The position numbers and the translations under genes are program-made. This document shows positions 1-64,000 of a stretch of DNA of 64,000 nt, one piece after another. The DNA comes from Planctomycetota bacterium. GTDB lineage: Bacteria > Planctomycetota > Phycisphaerae > Phycisphaerales > UBA1924. Position 1 is the first letter of the stretch; every line of letters begins with the position of its first letter. The notes beneath the pieces are model-generated. The model did no database searches. It saw only the letters and a list, made by a program, of their open reading frames with translations, and was not told the DNA's origin. The DNA lies in assembly GCA_039819165.1 (NCBI GenBank), contig JBCBSM010000001.1, forward strand, positions 124,001 through 188,000, written 5' to 3'.

Positions 1-1
1 C

Positions 2-40
2 GATATCCTCGCGTACTTCCTGGAGCACGCGGAGACCTAA
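2..40 (+). CDS. C-terminal tail of an upstream gene (partial)
   Basis: The first bases translate in frame as DILAYFLEHAET and end in TAA. This is probably the last 12 residues of a gene that begins before the window. The stop overlaps the stop of the minus-strand gene that follows, a tight convergent arrangement common here. The helix resembles the end of c-type cytochrome domains, but twelve residues cannot establish a family. Confidence 0.35.
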   Translation, partial: DILAYFLEHAET

Positions 41-513
41 TGGAAGTGCCCCGGCTGCCGCTCCTCGCGGACCATCGCGCCGATAACCATGGCGGCGAAG
101 AACAGCGTCGCGTCCTTGAGCAGGTACTGGCCCTGGATCGTCGGCGTCAGCACGTTGCCGGCAAAGCACACGTCGAACTTGAGCACGAGGGCCAGCAGCG
201 TGCCCGGCAGCCGCACTAGCAGCAGCAGGATGGCCAGGCGGTTGAGCCGGCGGATGAGCAGGCACAGGCCGATGGCTACCTCCCACCAGCCCAGCAGCGG
301 CACCATGACGGCGGGATCGCCGAAATAGATCGTGTCGGCCAGCAGGCTCGAGCCGGTCTTGAAGCCGAACTGCTTGAGCAGGCCCAGCCAGACGAAGATC
401 ACGCCAAAGGAGACGCGATGCAGCCCGTGGCCGTAGCGCCCCATGAATCGCGCGAGGCGATCATCGAAGGCGTCGACCTTCGGATGGCGGTGCAAGTGCT
501 TCAGCCGGCGCAC
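37..513 (-). CDS. DoxX-like integral membrane protein
   Basis: A small protein of about 158 residues with four hydrophobic segments. The pattern LHRVSFGVIFVWLGLLKQFG, then GWWEVAIGLCLL, then a final helix after GQYLLKD is typical of DoxX-like proteins. These are inner-membrane proteins of uncertain biochemical role. The GTG at 513 is chosen because it keeps the charged DAFDDRLARF segment that usually precedes helix 1; the ATG at 444 is the alternative. The gene is divergent from the SpoIIE phosphatase, with about 45 bp between starts. A much longer open frame continues upstream on this strand but is only antisense to the phosphatase. Confidence 0.7.
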   Translation of the reverse strand: MRRLKHLHRHPKVDAFDDRLARFMGRYGHGLHRVSFGVIFVWLGLLKQFGFKTGSSLLADTIYFGDPAVMVPLLGWWEVAIGLCLLIRRLNRLAILLLLVRLPGTLLALVLKFDVCFAGNVLTPTIQGQYLLKDATLFFAAMVIGAMVREERQPGHFH

Positions 514-558
514 CGCCAATGATTGCGGGGCGTGGGCGGCCACGCGGGAGGCCGGCCG

Positions 559-2613
559 GTGGCACGAACGACGCGAGCCCCACGCACGCAGCCCATCCGC
601 GTCAGCATGACGCTGCACGTGGTGGGCGTGATCGTCGTGCTGTCGGTGGTCGTCTTCGCGATGGCGGTGTTCGGCGCTCGCCGGGCGGTGCAGCGGCTGT
701 CGGGCGAGGTGACCCACCAAGCCACCGAGCGGACCCGGGAGGGGCTCAACCGCTTCTTCGAGCCCGTGGGCGAGTCGCTGGGCATCGCCGCCCGCTGGAG
801 CCAGGCCGGCCGCATCGCGCCCGAAGCGCCCCTCGAGACCCTCGCGGTGCTCGGTCCCTTGGTCCGCCAGTCGCCGTCGATCTCGTCGGCCATCATCGCC
901 GACGAGGCCGGCCACGAGGTGCTCATCCTTGAGCTCGATGACGGCTGGCGGGTGCGGATCACCGAGCCGCCGCCGCCGGACGGCGCGGCCGAGTCGACCA
1001 ACACCATCGTGCTCCTCGATCGGCAGGGACGCGAGACGCGGCGATGGCGCGAACACGGCTACACGCCGCTGGATCGGGCGTGGTTCCGCCTGGCCATGGA
1101 GCGGGCCGACGAAGACGGCTTCGACGCCCAGGGCCGCGGCTCGCTCGCGTGGACGGACGTCTATACGTTCTTCACGACCGGGGACTATGGCATTACGGCC
1201 GCCATGCCGCATCTCACGGCGGATGGCTCGCGGCGGGTGATCGCCTTCGACGTGCTGCTGCGGGACATCTCCGAGTTCACCCGCGGCATCCACGTGGTCA
1301 ATGACGGCGTGGTCGTCGTGACGACGCCGCAGCGGCGGCTGATCGGGGCCCCGGGGCTATCCGAATTCGACGACGCCGAGCGGCTCCGCGGTGCGCTCGA
1401 GCGCCCGCTGGGGGACCTGGAAATCCCGCTGCTGGCCCGGGCCGACGAGACGCTGGGCGCGCTGTACTCCAGCGACGAGTTCCGGGTGCTCCGCTTCGGC
1501 GTGGGCGGCGAGCCGTGGTGGGGCGCTGCTGATCTCTACAGGCTCGGCGGCGAGCGTTCCTACTGGATCTGGGTGCTCGTGCCCGAGCGGGACATCCTGG
1601 GCGACCTGCACTGGCAGCGGGTGCTCATCCCGATCGCGGCGGGCATCGCGCTGTGCCTGGGCGTCCTGCGGGCGCTCCAACTCGCCGCGCGGTACAGCGG
1701 GCCCTTGCGACGGCTCGTCGATCAGAGCGATCGCATCAGCCGCATGGAGCTCGACGAGGGCGAGCCCATCACGTCCACGGTGGAGGAAGTCCAGCAGCTC
1801 GCCCGCGCCCAGGACCACATGCGGGCCTCGCTCCGCACGCTGGTCAAGCTCGAGCAGGACATGGCGCTCGCGCGGCGGATCCAGCAGGACACCTGGCCCG
1901 CGGCGATGCCCACCGATGACCGATTCGAGATCGACGCCTGGAGCGAGCCCGCCGACGAGACCGGCGGCGACGGCTACGACGTGGTGCCCGTCCGCATCAT
2001 CGATGGCGAGCGCGAGCCGTGCGACGACCATCCCGATCGTGTCTTCTGCATGCTCGCCGACGCGACGGGCCACGGCGTGGGGCCCGCGCTCTCGGTGGCG
2101 CAGGCCCGGTCGATGTTCCGCATGGCCGTCCGGGCGGGCATGCCGCTGGACGACATCGCGCGGCACGCCAACCAGCAGCTCGGTGCCGACCTCACCGAAG
2201 GGCGCTTCATCACGGCGTGGATGGCCGAGTTCGATCCGGCGACCGGGGAGCTCTCGATGGTTAGCGCCGGGCAGGCGCCGCTCTACCTGCTGCGGTCGGG
2301 CGGCGGCATCGAGCGATTCGGCGCCTCGGTGCCGCCGATGGGCGTGCTGCCCGACCTGCCCGACATGGAGCCCGTGGTGGTGCCGCTGGGGCCCGGCGAT
2401 GCCTTCGTCGTGTGCTCGGACGGCATCTACGAGGCCATGGACGAGGACCACCGCCAGCTCGGCGAGGACGCGGCCATCCGGGCGATCACCGAGGCGCAGC
2501 CGGGCGGGCTGGGGGCCATGCGGGCGGCGATCGCGGCAACCGTGGGCGGTTTCGCCGGTAGCGCTCCCGCGTCGGACGATCGCACCTGCCTGCTGATCCG
2601 GCGGGTTCGCTGA
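559..2613 (+). CDS. dCache-HAMP-SpoIIE membrane serine phosphatase (RsbU-like)
   Basis: A 684-residue sensor phosphatase. A basic N-terminus leads into a transmembrane helix (about residues 20-40). A periplasmic domain of about 300 residues follows, with dCache-type features (DRAWFRLA, then WTDVYTFFTTGDYGIT). A second helix (IPIAAGIALCLGVL), a HAMP linker and a C-terminal SpoIIE/PP2C domain complete it. Metal-binding motifs are visible: GGDGYD, LADATGHGVGPAL and SDGIYEAMD. The family dephosphorylates anti-sigma-factor antagonists or similar phosphoproteins in response to an extracytoplasmic signal. No antagonist or anti-sigma gene lies nearby, so the target is unknown. GTG 559 is preferred over ATG 607 because it supplies the positive residues before helix 1. 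Confidence 0.85.
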   Translation: MARTTRAPRTQPIRVSMTLHVVGVIVVLSVVVFAMAVFGARRAVQRLSGEVTHQATERTREGLNRFFEPVGESLGIAARWSQAGRIAPEAPLETLAVLGPLVRQSPSISSAIIADEAGHEVLILELDDGWRVRITEPPPPDGAAESTNTIVLLDRQGRETRRWREHGYTPLDRAWFRLAMERADEDGFDAQGRGSLAWTDVYTFFTTGDYGITAAMPHLTADGSRRVIAFDVLLRDISEFTRGIHVVNDGVVVVTTPQRRLIGAPGLSEFDDAERLRGALERPLGDLEIPLLARADETLGALYSSDEFRVLRFGVGGEPWWGAADLYRLGGERSYWIWVLVPERDILGDLHWQRVLIPIAAGIALCLGVLRALQLAARYSGPLRRLVDQSDRISRMELDEGEPITSTVEEVQQLARAQDHMRASLRTLVKLEQDMALARRIQQDTWPAAMPTDDRFEIDAWSEPADETGGDGYDVVPVRIIDGEREPCDDHPDRVFCMLADATGHGVGPALSVAQARSMFRMAVRAGMPLDDIARHANQQLGADLTEGRFITAWMAEFDPATGELSMVSAGQAPLYLLRSGGGIERFGASVPPMGVLPDLPDMEPVVVPLGPGDAFVVCSDGIYEAMDEDHRQLGEDAAIRAITEAQPGGLGAMRAAIAATVGGFAGSAPASDDRTCLLIRRVR

Positions 2614-2740
2614 CCTGGTGGTTTTGGCCGGATCGGGTGGCGTTGCGGCTGGATGCGCACACCGGCGTACCGTTGTGCGGGGAAACGCCCGCCGCCGTCG
2701 AGACGTGAACACGGTGACCAGCACGCCAAGGAGGCCATAG

Positions 2741-5700
2741 ATGCTGCTGACGGAGATTGCACGCTGGACCATCGCGGCGGGAGTCGCGACCACGCCCACC
2801 ATCGCGTTCCACGACACGCCGACCGAGACACCCCCGCCCGCGCCGCTGTGGGGTGCCGAGGCCCCGATCGATGCCCCGGTCGAATCCGCCCAGGCGATCC
2901 CGGAGCGGAGCCTGGCGATGGCGACCGCGGACGTCGCCAACGAGCCCGCGCGGGTGGGTGCCGAAGCCGCGACGATGGCCGAGAAGCTGGGCTGGTCCTT
3001 CGAGCAGAGCCGCGTGGGCTTCCCGCGGATGCCCTCGATCAGCCCGGATGGCTCGCTGATCGCCTTCAGCTGGGCGGGCGACCTCTGGGCCGTGCCCGCG
3101 GGCGGCGGGGTCGCGTCGCGGCTGACCTCGCACCCCGCCGACGAGCTGCGGTCGGCCTTTAGCCCCGATGGCAGCGTGCTGGCCTTCGAGTCGACCCGCG
3201 ACGGCAGCCGCAACCTGTACGCGATGCCCGTCAGCAGCCGCGACGGCCGCGTCTTCGGCGGCGAGATCCGCCGGCTCACGCTCGGCGATCGCGCGCTCAC
3301 GCTCTCGGGCTTCACCGCCGACGGCGAGGCGCTGCTGGCGCATGGCCGGCTCGATCCTGCGATGTACCGCGGAAGCTCGATGTACCGCGTGCCCCTGGCC
3401 GGTGGGCACATCCAGAAGATCACCGACGCCTACGGCACCTCGCCCACGATGTCGGCCGACGGCTCCCAGATCCTCTTCACCCGCCGGCGGGAGCTGACCG
3501 ATCGTCCGGCCTACCGCGGCCCGGGCGCGGGCGACCTCTGGTCGATGTCGACCGAGACCGGCCGCTTCCGCCAGCTCACCACCTTCGACGGCAACGACCA
3601 GCACGGCTTCGTGCTGCCCAACGGCTCGGTGCTGTACTCGTCCTCGCGGCACGGCCAGAACAACCTCTGGCTGCTGCCCAGCGGCCGCACCGATGCCGCG
3701 GGGCCCAGGCGGGTCACGAGCTTCGAGCCCACCGACGAGCAGCTGAGCATCGGCCACGGCGTCCGCGGCCTGGACGTCTCCTTCGATGGCTCCACCGCGG
3801 TGTTCTGCGTGTGGGACACGCTCTACACCCTCGACCTGACGCAGCGGACACCCACGCCCAGTGCCGTGTCCATCAACGCCTCGGTCGACACCGACAGCTT
3901 GGACTCGCGGACCATCGATCTTGACCGCCAGGTCAGCGAGGCCCGCCTGAGCCCCGACGGCAAGACGCTGGCGGTCATCGCCCGCGGCGAGGTCTTCGTC
4001 CGCAGCACCGAGGATGACCGCCCGACGCGGCGCGTGACCCACACCTCGGGCCGCGAGCGCGACCTGGCGTGGTCGCCCGACAACCGCGTGCTCTACTTCG
4101 CCTCCGATGAGAGCGGCCAGTTCGCCATCCACCAGGCCTCGGTCGCCCTGGCCCGCGAGGACCTCGAGCCGCAGGCCGTGGAGGAAGCCGAGGCGGAGGG
4201 CGCCGCCGAAGAGCAGGCCTCCGACGAGGCCACCGAGGACTCGGAATCGACCGACGAGAACGCCGAGGGCGACGACGGGCAGGCCGACGAGGCCGAAGCC
4301 GACGACGCCAAGGACGAGGACGAAGAAGACGCCGTCGACCACGGCGCCCGCTGGGCCGATGCGCTCCGCTTCGAGGTCACGCCCGTCGTGGCGAGCGACG
4401 CGATGGAGATTGCGCCGTTGCCCTCGCCCGACGGCCTGCGGCTGCTGTTCGTCCGCGAGCGGGGCGACGTGTGGCTGCACGACTTCGAGACCGGCGAGGA
4501 GCGCATGCTCTTCGAGAGCTGGAATCAGCCCGAGATCCAGTGGGCCTCGGACAGCCGCCACATCGTCTACGAGGTCGGCGACCTGGACTTCAACAGCGAC
4601 ATCTGGATCCTCGACACCGAGGACGGCGAGCCGGTCAACGTCACCCGCCACCCCGACATCGACACCAGCCCGCGGCTGAGCCACGACGGCAAGGTGCTGA
4701 CCTTCCTGAGCGACCGCGCGGGCGAGAACTGGTCCTACGACGTCTACGCGGTCATGCTCGATCGCGAGCTTGAGGGCCTGACCGAGTACGAGCTGGCGCA
4801 GTACTTCGAGGACGCCGCCAAGGCCGCCAAGAAGCTCGGCGCGATCGACACGCCGGACGTCTTCCTCGAGCGCGACGCCGATGAGGCCGCGGACGAGGAA
4901 GCCACCGACGAGGAAGAAGCCAACGACGACGGGGCGGACGATGAGGCCGAGCCGATGGAGTTCGACCTCGACGACGCCTGGAACCGCGTCCGCCGCGTCA
5001 CCCGCTTCAGCGGCGTGGGCAACCACCAGCTGACGCCCGGCGGCGAGCGGGTCGTCTTCAGCACCAGCATCGACGGCAGCACCTCGCTGTTCTCGGTGGA
5101 CTACCGGGGCCGCGAGCGCAAGACCGTGCAGAGCGGCGGCGTCTCGGGCGTCAGCGTGTCGACCGACGGCTCCAAGGTCGTGTACCTGCGCAGCGGGCAG
5201 CCCACCGTCGGCAAGCCCGTCGGCGGCAGCAGCGACACGATGCCCATCGACGCCACCATCCGCCTCGACGTCGAGGCCGAGCAGGCCCAGAAGTTCCGCG
5301 ATGCCGCCCGCATGCTGGGCCGCGACTTCTACCACCCGACCATGAAGGACCTGGACTGGGAGGGCCTCACCAACCGCTACCTCGATCTAGCCCGCCGCAC
5401 GCGGACGCCCAGCGAGTTCTACGAGGTCGCCAACATGCTCTTCGGCGAGCTCAACGGCTCGCACCTGGGCATCTGGGGTGGCGCCCAGGTCTACAGCCCG
5501 CCGAGCATCCGCACCGGCTACCTGGGCATCGACTACGTGCCCGTTGAGGGTGGCTACGAGGTGGTCTACGTCGTGCCCGAGGGGCCGGCGTCGCGGGACG
5601 CCAGCACGCTGCACGTCGGCGACGTGATCACCGCCGTCAACGGCACGCCGCTCGCGCCCGATGGCGGCATGCCGACCGTCGACCTGCGCGAGGCCATGGC

Positions 5701-6445
5701 GGGCACGTCGGGCCAGGAGACCCTGCTCGACGTCGACTGCCTGGCCGAGGACGGCAGCGCCTACGTGCTCATCGTGCCGACCTCGTCGGGCGGCGAGTCG
5801 GGCCTGCGGTACGAGGACGGCGTCCGCCAGCGCCGCGCGATGGTGGAGGAGATGTCCGGCGGCCGGCTGGGCTACCTGCACATCCGCGGCATGAACGAGC
5901 CGGCGCTGCGTGACTTCGAGCGGGACCTCTACGCCGCCGCGAACGGCCGCGAGGGCCTGCTCATCGACGTCCGCGACAACGGCGGCGGCTGGACGACCGA
6001 CATCCTGCTTACGTCGCTCACCGCGCCGCGGCACGCCTACACGATTCCGCGCGGCGCCGACGCCGAGGACGTGCACGAGGACGCCTACCCGCGGGATCGC
6101 CGGCTGATCTACGGCTACAACCGGCCCATCGCCGTGCTGTGCAACGAGAACTCCTTCTCCAACGCGGAGATCTTCTCACACGCCATCAAGACCACCGGTC
6201 GCGGCAAGGTCATCGGTGAGCAGACCTTCGGCGGCGTGATCTCGACCGGCTCGTACCGCCTCATCGACGGCACGACCGTCCGCCGCCCATTCCGCGGCTG
6301 GTACCTGCCCGACGGCACGGACATGGAGAACAACGGCGCCATGCCCGACGTCCGCGTGATGCAGGGGCCGAGCGACGAGGCCGCAGGTCGCGACGCCCAG
6401 CTCGGGTCGGCGGTCCGCACGCTGCTCGAGGACATGGGGCGATAA
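2741..6445 (+). CDS. Tricorn-type S41 protease with beta-propellers and PDZ
   Basis: A 1234-residue protein with tricorn architecture. WD40/TolB-like propeller repeats (many 'SPDG' blades) fill about residues 90-860. A helical C1 segment, a PDZ domain (around GYLGIDYVPVEGG) and a C-terminal S41 domain follow. The probable charge-relay Ser-His pair of tricorn is S907-H908 (LNGSHLG). The nucleophile is most likely S1140 in NENSFSNAEIF. Tricorn proteins trim peptides released by larger proteases. Two strongly acidic low-complexity inserts interrupt the propellers. AAGGAGG at 2728-2734 fixes the ATG start. The first 20 residues are mildly hydrophobic, so export is possible but not clear. Confidence 0.88.
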   Translation: MLLTEIARWTIAAGVATTPTIAFHDTPTETPPPAPLWGAEAPIDAPVESAQAIPERSLAMATADVANEPARVGAEAATMAEKLGWSFEQSRVGFPRMPSISPDGSLIAFSWAGDLWAVPAGGGVASRLTSHPADELRSAFSPDGSVLAFESTRDGSRNLYAMPVSSRDGRVFGGEIRRLTLGDRALTLSGFTADGEALLAHGRLDPAMYRGSSMYRVPLAGGHIQKITDAYGTSPTMSADGSQILFTRRRELTDRPAYRGPGAGDLWSMSTETGRFRQLTTFDGNDQHGFVLPNGSVLYSSSRHGQNNLWLLPSGRTDAAGPRRVTSFEPTDEQLSIGHGVRGLDVSFDGSTAVFCVWDTLYTLDLTQRTPTPSAVSINASVDTDSLDSRTIDLDRQVSEARLSPDGKTLAVIARGEVFVRSTEDDRPTRRVTHTSGRERDLAWSPDNRVLYFASDESGQFAIHQASVALAREDLEPQAVEEAEAEGAAEEQASDEATEDSESTDENAEGDDGQADEAEADDAKDEDEEDAVDHGARWADALRFEVTPVVASDAMEIAPLPSPDGLRLLFVRERGDVWLHDFETGEERMLFESWNQPEIQWASDSRHIVYEVGDLDFNSDIWILDTEDGEPVNVTRHPDIDTSPRLSHDGKVLTFLSDRAGENWSYDVYAVMLDRELEGLTEYELAQYFEDAAKAAKKLGAIDTPDVFLERDADEAADEEATDEEEANDDGADDEAEPMEFDLDDAWNRVRRVTRFSGVGNHQLTPGGERVVFSTSIDGSTSLFSVDYRGRERKTVQSGGVSGVSVSTDGSKVVYLRSGQPTVGKPVGGSSDTMPIDATIRLDVEAEQAQKFRDAARMLGRDFYHPTMKDLDWEGLTNRYLDLARRTRTPSEFYEVANMLFGELNGSHLGIWGGAQVYSPPSIRTGYLGIDYVPVEGGYEVVYVVPEGPASRDASTLHVGDVITAVNGTPLAPDGGMPTVDLREAMAGTSGQETLLDVDCLAEDGSAYVLIVPTSSGGESGLRYEDGVRQRRAMVEEMSGGRLGYLHIRGMNEPALRDFERDLYAAANGREGLLIDVRDNGGGWTTDILLTSLTAPRHAYTIPRGADAEDVHEDAYPRDRRLIYGYNRPIAVLCNENSFSNAEIFSHAIKTTGRGKVIGEQTFGGVISTGSYRLIDGTTVRRPFRGWYLPDGTDMENNGAMPDVRVMQGPSDEAAGRDAQLGSAVRTLLEDMGR

Positions 6446-6603
6446 CGCCCCGGGGCGGCGGCGGCACGACCCGCGCGGCTTGCCCGGTCCATCCGACCGG
6501 GCCGGCCCGCAGCACCGCCGCCGCGGCCCGCTCCGCCGGCCCGCCACGATTGCCGAAGCCAGCCCCGGAGCCACCCGGCGTGGTGGCGCTCGGGGTTGCG
6601 CGC

Positions 6604-7296
6604 ATGGAACACGATCCCTGGCTAGCGCGGTCGGCGTTCTTGATCTGGCTGGCATCGGTGCTGGCCGCCGCCGGCATTGCGCACTGGCTGCTGCCGATCG
6701 ACTGGCAGGGCGGCATCCTCGCGCTCGGGCTGCTATGCATGCTCTACACGCTCGTCGCGTTCGCGCTGGCGAGGCGGCGGGCGTCGATGTCGGCCCTCAT
6801 CCCGCTGGCGTGGGCGGGCGCCTTCGGCATGTGGATGCCCATCCTCCAGGATTACGCGGTCGAGCACGCGTCGGCACCGCTGATTGCGCGCGGGCTCTCG
6901 CCCGACACCGCTGCCGACTTCGCGACCGCAGCCGGCCTGCTGGCGGGCGGCGTGCTGACCGGCGCGGCGCTGTTCATCGGCACCATGTCGGCCGCGGTCA
7001 TGCTGCACGTCTCGATCGTGACGGCGCTCGTCGCCGGCGCGGCGCTCTCGCGGGGCGAGGCCGCCGAGTCCTCGCTCGTGGCGATCATCGCCTGGCACGC
7101 CGGCGTCTCCGGGTCCCTGGGCTACTGGTCGGTCCGCGTCGGCCGTGCGGCCCGCGAGGGAGTCTGCCCCAAGTGCGGTGAGACGCTGCGGGGCATCGGC
7201 CGCAACGCCTGTCCGGAGTGCAACGCGGGACTGGTCTTCACCCCGCCGCCGAGGCCGCGGGAGGAGATGCCCCAGCCGCCCCGCCGGGCGGCGTAG
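6604..7296 (+). CDS. Polytopic membrane protein with C-terminal zinc ribbon
   Basis: A 230-residue protein of unknown function. About five hydrophobic helices fill the first 180 residues. A cytoplasmic C-terminal zinc ribbon follows, CPKCGETLRGIGRNACPECN, and then a proline-rich tail. Planctomycetes encode many small membrane proteins with such C-terminal ribbons; the ribbon probably binds one zinc ion. ATG 6604 (MEHDPWL) is preferred to the upstream TTG. The last 59 bases overlap the 3' end of the convergent HExxH gene. No specific role can be assigned. Confidence 0.6.
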   Translation: MEHDPWLARSAFLIWLASVLAAAGIAHWLLPIDWQGGILALGLLCMLYTLVAFALARRRASMSALIPLAWAGAFGMWMPILQDYAVEHASAPLIARGLSPDTAADFATAAGLLAGGVLTGAALFIGTMSAAVMLHVSIVTALVAGAALSRGEAAESSLVAIIAWHAGVSGSLGYWSVRVGRAAREGVCPKCGETLRGIGRNACPECNAGLVFTPPPRPREEMPQPPRRAA

Positions 7297-7852
7297 CCGC
7301 CGGCGTGCGAGGCTCGATCACGATGGGTGTTACCGGCCCGAGCCCGTCGTAGGGCGCGAGCACCTCGGGCAGTCGCTTCAGGCCCCGCCTGCGCGCCTTG
7401 GCCACCGCATATCGCAGCGCCTCGTCGATCCGCTGGTGCACCCGCGGCGTGATCGACAGCCCGTGCTCGTGCATCTGCTCGAGCGCGAACTTCCAGGCCA
7501 TGTACTCCTCGAGGCAGCGGGGGGTGTAGGTGCCCAGCCCGATGGCGTGGTGGCCGACCTCGTGCAGGAAGACCGCCGCCGAGATCGGCCCGCGGGGCCT
7601 GGGCGATTCGATGAGCCTGGATCGCGTGCCGTCGGCATAGGCGACCTCCCACGCCACGCCGCTGGTGCTGCTCCGCCATTTCCGCACCCGGATGCCGTAG
7701 CGATCGAGCATCGCCCGCGCGACGGCGTCGTACCGCTCCGCCGACCGGCGCGCCGGCGGACGCCGCCGCGGCGGAACGGGCGCGGGAACTACCGCGACCG
7801 GCGGCTCGGGCGTGGGTGAAGGGCGTCGGATCAGGTCCCAGAGGGTTCGCAC
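7238..7852 (-). CDS. Small HExxH putative metallopeptidase
   Basis: About 204 residues. A proline/arginine-rich N-terminus is followed by a compact domain with HEVGHH and, about 16 residues later, LEEYMAWKFALEQM. The spacing resembles zincins of the ImmA/IrrE type, where two histidines and a downstream glutamate bind zinc. The family is not certain. It starts at GTG 7852, inside the end of fmt in another frame, so it is probably the last gene of a def-fmt operon. The C-terminus is low-complexity Ala/Pro/Gly and overlaps the convergent membrane-protein gene by 59 bp, so the true end could be shorter in function. Confidence 0.55.
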   Translation of the reverse strand: MRTLWDLIRRPSPTPEPPVAVVPAPVPPRRRPPARRSAERYDAVARAMLDRYGIRVRKWRSSTSGVAWEVAYADGTRSRLIESPRPRGPISAAVFLHEVGHHAIGLGTYTPRCLEEYMAWKFALEQMHEHGLSITPRVHQRIDEALRYAVAKARRRGLKRLPEVLAPYDGLGPVTPIVIEPRTPAATPPGGAAGASPPAASAAG

Positions 7853-8790
7853 GGCTTGCGCTCCGATTCCACAGTCATGCCGGCCCGGATGCCCCGGCCG
7901 TTGGCGAACGCCTCCCACGCCATGGGGCGCCCACCCGCGGGCTGGACCTCCAGAAGCCGCAGCGTCGTGCCACCCCCGCAGGCGACGACGCCGGCATCGG
8001 CGAGCAGCGTGCCCGGCGGGGAATCGAATGCGCCGCCATGTTCTTGTTCGCGCACCCGCAGCAATTTCGCGGCGTGCTCGCCCACGCGGATCGACACGCC
8101 CGGCCACGGCGTCAGCCCATGCACGCGAGCCCGGCAGGTCGCGGCGGGCTGCGCGAAGTCCACCCAGCCGTCGGCCTTGCTCAGCTTGCCCGCGAACGTC
8201 ACCAGCGCGGGATCCTGCTCACGTGGCTCCAGCGTGCCGTTGGCGTGCCGTCGCAGCACCCGCCGGACGGCCTCGACGCCGTCGCGGGCCAGCACGTCGT
8301 GCAATTCCCCGGTGGTGCGATCGGGCTCGATCGCCATCGCACGCTGGCCCAGGATGAGCCCGGCGTCCATCTCGTCGGCCAGCGTGATGACGCTCACGCC
8401 GGTGGTCGTGTCGCCCGCGATGACCGCGGCATGGATGGGCGCGGCGCCCCGCCACCGGGGAAGCAGCGAGGCGTGCAGGTTCATCGCGAAGCGGTCCGCT
8501 AGCAGCTTCTGGCCCAGCTTCTGGCCGAAGGCGATGACGACCCATGCTTCGCAGTCCCACCCGCGGATCGCGTCGCGGACCGAAGGTTCGTTGACCCGCT
8601 CGGGCTTGAGCACCGGGGCCGCGATGCCGTGCTCTTGGGCGTGCGCGCCGATCGGGGTCGCCGCCAGCTTCTTGCCTCGGCCCGTCGGCTTGTCGGGCTG
8701 GGTGACGATGCCGACCAGCTCGTGCTCGGCGTGCAGCATCCGCAGCGTCGGCAGGCCGAACTCGCCGGAACCGAAGTAGGCCACGCGCAT
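7831..8790 (-). CDS. fmt: Methionyl-tRNA formyltransferase
   Basis: A 319-residue enzyme that formylates Met-tRNAfMet using 10-formyltetrahydrofolate. The N-terminal MRVAYFGSGEFGLPTLR nucleotide fold is present, as is the catalytic block NLHASLLPRWRGAAPI, with the Asn and His of the N-x-H pair, and DEMDAG, with the catalytic Asp. A C-terminal OB-like domain begins near GWVDFAQPA. The length is normal for the family. It lies 27 bp downstream of def, the classical def-fmt pair, so formylation and deformylation are probably co-transcribed. Confidence 0.96.
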   Translation of the reverse strand: MRVAYFGSGEFGLPTLRMLHAEHELVGIVTQPDKPTGRGKKLAATPIGAHAQEHGIAAPVLKPERVNEPSVRDAIRGWDCEAWVVIAFGQKLGQKLLADRFAMNLHASLLPRWRGAAPIHAAVIAGDTTTGVSVITLADEMDAGLILGQRAMAIEPDRTTGELHDVLARDGVEAVRRVLRRHANGTLEPREQDPALVTFAGKLSKADGWVDFAQPAATCRARVHGLTPWPGVSIRVGEHAAKLLRVREQEHGGAFDSPPGTLLADAGVVACGGGTTLRLLEVQPAGGRPMAWEAFANGRGIRAGMTVESERKPCEPSGT

Positions 8791-8817
8791 CCGTGCGGTG
8801 CTCCCGGGTCGTCGCCC

Positions 8818-9402
8818 TCAGGCGTTTCGCTTCTCGAGGCGGCGGAGGGCCGACCGCGTCCGCAGGCGATCGAGCTGCGCGAACTTGTCGATGATCAGCA
8901 CGCCGTCGAGGTGGTCCATCTCGTGCTGCCAGCAGCGGGCCAGCAGCCCGTCGCCCCGCACCGAGAACCGCTCGCCGTCGAGGTTGGTCGCCTCAAGGCG
9001 GACGATCGGCGGCCGCTGGACCATGCCGCGGATGTCCGGCAGGCTCAGGCAGCCCTCCTCGAAGGGCGATATCGGCCCCTCGAGGCTCAGCTCGGGGTCG
9101 ATGCACACCATCGGCTCGCCCTCGGTGTCGACCGGCAGGCCCGACTCGGCGGGCTCGGCGTGCGGATCCGCGGGCAGCCGGCAGACGAACATCCGCCAAG
9201 CCAGCCCGACCTGCGGGGCCGCCAGGCCGATGCCCTCCTCGGCGTGCATGATCTCCAGCATCCGCTGGGCGACCTGGCGGACCTCCTCGGTCACCTCCCC
9301 GACCGGTCGTGCGTGCTCGCGCAGGCACGGATCCGGGAACATCCGAAGCCGAAGGCTGGCCGGATCGACGGGAGCGTGGTCTGTTTCGGCGTGCGGCGGC
9401 AC
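8818..9402 (-). CDS. def: Peptide deformylase
   Basis: A 194-residue metalloenzyme that removes the N-formyl group from nascent proteins. All three signature motifs are visible: GIGLAAPQVG (motif 1), EEGCLSLPDI (motif 2, with the metal-binding Cys) and QHEMDHLDG (motif 3, with the two metal-binding His and the catalytic Glu). The region between motifs 1 and 2 has a short insert of negatively charged residues. First gene of the def-fmt operon; divergent from the TPR gene across about 115 bp. Confidence 0.96.
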   Translation of the reverse strand: MPPHAETDHAPVDPASLRLRMFPDPCLREHARPVGEVTEEVRQVAQRMLEIMHAEEGIGLAAPQVGLAWRMFVCRLPADPHAEPAESGLPVDTEGEPMVCIDPELSLEGPISPFEEGCLSLPDIRGMVQRPPIVRLEATNLDGERFSVRGDGLLARCWQHEMDHLDGVLIIDKFAQLDRLRTRSALRRLEKRNA

Positions 9403-9516
9403 GACCGATGGTATTGGCGCGGACCGGGGCCCGCCCGAGGGCGGCCCTAGAATCTGGGTCCACGCAGGACGCTACGACGCCGGCCGACGCAGCCGGCACC
9501 AAACACGACGCGGGGT

Positions 9517-11097
9517 GTGCACTTGGCTCTATTCGGCGGGAAGAAGAAGGGCGAGCAGAAGGCCACGGACGCCGGCGGCGATCCGCGGGCCAACGGCGAG
9601 GCTTCGCCGGCCGCGCCCGACAAGTCCAAGCTCGACAAGTCCAAGCCAGATAAGGCCGAGCGTGTCAAGGGCGCCGAGCCCGGCGTGACCTTCAACCCCG
9701 AGAAGGCCGCCGCCTTCTTCGAGCACGCACGCACCGCGCACGAGACCACCAACTACGAGTACGCCATGACGCTCTGGCTGCAGGGCCTGCGGATGGACCC
9801 CAGCGACCAGACCGCCATGGAGAGCTTCTTCGAGTCGGCCCGCAAGTACGCGTCGGCCAACCCCCGCAAGAAGGCCAAGGTCAACCTCGAGAGCACCAAG
9901 GGTCCCGCCGACAAGTTCCTCGCGGCGCTGCTGGCCTGGGGCACCCGAATGGAGGACGGCGACGCCGCGATGCGGGCGGGCGATGCCGCCGCGGGCATCA
10001 ACCTCCAGGAGCAGGCCTACTGGTGCCTCGAGCGGTCGATGGCGCTCCACCAGCGGGCCAAGCGGCCGACGAGCTCGGCCTTCAAGAGATTGATGCAGCT
10101 GTTCGCCAAGATCGGCGCCTACGACGAGGCCGTCCGCGCCGGCCAGATCGCCGTGCAGCTCGCGCCCGCCGACACCGACCTCGCCCACGCCGTCAAGAAC
10201 TTCTCGGCCCAGGCGACCATGTCGCAGGGCGGCTACGACGAGACCGGCAAGGAGGGCGGCTTCCGCAAGAACATCCGCGACGCCGAGAAGCAGCGGCGGC
10301 TGCAGGACGAGGAGGCGATCTCCAAGGACGAGGTCACCATCGAGCGGCTCATCGCCAACGCCCGCGAGGACTACCAGCAGCGGCCCGAGGACCCCGCGAC
10401 CATCAACCAGCTCGCCAAGCGGCTGCTCGAGCGCGGCACCCCGAAGGACGAGAAGGACGCCTACGAGCTGTACAAGCGGGGCTACCAGCTCACCCGCGAA
10501 TTCCGCTTCCGCCAGGCCGCCGACGATATCAAGCTCCGCGCCTGGCGCCGCAAGCTCTCGAACCTCAAGAAGAAGGTGAATGCCGAGCCCGACAACGCAG
10601 AGCTACGGGCCGAGTACGAATCGGGGCTGAAGGACGTGCTCGAGGCCGAGATCAAGGTCTACGCCGCTCGCGTGGAGGCCTACCCGACGGACCTGCACCT
10701 CAAGTACGAGCTGGGCTTCCGCCACTTCGAGCTGGGCCAGCACGAGGACGCCATCACGCTGCTGCAGGCCGCCCAGGAGGAGCCCAAGCTCCGCGTCAAG
10801 GTCAAGCACATGCTCGCGCAGTCCTTCATGGCGATGGGTTGGAGCGACGAGGCCGTCGCTACCTTCCGTGACGCCCTGCAGGTGCACGGCCGCGATAGCG
10901 ACGCCGTGGGCATGGACATCCGCTACGGGCTCATGAGCGCGCTGCTGGGCCGCGCCAAGGAGCGAGGCGACGCCGAGGCCGCCGCCGAGGCCGACAAGAT
11001 CGCCAGCGCCATCGCCATCCGCGATCTGGGCTTCCGCGACATCCGCGACAAGCGGGCCGAGGCCAAGGAACTGCTGGGCGAGCTCCGCCAGGCCTAA
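9517..11097 (+). CDS. TPR-repeat protein of unknown function
   Basis: A 526-residue, mostly helical protein. The first 55 residues are Lys/Asp/Pro-rich and look disordered (repeated DKSK units). TPR-like helix pairs follow, for example AAAFFEHARTAHETTNYEYAM, and the block AYPTDLHLKYELGFRHFELG near residues 390-410. No signal peptide is evident, so it is likely a cytoplasmic scaffold. GTG 9517 is used; no Shine-Dalgarno is visible and TTG two codons later is possible. It ends 3 bp before kdsB and may be co-transcribed with it. Confidence 0.7.
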   Translation: MHLALFGGKKKGEQKATDAGGDPRANGEASPAAPDKSKLDKSKPDKAERVKGAEPGVTFNPEKAAAFFEHARTAHETTNYEYAMTLWLQGLRMDPSDQTAMESFFESARKYASANPRKKAKVNLESTKGPADKFLAALLAWGTRMEDGDAAMRAGDAAAGINLQEQAYWCLERSMALHQRAKRPTSSAFKRLMQLFAKIGAYDEAVRAGQIAVQLAPADTDLAHAVKNFSAQATMSQGGYDETGKEGGFRKNIRDAEKQRRLQDEEAISKDEVTIERLIANAREDYQQRPEDPATINQLAKRLLERGTPKDEKDAYELYKRGYQLTREFRFRQAADDIKLRAWRRKLSNLKKKVNAEPDNAELRAEYESGLKDVLEAEIKVYAARVEAYPTDLHLKYELGFRHFELGQHEDAITLLQAAQEEPKLRVKVKHMLAQSFMAMGWSDEAVATFRDALQVHGRDSDAVGMDIRYGLMSALLGRAKERGDAEAAAEADKIASAIAIRDLGFRDIRDKRAEAKELLGELRQA

Positions 11098-11100
11098 GCC

Positions 11101-11889
11101 ATGGGCCACCCGCCGCCCCCGAAGGCCACCGCCATCATCCCCGCCCGCCTGGGCTCCACCCGCTTCCCGGGCAAGGTGCTGGCCGCCGACACGGGCAGGC
11201 CCATGGTCGTGCACGTCTGCGAGCAGGCGAGCAAGGCCGAGTCGGTCGACCGGGTCGTCGTCGCCACCGATGCCGAGGAGGTCGCGTCGGCCGTCCGCGA
11301 GCACGGATTCGAGGCGGTGCTGACGAGCGCCGAGCACGCGACTGGGACGAGCCGCGTAGCGGAGGCGGCGTCACTGCTCAAGCTCGGGCTCCAAGCCTGC
11401 GTCATCAACGTCCAGGGGGACGAGCCCGAGATCGAATCCGACGCAATCGACGGCGTCCTGACGCGCTTCCATCCAATGGCGCTCGAGTGCTACACCGTGG
11501 CGACCACGATCAACGATCCTTCGGCTTCGTCGAGCCCAAGCGTGGTGAAGGTCGTGACGACCACGCCCAACGAGAAGGGCTACCGTCGAGCGCTGTACTT
11601 CTCTCGCTCATCGATTCCATTCCACCGCGATCGCGAATCGGTCGGTGACGCGGTTGCCGGGACGCTACGCCACGTCGGGATCTACGCCTACACGCCGGCG
11701 ACGCTGAACGAGTTGCGTACGTTGTCGCCGACGCCCCTCGAACAAGCCGAACAGCTCGAACAGCTCCGCTGGCTCGAGCACGGCCTGCCCATCGCCGTCG
11801 CCATCCGCGAGTCCTCGCACACCGGCATCGACACGCCCGAGCAGTATGCCGCCTTCGTCGAACGCCACCGGGCGCGCCAGACGCCCTGA
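11101..11889 (+). CDS. kdsB: 3-deoxy-manno-octulosonate cytidylyltransferase
   Basis: A 262-residue enzyme that activates Kdo as CMP-Kdo for lipopolysaccharide core synthesis in the cytoplasm. The signature AIIPARLGSTRFPGKVL is at the N-terminus. VVVATDAEEV, the EHATGTSR motif and INVQGDEPEI follow as in the family. Its presence implies an outer membrane with Kdo-containing lipid A. It is followed by pyrG, whose product CTP is a KdsB substrate. The segment from about 11460 to 11760 uses a less extreme codon set (more A and T at third positions) than the flanking sequence. Confidence 0.93.
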   Translation: MGHPPPPKATAIIPARLGSTRFPGKVLAADTGRPMVVHVCEQASKAESVDRVVVATDAEEVASAVREHGFEAVLTSAEHATGTSRVAEAASLLKLGLQACVINVQGDEPEIESDAIDGVLTRFHPMALECYTVATTINDPSASSSPSVVKVVTTTPNEKGYRRALYFSRSSIPFHRDRESVGDAVAGTLRHVGIYAYTPATLNELRTLSPTPLEQAEQLEQLRWLEHGLPIAVAIRESSHTGIDTPEQYAAFVERHRARQTP

Positions 11890-11927
11890 CGCCCTGACGC
11901 CGCCGGAGCCCCCGCCTACGCTTTCTG

Positions 11928-13901
11928 GTGCCCGACCACCCGATCCAGCCCGGCGGCAACCTCCCCCATCTCGAGCATGACCAACCCCGGGGCGACGAGC
12001 GCCGCCGGCGGGCCGACGAGCTTCTCGTCAGCGCCGCCGAGGGCCAGCTGACCACCGAGTTCTACTCGCCGGTGCCGCCCGGGTATCGCCGGGGCCGCAC
12101 GAAGTACGTCGCGGTGCTGGGCACGGTGATGAGCGGGCTGGGCAAGGGCATCTTCGCCGCCAGCGCCGCCAAGCTGCTCAAGGACAAGAGCCTCGTCGTC
12201 GCGCCCATCAAGATGGAGGGCTACCTGAACATCGATTCGGGCACGCTCAACCCGTACCGCCACGGCGAGGTCTTCGTGCTCGACGACGGCACCGAGTGCG
12301 ATATGGATCTGGGCACCTACGAGCGGATGCTCGCCCAGAACCTCAGCCGCCGCAACTTCACGACGTCGGGCCAGATCTTCACCGAGGTCCTCGAGCGCGA
12401 ACGGATGGGCGACTACCTGGGCCGCGACGTCCAGATGATCCCGCACGTCACCGGCGAGGTGAAGCGCAAGCTCCGCGAGCTGGCCATGCGGGGCGACGGC
12501 AGCCGCGACGGCGACGGTGACGGCCCGGGCCGGCCGGCCGACATCGTGATGATCGAGGTCGGCGGCACCGTGGGCGATTACGAGAACGGCTTCTACATCG
12601 AGGCCCTCCGCGAGCTGGCCTTCGAGGAGGGGCCCCGCTCGGTCTGCTTCGTGGCGCTCACCTACGTCATCGAGCCCCGGGCCCTGGGCGAGCAGAAGTC
12701 CAAGGCCGCCCAGCTGGGCATCCAGCGGCTCATGGAGGCGGGCATCCAGCCCCACATGATCGCCTGCCGTGCCGACAACCCGGTCACGGGCCAGGCCCTC
12801 CAGAAGATCGCCATGTACAGCAACGTGCCCATGCGGCGGGTCTTCAGCATGCACGACCGCGAGAGCATCTACTTCATCCCCGAGGAGATGCGCCGCGACG
12901 GGCTCGACCGCGAGATCCTCTCGGTGCTCGACCTGCACGACCGGGTCAACATGGCCAACGAGGACCGCGAGCGGGAGCGCTGGCAGGCGTTCGTCCGCGA
13001 GCTGACCAGCGAGCCACAGCACAAGATCACCGTCGGGCTGGCGGGCAAGTACACCGACCTCGCCGACGCCTACGCCTCGATCGACAAGGCGATCGAGCAC
13101 TGCTCGGCCCACCTAGGGGCCGACATCGAGGTGCAGCGCTTCGACACGACCGACCTCAACGACGCCCGCGCCGCCAGCGACCTGGCCGACCTCGACGCCG
13201 TGATCGTGCCGGGCGGCTTCGGCACGCGGGGCGTCGAGGGCAAGCTGGCGGTGGTCAAGCACTGCCGCGAGAGCGGGCTGCCCTACCTCGGCATCTGCCT
13301 GGGCTTCCAGGTTGCCGTCATCGAGTTCGCCCGCTCGGTGCTAGGGCTGGCCGACGCATCCTCGACCGAGTTCGACTCCGAGTCGGCCGCGCCGGTCATC
13401 AGCGAACTGCCCGAGCAGAAGCGGATCGAGGGCCTCGGCGGATCGATGCGGCTGGGCGCCCAGGACGTGGACCTGCTGCCCGAGTCGCTGGCGGCCTTCC
13501 TCTTCGCCGGCAAGGCCGCCATCCGCGAGCGCTTCCGCCACCGCTACGAGGTCGACCCGGCCTTCGTCGAGCGGCTGGGCAAGGCCGGCCTGATCTTCTC
13601 GGGACGCCACCCCACGCAGCCCATCATGCAGGTGCTGGAGCTGGCCCAGCCGATCGCGGGCGATGGGGATTCGGCCGATGCCGGTCCCACGCACCCCTTC
13701 TTCATCGCCGCCCAGTTCCACCCCGAGCTGACAAGCCGACCCCTGACGCCCCAGCCGATGTTCCTCGGGCTGTGCGCCGCCGCCATCGCGAGACGGGTGG
13801 CGCTCGGGGCTCGCCCGGGCGAACCCGACGGGCCCAAGGACGTCTCGCCGCAGGTCCGCCGCTGGCTCCGCCGCCCCAAGAAGCGGATGCAGCCGGCCTA
13901 G
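11928..13901 (+). CDS. pyrG: CTP synthase, divergent type
   Basis: A 657-residue glutamine-dependent enzyme that converts UTP to CTP. The N-terminal synthetase domain (to about residue 340) has LGTVMSGLGKGIFAAS as P-loop. The Mg/nucleotide segments HGEVFVLDDG, MDLGTYER and IEVGGTVGD are present. The C-terminal GATase has GGFGTRGVEG, LGICLGFQ with the nucleophilic Cys, and FHPE with the His/Glu dyad. It is longer than the usual ~545 residues, with a 40-residue N-terminal extension and small inserts. The usual K-L-D-P-Y motif reads KMEGY. The GTG at 11928 is uncertain; the conserved part starts near residue 55. Confidence 0.93.
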   Translation: MPDHPIQPGGNLPHLEHDQPRGDERRRRADELLVSAAEGQLTTEFYSPVPPGYRRGRTKYVAVLGTVMSGLGKGIFAASAAKLLKDKSLVVAPIKMEGYLNIDSGTLNPYRHGEVFVLDDGTECDMDLGTYERMLAQNLSRRNFTTSGQIFTEVLERERMGDYLGRDVQMIPHVTGEVKRKLRELAMRGDGSRDGDGDGPGRPADIVMIEVGGTVGDYENGFYIEALRELAFEEGPRSVCFVALTYVIEPRALGEQKSKAAQLGIQRLMEAGIQPHMIACRADNPVTGQALQKIAMYSNVPMRRVFSMHDRESIYFIPEEMRRDGLDREILSVLDLHDRVNMANEDRERERWQAFVRELTSEPQHKITVGLAGKYTDLADAYASIDKAIEHCSAHLGADIEVQRFDTTDLNDARAASDLADLDAVIVPGGFGTRGVEGKLAVVKHCRESGLPYLGICLGFQVAVIEFARSVLGLADASSTEFDSESAAPVISELPEQKRIEGLGGSMRLGAQDVDLLPESLAAFLFAGKAAIRERFRHRYEVDPAFVERLGKAGLIFSGRHPTQPIMQVLELAQPIAGDGDSADAGPTHPFFIAAQFHPELTSRPLTPQPMFLGLCAAAIARRVALGARPGEPDGPKDVSPQVRRWLRRPKKRMQPA

Positions 13902-13905
13902 CCGG

Positions 13906-14562
13906 TCACTCTCGGTCCACCGCCGCCCGAAGCGAGCGGGCCGCCGCGTGCAGGATCATCGCCGAGAAGCGACCGGGCCGGCCGGTGGCGATCGTCGCGT
14001 TGTGCAGCAGCGTCTGGGCGTACAGGTCGGCGTGGCCGTCGCCGCGGGCACCCAACCACGCGAACACGTCGATCGCCCAGGGGTGGTTGGTCGCGTTGTC
14101 GGGCTGCAGCTCCGCCACGCACCACCGGGCGGCGTCCTCGGCCCGCGTGCGGGCGTGCTCGTCGCGCCGCTCGATCCCTATCGCCCACAACGCCTGAATG
14201 GCCGACAGCTCCCGCTCGGTCCACACCTCGATGGCCACTCGTCCGGCCTCGGCCCAGGCGAAGGGCTGCAGCGATCCGCTCTCCTGCACGCCCAGTTCGC
14301 GCATCGAGCCGTCCCGGGCGGCGGCCCACAGCACGACGTCGATCGGCGCCTCGTGGATCGGTTCGGCTCCGCGATCGCCGGCGGCCACGCCCAGCAGCCA
14401 GCCGAGCAGCGGGCGATCCACGTCGCGTCGATGGCCGGCCTCGTCGGCGAAGGTGCCGATCCAACCGTCGGCCTCGGCGGGCTCGGGCAGCGGATGCGTC
14501 GACGTCGCCGCCCCGAGCACACGCAGCCACCTGTCGATCGCGTCGCGGTCCATGAGCGGCAC
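13906..14562 (-). CDS. Conserved hypothetical helical protein
   Basis: A predicted soluble protein of 218 residues (215 if ATG 14553 is used) rich in Ala, Trp and Arg. It has no recognised motif, signal peptide or membrane helix. Regular Ala/Leu helices and the segment NHPWAIDVFAWLGARGDGHADLYAQTLLHNA suggest an all-alpha fold, perhaps repeat-like. It is convergent with pyrG with only a few bases between stops. No function can be suggested. Confidence 0.5.
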   Translation of the reverse strand: MPLMDRDAIDRWLRVLGAATSTHPLPEPAEADGWIGTFADEAGHRRDVDRPLLGWLLGVAAGDRGAEPIHEAPIDVVLWAAARDGSMRELGVQESGSLQPFAWAEAGRVAIEVWTERELSAIQALWAIGIERRDEHARTRAEDAARWCVAELQPDNATNHPWAIDVFAWLGARGDGHADLYAQTLLHNATIATGRPGRFSAMILHAAARSLRAAVDRE

Positions 14563-14671
14563 TCCGGCGGGGGTCCGATAGCGGCATCATTCCCGCCCCG
14601 GGACGCCAGCCGCGGATCGTCAGGGGCCTCCCCGGCTCGTCTGGGGCCCGCTTCTCGCCGATGCTGAGCCC

Positions 14672-15235
14672 ATGCCGGATGATCGCATCCAGGCCGGTCG
14701 CGCCGGGCGGCTCGCAACGATCGATGCGGGGGTGAGCGTGTGGGATCAATGGGGGGCCGTGCCCCCGCCGCCGAAGCTTCCGTCGACGGCCACGGGTGAC
14801 GCCGGGCCCTCGGCCGCCGCTGCGCCGCCGGTCGCCGCGCCGCAGCCGGTTCCCGATCCCGCCGCCGCGGAGCCCATGGGCGAACCCGGTGATGACGCCG
14901 CGTCGCCCGATGCGGTGACCGCCGCCCCGACCTTCCACGACTTCGACGCCGAGGTCGACCTCGCCGAACTCGACGACCGCATCCGCCCGGTGACGACGTG
15001 GTCGGCCCGGGCGACGAGCGTCAGCCGGTCGGCCATGTCCATCCGCTCGCGGCGGATGTGCTACCGCGACAAGGTGCTGCTGATCGCCGTCCACCTCATC
15101 GACGACAAGCCCGTGGTGCTCGCCGGCCGCGTGGCGTCGTGCGACTACGGCGGCGACGGGCTCTACCTCGTCGAGCTGGACCTCATGCCCAAGCCCGAGA
15201 GCGACGAGGTCCGCGCCTGGGAGCACGAGCGCTAG
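14672..15235 (+). CDS. PilZ-like domain protein with disordered N-terminus
   Basis: A 187-residue protein. About 90 N-terminal residues are Pro/Ala-rich and look disordered. The C-terminal ~75 residues (TTWSARATSVSRSAMSIRSRRM, then VLLIAVHLIDDKPVVLAGRVASCDY and YLVELDLMP) have the beta pattern of PilZ domains. The c-di-GMP-binding RxxxR is not clear, and the usual D/N-x-S-x-x-G box is SVSRSAMS, without its glycine. The domain may therefore be degenerate or bind something else. It ends 16 bp before panC. The family call is tentative. Confidence 0.5.
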   Translation: MPDDRIQAGRAGRLATIDAGVSVWDQWGAVPPPPKLPSTATGDAGPSAAAAPPVAAPQPVPDPAAAEPMGEPGDDAASPDAVTAAPTFHDFDAEVDLAELDDRIRPVTTWSARATSVSRSAMSIRSRRMCYRDKVLLIAVHLIDDKPVVLAGRVASCDYGGDGLYLVELDLMPKPESDEVRAWEHER

Positions 15236-15251
15236 CGACGTACGCTGCGGC

Positions 15252-16133
15252 ATGCGGATCGTGCGCACGCTCGCCGAGCTGGACGCGCTCCTGCGTTCGA
15301 GCGACCGCCCCGGCGGCGTCATGGTGCCCACGATGGGGGCGCTGCACGAGGGCCATGCCGCCCTGGTCCGCCAGGCCGCCGCACTGGCACAGCATCGAGG
15401 CATCGAGGCCGGCTGCGTCGTCACGATCTTCGTGAATCCCGCGCAGTTCGACGAGTCCCACGACTACGAGCGATACCCCCGCGTGCTGGATGAAGACGCC
15501 GCGGCGTGCGCGGAGGCCGGCGCCCGCACCATCATCGCGCCGACGGTCGAGATGGTGTACCCCGATGGCGTGGAAGCGGCCGGTCCGCCGGTGCCCGCCG
15601 TCGGAGTCGGCAAGGGCCTTGAGGACGAGTACCGCCCCGGGCACTTCGAGGGTGTCGCCAAGGTCCTCGCCCGCTTGTTCGCGATGGCCCCGCCCGCCGC
15701 GGCCATCTTCGGCGAGAAGGACTACCAGCAGCTCCGCCTCGCGGGCGATCTCGTGCGGCAGCAGCGGCTCGACATCGACGTCGTCCCGGGCCCGACCGTC
15801 CGCGACGCCGACGGCCTCGCGCTCAGCAGCCGCAATCGGTTCCTCTCGCCCGAGCAGCGGCGGGCGGCGGGGGCCATCCCTCGGGCGTTGCGTGCCGCGT
15901 CGGAGGAGCCGACGCTCGCCGACGCGGAGGCCGCCATGCGGCGGACGCTCGCGGGCCTGGACATCAACTACGCCACGGTGCGGGATGCCGGGACGCTCGA
16001 ACCGCTGCCCGGCGGCACCCGCGCCGGTGAGGCGCCCGCTCGGGCGCTGGTGACCTGCCGGCTGGGCGACACGCGGCTGCTCGACAACGCGCCCTGGCCG
16101 CTGCCCTCCGATTCCCCGCTGCGTTGCCCCTAG
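15252..16133 (+). CDS. panC: Pantoate--beta-alanine ligase
   Basis: A 293-residue cytoplasmic enzyme that joins pantoate and beta-alanine with ATP to make pantothenate, the coenzyme A precursor. The HIGH-like motif PTMGALHEGHAALV is at residues 25-38. FVNPAQF, GVAKVLARLF, GEKDYQQL and LSSRNRFLS follow in the expected order, and the length is typical. panB and panD are not in the window. Confidence 0.95.
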   Translation: MRIVRTLAELDALLRSSDRPGGVMVPTMGALHEGHAALVRQAAALAQHRGIEAGCVVTIFVNPAQFDESHDYERYPRVLDEDAAACAEAGARTIIAPTVEMVYPDGVEAAGPPVPAVGVGKGLEDEYRPGHFEGVAKVLARLFAMAPPAAAIFGEKDYQQLRLAGDLVRQQRLDIDVVPGPTVRDADGLALSSRNRFLSPEQRRAAGAIPRALRAASEEPTLADAEAAMRRTLAGLDINYATVRDAGTLEPLPGGTRAGEAPARALVTCRLGDTRLLDNAPWPLPSDSPLRCP

Positions 16134-16207
16134 CCGAACGCCGGGCTCGCTACCCTGACGACCGCGACGCGATGGCGATCCGCCGCAGCAAGCCGCCGCG
16201 GCACAAC

Positions 16208-16214
16208 AAGGAGG
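16208..16214 (+). promoter_or_regulatory. Shine-Dalgarno that fixes the gcvT start
   Basis: AAGGAGG lies six bases before GTG 16220. It selects this codon over in-frame starts about 100 bases upstream that would add an unconserved basic extension. Confidence 0.75.
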
Positions 16215-16219
16215 CGTGC

Positions 16220-17347
16220 GTGCTCACAACCCCGCTCCACAAGCTCCATCTGCAGCACGGCGGCAGGATGGTCGACTTCGCCGGCTGGGACATGCCCATC
16301 AGCTACGGTTCGATCCAGGACGAGCACGCCCAGGTCCGCACCTCGGGCGGCCTGTTCGACGTCTCGCACATGGGTCGCCTCAAGGTGCACGGCCGCCACG
16401 CCAAGCGGCTGCTCGGCCGCGTCTGCACCCGCCGCATCGGCGACATGCAGCACGGCCAGTGCCGCTACGGCCTCATCTGCAACGAGCAGGGCGGCGTGAA
16501 GGACGACGTGCTGGTCTACCGCATGGACGACACCGAGTTCGTAGTGGTCGTCAACGCCGCCAACCGCACGAAGATCGTCGATCACCTCCGGGCGGTCAAG
16601 GACGCCGGCGACCTCGTCGTCAAGATCGACGACCAGACCGAGAAGACCGCGATGGTCGCCCTGCAGGGTCCGAAGGTCATGGACCTGGTCTCGCGGGTCA
16701 GCAGCGAGGTGCCCACCCTCAAGCGGTACCGCTTCGCCGTCAAGAACCTGCTGATCGCCAAGATCATCGTGTCGCGGACGGGCTATACCGGCGAGGACGG
16801 CGTCGAGGTCATCCTGCCCGCGTCGATCGTCGAGACCGCGCTCAAGCTGCTGCTCAAGGACGTCGATCTGGCCGACGCCGGCAGCGACGTCCGCCTGGCG
16901 GGTCTCGGCGCCCGCGACACGCTGCGGCTCGAGGCCGGCATGCCCCTCTACGGCCAGGAACTCGGCGAGGACATCAACGCCCTGGCCTGCGGCATCGACT
17001 TCGCCATCAAGCTCGACAAGGACGAGGGCGACGCGCCCGAGCCCTTCATCGGCCAGGACGCCCTCAAGCGGACACGCGACGAGGGCGGCCCGCCCCGCCG
17101 GCTCGTGGCCTTCGAGGTCGAGGGCAAGCGGACCGCCCGCACCAGCATGCCCATCAAGCTCGACGGCGCGGAGATCGGCGTCGTGACCAGCGGCTGCCAG
17201 AGCCCGACGCTCGGGCGTTCGATCGCCATGGGCTTCGTCGATGCCGCCCACGCCGCCGCCGGCGCCACGGTCGCCATCGATACCGGTCGCGCCGAACTCC
17301 AGGCCCAGATCCGCGACAATCCGCTCTACAAGCGGCCCAAGGGCTGA
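16220..17347 (+). CDS. gcvT: Glycine cleavage system T protein (aminomethyltransferase)
   Basis: 375 residues. The T protein transfers the methylene group from aminomethyl-lipoyl H protein to tetrahydrofolate, releasing ammonia. Conserved blocks are visible: TPLHKLHLQHGGRMVDFAGWDMP at the N-terminus, GLFDVSHMGR, the folate-binding QGGVKDDVLVYR (with the catalytic Asp region), SRTGYTGEDGVE and GLGARDTLRLEAGMPLYG. The C-terminal beta domain ends in NPLYKRPK. The start is GTG with a strong Shine-Dalgarno. The gcvH and gcvP genes are not in the window. Confidence 0.94.
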   Translation: MLTTPLHKLHLQHGGRMVDFAGWDMPISYGSIQDEHAQVRTSGGLFDVSHMGRLKVHGRHAKRLLGRVCTRRIGDMQHGQCRYGLICNEQGGVKDDVLVYRMDDTEFVVVVNAANRTKIVDHLRAVKDAGDLVVKIDDQTEKTAMVALQGPKVMDLVSRVSSEVPTLKRYRFAVKNLLIAKIIVSRTGYTGEDGVEVILPASIVETALKLLLKDVDLADAGSDVRLAGLGARDTLRLEAGMPLYGQELGEDINALACGIDFAIKLDKDEGDAPEPFIGQDALKRTRDEGGPPRRLVAFEVEGKRTARTSMPIKLDGAEIGVVTSGCQSPTLGRSIAMGFVDAAHAAAGATVAIDTGRAELQAQIRDNPLYKRPKG

Positions 17348-17361
17348 AGTACAGGCCGCGG

Positions 17362-18372
17362 CTAGCCCGTTCCGGTGGCGGCGCTGCTAAGCCGCCGGCC
17401 GCCCCAGTTGTACAGCAGGTGGAAGCAGGCATTCAGCAGCAGCACGCCGCCAATGCTCAGCGCGATGCCCACTGCGCCCGGCCCCACGCGCTCGAGCGCC
17501 CAGAAGAACTGCGCCAGGCACAGCACCGAGACGAACACCAGCGTGCCACCGCGGGGCAGCACGTGCAGCATGAACGCGCCGATGGGGGCGCCCACGAGCA
17601 CCACCGGCGCCGCCGCCGCCCATTTCGACAGCACCGCGGCGTCGATCTCGCCGAGCGCCGCGGCGTTGATCGTCCCGACGATCGACGTCCACGCCATCGC
17701 GATCACGCTCGTAGCGATGGCGATCCGCAGGTCGCAGCGGTACAGCAGCACCAGCACCGTGTACATCACCATGTCGATGCCCACGCCCGTTAGCGCGGCC
17801 GCTGTTCCGCCGACCACGCCCACGCACACGCCCACGATCGCATCGCCGCGGGATGAGAGCATGTCGGTGCGGTGCGTCCGCAGCAGGTCCCGCAGCTTGA
17901 AGAGTGTCATGACGCCGAAGCCCGCCCAGATGACCGCGAAGATGAGCTTGACCGCGGCGGGCGTCACCACGGGCACGAGCAGCCGATTCGCGATCGGCAC
18001 GACGATCGTCGCCGTCGCCAGCGTCCACAGCAGCGGCCGCAGCGCCAGCGGCTTGCGGCTGCACAGGATCAGCAGCGTGGCCGAGCTCATCCCCACGCTC
18101 TGGATCAGGAAGCTGAAGTTGCGGCCCAGGCCCACCGGCTCGTCGAACAGCAGCACCAGGATGGGGAAGCCCACGGTGCCTCCGCCCATCGGCGTCGAGC
18201 CCGCCACGTACGAGCCCAGCGCCATCGCCAGCGCGATGGGCCATTCCCGCGCGATCGCCGCCCACAGGTCCAGGTGGACGACGGCCGCCAGCCACGCGCA
18301 ATCGAACCACAGCACCCACGCGCCGAAGGGCGCGTAGCGGGCGATGCGTTCGCGTTGGCGACTCGAGAGCAT
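17362..18372 (-). CDS. TauE/SafE-family sulfite/organosulfur permease
   Basis: 336 residues with about eight transmembrane helices. The first half has the family pattern GSYVAGSTPMGGGTVGFPILVLLF. The second half repeats it as VGVVGGTAAALTGVGIDMVMY. TauE/SafE proteins are thought to export sulfite, sulfonates or related anions across the inner membrane. The ATG at 18372 is chosen because upstream sequence is charged and unconserved. It is divergent from a cysteine-desulfurase-like gene, hinting at a sulfur link, but the substrate cannot be read from sequence. Confidence 0.82.
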   Translation of the reverse strand: MLSSRQRERIARYAPFGAWVLWFDCAWLAAVVHLDLWAAIAREWPIALAMALGSYVAGSTPMGGGTVGFPILVLLFDEPVGLGRNFSFLIQSVGMSSATLLILCSRKPLALRPLLWTLATATIVVPIANRLLVPVVTPAAVKLIFAVIWAGFGVMTLFKLRDLLRTHRTDMLSSRGDAIVGVCVGVVGGTAAALTGVGIDMVMYTVLVLLYRCDLRIAIATSVIAMAWTSIVGTINAAALGEIDAAVLSKWAAAAPVVLVGAPIGAFMLHVLPRGGTLVFVSVLCLAQFFWALERVGPGAVGIALSIGGVLLLNACFHLLYNWGGRRLSSAATGTG

Positions 18373-18446
18373 CGGCTCGGACTCCCGGCCCCGAGGGGCC
18401 GCCCCAAGATACACGACGATCCGGCGGGGCCGCCAGCGTCGGGCTG

Positions 18447-18452
18447 TATAGT
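18447..18452 (+). promoter_or_regulatory. Putative -10 element, leaderless start
   Basis: TATAGT lies six bases before the ATG at 18459 in otherwise GC-rich sequence. A transcript from it would begin about at the ATG itself. No good -35 hexamer is visible at the right distance, so this is a weak call. Confidence 0.35.
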
Positions 18453-18458
18453 CCCCCG

Positions 18459-19664
18459 ATGGCCGACCGTCTGTACCTGGATAACGCCGCCACGAGCTTC
18501 CCCAAGCCGCCGCGGGTCACCGAGGCGATGGTCCGATACGCCGCCGAGATTGGCGCCTCGCCCGGCCGTGGGGGCTACCGCGAGGCACAGCAGGGGTCGG
18601 CCATCCTGGTCCAGTGCCGCGCCGCGATCGCGCGGCTCATCCACGCCGGCGACCCGGACCAGATCGCCTTCGCGCTCAACACCAGCGACGCACTCAACCT
18701 GGCGATCAAGGGCCTCGTGCTGCACCGGCGCCGCCTCGATCCCGACGCCCGCATCCACCTGGTCACCACGGCCATGGACCACAACAGCGTGCTGCGGCCC
18801 TTCAACGCGCTCGCGGCGTTCGCGCCGGGCCAGATTCGCTGGACCTGCGTGCCCGTCGACGCCGACGGCGTGGCCTCGCCGCACGACATCGCCGCGGCCA
18901 TGACCTCCGACACGCTGCTCGTCGCCGTGGTGCACGCCAGCAACGCGACCGGGTCCATCCAGCCCATCGCGGGCATCGGCCGGCTCTGCCGAGCCGCGGG
19001 CGTTCCGCTGCTGGTCGATGCCGCCCAGTCGCTGGGCCACCTGCCCGTCGACGTCGAGCAGGATGCCATCGACCTCCTCGCCTTCCCGGGCCACAAGGGC
19101 CTGCTCGGCCCGCTGGGCACCGGCGGGCTGTGGATCCACCCGGGCCTGGAGGAACGCATCGATCCCCTCCGCGAGGGCGGCACCGGCACCATCAGCGAGA
19201 GCGACGTGCACCCCACGGCGATGCCCGCCAAGTTCGAGCCCGGCTCGCACAACACCATCGGCATCGCCGGCCTGCTCGAGGGTGTCCGCTGGCTGCTCGA
19301 TCGCGGGGTCGACGACGTCCGCAACCACGAGATCGCACTCATCGAGCGCATGATCGCGGGCCTGCGCGATCTGCCCGGCGTCCGGCTGCTCGGCCCCGCC
19401 GATCCAGCCCGCCGCGTCGGCGTCTTCGCGCTGATCTTCGAGGGCCAGGACCCGCACGCGGTGGCCGACCGCCTGGAGCGTGAATTCGGCCTGCTCGTCC
19501 GCGCCGGCATCCACTGCGCGCCACGGGCCCACGGCGCGATGGGCACTCTCGACGACGGCGGCGCCGTCCGGCTCAGCATCGGTCAGTTCACCACCGAGGC
19601 CGACGTCGACCGCGCCCTTGCGGCGATCGCCGCGATCGCGGCCGACCACCTGGCGCCCGCCTGA
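18459..19664 (+). CDS. Class V aminotransferase, cysteine desulfurase-like
   Basis: A 401-residue PLP enzyme. YLDNAATSFPKPP opens the fold. H of TTAMDHNSVLRP and D of LLVDAAQSLGHLP are cofactor-contacting residues. The PLP lysine is in AFPGHKGLLGPLGTGG. The conserved cysteine is in AGIHCAPRAHGAMGTL, the pattern of the EF2568-type cysteine desulfurase subgroup. It probably removes sulfur from cysteine, but partner scaffolds (suf/isc) are absent nearby. No Shine-Dalgarno precedes the ATG, consistent with a leaderless mRNA. Confidence 0.85.
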   Translation: MADRLYLDNAATSFPKPPRVTEAMVRYAAEIGASPGRGGYREAQQGSAILVQCRAAIARLIHAGDPDQIAFALNTSDALNLAIKGLVLHRRRLDPDARIHLVTTAMDHNSVLRPFNALAAFAPGQIRWTCVPVDADGVASPHDIAAAMTSDTLLVAVVHASNATGSIQPIAGIGRLCRAAGVPLLVDAAQSLGHLPVDVEQDAIDLLAFPGHKGLLGPLGTGGLWIHPGLEERIDPLREGGTGTISESDVHPTAMPAKFEPGSHNTIGIAGLLEGVRWLLDRGVDDVRNHEIALIERMIAGLRDLPGVRLLGPADPARRVGVFALIFEGQDPHAVADRLEREFGLLVRAGIHCAPRAHGAMGTLDDGGAVRLSIGQFTTEADVDRALAAIAAIAADHLAPA

Positions 19665-19681
19665 CGCCGGGTCGACGGCAA

Positions 19682-19755
19682 CCCGGGCGGCTGGATTCGA
19701 ACCAGCGACCTGCGGATTAGAAGTCCGCTGCTCTATCCAACTGAGCTACGCCCGG
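19682..19755 (-). tRNA. tRNA-Arg(TCT)
   Basis: The minus strand folds as a full cloverleaf. The acceptor CCGGGCG pairs with CGCCCGG. The D arm is GCTC..GAGC, the anticodon stem GCGGA/TCCGC has loop CTTCTAA (anticodon TCT), and the T arm is GCTGG-TTCGAAT-CCAGC. CCA is not encoded. The first pair is C1-G72 rather than the usual G1-C72. Confidence 0.95.
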
Positions 19756-19956
19756 AGCGATCGACCCCGCGCGGCGGACCGCACGGGCCCGCGTACGCGA
19801 GGGATCGCGAGCCGGGGATGTTAGGGCTCGGGCCCCGGCATCGATCCCGTGGCCGCCGCCGGTCGATCGGCAGATCGTGCGCGAAACTTGGAGCCGGCGT
19901 CCCATCCCGGCCGATGGCCCTCCGTGCGGCGCATGGAGTGCGCCCGGGAGGTCAGG

Positions 19957-20418
19957 ATGACCCAGCCAGCCCGCACCCTGCTCAAGGAGCGCGTGCTGCC
20001 CGCCGTCGAGCGGCAAGCGGATCTCTACGACAGGCTGGCGGCCTTCGGTCCACGCCAGGACGCCCTCATCGCGACCGGCGACGGCGAGGGCCTGCTCCGG
20101 CTGCTCGGCGAGCGGCAGGAGGTGGTCGACGAGCTCGTCCGCGTGCACGAGGGCATCGCCGACGTCCGCGAGCAGTGGGACCGCTTCGTCGAGGGGCTGC
20201 CCGAGGACGAGCGGGCCGAACTCGCGAGGCGGCTCGATGAGCTCAAGGCCATCGCCGGCCGCGTCGACGCGCAGGACAGCCGCTCGGGAGCCGATCTGCG
20301 GGCCGCCAGCGAACGCGTGAGCGGCGAGGTGGGCCAGCTCAACCGCTCGCGGGGCGCCATGCGGGCCTACGCCGCCGCGCCCGCCGCCGCGCCACGCCAC
20401 CAGGATCGCCAGGCGTGA
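19957..20418 (+). CDS. flgN: FlgN-like flagellar chaperone
   Basis: 153 residues, all helical and charged. It fits the FlgN family: an N-terminal helix LLKERVLPAVERQADLYDRLAAFGPRQDALI, then LLRLLGERQEVVDELVRVHEGI. FlgN binds the hook-filament junction proteins FlgK and FlgL before export. The ATG at 19957 follows GGGAGGT. Longer in-frame starts upstream would add unconserved sequence. It is the first gene of the flagellar locus. Its stop overlaps the kinase start (GTGA), so translation is probably coupled. The call rests on fold pattern and position, since FlgN sequence is poorly conserved. Confidence 0.7.
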   Translation: MTQPARTLLKERVLPAVERQADLYDRLAAFGPRQDALIATGDGEGLLRLLGERQEVVDELVRVHEGIADVREQWDRFVEGLPEDERAELARRLDELKAIAGRVDAQDSRSGADLRAASERVSGEVGQLNRSRGAMRAYAAAPAAAPRHQDRQA

Positions 20419-21379
20419 GCGTGTCGGCGGCAGCGGAGGTCGTCCCGGCGGAGCCCATCCAGGTGGATGCGCCGGCCGCGGTCTCGCCCGAGGAACTGGC
20501 CGCGCTCATGACCGCGTTCAACGACGCGGCCAGCCAGCTCCAGCATACCCAGGTTGCTCTGCGGAGCGAGGTCGGCCGGCTCAAGGCCGAACTCAGGGAT
20601 GCAAACGTTCGCCTGGAGCGATCCCGCCGGCTCGCGGCGCTCGGCGAGATGGCCGCCGGCATCGCCCATGAGGTCCGCAACCCACTGGCGGCCATCGCCC
20701 TGCACGCCGAGATGCTCCGCGCCGACCTCGAGGGGTCGGGCGACCCCCTCGCCGAACAGACCGAGACCGCCGACAAGATCCTCCGCGCCGCCCGGGAGCT
20801 GGATGGCGTGGTCGGCGACGTCCTCCGCTTCGCGCGGGAGCTGTCGCCGGGCATCGACGACGCCGATCCCGCCGAGCCCGTGCACCGCGCCGCCTCGACC
20901 TGCCGCATCCTGGCCGAGCCCGCGGGTGTCGAGCTCGAGGTGCGCAGCTCCGCGGGCGAGGATGCGAGCGTCCGCATCGATGCCGGCCTCATCGCCCAGG
21001 CGCTGATCAACCTCGTCCGCAACGCGATCGAGGCCATCGCGGACCACGGCCAGCCCGATTCCGCGGGCGATCGCCGCGTCACGCTCCGGGTCGCCATGGG
21101 CACCGATGCCGCCCTCGGCCGCGTCGTGTCCTACGCGGTCGAAGACACCGGTCCGGGCGTAGCCGCCGAGACGCTCGAACGCATGTTCAATCCGTTCTAC
21201 ACCACGCGTCAGGCGGGCTGCGGCCTGGGCCTGGCGATGGTGCAGCGCATCGCCGACGCCCACGGGGGGCGGGTCGATGCGGCCTCGCCCGATGCGGGCG
21301 GGGCGGTCTTTACGCTGACCGTGCCGGCCGAACCGCCGCGGGACGCACAGCACGCCGAAGCCAGCGGAGGGCTCGACCC

Positions 21380-21383
<4 letters not shown>
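20415..21383 (+). CDS. Cytoplasmic sensor histidine kinase (FlrB/FleS-like)
   Basis: 322 residues with no membrane segment. A coiled-coil region (about 25-75) leads into the HisKA H-box AAGIAHEVRNPLAAIALH, with the phosphorylated His at residue 85. The HATPase domain has an N-box (ALINLVRNAIEAI), G1 (VEDTGPGV) and G2 (GCGLGLAMVQRIADAHGG). Its architecture and position match the flagellar kinases FlrB/FleS/AtoS-like, which phosphorylate the NtrC-type regulator encoded next. It starts with GTG overlapping the flgN stop and overlaps the regulator start in the same way. Confidence 0.85.
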
Positions 21384-22945
<1,562 letters not shown>

Positions 22946-22971
22946 CGGCCCCGCCGGGCTCCCCGCCCGAG

Positions 22972-22987
22972 TGGCCCGCGTTTTGCG
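22972..22987 (+). promoter_or_regulatory. Sigma-54-type promoter before flgB
   Basis: TGGCCCGCGTTTTGCG matches the -24/-12 consensus TGGCACG-N4-TTGC, with the invariant GG and GC separated by exactly ten bases. It follows directly after the gene for a sigma-54 activator. Initiation about 12 bases downstream of GC would leave a leader of only a few bases before the flgB ATG at 23001. Confidence 0.5.
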
Positions 22988-23000
22988 ATGGGCTCCCGCG

Positions 23001-23438
23001 ATGCTCCAGCAGACGCTCCAATCCGGTGCCCTGCCCGCCCTGGAGACGGTGATCCGATTCGCCGGCCAGCGGCAGCGCCTGCTCGCGCACAACGTCGCCA
23101 ACATGACCACGCCCAACTACCAGATGCGGGACGTCTCGCCGTTCCGATTCCAGGAAGCCCTGGGCGAGGCCATCGATCGCCGGCGGGCCCGCAACGGCGG
23201 CACCCACGGCCCGCTGCCGTTCAAGGGCAATCGCGAGGTCCGGCCCGAGGGCGGCGGCATCCGCCTGCACCCGACGACCGATCGCGGCGGCGTCCTGCTG
23301 CACGACCGCAACAATCGCGACGTCGAGCGGCTCATGCAGGCCATGACCGAGAACTACTCGGTGTACCGCGTCGCGTCGGACCTGCTCCGCAGCCGCATGG
23401 GCGTGCTGAACGCGGCCGTCAGCGAGCGGGTGGGCTAG
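23001..23438 (+). CDS. flgB: Flagellar proximal rod protein FlgB
   Basis: 145 residues. FlgB is the rod subunit next to the MS ring, exported through the type III apparatus. The N-terminal helix pattern LETVIRFAGQRQRLLAHNVANMTTPNYQMRD is the rod-family signature (N-V-A-N-x-x-T-P-x-Y). The C-terminal helix LMQAMTENYSVYRVASDLLRSRMGVLNAAVSE matches too. The ATG at 23001 aligns with FlgB starts. Followed by flgC at 12 bp. Confidence 0.93.
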   Translation: MLQQTLQSGALPALETVIRFAGQRQRLLAHNVANMTTPNYQMRDVSPFRFQEALGEAIDRRRARNGGTHGPLPFKGNREVRPEGGGIRLHPTTDRGGVLLHDRNNRDVERLMQAMTENYSVYRVASDLLRSRMGVLNAAVSERVG

Positions 23439-23450
23439 GGGGCGTAGAGG

Positions 23451-23867
23451 ATGTACGGCTCGCTCGATATCTCCACCAGCGGCATGATCGCCCAGCGGAT
23501 CCGACTGACCGCGTCGGCGGCCAACGTCGCCAACTCGCACGTCATCGAGGACGCCGACGGCAACTATGCGCCCTATCTCCGACGCGAGGTCGTGCTCGCC
23601 GCGGGCGATCCGTCGTCGCACACCCGGGATGGCCGCTCGGGGGGCGTCCACGTCCGAGAGATCTACCAGAACGAGTCGGCCCTGCGAGCCCGCTACATGC
23701 CCAGCAGCCCGCACGCCGACGCCAACGGCTACGTCATGGTGCCCGACATCAGCAGCGTGGCCGAGCAGGTCGACGCGCTCGAGGCGTCCCGCGCCTACGA
23801 GGCCAACGTGGCGGCGGCCGAGGTCAGCAAGGCGATGGTGGCCCAGGCCCTCAGGCTCATCGCGTAG
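23451..23867 (+). CDS. flgC: Flagellar proximal rod protein FlgC
   Basis: 138 residues, the second proximal rod subunit. It begins with SLDISTSGMIAQRIRLTASAANVANSHVIE, the FlgC-type start. The middle contains VHVREIYQNESALRARYMPSSPHADANGYVMVPD. The C-terminal coil is ALEASRAYEANVAAAEVSKAMVAQALRLI. All are standard family features, and the length is normal. It stands between flgB and fliE, as in most flagellar operons. Confidence 0.96.
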   Translation: MYGSLDISTSGMIAQRIRLTASAANVANSHVIEDADGNYAPYLRREVVLAAGDPSSHTRDGRSGGVHVREIYQNESALRARYMPSSPHADANGYVMVPDISSVAEQVDALEASRAYEANVAAAEVSKAMVAQALRLIA

Positions 23868-23892
23868 GACGGAGCGCTAGCGTGCAAGCGAT

Positions 23893-24210
23893 ATGGAGCA
23901 GGCGAGCATGAGCGATCCCATCGGGCTGATCGGAGCATCGGGCGCCTCCCCGGATAACCGCGCCGACCGCGCGTCGGATCGGGGCGACGGCGCCGCGTTC
24001 CGCGATGCGCTCTTCGGCCAGCTCCGCGAGGCCTCACAGATGCAGCAGGACGCCGACCGAGCGATCGAGGACCTCCAGACCGGCGAACGGCAGGACCTCG
24101 AGGGCGTGCTGCTGGCCACCCAGAAGGCCGACGCCGCCTTCCGCCTCCTCCAGCAGATGCGCAACAAGGTGATGGAGGCCTACCAGGAGATCCAGCAGCT
24201 CCGCGTCTGA
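23893..24210 (+). CDS. fliE: MS ring-rod junction protein FliE
   Basis: 105 residues. FliE links the MS ring to the rod and is an early export substrate. The C-terminal two thirds is recognisable: AAFRDALFGQLREASQMQQDADRAIEDLQTGERQDLEGVLLATQKADAAFRLLQQMRNKVMEAYQEIQ. The first 30 residues are polar and variable. The start may be ATG 23893 or ATG 23908. Confidence 0.92.
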   Translation: MEQASMSDPIGLIGASGASPDNRADRASDRGDGAAFRDALFGQLREASQMQQDADRAIEDLQTGERQDLEGVLLATQKADAAFRLLQQMRNKVMEAYQEIQQLRV

Positions 24211-24377
24211 CCTCGCGCCCCCTGCCAATCTGGTAACCCGGGCAGCGCACGAAGTGCGCCCATGATCGGTTTCCTGCGCCCTCTCAAGACTTGAGGCCGT
24301 CCGTGCCGATCGACCCGGCACGCCAGGGGCGGATGCCCCGCGCGGGTAGCGCGTGGAACGCGCGAGGGAGCCGGGGC

Positions 24378-26081
24378 GTGGAGAACGCCGCACAGCAACA
24401 GGCCAAGGAGCGGCTCTCGGGGCTGCTCCAGCATCTGCAGCGGCTGGGGCCGACCGAGAAGCTGCTGATCGGCAGCCTTGCCGTCATACTGATGCTGGCG
24501 CTCTTCCTGGTCGCCCAGTACGCCGGCCAGCCCAGCCAGGTCGTCGCCATGACCATCTCCGACGCGGGCAACCGCGCGGCCGCGCTGACCTTCCTGCGAG
24601 GCAGCGGGATTCCCGCGACCTCCAGCGACACCGGCGAGGTCTTCGTGCCCGATGGCCAGGCCGTCATCGCCCGCGCGATGCTCCAGGAAAACCAGGTCGT
24701 GCCCATGGAGTCGATGTGGCTCGTCGACGAGCTGCGCGAGGGCCAGAACTGGATGAACTCCCGGCAGGACAACCACCAGCAGTCGGTGGCGGCTCGCGCC
24801 AAGATGCTCTCCATGGATCTCTCGCGCTGGCGGGCCCTCCGCTCGGCGGCCGTCCACCTCGACGTGCCCGAGCCCGGCGGGCTGGGCCGCACCCACCGCG
24901 ACCCCAGGGCCTCGGTCATGGTGCACTCGCAGAACGGCGAGCTGTCGCCCGAGACCGTCGACGCCATCGCCGCGACGATCGTCGGCTCGGTGGCGGGCAT
25001 GCGGCCCGAGCACGTGGCCATCGTCGATGGGGCGACGGGCATGGCCTATCACGCGCGGGACGCCCGCGTCCGCGACTCCCGCTTCGCCCTCGAGCAGCGC
25101 AGCCAGTACGAGGGCATCCTCGAGGACAAGATCCGCGAGCTGCTCCGCGACATCCCCGGGCTCTCGCTCAGCGTGCTCGCCCGGCTCGACAACGCCCGGC
25201 GGACGCAGCAGTCCGAGACCTTTGAGAAGCCCGTCACCGGCATCGTCAGCGAGTTCCGCAAGGAGACCAGCCAGGAGAACACCAGCCGCGGCGGCGTCGG
25301 CGGCACCCGATCCAACGAGGCGATGTCGATCTCCCAGGGTTCCGCGGCCGGAACCTCGCTCACCGAGAGCGAGGAGAAGAGCGACTTCGAGGCCCGCTTC
25401 GGCAAGACCGTCGAGCAGTCCGAGGATCCCGGCGGCGATGTCGAGAGCGTCTCGGTCATGCTCGGCGTGCCTCGCTCCTACGTGCGCCGCCTGCTCGAGC
25501 TTGAGCAGCTCCCACCCGCCGAGGGCGAGGAGCCCGCGCAGCCCAGCCCCCAGCAGATCAGCCAGCGTTTCGGCCAGGTCAGCGAGGACCTGGAGGCGAC
25601 CATCCAGAAGGCCCTTGCGGTCATCGTGACCAACGAGGCCACCGGCGTGGCGGTCACCGTCTCGATGCTCAACGACGCGGGCGGCACCGCCCTAGGTGGC
25701 GCGGCGTTCGGCGCCTCCGGCCCGCTGGGCGGCGCCGGAGGCGGCGGCCTGGGCCTGGGCGGCGGGCTGATCGACAAGGCCGTGCTGGGCGTGCTCGCCG
25801 TCGTCTCCGTGGGCATGATGCTGATGCTCGTCCGCCGCGCCACCAAGAAGGCCGAGCTGCCCACGCCCGAGGAGCTCGTCGGCGTGCCGCCCGCGCTGCA
25901 GGGCGACGGCGACCTCTTCGGCGAGGCCGAGGAGGGCGAGATCGCGCTGGCCGGCATCGAGCTCGAGGACGAGAAGGTGCACGCCAGCAAGATGCTCGAG
26001 CAGGTCGGCGACCTGATCGAGAGTTCCCCCGAGATGGCCGCCGGCCTGCTCGGCAACTGGATCCGCGCCGACGACGACTAG
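24378..26081 (+). CDS. fliF: Flagellar MS-ring protein FliF
   Basis: 567 residues, forming the membrane-embedded MS ring that templates the basal body. An N-terminal helix is at about 30-50. The secretin-like ring-building domains include AALTFLRGSGIPATSSDTGEVFVPDGQAVIARAML and DNHQQSVAARAKMLSMDLSRW. A periplasmic loop rich in Ser/Gly leads to a second helix (AVLGVLAVVSVGMMLMLV). The cytoplasmic tail AAGLLGNWI binds FliG. GTG 24378 preceded by GAGGGAG (24364-24370) is the likely start. The ring-building core is divergent compared with E. coli. Confidence 0.93.
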   Translation: MENAAQQQAKERLSGLLQHLQRLGPTEKLLIGSLAVILMLALFLVAQYAGQPSQVVAMTISDAGNRAAALTFLRGSGIPATSSDTGEVFVPDGQAVIARAMLQENQVVPMESMWLVDELREGQNWMNSRQDNHQQSVAARAKMLSMDLSRWRALRSAAVHLDVPEPGGLGRTHRDPRASVMVHSQNGELSPETVDAIAATIVGSVAGMRPEHVAIVDGATGMAYHARDARVRDSRFALEQRSQYEGILEDKIRELLRDIPGLSLSVLARLDNARRTQQSETFEKPVTGIVSEFRKETSQENTSRGGVGGTRSNEAMSISQGSAAGTSLTESEEKSDFEARFGKTVEQSEDPGGDVESVSVMLGVPRSYVRRLLELEQLPPAEGEEPAQPSPQQISQRFGQVSEDLEATIQKALAVIVTNEATGVAVTVSMLNDAGGTALGGAAFGASGPLGGAGGGGLGLGGGLIDKAVLGVLAVVSVGMMLMLVRRATKKAELPTPEELVGVPPALQGDGDLFGEAEEGEIALAGIELEDEKVHASKMLEQVGDLIESSPEMAAGLLGNWIRADDD

Positions 26082-26120
26082 CCCGCCCGACCCTCTGCCC
26101 GACCCAGGAGCCGCGACGCC

Positions 26121-27158
26121 GTGCCGCGACACCCCAACGAGAAGCTCCCGACCAGCCCCATCGACCTCGATGGCGTGACCAAGGCGGCCATCCTGCTGCT
26201 CGCGGTGGGCAGCAGCCGGGCGGCGGGGGTGCTCAAGGCGATGCTGCCCGAGACCGTGGCCGAGGTCTCGCGAGAGCTGGCGAGCCTCGGGCCCGTGCCC
26301 AGCGCCCTGCAGGAGGCGGTCGTCAAGGAGTTCTATGAGGCCACCATGGCCAGCGAGTTCGCCGGCGAGGGTGGCCTCGACTTCGCCAAGGAGTTGCTGA
26401 TGGGCGCCCTCGACCCCGAGGAAGCCCAGAAGGTGCTGCACCAGATCCAGACCCAGGTGCAGAAGACGCCCTTCAGCTTCTTGCAGCGGGCCGAGAGCGA
26501 GAACCTGCTCACCTTCATCCAGGACGAGCACCCGCAGACGATCGCCCTCATCCTCTGCCATTTGAGCCACAACAAGGCGGCCGAGATCCTCGTCGGCCTG
26601 CCCATGCAGAAGCAGATCGAGGTCATCAAGCGCATCGCCAACATGGAGCAGACCAATCCCGAGGTCATCCGCGAGGTCGAGAAGGGCCTCGAGAGCCGCC
26701 TGAGCAACATGCTCATGCAGAGCATGGAGAAGTCCGGCGGCGTGCCCACCGTCGCGGAGATGCTCAACCTCGCCGACCGCTCCACCGAAAAGGCGATCAT
26801 GGAGGGCCTCGAGGCCGAGGACCCCGACCTGGTCGAGCAGATCCGCCGGCTGATGTTCGTCTTCGAGGACATCATGCTCGTCAATGACAAGGGCATCCAG
26901 GCCGTGCTCAAGGAGGTCGACAACGACGAGCTGACCCTCGCGCTCAAGACGGCCACCGACGAGCTGCAGGAGAAGATCTTCAGCAACATGTCCGCCCGCG
27001 CCGCCGAGCTCATCAAGGAGGACATGGAATTCATGGGTCCGGTGCGGATCAGCGATGTCGAAGCCGCCCAGCAGCGGATCGTCGATATCGTCCGCCGCCT
27101 CGAGGAGGCCGGCGACGTGATGATCCAGGGCCGTGGCGACACCGAGCTGGTGGTCTGA
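26121..27158 (+). CDS. fliG: Flagellar motor switch protein FliG
   Basis: 345 residues. The torque-generating rotor protein that binds FliF through its N-terminal domain and faces MotA through its C-terminal domain. Visible blocks are KAAILLLAVGSSRAAGVLKAMLP (N domain) and FIQDEHPQTIALILCHLSHNKAAEIL (the EHPQ motif of the middle domain). GGVPTVAEMLNLADRSTEKAIMEGLEAEDPDL and the LFVFED-type helix (RLMFVFEDIMLVND) follow. The C-terminal charged helix NMSARAAELIKEDMEFMGPV completes it. The GTG start agrees with family length. Confidence 0.97.
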   Translation: MPRHPNEKLPTSPIDLDGVTKAAILLLAVGSSRAAGVLKAMLPETVAEVSRELASLGPVPSALQEAVVKEFYEATMASEFAGEGGLDFAKELLMGALDPEEAQKVLHQIQTQVQKTPFSFLQRAESENLLTFIQDEHPQTIALILCHLSHNKAAEILVGLPMQKQIEVIKRIANMEQTNPEVIREVEKGLESRLSNMLMQSMEKSGGVPTVAEMLNLADRSTEKAIMEGLEAEDPDLVEQIRRLMFVFEDIMLVNDKGIQAVLKEVDNDELTLALKTATDELQEKIFSNMSARAAELIKEDMEFMGPVRISDVEAAQQRIVDIVRRLEEAGDVMIQGRGDTELVV

Positions 27159-27171
27159 TGCGGGGCGCGGC

Positions 27172-27933
27172 ATGGCGGTGATTCCGCGAGCCGATGCGGA
27201 GGCCCTCGCCCGCGACGCGATCGTGCTCGACCTGGGCGATCTCTCCCGCCAGGGCGAGGCGCTGCTCGCCCGCGCGCAGGCCGCCGCGACCCAGATCATC
27301 ACCGACGCCCGCGCCGAACGCGATCGCCTGATCGAGGGCGCCGCCGAGCGCGGCCACCGAGAGGGCGACGCCCGCGGATACGCCGAGGGCCTCGCGCGGG
27401 GCCGCGAGGAGGGCAGCGCCGCGGCGGTCGCGGAGATGCGCGAGCAGGTCGACGCGTTCACCGAGGCGTGGACGCGGGCCCTCGAGGGCTTCGAGTCGCT
27501 GCGGCGGGCCATCCTGGGCGAGGCGCGGCGGGACGTGCTCCGCTTCGCGGCGCTCATGGGCGAGCGGGTCGCCAAGCGTCAGGTCGAGCTCGATCCCGAT
27601 CTCGCCGCCGCCCAGCTCGACGCGGCGCTCGAACTCGTCATGCGCCCGTCGCGGGTCCGCGTGCGGGTGTCGCCGGACGGGTCCGCCGCGCTGCAGCGGG
27701 CGCTGCCCGCGCTGGCGGCGCGCCTCGACGCCTCCACCGACGTCGACGTCGTGGTCGACGAAGCGCTGTCGCCGGGCTCGGTGCTGGTCGAGGCCGACGC
27801 AACCCGCATCGACGCCACCATCGAGACGCAGGTGCAGCGGATCGTCGACGCGCTGCTGCCGGCGCGCGCGTCCGATGGCGGTGATGGCGCCGCGGACGAA
27901 TCGGAGCCGCCGCGGGAGTCGGATGCTCCATGA
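27172..27933 (+). CDS. fliH: Flagellar export apparatus stator FliH
   Basis: 253 residues. FliH is the peripheral stalk that regulates and docks the FliI ATPase. A coiled coil of charged Ala-rich helices (GEALLARAQAAATQIITDARAERDRLIEGAAERGHREGDARGYAEG) contains the GxxxG-like repeats typical of FliH. The C-terminal V-type-ATPase-E-like domain contains ARRDVLRFAALMGERVAKRQVELDP and DEALSPGSVLVEADATRIDATIETQVQRI. Start at ATG 27172 (MAVIPRAD). It overlaps the fliI start by four bases. Confidence 0.9.
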   Translation: MAVIPRADAEALARDAIVLDLGDLSRQGEALLARAQAAATQIITDARAERDRLIEGAAERGHREGDARGYAEGLARGREEGSAAAVAEMREQVDAFTEAWTRALEGFESLRRAILGEARRDVLRFAALMGERVAKRQVELDPDLAAAQLDAALELVMRPSRVRVRVSPDGSAALQRALPALAARLDASTDVDVVVDEALSPGSVLVEADATRIDATIETQVQRIVDALLPARASDGGDGAADESEPPRESDAP

Positions 27934-29291
27934 CCTCGCTGGGCCACGCGATGGCGGCGCTCGACAAGCTGCTGCCGATGCACGTGGAGGGCCGCGTCGC
28001 CACGCTGCGGGGCGCCACGCTGCTCGCCGAGGGGCTGCCGCTGCCGGTGGGCACCGTGGTCCGCGTGCACCCCACGCTCTCGGGCGGGCAGCCGCAGGAG
28101 GGCGAGATCATCGGCTTCGCGGGCGACGAGACGATCGTGATGCTCATGGGCCGCCCCGAGGGCATCCGGCCGGGCGACCCGATCTGCGCGGCCCACGCCG
28201 GTGCGAGCATCGGCGCGGGCGAGGGCCTGCTCGGCCGTGTCATCGACGCCATGGGCCGCGCCTTCGACGATCGGCCGGACCCGGCCGAGGCGGCCATGGC
28301 GCCGCTCGACGCCGCCCGCATCGGCCCGCTGGTCCGCGAGCCCATCGCCACGCCGCTGCGCACGGGCGTCCGGGCGATCGACCTCGTAACGCCCATCGGC
28401 CGCGGCCAGCGGATGGGCATCTTCGCGGGCCCGGGCGTGGGCAAGAGCACGCTGCTGGGCCAGATCACCCGGCACAGCGACGCCCAGATCATCGTCGTGG
28501 CGCTCATCGGCGAGCGCGGCCGCGAGGTCCGCGAGTTCGTCGAGGACAGCCTGGGCGAGGAGGGCCTGGCCCGCAGCGTGGTCGTGTGCGCCACCGCCGA
28601 CGATTCACCGCTGATGCGCGCGCGGGCGGCGCGGTCGGCGTGCGCCATCGCCGAGCACTTCCGCGACGAGGGCTGCGACGTGCTGCTCGTGATGGACTCG
28701 TTGACCCGCTACGCGCACGCGCTGCGGCAGATCGGCCTGGCGGCGGGGGAGCCGCCGACCAGCCGCGGCTACACGCCCAGCGTCTTCGCCGCCCTCGCGC
28801 AGCTGCTCGAGCGGGCCGGCGCCGTCGGGCTGCCCGACGGCCGCGTCGGCTCCATCACCGGGCTCTACACCGTGCTCGTCGAGGGCGACGACTTCAACGA
28901 GCCGATCTCCGACGCCGTCCGCGGCATCCTCGACGGCCACCTGGAGCTGTCCCGCGAGCTGGCCAATCGCGGGCACTTCCCGGCCATCGACGTGCTGGGC
29001 TCGGTCAGCCGCCTGGCGACCAAGCTCATGGACCCGACGCATGCGGCCTCCCGCATGCAGGTGCAGCGGGTGCTCGCGGCGCGGCGAGAGGCCGAGGACC
29101 TGATCCGCATCGGCGCGTACACGCGGGGCTCGAGCCGGGAGGTCGACGCCGCGCTCGAGTTGGAGCCCCGGCTCGATGCGCTGCTCCGCCAGCCGCCGGA
29201 TGCCGCCGAGCCCTTCGACTCCGCCCTCGAGCAGTTCGTCCGCTTGGGCGTGGACATCGGCCAGCTTCTCGCCGCCGAGCGGCGGGGCTAG
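27930..29291 (+). CDS. fliI: Flagellum-specific ATPase FliI
   Basis: 453 residues, an F1-beta-like hexameric ATPase powering type III export of flagellar subunits. The P-loop is GPGVGKSTLLG near residue 168. The FliI signature blocks VVALIGERGREVREFVED and LLVMDSLTRYAHALRQIGLAAGEPPTSRGYTPSVFA follow. The C-terminal domain carries IRIGAYTRGSSREVD. The length is normal. The ATGA overlap with fliH suggests coupled translation of the two partners. Confidence 0.97.
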   Translation: MTSLGHAMAALDKLLPMHVEGRVATLRGATLLAEGLPLPVGTVVRVHPTLSGGQPQEGEIIGFAGDETIVMLMGRPEGIRPGDPICAAHAGASIGAGEGLLGRVIDAMGRAFDDRPDPAEAAMAPLDAARIGPLVREPIATPLRTGVRAIDLVTPIGRGQRMGIFAGPGVGKSTLLGQITRHSDAQIIVVALIGERGREVREFVEDSLGEEGLARSVVVCATADDSPLMRARAARSACAIAEHFRDEGCDVLLVMDSLTRYAHALRQIGLAAGEPPTSRGYTPSVFAALAQLLERAGAVGLPDGRVGSITGLYTVLVEGDDFNEPISDAVRGILDGHLELSRELANRGHFPAIDVLGSVSRLATKLMDPTHAASRMQVQRVLAARREAEDLIRIGAYTRGSSREVDAALELEPRLDALLRQPPDAAEPFDSALEQFVRLGVDIGQLLAAERRG

Positions 29292-29294
29292 CCC

Positions 29295-29759
29295 GTGGCC
29301 GCCCGCTTCCGCTTCTCGCTGCAGGTCGTCCTCGAGCAGAGACGCCGCGCCGAGCGTGCCATCCAGGTCGAGGTCGCGAAGATCCAGGCCGAGCGGAACG
29401 CCGCGCTGGCCGATATCGAGCGCGCTCGGGTGGGGGCCCAGACCGAGCGCGAGCACGTCCGCCAGCGGCTGCACGGCCGGGTCGACCCGCAGATGCTGCG
29501 GCACCACGCGATGGGGGAACTCGGCGGCCACCGCCGGGCCCGCGAAGCCGCCGTCCGGCTCGCCGCGATCGACGCGCGGCTCGGAGCCGCGCAGGAGCGG
29601 CTCCGCGGGGCGGCCGCGGCCCGCGAGGCGCTCGACCGCCTCCGCGAGCGCGAGTTCGCCCGCTGGCGCGACGCCCTGGCCCGGGCCGAAGAACGAGAGG
29701 TCGACGACATGAACCTGATGCGGCGGGGTGCGCACGCGGACGATGGATCGAGGGGCTAG
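29295..29759 (+). CDS. fliJ: Flagellar export protein FliJ
   Basis: 154 residues, almost entirely a charged antiparallel coiled coil. The first helix RFSLQVVLEQRRRAERAIQVEVAKIQAERNAAL is a FliJ hallmark (R-F-x-L-x-x-V-L). FliJ resembles the gamma stalk of ATPases; it connects FliI to FlhA and recycles chaperones. The GTG start lies 4 bp after the fliI stop. The sequence is weakly conserved, so position supports the call. Confidence 0.85.
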   Translation: MAARFRFSLQVVLEQRRRAERAIQVEVAKIQAERNAALADIERARVGAQTEREHVRQRLHGRVDPQMLRHHAMGELGGHRRAREAAVRLAAIDARLGAAQERLRGAAAAREALDRLREREFARWRDALARAEEREVDDMNLMRRGAHADDGSRG

Positions 29760-29762
29760 CAG

Positions 29763-30563
29763 ATGAAGAGCCTGTGGACCGTGGTATCGGTGCTGGCGCT
29801 GGCCAACCTCTTCGCGCTGGCCGGCTTCGTGGGCTGGCTGGCGGCGAGCGGCCGGCTCGACGCCGAGCGGATGGAGGACATCCGGCGTGTGCTGGGCGAG
29901 ACGCCCCAAGAGCGCACCGACCGGCTCGAAGGCGGGGCCGCCGAAACCCAGGAACTGCAGGATCAGATCGAGCAGATGCAGACCCGCATCGACGAGCTCA
30001 CCCAATCGCCCATGACGGCGGAGCAGCAGCTGGAGATGTCGCAGAACGCCGCGCTGATGGACGACCAGCGGGCGATCCGCGCCACGCGGGAGGTCGAGGA
30101 CCTCCGCAACCTGCTGGAGCGCGAGTTGGCCGACGTCGAGCGGCGGCGAGCCGATCTTGAAGCCCGCGAGATCGCCTTCGAGCAGCGGCTGGCCGAGCGG
30201 GATCGCGTCGTCGGCGAGCAGCAGTTCGCCACGGCGGTGACCACGCTCCAGGGCATGCGTGCGCCCGCGGCGCGGAACATGCTCGCGGCGATCTGGAACG
30301 GTCAGGCCGCCTCCCCCGTGCGGGATGCGCCGGCAAAGCTCGTCGTGGTCGAGTATCTTCGGGCCCTCGACGACCGTCCGCGGAACAAGATCCTGGCCGA
30401 GTTCGAGAAGGACGATCCAACGCTGGCAGCGGAATTGCTGGAACGGTTGCGAACCGATGGCCTCAAGCCCGAGGTTGCAGATGCCAGCACCGATCCAGAC
30501 GCCGATCCAGCCCCCGGCCCAGGGACAGGGGCCGACGAAGACGCGGGGCCCGGCGCGCCCTGA
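29763..30563 (+). CDS. MotE-like membrane-anchored coiled-coil protein
   Basis: 266 residues. One N-terminal membrane anchor (VVSVLALANLFALAGFVGWLAA) is followed by a long coiled coil (about 60-150). A C-terminal MgtE-N-like helical domain contains LQGMRAPAARNMLAAIW and ILAEFEKDDPTLAAELLERL. The arrangement matches YlxF of Bacillus, FlbB of spirochaetes and MotE, all encoded between fliJ and fliK or nearby. MotE-type proteins stabilise stator proteins. An acidic Asp/Pro tail ends it, and its last 83 bases overlap the proposed fliK start. Confidence 0.8.
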   Translation: MKSLWTVVSVLALANLFALAGFVGWLAASGRLDAERMEDIRRVLGETPQERTDRLEGGAAETQELQDQIEQMQTRIDELTQSPMTAEQQLEMSQNAALMDDQRAIRATREVEDLRNLLERELADVERRRADLEAREIAFEQRLAERDRVVGEQQFATAVTTLQGMRAPAARNMLAAIWNGQAASPVRDAPAKLVVVEYLRALDDRPRNKILAEFEKDDPTLAAELLERLRTDGLKPEVADASTDPDADPAPGPGTGADEDAGPGAP

Positions 30564-31653
30564 CGATCCCGCGCGTCGCGACGACGCCGCCGTCATCGCG
30601 GCCGGGCAGGCCTTCGACGCCCTGCTCGGCGTGCTGCAGGCCGAATTCGGCACCGCCCGCGAGCCCGGTGTTGTCCGCGGTGCGTCGCGGGACGACTCCG
30701 CCGCCGAGTGGAGTGCACGATCCGCGCTCGAACGCCGGCAGCAGCCGCGCAGCGGAGCGCAGCCACCGCCGACGATCGCGCAGCGGGTGCGCGAGGACGG
30801 CGGGGTCGATCGCCCCATCGACGATCGATCGGCCACGACCGGTCGTGCTCGATTCGACACGCCCGTGTCCGACGCGCTGCGATCCGCCGCACGCGGTGCG
30901 CCCTCGCACGCGGCCGCCGCTCCACCGGACGCTCCAGCGCAGACCCAACCCGCCGAAACCCCTGTACCGCCCGCTCCGTCGCCCACCAGCACGAGCACGA
31001 CCGTCGCCGCGGCGAGCGTCTCGCCGGCGGCATCGGCCGCCTCCGCGAGCGCGAGTTCGCAGGGCGGTCCGCCCACGCCGGTCGCCGCGGCCGCGTCGGC
31101 CGCACGCCGATCGCACGCCGCCAGCGCAAACAAGCCAGAGGCCCCGCCGCGGCCCGATCCTGCGCGGCTGCTCCGGCTGCAGAAGGCGTTCGAGACGCAG
31201 CTCGGCCGCGGTCTCGCGCAGGCGCTGCGTTCGGGCGACGCCGTCACGCTCCGCCTCAAGCCAGGACACCTGGGCGAGCTTCGGATAGACGTGCAGGTCC
31301 GGGGCAACACCGTGTCGGCCAGCTTCGAGGCGCAGCGGGCCGACGCCCGCACGCTGCTCGAGCAGTCCCGCGAGGCGCTGCGGGCCCAATTCGAGGGCCG
31401 CGGGCTGCAGGTCGAGCGGATCGAGGTCCGCCTGGTCGCCGACGCCGACGCCCGCCGAGATGCTGGCACGCCATCTGCGGGGGATGAGCGGGGCGGCCAC
31501 GCCGACGGCCGAGGCCGATCCGCGGATGCGGAGCGGGGCCGCGACCACCCGACCGATGCCCGGGGCGGAGCCCGCGGGGATGGACTCGAGAGTGCGCGCG
31601 AGGCGGAGGACTCGCGCGGGCTCGACCTGATCGCGCTCGACACCATCGCCTAG
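30481..31653 (+). CDS. fliK: Flagellar hook-length control protein FliK
   Basis: About 390 residues. The long middle (about 60-220) is Pro/Ala/Thr-rich and disordered, as in FliK rulers. The C-terminal Flg_hook domain is clear: LRLQKAFETQLGRGLAQALRSGD, VTLRLKPGHLGELRIDVQVRGNTVSASFEAQ, and ARTLLEQSREALRAQFEGRGLQVERIEVRLV. It sets hook length and switches export specificity via FlhB. The ATG at 30481 is inside the end of the motE-like gene; earlier codons in frame are antigenic shadows of that gene. The exact start is uncertain. Confidence 0.85.
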   Translation: MPAPIQTPIQPPAQGQGPTKTRGPARPDDPARRDDAAVIAAGQAFDALLGVLQAEFGTAREPGVVRGASRDDSAAEWSARSALERRQQPRSGAQPPPTIAQRVREDGGVDRPIDDRSATTGRARFDTPVSDALRSAARGAPSHAAAAPPDAPAQTQPAETPVPPAPSPTSTSTTVAAASVSPAASAASASASSQGGPPTPVAAAASAARRSHAASANKPEAPPRPDPARLLRLQKAFETQLGRGLAQALRSGDAVTLRLKPGHLGELRIDVQVRGNTVSASFEAQRADARTLLEQSREALRAQFEGRGLQVERIEVRLVADADARRDAGTPSAGDERGGHADGRGRSADAERGRDHPTDARGGARGDGLESAREAEDSRGLDLIALDTIA

Positions 31654-31689
31654 GGCGATCGGCCGGCGCGCAACCACGGCGGGGCGGGC

Positions 31690-32106
31690 ATGACCAGCAT
31701 CGATCCGACATCGGGCCTCGCCGCGTCGGCGGCCGCGCCCAACCGCTTCAACGAGCTGGACTCCGAGGAGTTCCTGGGCATCATCCTGGCCGAGCTCCAG
31801 ACGCAGGATCCGCTGGCGCCCAACGACACGTCGGCCCTGCTCGAGCAGCTCTCCAGCGTGCGATCCATCGAGTCCGACACGGCCCTGGCCGACCAACTGC
31901 GGACGCTCGTAGCGGACAACCAGCTGTCGAGCGCCGCGTCGCTCGTGGGCCGCTCCATCGAGGGCATCACCGAGCAGGGGGGCTACGCCGCGGGCCGCGT
32001 CGCGTCGGTGCGGGCGGGCGAGACCGAGCCCACGCTGCTGCTCGAGACCGGCCAGCGGGTGCCCATCGGCGGGCTCATCGGCATCAACGAGGAGGGCCTG
32101 CTATGA
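31690..32106 (+). CDS. flgD: Flagellar hook-assembly scaffold FlgD (short form)
   Basis: 138 residues. FlgD caps the growing hook and promotes FlgE assembly. The conserved N-terminal block EFLGIILAELQTQDPLAPNDTSALLEQLSSVRSIE is intact. The usual C-terminal FnIII/tudor-like domain is reduced to about 35 residues (GGYAAGRVASVRAGETEPTLLLETGQRVPIGGLIGI). This gives a short form, like the ~140-residue FlgD of Bacillus. It overlaps the next gene by four bases. Confidence 0.93.
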   Translation: MTSIDPTSGLAASAAAPNRFNELDSEEFLGIILAELQTQDPLAPNDTSALLEQLSSVRSIESDTALADQLRTLVADNQLSSAASLVGRSIEGITEQGGYAAGRVASVRAGETEPTLLLETGQRVPIGGLIGINEEGLL

Positions 32107-32543
32107 CCGGCACCCCTCTCGACCTCCTGAAGCTCGTCGGCGCCGGCGCGCGGCTGCTGGGCGCGGGCCGCGCCGAGCAGCCCGGCGGCGCAGACTTCGA
32201 GACGGCGCTGGCGGCCGCCACGGAGGGCGGCGCCGGCACCGGCCGGGTCGTCGTCGCCGGGCCGGAGCTGGGCGTGGACCTCACGCCGAGCCAGCTCGAG
32301 CGGCTCGCGCAGGCGACGGATCGCGCCGAGGCGCGGGGCGCCGAGACCGCCGCCGTGCTGATCGACGGCATGATGATCCGCGTCGACGTCGCGTCGCGGG
32401 TGGCGCTGGAGAGCGTGCCCATCGAGGACGGCGCGCTGGCCGACATCGACGCGGTCGTCTCCGCCGGGCCCGAGCGGCCCTCGGGCGACGATCTGCTGCG
32501 GGCGCTCGGACGATCGCGGGAGGCCGGCGGCTCGGCCGCCTGA
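32103..32543 (+). CDS. Flagellar hook-operon protein, TIGR02530 type
   Basis: 146 residues. The core LTPSQLERLAQATDRAEARGAETAAVLIDGMMIRVDVASRVALES is the signature of the flagellar operon protein family TIGR02530, usually found between flgD and flgE. Its biochemical role is not established. Location next to hook genes suggests a hook-assembly accessory or export substrate. The family core is followed by an acidic, Gly/Ser-rich tail. Coupled to flgD through an ATGA overlap. Confidence 0.8.
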   Translation: MTGTPLDLLKLVGAGARLLGAGRAEQPGGADFETALAAATEGGAGTGRVVVAGPELGVDLTPSQLERLAQATDRAEARGAETAAVLIDGMMIRVDVASRVALESVPIEDGALADIDAVVSAGPERPSGDDLLRALGRSREAGGSAA

Positions 32544-32581
32544 CGCACGGGGACCGCCCGTCGCACCGGGAGAAAAGACTG

Positions 32582-34333
32582 ATGGCGTCGACCACCGCCC
32601 TATTCACGAGCCTGAGCGCCCTGACCGTCGAGAGCCGCCGGCTCGACGTCATCGGCAACAACATCGCCAACACCAACACCACAGCCTTCAAGGGCAGCCG
32701 GCTGCTGCAGGCCACGCAGCTGCCCCGCACCTTCAGCGTCGGCAGCCAGCCGTCGGCCGACCTCGGCGGCACCAATCCCACCCAGGTCGGGCTTGGCACC
32801 AAGGTGGCGGCCATCCAGCGGGATACCGGTGGCGGCACGATTTCGGCGACGGGCAACCCCACCGACATCGCCATCGATGGCTCGGGGTTCTTCGCGTTGC
32901 GCCGTGGCGACGACCGCGTCTTCACCCGTGCCGGCACCTTCCAGCTCAACGAGAACAACCAGCTCGTCACGCCTTCGGGCGAGCGGGTGCTGGGCTGGGG
33001 CGTCAACGATAACTTCGAGGTGCAGCAGGGCCAGCTACAGGACGTCGAGATCCAGCTCGGCAGCCTCACGATCGCCCAGGCCACGTCGACCGTCCGCTTC
33101 GACGGCGTGCTCGACGCCGGCGGTGACGTGGCGCAGGCCGGGTCGCAGACGCGGCTCTCGGCGCCCGATGGCCTGGGCTTCGAGTCGCTCGCGGGCGACG
33201 CCGTCACGCTGGAGACCTCGCTCGTCGATCTGCTCGATCCGCTCGGCGCGGGAGACACCGGCCTCTTCGCCGAGGGCCAGACGCTGCAGCTGGGCCAGAC
33301 CTCGACCGTCGGCGACGGCACGCAGACCCGCGGGGCCGAACGGGGCGGACGCACGCTGCCGGTCGCGCAGCTGGCGATCACGGCGGCGACGACGCTGTCC
33401 GATCTTGCGGGCTTCCTCTCGTCGGCACTGGGGATCCAGCCCATCGGCGGCGCGGGCGTCGCGCTCGATGACGCGACGGGCCAGCTCGTCGTCGAGGGCA
33501 ACGCGGGCACGGCCAACGACCTGGACATCGAGACGGCCGACTTCGTGCTGCTGGACGAGACCGGCCAGGCCACCGGCCGCAGCCCGTTCGCCGCGCAGAC
33601 GGCGCGGGAGGCCGACGGCGAGTCGCTCCGCACGCCCTTCTTCGTGTACGACTCGCTGGGCGATCTGGTCGAGGCCGAGCTGACGATGGTCCTTGAAGCC
33701 AAGACCGACGCGGGCACCACCTGGCGGTACTTCCTCGATTCGGGCGAGGCCGTCGCCGGCCCGGCGCTCTCCAGCGGCCTGGTCCAGTTCGACACCAACG
33801 GCAATCTCAGCCAGGCCGATCCGGTCCCGGTCGTGCTCGACCGCGGGCCCACGGGCGCGGGCCGGCCGCTGACCTTCGACGTGCTCTTCGAGGGCGGGGG
33901 CGCCCGGCTGCAGGCCCTCGACGTCGGCGAGGGCGAGGCCCGCATCGCCGTCGACGATCAGGACGGCCTGCCCGCCGGCACGCTCAACGGCTTCGGCATC
34001 GGCGGCGACGGCATCATCAGTGGCTCGTTCACCAATGGGCTGGCGCGGCCCATCGGCCAGATCGCCCTGGCCACCTTCGCCAACCCCGGCGGCCTGATCG
34101 AGGACGGCGGCAACACCTTCGTCTCCGGGGCCAACAGCGGCGATGCCGTCATCACCGAGCCCGGCGGCTTCGGCACGGGCCGGACCCTCGGCGGCCAGCT
34201 CGAGCTGTCCAACGTCGACCTCAGCGAGGAGTTCATTGGGCTCATCCTGGCCCAGACCGGCTACTCGGCCAACGCCCGGGTCATCCGCACGACCGACGAG
34301 CTGCTCCAGCAGCTGGTCGTGCTCGGCAGGTAG
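32582..34333 (+). CDS. flgE: Flagellar hook protein FlgE
   Basis: 583 residues, longer than the ~400 of E. coli, with large surface domains in the middle. It has the rod/hook N-terminus TALFTSLSALTVESRRLDVIGNNIANTNTTAFKGSR. The C-terminal coil LELSNVDLSEEFIGLILAQTGYSANARVIRTTDELLQQL is the hook/hook-associated signature. GFGIGGDGIISGSFTNGLARPIGQIALATFANPGGL is the conserved D1/Dc entry region. GGGAG (32568-32572) precedes the ATG at 32582. Confidence 0.95.
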   Translation: MASTTALFTSLSALTVESRRLDVIGNNIANTNTTAFKGSRLLQATQLPRTFSVGSQPSADLGGTNPTQVGLGTKVAAIQRDTGGGTISATGNPTDIAIDGSGFFALRRGDDRVFTRAGTFQLNENNQLVTPSGERVLGWGVNDNFEVQQGQLQDVEIQLGSLTIAQATSTVRFDGVLDAGGDVAQAGSQTRLSAPDGLGFESLAGDAVTLETSLVDLLDPLGAGDTGLFAEGQTLQLGQTSTVGDGTQTRGAERGGRTLPVAQLAITAATTLSDLAGFLSSALGIQPIGGAGVALDDATGQLVVEGNAGTANDLDIETADFVLLDETGQATGRSPFAAQTAREADGESLRTPFFVYDSLGDLVEAELTMVLEAKTDAGTTWRYFLDSGEAVAGPALSSGLVQFDTNGNLSQADPVPVVLDRGPTGAGRPLTFDVLFEGGGARLQALDVGEGEARIAVDDQDGLPAGTLNGFGIGGDGIISGSFTNGLARPIGQIALATFANPGGLIEDGGNTFVSGANSGDAVITEPGGFGTGRTLGGQLELSNVDLSEEFIGLILAQTGYSANARVIRTTDELLQQLVVLGR

Positions 34334-34350
34334 CGGGAGGGCGATGCGCG

Positions 34351-34548
34351 ATGATCCAGCTTACGAGGCTGAACGACAAGCCCTTCGTGCTCAACGCCGA
34401 GCTTATCCGGACGATCGAGGAGCACCCCGATACGACCATCACCCTCACGACCGGCGACCACATCGTCGTCAAGGAGACCGCCCGCGACGTGGTCGAACGC
34501 TCGATCGAGTACGGCCGCACGCTGCGGCGGCTCGTCCGGCCGACATAG
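34351..34548 (+). CDS. flbD: FlbD-family flagellar protein
   Basis: A 65-residue protein of the FlbD/YlzI family: MIQLTRLNDKPFVLNAELI, then IEEHPDTTITLTTGDHIVVKETARDVVERSI. It is not the NtrC-type FlbD of Caulobacter but the small protein found after flgE in many flagellar operons. Its function is not established; it is thought to assist hook or export steps. Confidence 0.93.
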   Translation: MIQLTRLNDKPFVLNAELIRTIEEHPDTTITLTTGDHIVVKETARDVVERSIEYGRTLRRLVRPT

Positions 34549-34572
34549 GGCCCCTCGGCGGGGATCGCGGCT

Positions 34573-34599
34573 TCAAGTAGGCTATAGGTCGTTCCGATG
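34573..34599 (+). promoter_or_regulatory. Sigma-28-type promoter before motA
   Basis: TCAAG, then 16 bases, then CCGATG resembles the flagellar sigma-28 consensus TAAAG-N15-CCGATAA. It falls in the longest gap of this part of the locus, in front of the stator genes, and would leave a leader of about 45 bases to ATG 34651. The spacer is one base long and the -35 has one mismatch. Confidence 0.45.
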
Positions 34600-34650
34600 G
34601 AGAGTCAGCGGCCGGAGCCGCGCGCGTGGTTCGCTATCGGAGCGTTAGAG

Positions 34651-35436
34651 ATGGATCTCGGAACGGTCGTGGGCCTCGTCGTCGCCGTGCTGGCCATCGG
34701 TATCGGCGTGGTCATCGGCGGCGGCGGCAACGTCGGCGCCCTGATCGATCCAACCTCGGTCTTCGTGGTCATCCTCGGCGCGACGGGCGCGTGCGTGATC
34801 GCGTTTCCGCTCTCCCGCATGACGGGCATCGTCGGCGTCGTCAAGAAGTCGTTCTTCAACGAGCTGGGCGACCCCGCCGAGACCATCACGGAGCTGGTTC
34901 GCTACGCCGAGGTCGCCCGCCGCGAGGGCATCCTGAGCCTCGAGAACCTCATGGGCGAGATGAAGGACCCCTTCATCGTCCGCGGCGTCAAGATGGCCGT
35001 CGACGGCACCGACCCCGAGCTCATCCGCGCGATTCTCGATACCGAGCTGGAGGCCCTTACCGAGCGGCACGGCTCGAACAAGGCCGTGCTCGACGCCTTC
35101 GCCAAGTACGCCCCGGCCTACGGCATGATCGGGACGCTGCTGGGCCTGATCTTCATGCTCCAGAGCATGGACGACCCCAGCAAGATCGGCCCGGGCATGG
35201 CCGTCGCGCTCATCACCACGCTGTACGGCGCGCTCATCGCCAACTTGTTCGCGTCGCCCATCGCCGACAAGCTCGCCGCCAAGGACGCCGAGGAGATGCT
35301 GGTGAAGACCATCATCGTGACCGGCGTGATGGCGATCCAGAGCGGCGACAACCCCCGCGTGGTCGAGAGCAAGCTGCTGACCTTCCTGCCGCCGTCCCAG
35401 CGCGACGCCTTCCTGGCCTCCCGTGAGGCCGCCTGA
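34651..35436 (+). CDS. motA: Flagellar motor stator protein MotA
   Basis: 261 residues with four transmembrane segments. MotA and MotB form the proton- or sodium-driven stator. Visible features are a first helix [23 protein letters not shown] and the [24 protein letters not shown] block. The cytoplasmic loop with charged [13 protein letters not shown] and [11 protein letters not shown] is followed by the helices [44 protein letters not shown]. The ATG at 34651 agrees with family N-termini; an upstream in-frame ATG lies within the putative promoter. The sequence does not settle ion type. Confidence 0.96.
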
Positions 35437-35439
35437 GCC

Positions 35440-36186
35440 ATGGCCAAGCGCAAGAAGCGCGAGCCCGCGGCCGTCCCCGAGTGGGTGGTGACCTACGGCG
35501 ACCTGATGTCGCTGCTGCTGTGCTTCTTCATCCTGCTGGCGGCCTTCAGCGAGCTCAAGCAGGAGCGCGACTACCAGGACGTGGTCCGCAGCATCCAGGA
35601 GGCCTTCGGCTACCAGGGCGGCGTGGGCAAGACCCGCGTCGAGGACGTCCCCTTCGCCACCACGCTGAGCATCGACGAGGACAACTCCGAGCGCTCGCAG
35701 CAGCCCTTCATCGAGGCCGAGACCACGCAGGATTCGATCACGGGCCGCCAGGAGAGCACCAACTCGATCCACGAGGGCAGCCGCTTCATCGTGGGTGCCA
35801 GCCTGCCCTTCGAGGCGGGCTCCTCCGAGCTCACCGCCCGCGTGCAGCGGATGCTCCGCGAGGAGATCGGCCCCGAGCTGCGGGGCCACCGCGTGAAGAT
35901 CGAGATCCGCGGCCACGCCTGGGGCAGCGAGGATCGGATATCGGGCCTGGACTTCTACGACCTGTCCTACCAGCGGGCCAAGGCCGTCATGGACTACCTC
36001 GCCACCGAGGTCGGCATCGATCCCAAGCTCATGGAGCTCGAGGCGCAGGCCGATGCCGAACCCGTGGTGGCGTCCCGCGGCCCGGGCGGCGGCGCCGCTT
36101 CGAATCGGCGGGTGCAGGTGGTCCGCACCGAGATCACGCCCGAGGAGACCCACCCCGATCCAAACTGGACCGGCCGGGGTCCATAA
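35440..36186 (+). CDS. motB: Flagellar motor stator protein MotB
   Basis: 248 residues. One N-terminal helix contains the ion-binding Asp ([27 protein letters not shown]). The periplasmic OmpA-like peptidoglycan-binding domain follows: [62 protein letters not shown] and ASNRRVQVV. The region between is a Glu/Asp/Ser-rich linker and plug. It starts 3 bp after motA. Confidence 0.95.
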
Positions 36187-36222
36187 GCCGAACTTGGTGC
36201 CAGCGGAGGTGGCAGCGACACG

Positions 36223-36759
36223 ATGGCCGACGAGACCAAAGAATCCGATGCGCCCGCGAAGGAGAAGCCCGCGAAGAAGGGCGGACTTTCTGCCAAGGTG
36301 CTGGCGATCATCGTCGCGGTCATGGCCGTCGAGGGCGTGGGCATCTTCCTGTTCATGACCATGATGAGCGGCACGCCCCAGGACGCCGAGGCCACCGAAC
36401 TGGTCAACGACGAGAACGACCCCGAGGCCCTCGTCGAGGTGCTGCTCACCGACGAGCAGTTCCAGAACATGACCAACAACCAGGTCTGGATCTGGGAGGC
36501 CGAGCTGTACCTCAAGGTCCGCCGCAAGAACCTCGAGTACGTCGAGCGAGAGCTCGAGCAGCGGCAGGCCGAGATCCGCGAGGGCGTGACGCAAATCTTC
36601 CGCCGCCTCAGCCCCACCGAGCTGAGCGAGGCCGACTTCCGCACCGGCTCAAGGCAGCTGACGGCTCTCATCAACGACGTGTTTGGCACCGATGCCGACG
36701 GCCTGCCCCGCGTCGATCGCCTGGTGATCGCCAAGCTCCGCGGCTTCCCCCGCAACTAG
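36223..36759 (+). CDS. fliL: Flagellar basal-body protein FliL
   Basis: 178 residues. A lysine-rich cytoplasmic N-terminus ([16 protein letters not shown]) leads into one membrane helix ([22 protein letters not shown]). A periplasmic FliL domain with [42 protein letters not shown] follows, ending near [15 protein letters not shown]. FliL forms rings around stators and modulates torque. The next gene is fliN 155 bp away; the fliM gene that normally follows fliL is absent. Confidence 0.9.
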
Positions 36760-36914
36760 CCGGCGGCGGGCCCAGATCCGAATCGAGCGCAGTTGCTGCG
36801 CAGCGATGCAAAAGCTGCGGCTGCGCGCGATGCGATTCCGATGTAGCCCGGTGCCGGCGGAGCCCGGCGTCGCCGTGCGCCCGCGCGCGGTCCGGCCACA
36901 CACGCGAGCGCAGG

Positions 36915-37532
36915 ATGCCCGAAGACCCCAGCGACATCCCGAATGAGACGCCCAGCGGGGCCGAAGGCGACGCCGCACCGGAGTCCACGCCCGCCGAGCC
37001 GTCGCCCGAGCCTGCCGGTGGGGCGGACGCGGCCGATGACCAGGCCGAGGCGCTCGAGGCCGCACGCGAGGCGGTGCAGGACATCCAGGCGGAGGCGGAT
37101 GCCGCGGCGTCGTCTGGCGCCACGCCAGAGTCCGCCGAACCCGGGGGCAAGGAGGCGATCGGCCAGAGCGAGATCGATGCGCTCCTGGCGGCGGCGGGCC
37201 AGCAACAACCCGGCGGCGAAGGCCTCGAACTGCCGAGCTTCGAGCGATCCGCGAGTGGTGGCGACGCGGGCGGCATCGACATGCTCGCCGACGTGCAGCT
37301 GAGCGTCCGCATCGAGCTGGGCCGCACGCGGATGCTCGTCGAAGACGTGCTCAAGCTCAACGACGGCGCAGTGGTCGAGCTCGACAAGCTCGCCGGCGAT
37401 CCGGTGGACGTCTACGTTAACGATCGCCTGGTGGCACGGGGCGAGGTGCTGGTGCTCAACGACAACTTCTGCGTCCGCGTCAGCGAGATCGTGGACCACA
37501 TCGGCGAGGAAGCCGCGGCAGAGAAGGCCTAG
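36915..37532 (+). CDS. fliN: Flagellar motor switch protein FliN with EIDALL peptide
   Basis: 205 residues. The C-terminal SpoA/FliN domain is clear (residues 124-195): [68 protein letters not shown]. The first 120 residues are Glu/Ala/Pro-rich and disordered. At 83-95 they contain [13 protein letters not shown], close to the N-terminal CheY-binding peptide of FliM and FliY (SQ-x-EIDALL). No CheC-like phosphatase domain is present, so this is FliN with a FliM/FliY-type peptide rather than full FliY. The ATG at 36915 fits the family. An upstream open frame belongs to other genes. Confidence 0.93.
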
Positions 37533-37602
37533 GGACGAACGCAAGCGGGAACGTGCGAGGGAGACGCCCGGCGGAGCCGGGCGGGCCAGCCAGGAAGGCG
37601 AC

Positions 37603-38283
37603 ATGGCGACACGGTGGTTGCGGCGAGCGCGGGCGGTCTCGGTGGTGGCGATCGCCCTCGCCGCTGCGCCCGCCGCCGCGCAATCGGGGCCGCCGCTGGA
37701 CTGGTCGCCCCCCGTGCAGGCCGCCGCGAGCGAGCGCAGCCGGCCCGCCGAATCGAGCATGCCGCTGGTGCCGACCCCGCCTCCGGCGACCGCGCCGGGG
37801 GATGGCGGCCCGCCGGCGTCACCCGCGTCCTCGGGCTGGGCGCGGACCGTCGGCTCGGTCGCCCTGGTCGTCGGCCTGATCGTCGTGCTGGCGGCGCTGG
37901 CCCGCTTTGCGGCGCGTCGGTCGGGCTCGGTGGCGGCGATGCTGGGCCCCGGCGGCCGCGCACCCAGCGGCGTGCTCGAGGTGCTGGCCCGCTACCCAAT
38001 CTCGCGGAGCCAGACGCTCGTGCTGCTCCGCGTTGATCGACGCGTGCTGCTGCTGTCGCAGTCGTCGGCGGGCCGCGGCGAGGGCTTCTCGACGCTCGCG
38101 GAGTTCGACGACCCGGGCGAGGTCGCCGCCATCCTCCAGCAGACGCGGGACGAGGCCTCCGAGTCGATCTCGACCCGCTTTCGCCAAGCGCTCGAGCAGT
38201 TCGGCCAGGGCGAGCCCTCGGACACCTACGAGCGGGGCGAGATCATTGAGGTCTCACCCCGGGGCGGAGGGGCGTGGGCGTGA
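37603..38283 (+). CDS. fliO: Flagellar export apparatus protein FliO
   Basis: 226 residues. A signal-like N-terminus (VVAIALAAAPAAAQ) is followed by a Pro/Ser-rich periplasmic stretch. One membrane helix (TVGSVALVVGLIVVLAALARFAARR) leads into a small cytoplasmic domain VLEVLARYPISRSQTLVLLRVDRRVLLLSQS, the FliO/FliZ signature. FliO helps assemble FliP. It overlaps fliP by ten bases, and fliP starts with GTG within its last codons. Confidence 0.88.
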   Translation: MATRWLRRARAVSVVAIALAAAPAAAQSGPPLDWSPPVQAAASERSRPAESSMPLVPTPPPATAPGDGGPPASPASSGWARTVGSVALVVGLIVVLAALARFAARRSGSVAAMLGPGGRAPSGVLEVLARYPISRSQTLVLLRVDRRVLLLSQSSAGRGEGFSTLAEFDDPGEVAAILQQTRDEASESISTRFRQALEQFGQGEPSDTYERGEIIEVSPRGGGAWA

Positions 38284-39275
38284 CGCGAATACTCGCCATC
38301 CTCGTCCTCGCGCTGGCCGCGGCGCCCGTGCAGGCCCAGCCGGTGTACGGCCCGCCCATCGCGCCGGTCTCGAGCGCGAGCGCCACCGGGCCGGGCGCGT
38401 CGCTCTCGGCCTCTCTTGCGGGGTCGGACGGCCAGCCCAACCCGCTGAGCGTACTCGGTGCGGCGGCCGAGGCGCTGCCCAACGCCGACGGCTCGCCGGC
38501 GGGCATCAGTACGGCCGTCAGCATCATGCTGGTGCTGACGGTGATCACGCTGGTGCCATCGATCATGCTCATGACGACCTCGTTCGTGCGGATCATCATC
38601 GTGCTGGGGTTGCTGCGGCAGGCCATCGGTGCCCAGAGCGTGCCGCCCGCGCAGGTCCTCACCGCGCTGTCGCTGTTCCTGACCATCTTCGTGATGGCAC
38701 CGACCATCGAGCGGATCTACGGCGAGGCCGTCGTGCCCTTCGAGCAGGGCCAGATCACCGACTACGAACAGCTCTGGGAGGCCGGGAGCCGCCCGCTGCG
38801 GGACTTCATGTTCGACCAGATCGAGGCCACCGAGAACTGGTCGAGCCTGCTGACCATCATGGAGTACCGCGGCTACGACGTGTCCGATCCCTCGAAGCTC
38901 ACGCGCGCCGACGTGGGCATGGCCGAGCTCATCCCGGCCTACATGCTCAGCGAGCTCAAGGTTGCCTTCCTGATGGGCTTCCGCGTGTACCTGCCGTTCC
39001 TGATCATCGACATGGTGATCGCCAGCGTGCTGATCTCGATGAGCATGATGATGCTGCCGCCGGTGCTCATCAGCCTGCCGTTCAAGCTGCTGCTATTCGT
39101 GCTGGCCGACGGCTGGCAGATGGTCGTGGGCTCGCTGCTGGAGAGCTTCGTCCTCGAGGGCCAGATCGAGCGGCTTAGCGAGCAGACCGCGACGGCCATG
39201 CCGGGCGGCGTGTCCTTGGTCGCGCCGCTCTTGTCGTCGCTGTGCGCCTGCGGACCGCCCGCGGGATTCGGATAG
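38274..39275 (+). CDS. fliP: Flagellar export gate protein FliP
   Basis: 333 residues, longer than the ~245 of E. coli. The N-terminus has a cleavable-looking signal (ALAAAPVQAQP). The conserved gate core is VITLVPSIMLMTTSFVRIIIVLGLLRQAIGAQSVPPAQVLTALSLFLTIFVM, LLPAYMLSELK-type block, IIDMVIASVLISMSMMMLPPVLISLPFKLLLFVLADGWQMVVGSL. About 35 additional C-terminal residues lack family counterparts. FliP forms the pore of the FliPQR gate. Confidence 0.96.
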   Translation: MGVTRILAILVLALAAAPVQAQPVYGPPIAPVSSASATGPGASLSASLAGSDGQPNPLSVLGAAAEALPNADGSPAGISTAVSIMLVLTVITLVPSIMLMTTSFVRIIIVLGLLRQAIGAQSVPPAQVLTALSLFLTIFVMAPTIERIYGEAVVPFEQGQITDYEQLWEAGSRPLRDFMFDQIEATENWSSLLTIMEYRGYDVSDPSKLTRADVGMAELIPAYMLSELKVAFLMGFRVYLPFLIIDMVIASVLISMSMMMLPPVLISLPFKLLLFVLADGWQMVVGSLLESFVLEGQIERLSEQTATAMPGGVSLVAPLLSSLCACGPPAGFG

Positions 39276-39288
39276 GGGGGCTGCGCCC

Positions 39289-39549
39289 ATGCACTACGAC
39301 GATTCGGCCGTGCAGCTCGTCCGCGACGTGCTCATCCTCGTGCTCAAGCTCGGCGGGCCCGTGCTGATCGCGGGCGTCGTGATCGGCCTGTTCATCAGCA
39401 TCGTGCAATCGGTCACGTCCATCCAGGACCAGACGCTGACCTTCGTCCCCCGCATCATCGGGATGATCGGAATCGCGGTGCTGCTGCTGCCGTGGATGAT
39501 CAACCGCCTGGTGGACTTCGCCCGCGAGATGTTCCTGCTCTTCGGATAG
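39289..39549 (+). CDS. fliQ: Flagellar export gate protein FliQ
   Basis: 86 residues with two membrane helices. VQLVRDVLILVLKLGGPVLIAGVVIGLFISIVQSVTSIQDQTLTFVPRI is the family signature (Q-x-x-T-x-I-Q-[DE]-x-T-L-x-F-x-P). It wraps around the FliP/FliR core. Placed between fliP and fliR. Confidence 0.96.
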   Translation: MHYDDSAVQLVRDVLILVLKLGGPVLIAGVVIGLFISIVQSVTSIQDQTLTFVPRIIGMIGIAVLLLPWMINRLVDFAREMFLLFG

Positions 39550-39577
39550 CGCCCGCGAGCGGGGCGGGAGTCGCGCG

Positions 39578-40393
39578 ATGCCGCAACCCTGGCACGACAT
39601 CCTCGCCAACCTCCTGCCGTTCTGGATGGTCGCCGCCCGGCTCAGCGGGCTGTTCCTCTTTGCTCCCATCCTCGCCAGCCAGCTCGTTGCGCGGCAGGTC
39701 CGCATCCTGCTGGTCGTCATGCTCACCGTGGCGCTGTTCCCGGCGGTGGCGTCGGCGGGCCAGCCGCTGCCGCCGCTCGAGCCGGCCGAGCTGATCTTCG
39801 TGCTCGCCGGCGAGATCCTGATCGGCCTGGCGCTGGGGCTGATGGCGTCCATGCCGCTGGTGGCCGTGCAGATCGCCGGCAGCATCGCGGGCTTCAAGCT
39901 GGGCCTGGCGATCGCCACCGTCTTCAACCCCGAGTCCAACGCCGATTCGGCGGTCATCGGCCAGTTGCTCTTCTTCGCGGCGCTGGCGCTGTTCGTGCAG
40001 GTCGGCGGGCTCGAGCTCATGCTCATCGGCGTGATGCACACCTTCGAGGTTGTCCCCCCGGCGACCGCGTGGCTCGACGTTGCGCCGGCGGAGCTGTTCG
40101 CGGCGATGCTCGACGCCGCCTTCGTCGTCGCGATGCGGATCGCGATGCCCGTGCTCGTGCTGTCCACGCTGGCGAGCCTCGCGATGGGCGTCCTGATGCG
40201 GACCATCCCGCAGATCAACGTGCTGACGATCGGCTTCGCCATCCAGATCCTGCTCGGCATGATGATCCTGGCCGTCTCGTCGGCGGCCATCGGCGACGTC
40301 ATCGTCGACTCGATCGTGGAGGCCTTCGCCGCCATCGACGGCTGGGTCGAGTCGCTCACGCCCAGGCGCACCGGGGTGCACCATGGCGGATGA
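39578..40393 (+). CDS. fliR: Flagellar export gate protein FliR
   Basis: 271 residues, six hydrophobic segments. ARLSGLFLFAPILASQLVARQVRILLVVMLTVALFPAV is the standard start. AGEILIGLALGLMASMPLVAVQIAGSIAGFKLGLAIATVFNPES and QINVLTIGFAIQILLGMMILAVS follow as in other FliR proteins. It completes the FliPQR gate and overlaps flhB by 11 bases. Confidence 0.95.
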   Translation: MPQPWHDILANLLPFWMVAARLSGLFLFAPILASQLVARQVRILLVVMLTVALFPAVASAGQPLPPLEPAELIFVLAGEILIGLALGLMASMPLVAVQIAGSIAGFKLGLAIATVFNPESNADSAVIGQLLFFAALALFVQVGGLELMLIGVMHTFEVVPPATAWLDVAPAELFAAMLDAAFVVAMRIAMPVLVLSTLASLAMGVLMRTIPQINVLTIGFAIQILLGMMILAVSSAAIGDVIVDSIVEAFAAIDGWVESLTPRRTGVHHGG

Positions 40394-41483
40394 CCCGGGC
40401 GACCGCACCGAGCAGCCCACACCCCAGCGGCTCCAGAAGGCACGCAAGCAGGGCCAGGTCGGCAAGAGCGCCGACCTGTCGGCCGTCATCCTGCTGGTTG
40501 CCTCCGCCATCCTCGTCGCCGCGGGCGGCGGGGCGGCCCTCATCCTCATGGGCACGGTGCTCCAGGGCATCCTGGACGGCAGCGCCCCGGGCGACGCCAT
40601 CACCGCCGAGGGGCTCGTCCGCACCATTCGCTGGATCGCCGCCCGCGCTGCGGTCATCATCGTGCCAACGCTGGCGATCATGTTCGCGATCTCGCTGGCC
40701 GGCCAGATCGTGCAGGTCGGCTGGGTGATCTCCTTCGAGGCGATGGCCCCCAAGTTCGAGCGGCTCAATCCCATCCAGGGCGCCAAGCGGATCCTCGGCA
40801 AGAAGGGGGCCGTTAAGCTCGCGGTCGACATCGCCAAGCTCGTCGTCGTGGTCGCCATCGCCACCACGGTCATCATGAGCTGGCTGCCGGCGATCTGCAC
40901 GACGCCCCGCATGGACATGATGCCCGCGATGGGCGTGGCGCTGCGATCGATGGCCGAGCTGATGGCCTGGATGCTCGCGGTCCTGCTGGTCATCGCGATC
41001 ATCGACTTCCGCTACCAGAAGTGGCAGCACCGCGAAGACAACAAGATGACCAAGCAGGAGGTCAAGGAGGAACGCAAGTCCATGGAGGGCGACCCGGACA
41101 TCCGCCAGCGGCGGGCCCGCATCGCCCGCGAGATCGCGCTGCAGCGCGTCCAGGCCGACGTGCCGGGGGCCGACGTCGTCATCGCCAACCCCACGCACTT
41201 CTCGGTGGCCATCCGCTACGACGCCGACGCCGGCGATGCGCCCCGCGTCGTCGCCAAGGGCGCCGACTGGCTCGCACTGCGGATCCGCGAGATCGCGCGG
41301 CTGCACGGCGTGCCCGTCGTCGAGCGGCCGCCGCTAGCGCGAGCGCTCTACCGCGGCGTCGAGGTCGGCCGGCAGATCAGCCCCGAGCACTACGAGGCCG
41401 TCGCCGAGGTGCTGGCCTATGTCTACCGCATTAGCGACCGCGCCCGCGAGCGGGCCGAGGCCATGGCGGAGGCCGCGAACTGA
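40383..41483 (+). CDS. flhB: Flagellar export switch protein FlhB
   Basis: 366 residues. Cytoplasmic start ADDPGDRTEQPTPQRLQKARKQGQVGKSADL is the FlhB hallmark. Four membrane helices follow, then the cytoplasmic domain with the autocleavage motif NPTH (N269-P270-T271-H272) in VVIANPTHFSVAIRYD. Cleavage at N-P switches export from hook to filament substrates under FliK control. The end TGATGG overlaps the flhA start by one base. Confidence 0.97.
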   Translation: MADDPGDRTEQPTPQRLQKARKQGQVGKSADLSAVILLVASAILVAAGGGAALILMGTVLQGILDGSAPGDAITAEGLVRTIRWIAARAAVIIVPTLAIMFAISLAGQIVQVGWVISFEAMAPKFERLNPIQGAKRILGKKGAVKLAVDIAKLVVVVAIATTVIMSWLPAICTTPRMDMMPAMGVALRSMAELMAWMLAVLLVIAIIDFRYQKWQHREDNKMTKQEVKEERKSMEGDPDIRQRRARIAREIALQRVQADVPGADVVIANPTHFSVAIRYDADAGDAPRVVAKGADWLALRIREIARLHGVPVVERPPLARALYRGVEVGRQISPEHYEAVAEVLAYVYRISDRARERAEAMAEAAN

Positions 41484-43642
41484 TGGCCGATCTCGGGGCG
41501 AGCACCGGGCGGCGGACATGGACCGAGCGGCTGTCCAGCTGGCGGGGCATCATCGTGCCCGTCGGCTTCGTCGCGCTGCTGGCGGTGCTCATCGTGCCGC
41601 TGCCGCCGATGCTGCTCGATCTCATGATCTCGCTCAACGTCTCGCTGGCGGTGATCATCCTGATGACCGTGCTCTACCTCGATCGGCCGCTGAAGTTCAG
41701 CGTCTTCCCCTCGCTGCTGCTGGCCGTCACGATGCTGCGGCTCGTGCTCAACGTGGCCTCGACTCGGTTGATCCTGTCGGCCGACGCCGAGTCGCCCGAG
41801 CAGGCGCAGGAGGTGGCGGGCAAGGTCATCCAGGCCTTCGGCAACTTCGTCGCCGGCGACTCGATGTTCGTGGGCGTGGTGATCTTCCTCATCCTGGTCG
41901 CGGTGCAGTTCCTGGTGATCACCAAGGGCGCGACGCGGATCAGCGAGGTCGCGGCGCGGTTCACGCTCGACGCAATGCCCGGCAAGCAGATGGCCATCGA
42001 CGCCGACCTCAACGCCGGCGCCATCAGCGAGGCCGAAGCCCGCCAGCAGCGCGAGGAAGTCCGCCGGGAGGCCGACTTCTTCGGCGCCATGGACGGCGCT
42101 AGCAAGTTCGTGCGCGGCGACGCCATCGCGGGCATCGTCATCACCGTCGTGAACATCCTGGGCGGCTTCGCCGTGGGTGCCGTCGAGCGCGGCTGGCCGG
42201 TCATGCAGACCGCCGAGACGTTCACCAAGCTGACCATCGGCGATGGACTCACCAGCCAGATCCCCTCGTTCATCATCGCGATCGCCGCGGCACTCATCGT
42301 GACACGCTCGGGCGACAAGGCCGAGCTGGGCCACGAACTCACCAGTCAGGTCTTCAGCCAGCCCCGGGGCCTGGTGATCACCTCGGTCTTCCTCGCCGCG
42401 CTCGCGCTGACCGGCCTGCCGGCGATCCCGCTGCTGGCCACCTCGCTGGGCCTCGGGGCGCTGGCCTTTGCGATGCGTCGCGCGTCCCGTCCGGCGGCCG
42501 AGCCCGAGCCCGAGCAGCCCCTGGGCCCACCGCCGCAGAAGCCCATCGAGGACCTGCTCAAGCTCGAATTGCTCGAACTCGAGGTCGGCGAATCGCTCGT
42601 GCGGATGGTGGGCGACGCGATGCAGGGTGACAGCCTCGTGTCGCGGATCGACGCCGTCCGCCGGCAGCTCGCCATCGAGACCGGCTTCGTCATGCCGCCG
42701 ATGCGGATCCGCGACAACCGCATGCTCGATCGCCACGCCTACGCCATCCGCATCCGCGGCGCCGAGGTCGCCAAGGGCCAGGTCTTCCCAGACGAATTCC
42801 TCGCGATGGATCCCGGGCTGGCCACCGGCACGCTCGAGGGCCGGCCTACCCGCGAGCCGGCCTTTGGCCTCGAGGCCTGGTGGATCAGCCCCGACATGCG
42901 GGCCCGGGCCGAGGCCATGAACTACACCGTCGTCGACGCCAAGAGCGTGATCACCACGCACCTGACCGAGCTGGTCAAGGGACACGCCGCCGAGCTGCTG
43001 ACGCGCGAAGAGGTCGCCAACCTCGTCGAGGGCGCCAAGCAGCGGGCCCCCAAGCTCGTCGAGGAGGCCGTGCCCGGTGTCGTCAAGCTCGCCGACCTGC
43101 AGCGGGTGATGCAGAACCTCCTGAGGGAACGGGTGCCGATCCGGGATCTGGAGACCATCCTCGAGGTGCTTGCCGACTGGGGCGGCAAGACCCGGGACGT
43201 CGACGTGCTCACCGAGTACGTCCGCAACGGGCTGCGGCGAACCATCTGCCACCAGTTTGCGGCTCCCGACGACAATGGAACCCTGACCCTCGCGTGCGTC
43301 ACGCTGGATCCCGCGATGGAGGACCTGATCGCCAGCTACATCGATCGCAGCACCGAGACGACCGCGCTGACGATGCCCGCGAGCGTGACCGCCCGCGTCG
43401 TCGACGAGGTTGCGCGGGCGCTCCAGCCCGTGGTGGCGGCGGGCCGACAGGCGGTCGTCGTCGCCTCGCCGCCCGTGCGGGCGCCCGTCTTCCAGCTGGT
43501 GCATCCCCGGGTGCCGGGCATCGCGGTGCTGGGCTACAACGAGATCGAGAGCGACGTCGAGCTCGACGTCATGGGGCTGGTGCGTCCGCCCGACGCCGGG
43601 GGCGCAGCCGCCGCGCCCGCCGCGCAGGAAATGTCGGCCTAG
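41483..43642 (+). CDS. flhA: Flagellar export gate protein FlhA
   Basis: 719 residues. An eight-helix membrane region carries FVALLAVLIVPLPPMLLDLMISLNVSLAVIIL and the family signature RISEVAARFTLDAMPGKQMAIDADLNAGAISEAEARQQR. This is the FHIPEP box with conserved charged residues for the proton path. The C-terminal cytoplasmic domain binds chaperone-substrate complexes (EVIGHLTELVK-type ITTHLTELVKGHAAELLTREE, RVMQNLLRERVPIRDLETILE). Nonameric ring of the export gate. Length is close to typical. Confidence 0.97.
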   Translation: MADLGASTGRRTWTERLSSWRGIIVPVGFVALLAVLIVPLPPMLLDLMISLNVSLAVIILMTVLYLDRPLKFSVFPSLLLAVTMLRLVLNVASTRLILSADAESPEQAQEVAGKVIQAFGNFVAGDSMFVGVVIFLILVAVQFLVITKGATRISEVAARFTLDAMPGKQMAIDADLNAGAISEAEARQQREEVRREADFFGAMDGASKFVRGDAIAGIVITVVNILGGFAVGAVERGWPVMQTAETFTKLTIGDGLTSQIPSFIIAIAAALIVTRSGDKAELGHELTSQVFSQPRGLVITSVFLAALALTGLPAIPLLATSLGLGALAFAMRRASRPAAEPEPEQPLGPPPQKPIEDLLKLELLELEVGESLVRMVGDAMQGDSLVSRIDAVRRQLAIETGFVMPPMRIRDNRMLDRHAYAIRIRGAEVAKGQVFPDEFLAMDPGLATGTLEGRPTREPAFGLEAWWISPDMRARAEAMNYTVVDAKSVITTHLTELVKGHAAELLTREEVANLVEGAKQRAPKLVEEAVPGVVKLADLQRVMQNLLRERVPIRDLETILEVLADWGGKTRDVDVLTEYVRNGLRRTICHQFAAPDDNGTLTLACVTLDPAMEDLIASYIDRSTETTALTMPASVTARVVDEVARALQPVVAAGRQAVVVASPPVRAPVFQLVHPRVPGIAVLGYNEIESDVELDVMGLVRPPDAGGAAAAPAAQEMSA

Positions 43643-43714
43643 CCGGCGGTTGCGGCCGATACCCCGGGTTCGATACGGACGGGCAGGAGGCCCGCCGCAG
43701 GGAGCCCGGAGGGC

Positions 43715-45292
43715 ATGAGCATCCGCACGTACCGTGCCCGGTCGATGGCCGACGCCATCGATGCCGTGCAGCGCGACATGGGCCGCGACGCGGTCATCCT
43801 GCATACCCGCAACTACCGAGTTGGTGGTCTGTTCGGAATCGGCGGCCGACCAGTGGTCGAGGTTACCGCGTCGCCGGCGTCAGCGGTCCGCACTCGGCAG
43901 AAGAGCCGTGCATCGCGATCCGCGCCGGCCACGCCGCGGCCCGCTGCCGCAAGCACGCCCAAGCCCCAATCCAGACCCGGCCCCGCGGCCGACCCGCTCT
44001 CGCCGGTCCGCCGCCGCGAGCTGCTCGAGCGCTACACCGAGCTCGCGGCCGCCCGCCCCAAGCCTGCGCCCGGCGCCGCCCGTTCCGTTGAGCCCCGGGC
44101 CACCGACCAGCGAGTCGCAGAGCGACCCCGGACCAACCCGCGTCCGCGCCGCGACGAGCCTGCCGAGTCCCAGGGCCGCGCCGCCGGCGAGACGCTGCGC
44201 GTCCACCGGTCCGCCGCCGATGCGCCGGATGCCCGGGGGGTGGCCGCGGTGGCTCCGGCCGCGCCGCCGGCCGCGATCGAGCACGAGCTCAGGACGCTCC
44301 GCCGGATGGTCGGCCGCGTGCTGCGGACCCAGAGCGGCGGCCTGCCGAGCGGGCTGCCCGAGCCGCTTGCGGCCGCGTACGCGCAGCTGCTCGATGCCGA
44401 TGTCGCCCAGGATCTGGCCGACGCGATCATCGACGGCGTCCGCGAGTCGCTCTCCCGCGAGGAACTGCACCAGCCCGACGTCGTTCGCGGGGCCGTGCTA
44501 GGCCAAACCGCCGCGGCGATCCCGATCGCCCGTGCGGAGTCCGCCAGGCGTCCCGAGGACGGGCGCCCCCGCACGATCGCGCTCGTCGGGCCGACCGGCG
44601 TGGGCAAGACCACGACGATCGCCAAGCTCGCCGCCGCCCACAAGCTCCGGCGTGGCCGTCGCGTCGGCCTGATCACGACCGACACGTTCCGGATCGCGGC
44701 CGTCGAGCAGCTGCGGACGTACGCCGGCATCATCAGCGTGCCGCTGCGGGTCGTCATGTCGCCGGCGGAGATGGCGTCGGCCTGCCGCAGCTTCGCGTCC
44801 TGCGATCTGGTGCTGATCGATACCGCCGGCCGATCCCCCCGCGACGGCCAGCGGCTCGACGAACTCGCGGCACACCTCGAGGCCGCCGATCCGCACGAGA
44901 CCCACCTGGTGCTGTCGGCCACTTCGGGGGCCGCGACGCTGCGGGATGGCGCGCGGGGATTCGCCATCGCCGAGCCCAACCGCGTCATCCTCACCAAGCT
45001 GGACGAGGCTGCGTCGCTCGGTTCGGCGCTCTCGGCGCTGCACGGCCTCGGGCTCCCGGTGAGCTACGTGACCACCGGCCAGGAGGTGCCCGACCACATC
45101 GAGCGCGCCCGGGCCGACCGCCTCGCCCGCATGGTGCTGCGGAGTGCTGCGGGAAGCCACTCGGCCGAAGGGGCCGATGGCGAACACAGCACAGCAACAC
45201 TCTCCAAGCCGCAGCTCCGTGCCGGCGAGCGCATGAGTGTGGCGGGGCAGTCGACGGCACCGAACGTCGTCGCGGCGGGCGCGACGCCGTGA
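43715..45292 (+). CDS. flhF: SRP-type GTPase FlhF
   Basis: 525 residues. FlhF positions the flagellum and controls number together with FlhG. The N-terminal B domain begins RTYRARSMADAIDAVQRDMGRDAVILHTR. A Pro/Ala/Arg-rich linker (70-180) precedes the NG domain. G1 is GPTGVGKTTTIAKLAA, G2 TTDTFRIAAVEQLRTYAGI, G3 DTAGRSPRD, and the specificity motif is LTKLDEAASLGSALS. A tail of about 50 residues after the GTPase is unconserved. The GTG start of flhG overlaps its stop. Confidence 0.95.
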   Translation: MSIRTYRARSMADAIDAVQRDMGRDAVILHTRNYRVGGLFGIGGRPVVEVTASPASAVRTRQKSRASRSAPATPRPAAASTPKPQSRPGPAADPLSPVRRRELLERYTELAAARPKPAPGAARSVEPRATDQRVAERPRTNPRPRRDEPAESQGRAAGETLRVHRSAADAPDARGVAAVAPAAPPAAIEHELRTLRRMVGRVLRTQSGGLPSGLPEPLAAAYAQLLDADVAQDLADAIIDGVRESLSREELHQPDVVRGAVLGQTAAAIPIARAESARRPEDGRPRTIALVGPTGVGKTTTIAKLAAAHKLRRGRRVGLITTDTFRIAAVEQLRTYAGIISVPLRVVMSPAEMASACRSFASCDLVLIDTAGRSPRDGQRLDELAAHLEAADPHETHLVLSATSGAATLRDGARGFAIAEPNRVILTKLDEAASLGSALSALHGLGLPVSYVTTGQEVPDHIERARADRLARMVLRSAAGSHSAEGADGEHSTATLSKPQLRAGERMSVAGQSTAPNVVAAGATP

Positions 45293-46221
45293 CCCGGGCC
45301 ACGCATGACCAAGCCTCGGCGCTGCGGACGCTCGCGTCCGCACGGATCGCCGAGCCGTCCGCCCCTATGGCGTCGCCCCGCGCGCCGGTGATCGCAATCG
45401 CGTCGGGCAAGGGAGGCGTCGGCAAGACCACGATCGGCGTCAATCTCGCGATCGCGCTGTCGGGCCAGGGCGCCCGCGTTGCGCTGCTCGATGCCGATCT
45501 CGGCCTGGCCAACGCCGACCTCGCGTGCGGACTGTGCCCCACGGCGCGGCTGGGCGAGGCGATCGAGGTCGTTGCCCGCGGCAATCGCGTGACTCCCGAA
45601 CTCGTGCAGCGGCTCACGCTGCCGGGGCCCCGCGGCATCGCGGTGGTGCCGGGTGTCGTCGGGCCCGTACACGGCGCGGGCATGCACGACGTCCGTCGCG
45701 CCGTGGCCGACACCACCGAACTGCTGGCGCGTTCTTCCGAGGTCGTGGTCGTGGACCACGGCGCCGGCCTCCACGGCGCAATCCGCCGCGCGCTGGCCGA
45801 GGCAACGCTGCCCATCGTCGTCGCGACGCCCGATCCGCCCGCGATCGCCGACGCCTACGCCCTCATCAAGGCGACGATGGCCGCGGCCGGCTCGATGGAC
45901 ATTGCCAAGCGGACCCCGTACATCCTGGTGAATCGCGCCCGCGATGCGCGGGACGCCGGCCGCGTACACGCCCGGCTCGCCGACGTCGCCGCCCGCTTCC
46001 TGGGCATCGGGCTGCCCTATCTGGGGTGGCTGCCGGACGACCCCGCAGCCGAACGGGCGACCCGCGCGCGACGTCCCGTATGCGTCGCCGCCCGGCGTTC
46101 GAGGGTCGCCCGGCGATTCCGCAGGCTCGCGCATCGCGTCCGCGAAGAACTAACACCGTCCTATCAGGATGGTGGCTTCCGCTTGGCACGCGTCGTGCGT
46201 CGTGGCGGTCGGCCTGCCTGA
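45289..46221 (+). CDS. flhG: MinD-like ATPase FlhG
   Basis: 310 residues. A ParA/MinD-type ATPase that limits flagellar number by acting on FlhF. Deviant Walker A: ASGKGGVGKTTIGVNLA near residue 40; switch I/Walker A' LLDADLGLANADL; VVVVDHGAGLHGA as Walker B. The first 30 residues are an extension. The C-terminus is very basic (RRSRVARRFRRLAHRVREEL), as expected for an amphipathic membrane-targeting helix. In many flagellar operons che genes follow; here a small membrane gene does. Confidence 0.93.
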   Translation: MTRATHDQASALRTLASARIAEPSAPMASPRAPVIAIASGKGGVGKTTIGVNLAIALSGQGARVALLDADLGLANADLACGLCPTARLGEAIEVVARGNRVTPELVQRLTLPGPRGIAVVPGVVGPVHGAGMHDVRRAVADTTELLARSSEVVVVDHGAGLHGAIRRALAEATLPIVVATPDPPAIADAYALIKATMAAAGSMDIAKRTPYILVNRARDARDAGRVHARLADVAARFLGIGLPYLGWLPDDPAAERATRARRPVCVAARRSRVARRFRRLAHRVREELTPSYQDGGFRLARVVRRGGRPA

Positions 46222-46348
46222 ATCCGCCTGCGGCGCAGCAAGTGCGCGTGGATTGTTTTTCCGGGATGACGCTGCATCCGCGCGCGGCGGTGGCCGATGG
46301 AGCAGCCGCGTGGCCCAGCAGCAGATACGACAGCCCCTGCCCTCTCGC

Positions 46349-46609
46349 ATGTGCGGGCCGATGTTCGCCCTGAGCGGCTTTGCCGTGGCGCTATCGGCGG
46401 GGATCATCGCGGGAGCGGCGGCGCGCCCGCTGCTCGTGCGGGGCATCGTGGTGCTCATCGCGTGCTACGTCATTGGGCGGCTCGCCGGCCTGGTGCTCGA
46501 TCACATCGTGGCCCGCGTGCTGGCGCGCGAGCACGCGGTTGCGTCGGTCGCGCCGGTCGTGCGGGGGGCCGAAGGTCAAACAAGTGAAAATCTGGAGCGC
46601 GATTCATGA
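46349..46609 (+). CDS. Small two-helix membrane protein between flhG and fliA
   Basis: An 86-residue protein, MCGPMFALSGFAVALSAGIIAGAAARPLLVRGIVVLIACYVIGRLAGLVLDH, with two predicted membrane helices and a charged tail (VARVLAREHAVASVAPVVRGAEG). An upstream GTG at 46310 is an alternative start. It sits where che genes stand in related flagellar loci. No family is recognised; location suggests a flagellar role. Confidence 0.55.
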   Translation: MCGPMFALSGFAVALSAGIIAGAAARPLLVRGIVVLIACYVIGRLAGLVLDHIVARVLAREHAVASVAPVVRGAEGQTSENLERDS

Positions 46610-46637
46610 AACGCTGGTAGTTGGAATCGCTGTTCTG

Positions 46638-46643
46638 TATAAT
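46638..46643 (+). promoter_or_regulatory. Possible -10 hexamer upstream of fliA
   Basis: A consensus TATAAT stands in a short AT-richer stretch about 95 bases before the fliA ATG, just after the small membrane-protein gene. No convincing -35 lies 16-18 bases upstream (TTGGAA at 46621 is only 11 bases away). It may give fliA its own promoter. Confidence 0.3.
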
Positions 46644-46738
46644 TGGCGTGCGTGCTCAAGGATGACGCGCACTCCACGCCACGCCCGCCGCATCTCGGCC
46701 GAGGGTGGCTCGCTGGAACCGGGGTCAGGGAGCGGACC

Positions 46739-47593
46739 ATGGCAACCGCCGTCAAATCTGTCGTTCGGAGCCGGATGCGTTCGCGTCTGGCCGATTACGA
46801 GCCACGCGCCCGGGCGGCGTCCCGCTTCGATGCGATGGATGTCCGCGAGGTCTGGGAGCAGTACGCCGTCGAGCCGACGGAGGAGCTGCGCAACTACCTG
46901 TGGGAGCGGTACCTACCCATCGTGCGGTACAACGCCGAGCGGATCCACGCCAGGCTGCCCGACGAGGTGGACGTCGAGGATCTCGTGCAGGCCGGCATGT
47001 TCGGGCTCATGGGCGCGATCGACTCGTTCCAGCTCGAGCGCGGCGTGAAGTTCGAGACCTTTTGCGCCCGCCGCATTACGGGGGCCATACTCGATGAGCT
47101 CCGCGCGATGGACTGGGTGCCCCGCCTCGTCCGCACCCGCAGCAACGCCATGGAGCGGGCCAAGCGGAGCTTCGAGATGGAGCACGGCCGCCCCGCCACC
47201 GACGATGAGGTCGCCGGCAAGCTGGGCGTCGAGGGCGAGGAGTTCGGCAAGATCCAGCGCGACGGCCGCCCGGTCATGACCATCTCGATGACCCGCAAGG
47301 CCAGCGAGCACGATGGCGGCGAGGTCCGCGAGCTCGAGGTCATCCGCGACGTCGCCGAGAACCCCCTGCGGGCCATCCAGCGGAAGGACCTGAGGGACAT
47401 GCTCACCAAGGGCCTCAGCCGCTCCGAGCGGCTGATCGTCATTCTCTACTACTACGAGAGCATGACCATGAAGGAGATCGGCGCCACGCTGGCCCTCTCC
47501 GAGTCCCGCGTCAGCCAGATGCACAGCGCCATCCTCGAGCGGCTCAAGGCCCAGATGCAGCACCGCACCCGGGAACTCGAGCCCTCGAGCTGA
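46739..47593 (+). CDS. fliA: Flagellar sigma factor FliA (sigma-28/WhiG)
   Basis: 284 residues. Region 2 is clear: LRNYLWERYLPIVRYNAERIHARLPDEVDVEDLVQAGMFGLMGAIDSFQLERGVKFETFCARRITGAILDELR. Region 3 includes AKRSFEMEHGRPATDDEVAGKLGV. Region 4 is LSRSERLIVILYYYESMTMKEIGATLALSESRVSQMHSAILERL. It directs late flagellar genes such as filament and often stator genes. ATG 46739 follows CAGGGAG. The anti-sigma gene flgM is not in the window. Confidence 0.95.
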   Translation: MATAVKSVVRSRMRSRLADYEPRARAASRFDAMDVREVWEQYAVEPTEELRNYLWERYLPIVRYNAERIHARLPDEVDVEDLVQAGMFGLMGAIDSFQLERGVKFETFCARRITGAILDELRAMDWVPRLVRTRSNAMERAKRSFEMEHGRPATDDEVAGKLGVEGEEFGKIQRDGRPVMTISMTRKASEHDGGEVRELEVIRDVAENPLRAIQRKDLRDMLTKGLSRSERLIVILYYYESMTMKEIGATLALSESRVSQMHSAILERLKAQMQHRTRELEPSS

Positions 47594-47627
47594 TCCGCTT
47601 GCTGCGGCCGCCCATGCCCGCCTTTCA

Positions 47628-48167
47628 TTGGGCGTGCCGCACCGCGAAACATCTCAGGGACCGACCCCCGACCCAACGCCTCCCGGCGAGCGGTCCTTCG
47701 TGGGCATCGGCTCGAACGTCGGCGACCGAGCTGCGCACCTCGCGTCGGCCCGCGCGGCGATGGCATCCACGCCCGGTTGGGTGCTGGTTCGGTCCTCGGC
47801 CGTGCACGAGACCGAGCCCGTGGGCGTCGCCGAACAGCCACCCTTCCTCAACCAGGTCGTCGAGCTGCGCACCAACGCCGAGCCGCGGGAGGTCCTCGAT
47901 CGGTTGCTGCAGATCGAGGCCACGCGCGGGCGGCGGCGATCCGCCGAGCGGCGGTGGGGGCCCCGGACGCTCGACCTCGATCTGCTGCTCTTCGGCGATC
48001 GCGTGATCGACGAGCCGGGGCTCCGCGTGCCGCACCCGAGGCTGGCGGCGCGCGCCTTCGTGCTCGCGCCCCTGTGCGAACTCGCGGCAGAGCTGATACC
48101 GCCCGGCGAGGCGCGGTGCGTGCGTGACATGCTCGAGGCGCTGCAGCTGGCCGGAGTCCGGCCGTGA
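47628..48167 (+). CDS. folK: HPPK folate-biosynthesis enzyme
   Basis: 179 residues. 2-amino-4-hydroxy-6-hydroxymethyldihydropteridine pyrophosphokinase transfers pyrophosphate from ATP to the pterin. SFVGIGSNVGDRAAHL, VHETEPVGVAEQPPFLNQVVEL and the ATP/Mg signature RRWGPRTLDLDLLLFGD with HPRLAARAFVLAPL are all visible. The first 20 residues vary, so a start at TTG 47628 or GTG 47634 is open. It overlaps the following gene by about four bases. Confidence 0.92.
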   Translation: MGVPHRETSQGPTPDPTPPGERSFVGIGSNVGDRAAHLASARAAMASTPGWVLVRSSAVHETEPVGVAEQPPFLNQVVELRTNAEPREVLDRLLQIEATRGRRRSAERRWGPRTLDLDLLLFGDRVIDEPGLRVPHPRLAARAFVLAPLCELAAELIPPGEARCVRDMLEALQLAGVRP

Positions 48168-49372
48168 TGCGGCGGGCAATCGCCTGCGTGCTGGCCGCCG
48201 CGTGCGTCTGCAACGCACAGCAGCCGGAGCCATCGGTCGACCCCGCCGAGCTGCGCGAACGCCTCGCCCAGGCCTACCGCACCGGCACGATCGCCGAGCG
48301 CGTGCGGCTCGAGCATCCGCGGCCGGGTTCCGACGCCCGCACCGCCGAGGTGGTCTTCGCGTATCGCGCAGGAGACCAGCCCGCCCTGGCGTTGCACCTG
48401 GGGGCGCTGCGCGTCGTGGCCGAATCGGGCCGGCTCGTCGCGTGGAGAGCGGATGCACCGCAGACCGTGTTCGTGACGCCGCTGGATAGGCCGTTGAACG
48501 GCTCGAGCATCGCGGCAGCCCTGCCCCCGCTTGTGTTACCCCAGATCGAACTGGCTCTCGGCCGGCGGGACGACCTGCCGAGGCCGATCCCGATGCTCGG
48601 CCGCGTGCGCTGGACGGCACCGATGGACGACGAATCCCCCGTTGGCCGGATGCTGCTGGCCCGCGATGGGTCTGGCACGCTCCGCCTCGAGATGCGCGAG
48701 GATACCGATCGTCTGCGGTCCTTCGAGCTGACGCGGCAGACCGGCGTCGTCGTGCGTGGTCTCGTCGATCCGATCGAGCCCGAGGCGGGTCTCTTCACGC
48801 CCCCCGACGTGTCGACAGCCAGGGTGGTCTCGACGCTCGGCGAACTGGGTGAACGCGCGCAATCGCTGGCGCCCGGGCGTCGCTTCGGCGGAGGCGTGGT
48901 CGTCGATGCCCGCGGCCGCACGACGTCGCTGGCATCCATGGCCGCGGGCGCGAACGAGCGTGTGGTGTTCCTGTTCTTCGCGCCCCGAGATCGCGATGAT
49001 CGGGACGCCTGGACCGCGGGCGTGGCCGAGGCGGGCATCAACGGCATCGCGCGGGCGCTGGATGTCGACGTGGTTCTCGTCGGCGTCGGGGATCGCGACT
49101 TGCCCAGGCTGCTGGAGCGGGTGACGCGGCCGCCGCGGGGCCACGAGGATCGCGTGCGGGCGTGCGCGTTGTCGGGCGAGCCGGAATGGCTCAACCCGGC
49201 GTGGATCGATCGCGGCGTCGCGATCGCCGTGCACCGCCATTCCTGGATGGTCCGCGCGGTAGTGCCGCTGGGTGATGCGGCCCCGCCGCCCGGCCCGCTG
49301 GCCCTTTCGGCCGCGCCGGCGACCCGGGCGGAGCTCATCGCCGAGGCCATCGGCCGCGCCACACGCCGCTAG
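48164..49372 (+). CDS. Secreted hypothetical protein with redoxin-like C-terminus
   Basis: About 402 residues with a cleavable signal (AIACVLAAACVCNAQQ). The N-terminal half has a LolA/DUF2092-like beta pattern (AEVVFAYRAGDQPALALHLGALRVVAESGRLVAWR, then FELTRQTGVVVRGL). The C-terminal half resembles a thioredoxin fold without CxxC (DARGRTTSLASMAAGANERVVFLFFAPRDRDDRDAWTAGV). No family can be named with confidence; a periplasmic location is likely. The start is GTG 48164 or ATG 48167, coupled to folK. Confidence 0.6.
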   Translation: MMRRAIACVLAAACVCNAQQPEPSVDPAELRERLAQAYRTGTIAERVRLEHPRPGSDARTAEVVFAYRAGDQPALALHLGALRVVAESGRLVAWRADAPQTVFVTPLDRPLNGSSIAAALPPLVLPQIELALGRRDDLPRPIPMLGRVRWTAPMDDESPVGRMLLARDGSGTLRLEMREDTDRLRSFELTRQTGVVVRGLVDPIEPEAGLFTPPDVSTARVVSTLGELGERAQSLAPGRRFGGGVVVDARGRTTSLASMAAGANERVVFLFFAPRDRDDRDAWTAGVAEAGINGIARALDVDVVLVGVGDRDLPRLLERVTRPPRGHEDRVRACALSGEPEWLNPAWIDRGVAIAVHRHSWMVRAVVPLGDAAPPPGPLALSAAPATRAELIAEAIGRATRR

Positions 49373-49410
49373 CTGGCATGCACTTCCGGGGCATCGCGGA
49401 GCACGCGAGC

Positions 49411-49445
49411 TTGACGGGGGACAAAAAGGTAATAATATAGTTACC
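49411..49445 (+). promoter_or_regulatory. ArsR-gene promoter with overlapping palindromic operator
   Basis: TTGACG (49411-49416), 16 bases, then TAATAT (49433-49438) forms a near-consensus promoter. The perfect inverted repeat GGTAA-N8-TTACC (49428-49445) covers the -10 and start site. This strongly suggests autorepression by the downstream ArsR protein. The expected start point is at or next to ATG 49447, so the mRNA would be leaderless. AT-rich island in a very GC-rich region. Confidence 0.68.
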
Positions 49446-49446
49446 A

Positions 49447-49830
49447 ATGTCGCCCGACGAGCTGGATCGCATCTTCGCCGCCCTCTCGCTGGCCGTCCGC
49501 CGCGAGATCCTGGACGCCGTGGAGGCCCACCCCGGGGCGCGCGTCCGCGATATCGCCGACCGCTTCCCGATCTCGCGGGTCGCGGTCATGCGGCACCTGA
49601 GGCTGCTCGAGGAGGCCGGCCTGCTGACCTCCGAGAAGCAGGGCCGCGAGCGACGCCTGTACTTCAACCCCGTGCCCATCCAGGCGCTCCGCGACGAGTG
49701 GACGCGGCGGTACGCCTCGTTCTGGAGCGAGCGGATGGCCGACCTCAAGTCGCGGATCGAGGCGGACGCCGACGCCAGCGCCGACACACGTGGGCCGGCC
49801 AGCAGAGAGGACATCGCCGATGCCGGATGA
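49447..49830 (+). CDS. ArsR-family transcriptional repressor
   Basis: 127 residues. A winged helix-turn-helix protein: MSPDELDRIFAALSLAVRREILDAVEAHPGARVRDIADRFPISRVAVMRHLRLLEEAGLLTSEKQGRERRLYFNPVPI. The recognition helix is about residues 44-58. No metal-binding Cys pair is seen, so this belongs to the non-metal subset that partners with SRPBCC proteins. Overlaps the SRPBCC gene start by 11 bases. Probably binds the palindrome in its own promoter. Confidence 0.92.
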   Translation: MSPDELDRIFAALSLAVRREILDAVEAHPGARVRDIADRFPISRVAVMRHLRLLEEAGLLTSEKQGRERRLYFNPVPIQALRDEWTRRYASFWSERMADLKSRIEADADASADTRGPASREDIADAG

Positions 49831-50341
49831 CGCACGCAACTCGCAGGAGGTGTTCCGCACGGTGATCCGCGCGGGCATCCATGACGTCTGGAAGGAGATC
49901 ACGCGGACCGATGCGCCGATCCCGGCCTTCTTCAACGCGCAGATGCATACCCCGATGCTCGAGCCCGGCTCGAAGCTGGCGATGCGGACGCCCGATGGCC
50001 GGCACACCGGCGTGGTCGGCGAGATCCTCGAGGTCGTGCCGCCGACGCGGTTCGCGCACACGTTCCGCTTCACGCACCTCGATGAGGGCGAGTGCAAGGT
50101 CGTGTACGAGCTCCGGGAGGTCGAGGGCGGCACCGAGTTCACGCTGACGGTCGTCGACTCGACGCCGGGCACCAAGACCCACAAGCAGATGATGAGCGGC
50201 GGCACGATGATCGTCGGCACGCTCAAGCGGGTGATGGAGACCGGCAAGCCCAGCCTCGGCATCCGCGCACTGTACCTGCTGTTCCGCGTGATGCCCCAGC
50301 CCAAGCGATGCCGCAGCGAGCACTGGCCCGTCACGGAGTAG
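49820..50341 (+). CDS. SRPBCC/AHSA1-domain protein
   Basis: 173 residues. The fold signature of the SRPBCC (START-like) family is visible: FRTVIRAGIHDVWKEITRTDAPIPAFFNAQMHT, EILEVVPPTRFAHTFRF, EGGTEFTLTVVDS. A hydrophobic cavity would bind a small ligand. Such genes often follow ArsR repressors, as here, in operons of unknown ligand. It stops 2 bp before the DUF4287 gene. Confidence 0.85.
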   Translation: MPDDARNSQEVFRTVIRAGIHDVWKEITRTDAPIPAFFNAQMHTPMLEPGSKLAMRTPDGRHTGVVGEILEVVPPTRFAHTFRFTHLDEGECKVVYELREVEGGTEFTLTVVDSTPGTKTHKQMMSGGTMIVGTLKRVMETGKPSLGIRALYLLFRVMPQPKRCRSEHWPVTE

Positions 50342-50343
50342 CG

Positions 50344-50913
50344 ATGATGCCGCAATCCCCCGAAGAGATGGCCGCCGCCATCATCGCCAACATGCCCGAG
50401 AAGACTGGTAGACCCATCGAGCACTGGCTGGCGATCGCGAAGAAGTCGGGCCTGAGCAAGCACGGCCAGATCATCACGATGCTCAAGGCCGACCACGGCC
50501 TGACGCACGGCTACGCGAACGTCGTGGCCATCAAGCACCGCGAGGCGGCCGAGGGCGGGCCCGCCAGCCCGGACGAGCTGATCGAGGCCCAGTACGCCGG
50601 GGCCAAGGCCGGCCTCAGGCCGATCTACGACGCGATCATGGCCCGCGTGCTCGAGTTCGGCCCCGACGTCGAGGTAATTCCCAGGAAGGCCTACGCGAGC
50701 CTCCGGCGGAGCACGCAGTTCGGGCTCGTGCAGCCGTCGACCAAGACTCGCGTGGACCTGGGGCTCAAGCTGCCGGACGAAGCGGCGGGCACACGCCTCG
50801 AGGCGTCCGGCTCGTTCAGCGACATGGTGACGCATCGCGTGCGCGTGTCGGACGCCTCGCAGGTCGATGATGAACTCATCGGCTGGCTGCGGAACGCCTA
50901 CGAGCGGGCCTAA
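50344..50913 (+). CDS. DUF4287 plus DUF5655 protein
   Basis: 189 residues. The N-terminal DUF4287 block is PEEMAAAIIANMPEKTGRPIEHWLAIAKKSGLSKHGQIITMLKADHGLTHGYANVVAIKHRE. The C-terminal DUF5655 block is FGPDVEVIPRKAYASLRRSTQFGLVQPSTKTRVDLGLKLP. Both are domains of unknown function, commonly encoded with ArsR and AHSA1-type genes. Third gene of the ArsR operon. Confidence 0.85.
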   Translation: MMPQSPEEMAAAIIANMPEKTGRPIEHWLAIAKKSGLSKHGQIITMLKADHGLTHGYANVVAIKHREAAEGGPASPDELIEAQYAGAKAGLRPIYDAIMARVLEFGPDVEVIPRKAYASLRRSTQFGLVQPSTKTRVDLGLKLPDEAAGTRLEASGSFSDMVTHRVRVSDASQVDDELIGWLRNAYERA

Positions 50914-50925
50914 CCGCGGGCCGAG

Positions 50926-51780
50926 TCAGCCCTCGACGCCGACGATCCAGCCCTCGAGTGTGGCCCGCGGATGCCGGGGCTGCGGCAGTGCATCCAGCTC
51001 CATCATGGCGTTGCGGCTGTCGGTCACCTGCCGCGCGTCCTTGTACCAGTGCTTCGGCGCCCGCTCGGGGAACAGACTCGGGTAGATCTCGGCGACCGTG
51101 ATCGCATCCGATCGATCGGGTGCGGGCTCGAAGGGCCACAGGTGCGAGCGGGGCGCGAGTTCGGCATCGGTCAGCAGCCGGTGGACGGTGGGCAGGCCCA
51201 TGAGCGTCTGGGAGCCGACGTTGCCCGTCGTCCACAGCTTCCAGGCCGATTGCGGCTTCTGCTTGGATTGGCCGCGTGCGACGCCCTCGACCGCGCGGTA
51301 GCGCTCGATGTTCGTGCCGCCAGTCGGCTGTCGCTCGGGGAGATCGCCCAGATGGGACAACTCGCGGGGCCGCCCCCAATAGGGGCCGCGCTCGGCGTTG
51401 GTCGCGGCGCGGATCTCGCGGTTGAGCTGGTCGGCGACCTCGAAGCGGTTGTTGACCCCGGATGGATCGTCGCTGATCCGTCCGGCGATCATCGAGCACA
51501 GATTGCGGCCGATGGATAGCACAGGTGCACCGTCGACCGTGAGCGGATAGCCGATGCAGAAGTCGAATCCGGCCAGGCAGCGGGCGCCGGCATGCCCGGT
51601 GAGCAACTCGCGGACGCGGGCCTCGGCCTCGAGCCGCGTGGGCATGTACTCGGGATCGGGCCGGCGATCGGGCGGATCGTCGCGCGTTGCCCACGACAAC
51701 CAGCACCGATTCTCGCCGGGCGTCGGCTTGCGGCCCTTTTCGCTGGACCAATCGCACGCAATGACCAGATCGAACGGCAT
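50926..51780 (-). CDS. Conserved hypothetical, possibly RNase H-fold
   Basis: 284 residues. It begins FDLVIACDWSSEKGRKPTPGENRCWLSWA and has GARCLAGFDFCIGYP. A conserved Asp in the first strand followed by a second in GFDFCIGYP resembles the DUF429-like RNase H fold. Some relatives carry 'molybdopterin' annotations of doubtful basis. Convergent with the DUF4287 gene. No enzymatic role is claimed. Confidence 0.55.
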   Translation of the reverse strand: MPFDLVIACDWSSEKGRKPTPGENRCWLSWATRDDPPDRRPDPEYMPTRLEAEARVRELLTGHAGARCLAGFDFCIGYPLTVDGAPVLSIGRNLCSMIAGRISDDPSGVNNRFEVADQLNREIRAATNAERGPYWGRPRELSHLGDLPERQPTGGTNIERYRAVEGVARGQSKQKPQSAWKLWTTGNVGSQTLMGLPTVHRLLTDAELAPRSHLWPFEPAPDRSDAITVAEIYPSLFPERAPKHWYKDARQVTDSRNAMMELDALPQPRHPRATLEGWIVGVEG

Positions 51781-51805
51781 GCCCGCATGGTTGGCGGGGC
51801 AGTGC

Positions 51806-52240
51806 TCAGCCGCAACCGCCCGGGCCGCAGGAGTGGCCGCCCCGGGCGCGGCGGGACATCTCGCCCACGGGCCGGGGCCCGCCGCAGGAGACCGGTCGCG
51901 CGTCGTCCAGCGGACGGGCGGGCTCGGTCTTCTTTGGCGCGGCGGTGAGGAGGGCCCCGGCCAGTATGGCGATGAACACGACCATGGCCCCCATCGGCGT
52001 GAGGATCGCGATGATCGTCGGCAGGAAGAACACCGACGCGATCGCGAGCGCGGAGATCAGCAGGCCCGCGACCAGCAGCCGGCGGCCGACGCGCGCCACG
52101 TCCTGCGGATCCTCACGCTCGAGGTCCTCGACGGCATCCCGCAGTTCGGCATCGCCGACCAGCATCAGATCGTTCTCGGACGGGGCGATGGAGGCGTCCA
52201 TGGCCCAGGAGGAACCCGGTTTGGGGCCGCGCTGTTCCAT
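51806..52240 (-). CDS. Small two-helix membrane protein
   Basis: 144 residues. A charged N-terminus (LMLVGDAELRDAVEDLEREDPQD) precedes two predicted membrane helices (LLVAGLLISALAIASVFFLP, AMVVFIAILAGALLTAAP). The C-terminal tail is Gly/Arg-rich and contains isolated cysteines (SCGGPRPVG, HSCGPGGCG). The ATG at 52240 is chosen because longer frames are antisense to ggt. Function unknown. Confidence 0.5.
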   Translation of the reverse strand: MEQRGPKPGSSWAMDASIAPSENDLMLVGDAELRDAVEDLEREDPQDVARVGRRLLVAGLLISALAIASVFFLPTIIAILTPMGAMVVFIAILAGALLTAAPKKTEPARPLDDARPVSCGGPRPVGEMSRRARGGHSCGPGGCG

Positions 52241-52330
52241 GCCTACAAGATAGCGGCGGGATGTCTCCGCCGCAAGGGGGCGCGGGTGCATCCGCGGCCC
52301 GCGGCGAGCCCCCCCACGGGAGGTACGGCC

Positions 52331-54010
52331 ATGGCGTTCTCGCGGCACGTCCGATCGTTCGTGTGCCTCGTCCTGTGGCCGGCGTTGGTGCTCGCCCAGC
52401 CCGCCCGCTTCGAGCACGGGGCGGTCGTGTCGCAGGATCGCCTCGCGTCCGAGGTCGGCGCGGCCGTGCTGCGCGACGGCGGCAACGCCATAGACGCCGC
52501 CGTCGCGACGGCCTTCGCGCTCGCCGTCACCCATCCGCCCGCGGGCAACATCGGCGGCGGGGGCTTCCTGGTCTACGCGCCCGATGGCGACGAGCCCGAG
52601 GCCTTCGACTTCCGCGAGACCGCGCCGGCGGCCGCCCACCCCGAGATGTGGCTCGTCGATGGCGAGTACGACGCGCGCCGGCACCACAACAGCCACCTCG
52701 CCGTAGGCGTGCCGGGCACCGTCGCCGGTCTGCATCTGGCTTGGCGGGAGCACGGCACCCGGCCCTGGCCCGATCTGGTCGCGCCCGCGATTGCGCTGGC
52801 CGAGGATGGCTTCGTCGTGAGTGAAGCGCTGGCATCTTCGCTACGCCGGGCGCTGCGCCGCATGCGCGCCTACCCGGCCTCGGTCGCGCACTTCACGAAT
52901 CGGGGCGAGCCGTTCGAGCCCGGCGAGGTGTTCCGCCAGCCGACGCTGGCCGGCACGCTCCGCCGCATCGCCGAGCGCGGGCCCGAGGGCTTCTACGCGG
53001 GCGAGACCGCCGAAATGATCGTGGCCGAGATGCAGCGGGGCGGCGGCATCATCACCATGGACGACCTGGCGTCGTACGAGGCGAAGCGGCGCACGCCGAT
53101 CCGCGGGACGTACCGGGGGCTCGAGATCATCGGCATGCCCCCGCCCAGCAGCGGCGGCATCGCGATCGTGCAGATCCTGGGCATGCTCGAGCCGCACGAT
53201 CTCGGGGCGTTGGGCCACGGCTCGTCGGCCACCGTGCACCTCTACGCCGAAGCCGCCCGCCGGGCGTTCGCGGATCGGGCGCGATACCTCGGCGATCCCG
53301 AGGCCAATCCCACGATGCCCGTCGAGCGACTGATCTCGCCGGAGTACGTGCGAGAGCGGTACGGCACGATCGACGCCAATCGGGCGTCCGCGTCGTCGCC
53401 CGAGACCTTCGAGTGGCCGCCCGATCGGCCGCAGACGACGCACCTATCCGTGGTCGACGGAGATCGCAACGCCGTCTCCCTGACCTACACGCTCGAGGCG
53501 TCGTACGGGTCGGCCATCGTCGTGCCGGGCGCGGGCTTCCTGCTCAACAACGAGATGGGCGACTTCAATCCCGCGCCGGGCCGCACGACGCCGGCGGGCT
53601 CCATCGGCACCGAGCCCAACCTGACGAGACCCGGCGCGCGGATGCTGTCGTCGATGAGCCCGACCATCGTCCGCCGCGATGGCGCCGTGTACATCGTGAC
53701 GGGAAGCCCCGGCGGCCGCACCATCATCAACACGGTCGCGCAGACCATCCTCAACATCGTGGACCACGGCATGGATGCGCAGGCGGCGGTCGATGCCGGC
53801 CGGATCCACCACCAGTGGCTGCCCGACGAGATCCGCCACGAGTCGCACGCCTTCCCGGCCGAGGTCGCCGAGGCGCTCGGCGCGATGGGCCACGCGCTCC
53901 GCGGCACGTCCTCGCAGGGGGTCGCCCAGGTCATCGTGGTCGAGCCCGACGGCTCGCTCTCGGCGGGGGCCGACCGCCGCTGGGCCGAGAGCGCCGCGGC
54001 GGGCCACTAG
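52331..54010 (+). CDS. ggt: Gamma-glutamyltransferase
   Basis: 559 residues with a signal peptide (FVCLVLWPALVLAQP). Secreted Ntn hydrolase that cleaves gamma-glutamyl bonds of glutathione. Blocks: DGGNAIDAAVATAFALAVTHPPAGNIGGGGFLVY, GLPGTVAGL-like GVPGTVAGLHLA, PSSGGIAIVQIL and the autoprocessing site TTHLSVVDGDRNAVSLTYTLEASYGS, with T369 as nucleophile. NNEMGDFNPAPGRT follows. GGGAGG precedes ATG 52331. It is convergent with the cupin gene. Confidence 0.95.
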   Translation: MAFSRHVRSFVCLVLWPALVLAQPARFEHGAVVSQDRLASEVGAAVLRDGGNAIDAAVATAFALAVTHPPAGNIGGGGFLVYAPDGDEPEAFDFRETAPAAAHPEMWLVDGEYDARRHHNSHLAVGVPGTVAGLHLAWREHGTRPWPDLVAPAIALAEDGFVVSEALASSLRRALRRMRAYPASVAHFTNRGEPFEPGEVFRQPTLAGTLRRIAERGPEGFYAGETAEMIVAEMQRGGGIITMDDLASYEAKRRTPIRGTYRGLEIIGMPPPSSGGIAIVQILGMLEPHDLGALGHGSSATVHLYAEAARRAFADRARYLGDPEANPTMPVERLISPEYVRERYGTIDANRASASSPETFEWPPDRPQTTHLSVVDGDRNAVSLTYTLEASYGSAIVVPGAGFLLNNEMGDFNPAPGRTTPAGSIGTEPNLTRPGARMLSSMSPTIVRRDGAVYIVTGSPGGRTIINTVAQTILNIVDHGMDAQAAVDAGRIHHQWLPDEIRHESHAFPAEVAEALGAMGHALRGTSSQGVAQVIVVEPDGSLSAGADRRWAESAAAGH

Positions 54011-54021
54011 CGCCGCTCGCG

Positions 54022-54513
54022 TCAGCTCAGGTTCGGCGGCGGCTCCGGAAAACGGACGCCCCATTCGAGGCCCAACTCGGCGAGTTGATCCTGGTCGATT
54101 CCGCCATCGCGCGTCGCCATGTCCCGCATCGCATCAAAGAAGCCGATGAAGCGGCCCGGCGTGACCACCATGGCGGTGCGGCCGCCCTCGAAGCCATCGG
54201 CGGCTTCGACGCAGCGGAAGGCGTGGGGCACCTCGCCCGGCACGAACACCGTGTCGCCCGGGCCGACCTCCTGCACGCCGTCGTGGGTGTGGAAGGCGAA
54301 GCGGCCACCGAGGATCACGAAGGTCTCGTCGAAGGCCGGGTGGACGTGGAACGGCGGGCCGCCGCCCGCGACCGTGGTCGCGACGATCACGCCCAGCGAG
54401 CCGCTGGTGTCGCCCGGCCCGACGGCGAGCGTGCTGGTGGTGCCGCCGGCCTGGCTCCGGCCGCCCGCGGCCGTTGCCCGCGCGATCTTCACGGGTCGTG
54501 GGTGGGCATCCAT
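54022..54513 (-). CDS. Single-domain cupin protein
   Basis: 163 residues. The cupin motif 1 is PPFHVHPAFDETFVILGGRFAFHTHDG (metal-binding H, H, E positions), and motif 2 is GDTVFVPGEVPHAFRC. A metal-binding beta-barrel of unknown substrate. ATG 54513 is used. It lies 16 bp downstream of the pyruvate dehydrogenase E2 gene and could be read through. Confidence 0.85.
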   Translation of the reverse strand: MDAHPRPVKIARATAAGGRSQAGGTTSTLAVGPGDTSGSLGVIVATTVAGGGPPFHVHPAFDETFVILGGRFAFHTHDGVQEVGPGDTVFVPGEVPHAFRCVEAADGFEGGRTAMVVTPGRFIGFFDAMRDMATRDGGIDQDQLAELGLEWGVRFPEPPPNLS

Positions 54514-54529
54514 GGCCGGTGCGTCCCCG

Positions 54530-55837
54530 TCAGACCAGCAGCGTCGCGGGCGCCTCGAGCAGGTTCTTGACGGTGCCGAGGTACTGCGCCGCCATCGCGC
54601 CATCGACGACGCGGTGGTCGCTGGACATGGTCATGCTCATCACGCTGCCGACCGCCAACTCGCCGTCGCGGATCACCGGGATCTGGCGGGCCGCGCCGAC
54701 GGCCAGGATGCACACGTTCGGAGGATTGATGATCGCCGTGAAGTGCGACACGCCGAACATGCCCAGGTTGCTGATGGTGAAGGTGGCGCCGTCCATCTCG
54801 TCGACGGTCAGGCCCTTCTCGCGGGCCTTGGTGGCCAGGCGGCGGGTTTCCTGCGAGATGGTTCGAAGGCCCATGCGATCGGTGTTGCGGAGCACCGGGA
54901 CCACCAGCCCGCCGCCACGTTCCTCGGGCAACGCCACCGCGACGCCGATGTTGACGTCGCCCCGCTGGAAGATCGACGGCGGCTTGGTGCTCTCGTCCCA
55001 GGAACTGTTGACGAACGGGTGCTGGTGCATCGCGAGGGCGCACGCCCGGACCAGGAAGTCGTTGACGGTCAGCTTGACGCCCTGGTCGGCCAGTTGGTCG
55101 TTGAGCTGCTTGCGCAGCACGAGCAACGCATCCATGTCGGCCTCGACGGTGACCTGGTAGTGGGGGATGCCCTGCTTGCTCTCGACGAGCCGGCGGGCGA
55201 TCGTGCCCCGCATGTTGCTGAGCGTCACGACGTTGTCGCTCAGCCCATCGCCCGCGGGCGCGAGCATCGGCGTGGGCGCCGAGCGGCTCGGCGCGGACGC
55301 GCCGCCCCCGCTGCCGGTCGAGGCCTGTTCCACGTCCTTGCGGACGATCCGGCCGCTGGGGCCCGTGCCCTCGATCGACGACAGGTCGATGTTCTTTTCC
55401 TCGGCGATCTTGCGCGCCAGGGGGCTGGCGAAGATGCGGCCGCCGGTGCCGTTGGTCGATGCGGAGGCCGGCGCCGGCGGGGCGGCGGGCGCAGCCGTCG
55501 TGGTGGCGGCAGCGGCGGGTGCGTCGCCGCCGCCGGCGGCGGCCTGCTTCGGCGCGGACTCGCCCGCGGTCGCCTTCGCGGCCTCGGCGACGTCCTCGCC
55601 CTCCTCGGCAATGACCACGATTAGGTCGCCGACGGCCACGGAGTCGCCCTCGCTGGCGGCCAGCCTCGCCACCGTGCCCTCGTCGAAGGCCTCCAACTCC
55701 ATGGTCGCCTTGTCGGTCTCGATGTCGGCCAGCACGTCCCCGGGGGCGACGGCGTCGCCCTCCTTGACGTGCCACTGGACGACGGTGCCGACCTCCATGG
55801 TGTCGGACATCCGGGGCATGGTGACGGTGATCGGCAT
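54530..55837 (-). CDS. pdhC: Dihydrolipoamide acetyltransferase (E2) of pyruvate dehydrogenase
   Basis: 435 residues. One N-terminal lipoyl domain (MPRMSDTMEVGTVVQW, lipoylated K43 in ETDKATME). A Ala/Pro hinge, then the E1/E3-binding domain (IFASPLARKIAEEKNIDLSSIEGTGPSGRIVRKDV). The catalytic domain ends in SSDHRVVDGAMAAQYL, with the H-x-x-x-D-G acyltransferase motif. It transfers acetyl groups from E1 to coenzyme A. The gene is separated from pdhB by a DUF1801-like gene. Confidence 0.93.
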   Translation of the reverse strand: MPITVTMPRMSDTMEVGTVVQWHVKEGDAVAPGDVLADIETDKATMELEAFDEGTVARLAASEGDSVAVGDLIVVIAEEGEDVAEAAKATAGESAPKQAAAGGGDAPAAAATTTAAPAAPPAPASASTNGTGGRIFASPLARKIAEEKNIDLSSIEGTGPSGRIVRKDVEQASTGSGGGASAPSRSAPTPMLAPAGDGLSDNVVTLSNMRGTIARRLVESKQGIPHYQVTVEADMDALLVLRKQLNDQLADQGVKLTVNDFLVRACALAMHQHPFVNSSWDESTKPPSIFQRGDVNIGVAVALPEERGGGLVVPVLRNTDRMGLRTISQETRRLATKAREKGLTVDEMDGATFTISNLGMFGVSHFTAIINPPNVCILAVGAARQIPVIRDGELAVGSVMSMTMSSDHRVVDGAMAAQYLGTVKNLLEAPATLLV

Positions 55838-55908
55838 GGATCAGACTCCGGGCGCGGATGGGCGGGGCTTCGGGGGGATGCTAGGGATTCGCAAGCGGAT
55901 GGGCGTCC

Positions 55909-56310
55909 CTAATCTCCGGGCTTCGGAGGGGCAGGCAGGCGCTTCGGCTTGGGGGGTGCGGCCAGTGCCGCGCGGATCAGAGATTCGACGGTCCGGTCGT
56001 CCGGCCAAGACTCTCCGAGTGCGACAAAACGCTTGCCCCTTCGCCCGCCCTCGGACGAAAGCACGTGCTCGGGGTCATCCATGAATTCGCCGAGTGGGAA
56101 GTCCAGCCTGAGCACGCCGCGGCGATGCACTAGCTGGCAGATCGAGCCCTTGATCGGGCCACCTCGCCGCGGGTCGTAGAACGAGATCGCGTCCCAGGTC
56201 ACGCGCTCGGCGGCGAAGGGGGCAAGGTCGAGTACCAGCCGCCGGAGACTCGCCGCCCGCGTGCGAACGGAGGCGGGCACTTCTAGCACGAACTCGTCCG
56301 GCGTAAGCAT
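55909..56310 (-). CDS. DUF1801/YdhG-like protein
   Basis: 133 residues. WDAISFYDPRRGGPIKGSICQLVHRRGVLRLDFPLGEFMDDPEHVLSSEGGRRGKRFVAL matches the small DUF1801 family (sometimes called iron-chaperone frataxin-like). Function is unclear. It stands on the same strand between pdhB (22 bp) and pdhC (71 bp), so it is probably transcribed with them though unrelated to the complex. Confidence 0.65.
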   Translation of the reverse strand: MLTPDEFVLEVPASVRTRAASLRRLVLDLAPFAAERVTWDAISFYDPRRGGPIKGSICQLVHRRGVLRLDFPLGEFMDDPEHVLSSEGGRRGKRFVALGESWPDDRTVESLIRAALAAPPKPKRLPAPPKPGD

Positions 56311-56331
56311 CGCGAACGCGGCGTGCGGTGC

Positions 56332-57387
56332 TCAGCCGACCACGCCCTTCACCGCTTCCACGATCCGGTCGGGGTTGGGCAGGAAGGCCTGCTCAAGCTC
56401 CTTGGCGTAGGGCGTGGGCACGTCTTGGGCGTTGACGCGGACGGGCTGGTGGTCCAGCCAGTCGAAGGCGTGCTCGACGACCTGGGTGCACACCTCGCTG
56501 GCGACGCTGCCGAAGGGCCAGCTCTGATCAACGACCACCAGGCGGTTGGTCCTCTTGAGGCTCTCGACGATCGACTCGATGTCCAGCGGGCGGATGGTCC
56601 GCATGTCCAGCAGGTCGACCTCGATGCCTTCGCCAGCCAGCCGCTCGGCCGCCTCGAGGCAGAAGTTGACCGGGCGGCCGAAGCTGACGAGCGTGCAGGC
56701 GTCGCCCTCGCGGTGCCGGTGCGCCCTTCCAAAGGGCAGGTAGTACTCCTCCTCGGGCACGTGCGCGGTGTCGCCGAGCATCCGCTCGCTCTCGAGGAAG
56801 AAGATCGGGTCGGGATCGCGGATGGCGGTCTTGAGCAGGCCCTTGGCGTCGTAGGGGTTGCTCGGGATGACGATCTTGACGCCCGGCACGTTGCTGTACA
56901 GGCCCTCGACGCTCCAGCTGTGCGTGCTGCCCAGCTGGCCGCCCGCGCCGTCGTTGCCGCGGAACACGATCGGGCAGCCCCATTGGCCGCCCGACATGTA
57001 CAGCATCTTGGGCGCGTTGTTGAGGATCTGGTCCGCCGCGACCAGGCTGAACGACCAACTCATGAATTCCACGATCGGCCGCAGCCCCGCCATGGCGGCG
57101 GCGATCGACATCCCCGCGAATCCGTTCTCGCTGATGGGGCTGTCGATGATCCGCGTGGGCCCGAACTCGTCGAGCATGCCCTGGCTGACCTTGTACGCGC
57201 CGTTGTATTCGGCCACCTCCTCGCCGATCAGGAAGACCCGCTCGTCCCGCCGCATCTCCTCGCTCATGGCCTCCCGCAGCGCCTCGCGGAAGGTGATGAC
57301 GCGGTCGCCGTCCCGCGGCGGCGGATCGGCGTGGACGTCGGGGTAGGTCTCGGGCTGGAGCAGGGCGGGGTGGTCGATGGTCGTCAT
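56332..57387 (-). CDS. pdhB: Pyruvate dehydrogenase E1 beta subunit
   Basis: 351 residues. Transketolase-like beta subunit: [107 protein letters not shown]. With the alpha subunit it decarboxylates pyruvate using thiamine diphosphate. The alpha gene is not adjacent; upstream is the divergent aminopeptidase gene. Followed by DUF1801 then pdhC. Confidence 0.93.
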
Positions 57388-57485
57388 GGCGTCCTCGAGG
57401 TGTGGAGCAAGGGCGATCCTATGCGGGCTGGGTGCCCTTCCCCTGCGGATACCATGCCGCTCGAGCGGGGAACCGGAGGCCTGCG

Positions 57486-59543
57486 ATGATGACGATGCGT
57501 GCTCTGATGGTGGCGGCCGCCGCCGTGATGCTCTCGGATGGCCGGGCCCCGGCGCAGGACGCCGGCGATCGGCCCTACGACGCCTTCGCCCCCCTCGACC
57601 TGCCGGCGCCCAGCGAGGTGCGGCTCGGCTCGGGCGCGCCGGGTCCCGCCTACTGGCAGCAGCGGTGCGACTACCGCATCCACGCCACGCTGGATGCCGA
57701 GACCAAGCGGCTCGAGGCGACCATGGAGATCACGTACCACAACAATTCACCCCACGCGCTGGGCTACCTGTGGCTGCAGCTCGAGCAGAACCTCTTCCGG
57801 CCCGACAGCATCGGCACGCTCACCCGCACCGGCGGCGGCCCGATGCGGGCCATGGAGGAGGCCTTCGAGGGCGGCTACGACATCCCGCTGCTGCGGTCCG
57901 CGGGTGATGATCTCGAGTACCAGATCTACGACACGCTGATGCGCGTCGAGCTGCCCGAGCCCCTGGAGCCGGGCGAGCGATTCGAGTTCGAGCTGGACTT
58001 CGGCTTCGACATGCCGCCCTACCTCCGCCGCATGGGCGCCGAGGATGTCGAGCAGGGCCGCATCTTCGAGTACGCCCAGTGGTTCCCGCACGTCTGCAAC
58101 TACGACGACGTGCATGGCTGGAACACGCTGCCCTACGCCGGCAGCGGCGAGTTCTACACCAACTTCGGCACGTACGAGGTCCACATCACCGTGCCTCGGA
58201 GCCACCTCGTGGCGGGCTCGGGCATGCTCCAGAACCCCCGGGACGTGCTCACCGCGACGCAGCGGGAGCGCCTGGCCGAGGCCATGACCACCCGCGAGAC
58301 CGTGATGATCCGCGCGGCCGACGAGGTGGGAGATCCGGATTCGAGGCCGTCGGGCGAGGGTCCGCTGACGTGGATCTTCCGCGGCGACGACATCCGCACC
58401 TTCGCGTGGGCCTCGAGCGACGCCTTCATCTGGGACGCCTGCGGCGCGACCATCACCGACCTGGACGGCACCGAGCGGACCGTGCTGTGCCAGTCGCTCT
58501 ATCCCGTCGAGGCCGAGGAGTGGAAGCCCACCGCCGAGGATGGCGGCAGCACGCAATATGTCGCGCACTCGGTCGAGTTCTACAGCGACTTCCTCTACCC
58601 GTACCCCTACCCAATCATGACCAACGTCAACGGGCCCGAGGGTGGCATGGAGTACCCCATGATCATCTTCTGCGGCGGCCGCACCGGCCGCGGGCCCTTC
58701 GGCGTGACCGATCACGAGGTCGGCCACACTTGGTTCCCCATGGTCGTCAACACCGACGAGCGGCGGTACGCCTGGATGGACGAGGGATTCAATAGCTTCG
58801 TGAACATGCACTCCCGCGCGGCGTTCTTCGGGCGGCCGCTCGACGACACCCGCGTCCGCACACAGACGATGCAGCTCGCGCTGGGCCGCAGCCAGCCGAT
58901 CAACACCTTCGCCGACCGCATCCTGCCGGGGCTGCTGGGCCGCACGCAGTACCGCAAGACGGCGATGGGCATGCACCTGCTGCGGGAGGTGGTGCTCGGT
59001 CCCGAGCGGTTCGACTACGCGTTCCGCGAGTACGTCCGCCGCTGGGCCTTCAAGAGCCCGCAGCCCGGCGACTTCTACCGCACGATGGAGGACGCCGCGG
59101 GCGCGGACCTGGCGTGGTTCTTCCGCCAGTGGTTCGAGGAGGACACGCGGCTGGACCTCGCCGTCGAGGTCGCGTTCAACGAGCCATCGGCCCAGTCCGA
59201 GTCGGAGTCCGATTTGGACTCGACGGACGAACCCGGAGAGCTGTCGGCCACAATCACCATCCGCTCGCTGGGCGACATGGTCATGCCCGTGGAGGTTGCC
59301 ATCCAGTTCACCGACGGCACCGGGGAGCGGCGGCGGTTCCCGGTCGAGACCTGGGCGACGACGCGGGCCAAGTCCTTCGACATCCCGCTCGCCGGCCGCG
59401 AACTGCGGCAGGTCGTCGTGGACCCCTCGGGCGTGCTACCCGACATCGATGCGGACAACAACCGCTGGCGAGACCCCGACGCGATGCCCGCCCGAGGCCG
59501 CACGCCGGCGGGGGCGAATGGGTCCACGCCGAGCGATCCCTGA
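57486..59543 (+). CDS. Secreted M1-family aminopeptidase
   Basis: 685 residues. Signal peptide MMTMRALMVAAAAVMLSDGRAPAQ. An N-terminal beta domain (ATMEITYHNNSPHALGYLWLQLEQNLF) leads into the thermolysin-like domain with HEVGH (H410, E411, H414) and E433 in DEGFNSFVN, the M1 spacing H-E-x-x-H-x18-E. The GAMEN-type motif appears as GGMEYPMI. GGAGG at 57475-57479 precedes the ATG. It probably acts in the periplasm or at the cell surface on peptides. Confidence 0.9.
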   Translation: MMTMRALMVAAAAVMLSDGRAPAQDAGDRPYDAFAPLDLPAPSEVRLGSGAPGPAYWQQRCDYRIHATLDAETKRLEATMEITYHNNSPHALGYLWLQLEQNLFRPDSIGTLTRTGGGPMRAMEEAFEGGYDIPLLRSAGDDLEYQIYDTLMRVELPEPLEPGERFEFELDFGFDMPPYLRRMGAEDVEQGRIFEYAQWFPHVCNYDDVHGWNTLPYAGSGEFYTNFGTYEVHITVPRSHLVAGSGMLQNPRDVLTATQRERLAEAMTTRETVMIRAADEVGDPDSRPSGEGPLTWIFRGDDIRTFAWASSDAFIWDACGATITDLDGTERTVLCQSLYPVEAEEWKPTAEDGGSTQYVAHSVEFYSDFLYPYPYPIMTNVNGPEGGMEYPMIIFCGGRTGRGPFGVTDHEVGHTWFPMVVNTDERRYAWMDEGFNSFVNMHSRAAFFGRPLDDTRVRTQTMQLALGRSQPINTFADRILPGLLGRTQYRKTAMGMHLLREVVLGPERFDYAFREYVRRWAFKSPQPGDFYRTMEDAAGADLAWFFRQWFEEDTRLDLAVEVAFNEPSAQSESESDLDSTDEPGELSATITIRSLGDMVMPVEVAIQFTDGTGERRRFPVETWATTRAKSFDIPLAGRELRQVVVDPSGVLPDIDADNNRWRDPDAMPARGRTPAGANGSTPSDP

Positions 59544-59610
59544 GGCCGTGGCCCGCCGACCCGCGGAACGCGACAGACGGGCCCATGGCTGATACCATCG
59601 CCCCTGCCCC

Positions 59611-59700
59611 GGAGCGGTGCCCGAGAGGCTGAAGGGGCCGGATTGCTAATCCGGTGTACTGGTATATCCGGTACCGAGGGTTCGAATCCCTCTCGCTCCG
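59611..59700 (+). tRNA. tRNA-Ser(GCT)
   Basis: A 90-base type II tRNA with a long variable arm. Acceptor GGAGCGG pairs with TCGCTCC, including a G-U at the seventh pair. The anticodon loop is TTGCTAA, giving anticodon GCT. The variable arm TACTGGTATATCCGGTA folds as a hairpin. T arm GAGGG-TTCGAAT-CCCTC. CCA is not encoded. Confidence 0.95.
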
Positions 59701-59817
59701 CTTTTGCCGATGCGCGACCCGGCACGCCGCACCGTAGTGGGGCGCCACCGAACTGGTGATAGCGAGCTGGACATCGCCGCGGGGGGCGCGTGCTCGCCTC
59801 CCGGGTCGTTGGCCCGA

Positions 59818-60897
59818 TCAGGGGCAACCGATCGCGAAGGCGGACTGGAAGTCGAGGAAGTCGAGGAGGGTGAGGTCGCCGTCTCCATCGAGGTCGGCCC
59901 GCGGATCACCGAGCGCGAACCAGTTCTGGAACTCCAGGAAATCGAGCAGGCTGAGCACCCCGTCGCCGTCGGAATCCGCGATGCAGACGTCGACCTGCGG
60001 CTTGCGGTGCGCGTAGAACCAGTCGACCGCACGCTGCGTTAGGCGGTTGTCCGAGGGGTCCTCTCCCTCGCTCGCGAGCCAGAGGGTCGGGCGGTGCAGC
60101 GAACCCTGCAACGCCCAGAGCTCGACGGTCGCGTCGTCGTCGCATCCCGAGGAGTACAGGTGGCGGATCGTCTCGTCGCCGTCGACCGCGGCGTCGATGT
60201 CGATCGGATCGCCCACGACCTCGGACGTCGGGGCGCATCCGTTGTAGCCGGCCCAGAAGCCGGCAGAATCCATCGCGCTCGGATAGCAGCCCAGGAAGCA
60301 GCCGCCGTCGAAGCGGATCACGCTGTCCCGCGTGCCGTGCAACGCGAGCACGTGCACCGGCTCGCTGGGGTTGCAGGCGGCAGGGTCCAGGAAGGTCATG
60401 CCGCCGATGGTCATGATCGAGGCGACAAGGTCCGCATGGTCGCACGCCATGCGATAGGACATGAAGCCGCCGTTCGAATAGCCCGCAAGGTGGATGCTCC
60501 GGTCGTCGACGGAATAGGTCGTGCGGATCAGGTCGATAAGGCTCCGCAGGAAGCCCGAGTGATCCAGGTCCGCCCCGTCGACGTCGCAGCACGCGTCGGT
60601 TGCGTTCCAGTAGCGGTCGCCCTGGGAGTCAACCGGACCATTCGGCGTGCAATACAGGAATCGATCGTCCTCGATCACCTCGAGGAAGTTGAGGTAGTCC
60701 TCGATCGCGGCGGCGTCGGTCGTGTAAGCGTGCAGCGCGATGATCAGCGGCAGCGGCTCGGCGGGGTCGTACGTCGACGGCCGCCAGATCGGCACCGGTT
60801 CGTCGCCGATGTCCAGGTAGTCCAGGACAGGCTGGGCCAAGGTGGGAAGGGCGCTGAGCAGCCAGGCAAGAACGAAGGCGGCGCGACTGTGCATCAT
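59818..60897 (-). CDS. Secreted PHB-depolymerase/feruloyl-esterase-like enzyme
   Basis: 359 residues. Signal peptide (AAFVLAWLLSALPTLAQ), then an alpha/beta-hydrolase of the LpqC/PHB depolymerase type. Oxyanion/strand block LPLIIALHAYTTDA; nucleophile elbow LAGYSNGGFMSYRMACD; VHVLALHGTRDSVIRFDGG with the likely Asp; catalytic His in the C-terminal region (LQGSLHRPTLW). The tail has two calcium-loop repeats (SDGDGVLSLLDFLEF and DLDGDGDLTLLDFLDF) ending at a Cys. Many Cys imply disulfides. GGGGAG precedes ATG 60897. Confidence 0.83.
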   Translation of the reverse strand: MMHSRAAFVLAWLLSALPTLAQPVLDYLDIGDEPVPIWRPSTYDPAEPLPLIIALHAYTTDAAAIEDYLNFLEVIEDDRFLYCTPNGPVDSQGDRYWNATDACCDVDGADLDHSGFLRSLIDLIRTTYSVDDRSIHLAGYSNGGFMSYRMACDHADLVASIMTIGGMTFLDPAACNPSEPVHVLALHGTRDSVIRFDGGCFLGCYPSAMDSAGFWAGYNGCAPTSEVVGDPIDIDAAVDGDETIRHLYSSGCDDDATVELWALQGSLHRPTLWLASEGEDPSDNRLTQRAVDWFYAHRKPQVDVCIADSDGDGVLSLLDFLEFQNWFALGDPRADLDGDGDLTLLDFLDFQSAFAIGCP

Positions 60898-60928
60898 TGG
60901 CTCCCCGGTGCCATATCTGAGCGGGTAT

Positions 60929-60941
60929 TGATAGGGTATCA
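60929..60941. promoter_or_regulatory. Perfect 13-base palindrome upstream of the secreted esterase
   Basis: TGATA-GGG-TATCA is a perfect inverted repeat 31 bases upstream of the esterase ATG, in an AT-rich stretch. It is a plausible operator for a dimeric regulator, but no regulator gene lies adjacent. Confidence 0.35.
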
Positions 60942-61206
60942 CACTAGATCAGCATCCATACAAAATATAACGCAGAATCGCGTTGCTGGTAACGCACAAC
61001 AATGAACCGATGCGTGGAGTAGGGCAAGAGATGAGGTTTGTGCGGAGCCGCGGCGTTGCGACGCTCCGCCGGGCCGAGTCCGATACGCGTGGCCGAGCGA
61101 TCGCTCGGATCCGGGGAGGCCCCCGCCAACCGCCGGGTATCGGCGCACGAACAGGGACGCAACCCGAGCCGGTCCCCGATCGCATCCAGGCTGCGGCCGG
61201 CGGACC

Positions 61207-61215
61207 AAGGAGGGG
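61207..61215 (+). promoter_or_regulatory. Shine-Dalgarno that fixes the transglutaminase gene start
   Basis: AAGGAGGGG ends four bases before GTG 61220. That start places a signal peptide at the N-terminus and rejects about 79 upstream codons that show no conserved features. Confidence 0.7.
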
Positions 61216-61219
61216 CCCC

Positions 61220-63013
61220 GTGCCACCTTGCCTCTCGCTGCTGGTTGCTGCTCTCTGGATGCTCGCACCGGCGGCGGCCCACGCGCAGCAATCGGAGACG
61301 TTCCGCGGGGCCATCGAGGCCAGCCTCGACGCGATCGATCGGCGTGCGGCGGAGGACCTGGGCGATGACGCCGCCAGCCGGGCGTTGGCCGCTGATGCCG
61401 AGGAGATCGTCCGTCAGCTGGGCCGCTGGGGCGGCCGCCGGGACGGCGATCTGGCGGTCCGCGCGGCCGAAACGCACCGGCTGCTGCGGCTCGTCTCCGC
61501 TGCGCCCGCCGCCGAGCGCGCCGGCTGGCACGCTTGGCTCCGGGAGCGGGACGATCTCGCCCGCACGCTCGCCTTCGCGATGACGGATGCCGACCCGCCG
61601 GCGGGCATGGTGCGGACGCTCGGCCGGCTCCGCGAGGCCCACGGCGACGCCACGGTGGCGGCGTACCCGTCCCTCGTCGCGGCGCTGTGCGTGGTGCACG
61701 ACGGGCCCAGGCTCCACGCCGTGCGCATCAACGAGAATCGCGCCGAGTCCGCCGGGCCCGTGCCGCTCTTCGGCTATTTCACGACCAACGAGCGGCGGTT
61801 GCTCTTCGGCCTCCGCGACGTGCCGCCCGAGCTGCTGGTGTTCGTCGTCGATGCCACGGGCTCCGTGGACGAGCTGGCCTGGGCCCTGGAGCGGCACGGC
61901 GGCGATCGCAGCGTCGGCACGCGGTTCTTCGACATCGAGTACGACTATGCCCACATGCGGACCGGCCAGCCCAAGCGGGTCACCGTCGAGGGCTTCACGC
62001 TGCCCAACATCCAGCGCTGCGGCGGGGTTTGCGCCGACCAGGCGTACTACGCGGCAACCGTCGGCAAGGCGATCGGCGTGCCCACCGCCTACGTCACGGG
62101 CCGCGGCGGCGAGGAGGGGCATGCCTGGGTCGGCTACCTCGAAGCCCGCGGCCGCAGCGCCGCGTGGAACTTCGACGTCGGCCGCTACCGCGAGTACCAG
62201 GGCGTGCAGGGCACGCTGCTCGATCCGCAGTCGGGGCGTCGCATCGGCGACGACGAGCTCGCGCTGCTCGGCCGGCTCGCGCAGATCCGCGCCCCGCACC
62301 GGCATGAGGCGGCCGCCTGGCTCGACGCCGCCGCGGCGCTGGAGCGATCATCGACGCCTTCGGAGCGCTCGTGGCCCGAGCGCGGCCGCCAGCGGGAGCC
62401 ACGCGCCGGCCGGGCCGGCCTGCTCGAGCTCGCCGAGCTCGGCCTGCGGCGCAACCCCGGGGACCGCCGCGGCTGGGCGCTGGTCCGCCGCGCCGTCGCC
62501 GACGCCGACATGCCCATGCGGGACCGCGTCGCGTGGTCCCAGACCATCATGCGGCTGTGCGAGCAGGCCGGGGCGGAGCACTTCATGGTCTCGCTGCTGC
62601 AGCCCATGATCACCAGCATGCCCGGCGGCCGCGAGCGCAGCGGGGTGTGGGAGCGGGTGCTGGATTCGGTCAAGACCAAGAAGGACCTGCGGGCCCGCAT
62701 CCGCATGATCCAGGCGCGGGACGCCCTGGGCCGCGGCGACAGGCACGCCGCCTTCTTGGCCTACCAGGACGTGTACCGCAGCTATCTCAACGACACCCGC
62801 GAGAGCCAGAACGCCGTCTTCGCCGCCGTCTCCATGCTCGAGAAGGCGGGCAAGCACCAGGACGCCGCGCAGCTGCTCGAGGACGTCCTGGCCCGCGTCG
62901 AGCGGCCGATCTCCGCCAGCACCTTCTCCAGCCACAGCAACTACGCCCGCATCCGGGCGTTCGCGGCCGAGTACGCCCAGCGGCACCGCGTCCCCATCGC
63001 CGGCGCGGGCTAG
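61220..63013 (+). CDS. Secreted transglutaminase-like protein
   Basis: 597 residues. Signal peptide VPPCLSLLVAALWMLAPAAAHAQQ. A helical N-terminal half precedes a transglutaminase/cysteine-protease core with Cys in CGGVCADQAYYAATVGKAIGVP, His in EEGHAWVGYLEARG and Asp in WNFDVGRY. The C-terminal half has TPR-like helices (DRHAAFLAYQDVYRSYLNDTRESQNAVFAAVSMLEKAGKHQDAAQLLEDVL). It probably processes or cross-links proteins in the periplasm. Substrate unknown. Confidence 0.8.
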   Translation: MPPCLSLLVAALWMLAPAAAHAQQSETFRGAIEASLDAIDRRAAEDLGDDAASRALAADAEEIVRQLGRWGGRRDGDLAVRAAETHRLLRLVSAAPAAERAGWHAWLRERDDLARTLAFAMTDADPPAGMVRTLGRLREAHGDATVAAYPSLVAALCVVHDGPRLHAVRINENRAESAGPVPLFGYFTTNERRLLFGLRDVPPELLVFVVDATGSVDELAWALERHGGDRSVGTRFFDIEYDYAHMRTGQPKRVTVEGFTLPNIQRCGGVCADQAYYAATVGKAIGVPTAYVTGRGGEEGHAWVGYLEARGRSAAWNFDVGRYREYQGVQGTLLDPQSGRRIGDDELALLGRLAQIRAPHRHEAAAWLDAAAALERSSTPSERSWPERGRQREPRAGRAGLLELAELGLRRNPGDRRGWALVRRAVADADMPMRDRVAWSQTIMRLCEQAGAEHFMVSLLQPMITSMPGGRERSGVWERVLDSVKTKKDLRARIRMIQARDALGRGDRHAAFLAYQDVYRSYLNDTRESQNAVFAAVSMLEKAGKHQDAAQLLEDVLARVERPISASTFSSHSNYARIRAFAAEYAQRHRVPIAGAG

Positions 63014-63074
63014 CCGGCGCGGCCGCATATGCTCGATCGGCGGCCGTCAGCCAAGGGCCGCCGGGAGCACGCCC

Positions 63075-64000
63075 ATGACCGCCACGACCGCCGCCCGCCC
63101 CTTCGATGCCCGCACCGACGACGTCCTCCGCGCACTCGAGGCCGGTGGCCAGTACAAGCACCTGCAGATGCTCGATTCGCCCATGGGCCCGACGGTCCGC
63201 CTCCGTGATGGCGACGGCGGCACCCGCGAGGTCATCTGCATGTGCTCCAACAACTACCTCGGGCTTGCCAACCACCCCGAGGTCGTCGAGGCCGGCATCC
63301 GGGGCCTGCGGGAGTTCGGCGCGGGCACCGCCTCGGTCCGCTTCATCTGCGGCACCTTCACGCCGCACGAGACGCTCGAGGCCACCATCGCCCGCTACAT
63401 GGGCACCGAGAGCAGCTACACCTTCGTCAGCTGCTGGACCGCCAACGAGGCGCTCTACCCGACCTTCGCCGAGCCGGGCGACGCGCTCATCTCCGACGAA
63501 CTCAACCACGCGTGCATCATCGACGGCATCCGCCTGGCCACCGTCATCAAGAAGGGCGTCAAGAAGGGCGTCTACAGGCACAACGACCTGGATGATCTCC
63601 GCGCCAAGCTCGAGAAGCTCAAGGCCGACCCGGAGGTCACCGGCCAGCTCTGGGTCATCACCGACGGCGTGTTCAGCATGGAGGGCGATATCGCCGACCT
63701 GCCCGGGCTGCGGACGCTCTGCGACGAGTTCGAGGCGATGCTCGTGGTCGACGATTCGCACGGCCACGGCGTGATGGGACCCACCGGCCGCGGCACGCAC
63801 GAGCACTACGGCATGTGCCCCGGTGCGGCCAACCACGATCCCGGCCTGGGCGAGGTCGACTTCTTTACGGGCACGCTGGGCAAGGCCCTCGGCGGCGGCG
63901 CGGGCGGCTTCATCGCCGGCAGCCGCCGCGGCACCGAACTCATGATCCAGCGCGGCCGGCCGACGCTGTTCAGCAACGCCCTGCCCTGCACCATCGCCTG
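63075..64000 (+). CDS. kbl: Glycine C-acetyltransferase/AOS-family aminotransferase (partial)
   Basis: The first 308 residues of an alpha-oxoamine synthase; the gene runs off the window. Cues: YKHLQMLDSPMGPTVRL, CSNNYLGLANHPEV, GTASVRFICGTFTPHETLEATIARY, DELNHACIIDGIRL, DGVFSMEGDIADLPGL and the PLP lysine K270 in TGTLGKALGGGAGGFI. The SVRFICGT pattern favours 2-amino-3-ketobutyrate CoA ligase (threonine breakdown) over BioF or HemA. No tdh is visible in the window. Confidence 0.8.
   Translation, partial: MTATTAARPFDARTDDVLRALEAGGQYKHLQMLDSPMGPTVRLRDGDGGTREVICMCSNNYLGLANHPEVVEAGIRGLREFGAGTASVRFICGTFTPHETLEATIARYMGTESSYTFVSCWTANEALYPTFAEPGDALISDELNHACIIDGIRLATVIKKGVKKGVYRHNDLDDLRAKLEKLKADPEVTGQLWVITDGVFSMEGDIADLPGLRTLCDEFEAMLVVDDSHGHGVMGPTGRGTHEHYGMCPGAANHDPGLGEVDFFTGTLGKALGGGAGGFIAGSRRGTELMIQRGRPTLFSNALPCTIA

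Follow-up and report, generated by a model that had tools for sequence, protein, structure and literature searches.

The flagellar motor is a model of ultrasensitive switching, in which the number and place of bound CheY are central. The N-terminal peptide of the switch protein FliM, LSQXEIDALL, is described as the binding site of phosphorylated CheY (CheY-P; PMC6700473), and it is reported to fit the groove of the CheY helices alpha4 and alpha5 (PMC9126983). FliN, for which a C-ring stoichiometry of FliM1/FliN3 is given, binds CheY-P through its FliN domain, and its tail, which is dispensable for FliN function, seems to control the affinity for CheY-P (PMC6700473). The N-termini of FliM and FliN(Y) have been described as high-affinity capture sites ahead of a second binding step (PMC9126983). 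In monotrichous bacteria, the ATPase FlhG is reported to act on the N-terminus of FliM, binding FliM and not FliN, and in B. subtilis it acts on FliY (PMC12826062). Full or degenerate EIDAL motifs have been noted sporadically in FliN and FliY (PMC6946799), and a single FliM-type motif on FliN is therefore not new in kind. The tree of that study covers 12 bacteria of the spirochetes, Firmicutes, Epsilon- and Gammaproteobacteria, and the part of its text available to us makes no mention of tandem copies. A literature search, with subscription papers mostly outside its reach, found no report of tandem FliM-type copies on FliN.

The locus described here lies in a window of 64,000 nucleotides (the whole stretch of DNA analysed) on contig C1; the assembly, of 3.14 Mb in 35 contigs, is listed as 100% complete. 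Its FliN has the core motif of the FliM N-terminal peptide (LSQxEIDALL), but carries it inside the tail, some 27 residues ahead of the SPOA domain, whereas the peptide of FliM stands at the protein start and is accompanied by the FliM middle domain. Where FliM has a single peptide, FliN proteins of the window's relatives have one to five copies. FliY of the B. subtilis type is similar in combining a FliN-type domain and an EIDAL motif in one chain (PMC12826062); however, the window FliN and that of locus L117, an array-bearing relative, lack the CheC-like domain, and Pfam gives FliMN_C alone. FliNs with sporadic EIDAL motifs (PMC6946799) are alike in having the motif in FliN itself. As in the two-FliN C rings of Campylobacter, Helicobacter and Leptospira, which combine FliN and FliY (PMC6946799), the window genome encodes two FliN-type proteins, but the second is a bare FliMN_C domain of 88 residues, located on another contig among neighbours that do not read as flagellar. 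From sequence comparison, we lean towards reading the window peptide as a true FliM-type docking motif on the FliN tail, additional to that of FliM, and as a scattered case of a feature often seen in the other orders of its class.

The fliL–fliN slot and the location of fliM

In some other bacteria, the slot between fliL and fliN holds fliM. The original prediction placed fliL, a short gap and fliN in succession in the window, and the coordinates in Table 1 agree with it; the name fliL is weakly supported, the Pfam FliL model matching the open reading frame at E 0.063, under its cut-off. The absence of fliM from the window was likewise confirmed. At E ≤ 0.001, the sole FliM match of the genome (PF02154, E 5e-64) lies on contig C2, at C2:237439-238008. 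This FliM is full-length (TIGR01397, E 4.2e-86, over cut-off) and carries its own peptide, DQNEVDALLAAVG (EVDALL); the start of the protein, with a start codon picked by eye, reads MDILDQNEVDALLAAVGSG. Of the suggestion that fliM had been relocated or lost, relocation therefore stands and loss does not, while the accompanying idea that CheY docking had moved onto FliN fails, the peptide being present on both proteins. That of FliN is an addition to that of FliM, not a substitute.

The genes downstream of fliM are ones that we take to be nusA and infB. By a crude 36-residue match, 36 of 80 genomes have a NusA-like start no more than about 1.5 kb from FliM, and fliM thus adjoins a transcription/translation operon in part of the order. 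FliM itself is present in 123 of the order's 151 genomes. The three FliMN_C matches of the window genome are FliM, the long FliN and the short FliN, the last being an 88-residue bare domain matched at C2:247810-248016. Its neighbours do not read as flagellar; those beside it are presumably fabF and acpP. Exactly three FliMN_C matches were counted by hand in 116 of the 125 genomes of the order that have the domain, the identity of all three being known for the window genome. Further along the window, the flhG-like gene probably encodes FlhG, judging from its position between flhF and a gene for a FliA-type sigma factor.

Table 1. Locations of the flagellar and chemotaxis features discussed in the text; plain coordinates are positions in the window.
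Feature	Location	Strand	Basis
motA-type stator gene	34597..35436	+	MotP/PomA/MotA matches, best E 2.6e-76, under the models' cut-offs
motB-type stator gene	35440..36186	+	MotB-family matches, best E 5.9e-30, under cut-off
fliL-like gene	36223..36759	+	ORF of 178 aa; name mainly from position
fliL–fliN gap, 155 bp	36760..36914	+	Read from sequence
fliN, long-tailed, 205 aa	36915..37532	+	Pfam and NCBIfam matches
First FliN tail helix of the model, residues 38-66	37026..37112	+	AlphaFold2 (poor model overall) and alignment
FliM-type peptide, 13 residues, FliN residues 83-95	37161..37199	+	Motif, profile score; model helix 84-95
LELPSF element, FliN residues 104-109	37224..37241	+	Pattern match
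FliMN_C (SPOA) domain, FliN residues 123-193	37281..37493	+	Pfam E 4.1e-23
flhF	43715..45292	+	TIGR03499, over cut-off
flhG-like MinD-type ATPase gene	45289..46221	+	MinD-type matches, under cut-off
CheY gene	L306, about 1495-1866		NCBIfam NF007901 E 1.3e-33, best match but under cut-off
Second FliN, bare, 88 aa	L330, 15772-16038 (G000 contig C2)	-	FliMN_C match

Identity and predicted structure of the window FliN

The window protein has the FliMN_C domain of FliN and passes the cut-off of the NCBIfam fliN model TIGR02480. Pfam at E ≤ 1 gives FliMN_C alone: the FliM middle (CheC-like) domain is lacking, as is the FliM domain PF02154, which is present in the separate FliM. Nor does a CheC-like domain of the FliY kind lie between the peptide and the SPOA domain, the tail of about 120 residues being without a Pfam match; the FliY model PRK08119 matches partially, over model positions 252-371 of 376, and under its cut-off. 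A 205-residue FliN with a long tail and an EIDALL-type peptide at residues 83-95, as first described from the DNA alone, is thus borne out, and the sequence QSEIDALL conforms to the pattern Q-x-[DE]-[IV]-D-x-L-L.

AlphaFold2, run with a seven-row alignment, gave a model with a mean pLDDT of 51, in which much of the FliN domain also falls below 50. Two tail helices are predicted, at residues 38-66 and 84-95, the latter coinciding with the peptide. A 21-residue stretch within the former resembles genus relatives in the alignment. Since the model is poor throughout, it neither supports nor contradicts disorder of the tail. An LPxF-type element, LELPSF in the window, closely precedes the FliN domain in FliN tails generally; the pattern [LMIF]P[DESANTVQP][FLIY] occurs within the last 45 tail residues of 122/193 FliNs (6.0 expected by shuffling).

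Score, conservation and origin of the window peptide

A profile was built from 48 distinct FliM peptides (76 read). The window FliN peptide scores 36.6 bits against it, the top value among 153 FliN tails, and ranks second in the class-wide set of 193 tails, after locus L333 (39.7 bits); the median for real FliM peptides is 44.0 bits. Fifteen of the 153 tails score at P ≤ 0.01, where 1.5 would be expected. The strict motif [DE][IV]D.LL occurs seven times, in six of the 153 tails, against a shuffle mean of 0.017 and a maximum of 1 in 300 shuffles, which rules out pure chance for this class of peptide. Starts of long-tailed FliNs were set by rule, as the first M after which R, C and H (in the class-wide set, also W) seldom occur, which makes the tail lengths approximate; for 14 of 167 distinct tails no start fitted the rule, and leaving these out gives the 153.

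The peptide is missing from the FliN of all six other members of the genus (seven genomes in the genus set). At the corresponding site, the five alignable relatives hold a loosely similar helix (VVEAALQAAG, VVQAALKAA, IMAAFAEAE), the sixth having entered the alignment without a tail. Conservation thus fails within the genus (0/6) and, with FliM keeping a peptide of its own, both observations named beforehand as counting against the original prediction were made in the narrow sense, while the wider idea of docking on FliN gains from the tails with one to five copies in other orders. The sequences gave no hint that DNA had recently been copied from the beginning of fliM, with 29 of 39 bases identical where 28.9 would be expected from synonymous codons.

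In a MAFFT alignment of 22 of the 193 tails, which is unsafe given the low complexity of FliN tails, the window peptide lies opposite a GRPFD-type helix of the array-bearing FliNs, an element present in 37/193 FliNs, and not opposite their repeats. Because of this placement, homology of the window peptide with the array repeats is disfavoured, and together with the nested position of the window FliN in the tree (see below) it speaks for a peptide that arose locally from a helix already in place. As the motif also stands where genus relatives have another short helix, we tentatively conclude that it more likely arose at such a helix in the window genus than survived from an array.

FliM-type motifs in FliN tails of the order and class

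Outside the window's order, FliN tails of the class hold between one and five FliM motifs, mostly of the form SQxDIDA(L/A)(L/M). Under the pattern Q.[DESAN][IVLM][DN].[LMIA][LMIFAV], 96 copies were found in 49/193 FliNs, against a mean of 1.1 copies and a maximum of 4 in 200 shuffles. Sampling was confined to one class and reached beyond the window's order through matches of the L117 FliN and through named loci. Of the 125 genomes of the order that have the domain, 122 are represented in the order set of 123 FliNs, which is completed by one genus member; G034, G130 and G148 have a FliMN_C match and are absent from it, no long FliN having been listed for them. Seven of these 123 carry the motif (0.57 expected by shuffling) and 116 do not. 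Among the seven, only those of the window, G079 and G091 resemble FliM closely, the other four being degenerate; G079 and G091, both of one other genus, carry MADQNDIDDLLAES and MSDQNDVDDLLAQS.

The remaining sets were both drawn from a search of the L117 FliN against 397 genomes of the class, and lean towards L117. A set of 40, hand-picked to cover families from among the best-scoring L117 matches listed, had the motif in 15 FliNs (0.20 expected by shuffling), the families sampled being those with strong matches among the matches listed. Five of its genomes (G156, G220, G399, G417 and G437) are those of the named loci L158, L100, L177, L162 and L113, and three of these five were carriers; with genomes already seen as named loci removed, the count is 12/35. 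In the set of 30 nearest to L117, which includes L117's own genome (G397), the motif occurs in 30/30 when the last 190 residues are read and in 27/30 after trimming to the start, the start rule having removed motifs from three loci in the 193-tail count. By family, carriers are most frequent in f19 (23/27), f17 (7/8), f21 (2/2), f28 (1/1) and f8 (5/10), followed by f11 and f22 (2/6 each), f5 (1/7) and f6 (3/41). The window's own family, f1, has three in 47, and none were found in f2 (21 FliNs), f3 (1), f4 (6), f9, f12, f13, f14 or f25 (2 each).

The FliN of L117 comprises 266 residues and contains three copies, VSQADIDALM, FSQADIDALM and VSQDDIDALI; the open reading frame before its gene looks fliL-like by eye. 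AlphaFold2 placed short helices at the copies (residues 20-27, 56-64 and 88-97) in a poor model with a mean pLDDT of 52. The highest copy number, five, was found in G439. The FliN tail of L387 (f22) contains about four degenerate repeats like VSADEVEAAMQEML, which are perhaps decayed or altered docking repeats. In a midpoint-rooted tree of the FliN core, FliP and FliQ, into which 72 of 81 loci (80 named and the window) entered, the strong carriers L113, L117, L158, L173 and L177 share one clade of nine loci with the weaker carriers L100 and L162 and the motif-free L150 and L178. L142 and L175 form a pair outside this clade, and the window FliN lies deep among motif-free FliNs.

Chemotaxis genes and their relation to the peptides

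A CheY is encoded in the same genome as the window FliN; the PDB chains that match it best bear the name chemotaxis protein CheY, and it keeps the sequences DWNMPNMDGL and YVVKPFT. The genome also encodes CheX (PF13690, E 2.5e-18, over cut-off). The genes cheX, cheY and then fapA lie together at L306, about 864-3336 (G000 contig C1 near 1326000-1328500). With a single Pfam model for each and a threshold of E ≤ 0.001, searches found no CheA dimer domain, CheW or methyl-accepting chemotaxis protein (MCP) in the window genome, so a canonical pathway of CheA, CheW and MCP was not recovered there. The FliM peptide was examined in 80 genomes out of the 123 in the order that have FliM, among them all 19 members of the window's family without a CheA match. 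The peptide is kept in 38/42 genomes without a CheA match, against 37/38 with CheA, and in 31/35 without CheA and CheW matches. It therefore seems useful without CheA, either with CheY phosphorylated otherwise or with FlhG as the partner. CheA is present in 38/49 carriers of the FliN motif and 80/143 non-carriers, a weak link (Fisher P 0.010, kinship ignored; G151 left out), and no such link was found inside the order (P 0.70, with G151 counted as without CheA).

Possible roles of the FliN peptides

If the window peptide is a docking motif, each FliN motif would fold as a short helix and, like the FliM peptide, bind in the alpha4/alpha5 groove of CheY. With about three FliN per FliM, such motifs would multiply the sites for docking at the C-ring base, and the additional capture sites on the FliN tails could raise the local CheY concentration beside the switch. 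We infer the docking of CheY or FlhG on FliN peptides from these comparisons, and likewise CheY binding, its consequences for switching, the ratio of FliN to FliM in these species and the phosphorylation of CheY without a detected CheA. Against this docking role stand the missing peptide in the genus relatives of the window species, the 116/123 FliNs of the order without a motif, the failure to detect CheA, CheW or MCP in the window genome, the weakness of the link between CheA and the motif, and the description of the FliN tail as dispensable (PMC6700473). For the class, it is possible, and we propose it more tentatively, that the switch of several Phycisphaerae families is a multivalent receiver, in which FliN arrays of up to five peptides present several-fold more CheY sites than FliM does, and that some members, such as the window species, which have the peptides and CheY and no detected CheA, use another kinase or a small phosphodonor.

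The slot between fliL and fliN, empty of fliM, could suggest that fliM was lost and that FliN took over CheY docking, but the full-length, peptide-bearing FliM encoded on contig C2 effectively rules this out. A doubtful but more serious alternative is that the EIDALL peptides of FliM and FliN serve FlhG, the ATPase of flagellar number and assembly, and not CheY. FlhG would help load FliM/FliN onto FliG via these peptides, which would then persist without chemotaxis; indeed, the FliM peptide is kept in 38/42 genomes without a CheA match, more than a purely chemotactic role predicts, flhF and an flhG-like gene lie within the window, and FlhG acts on the FliM N-terminus and on FliY in the species studied (PMC12826062). 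The same source, however, has FlhG binding FliM but not FliN in monotrichous species, the window genome retains CheY and CheX, and it is not clear why an assembly clamp would need arrays of as many as five copies.

Two further explanations concern the origin of the window peptide. For the window species only, it might be there by neutral coincidence, a helix rich in Ala, Glu and Asp having drifted into EIDALL without a partner. We regard this as unlikely: the similar helix at the aligned site in five genus relatives, the missing peptide in 6/6 other genus members, the lack of a CheA match and the absence of any sign of DNA copying from fliM (29/39 bases against 28.9 expected) are all as it would predict, but a 13-residue match to the FliM peptide that tops 153 FliN tails is not, nor are seven strict motifs in those tails against 0.017 by shuffling, and the arrays elsewhere are left unexplained. 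Survival from an array in the class ancestor, with the window species keeping the last copy and most of the order losing it, is improbable. Arrays or single motifs in f8, f11, f17, f19, f21, f22 and f28 of other orders are in keeping with such an ancestor; yet the window FliN is nested among motif-free FliNs, so that many losses would be needed, and MAFFT sets its peptide at the position of the GRPFD-type helix and not at the repeats.

If the FliN peptides do dock CheY, a multivalent FliN receiver would be a different way of setting the gain and sensitivity of the switch, and natural FliNs with one, two, three and five extra peptides would provide a ready series for relating the number of docking sites to gain. 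Flagellates that keep the FliM peptide and have no detected CheA, such as the window species with its CheY and CheX, raise the question of how the peptide is used without the usual kinase. In family f2, the genomes G008, G023, G028 and G037 have CheW matches and no FliM or FliN matches, and CheA is matched too in G023, G028 and G037, which suggests chemosensory systems in non-flagellated members of that family.
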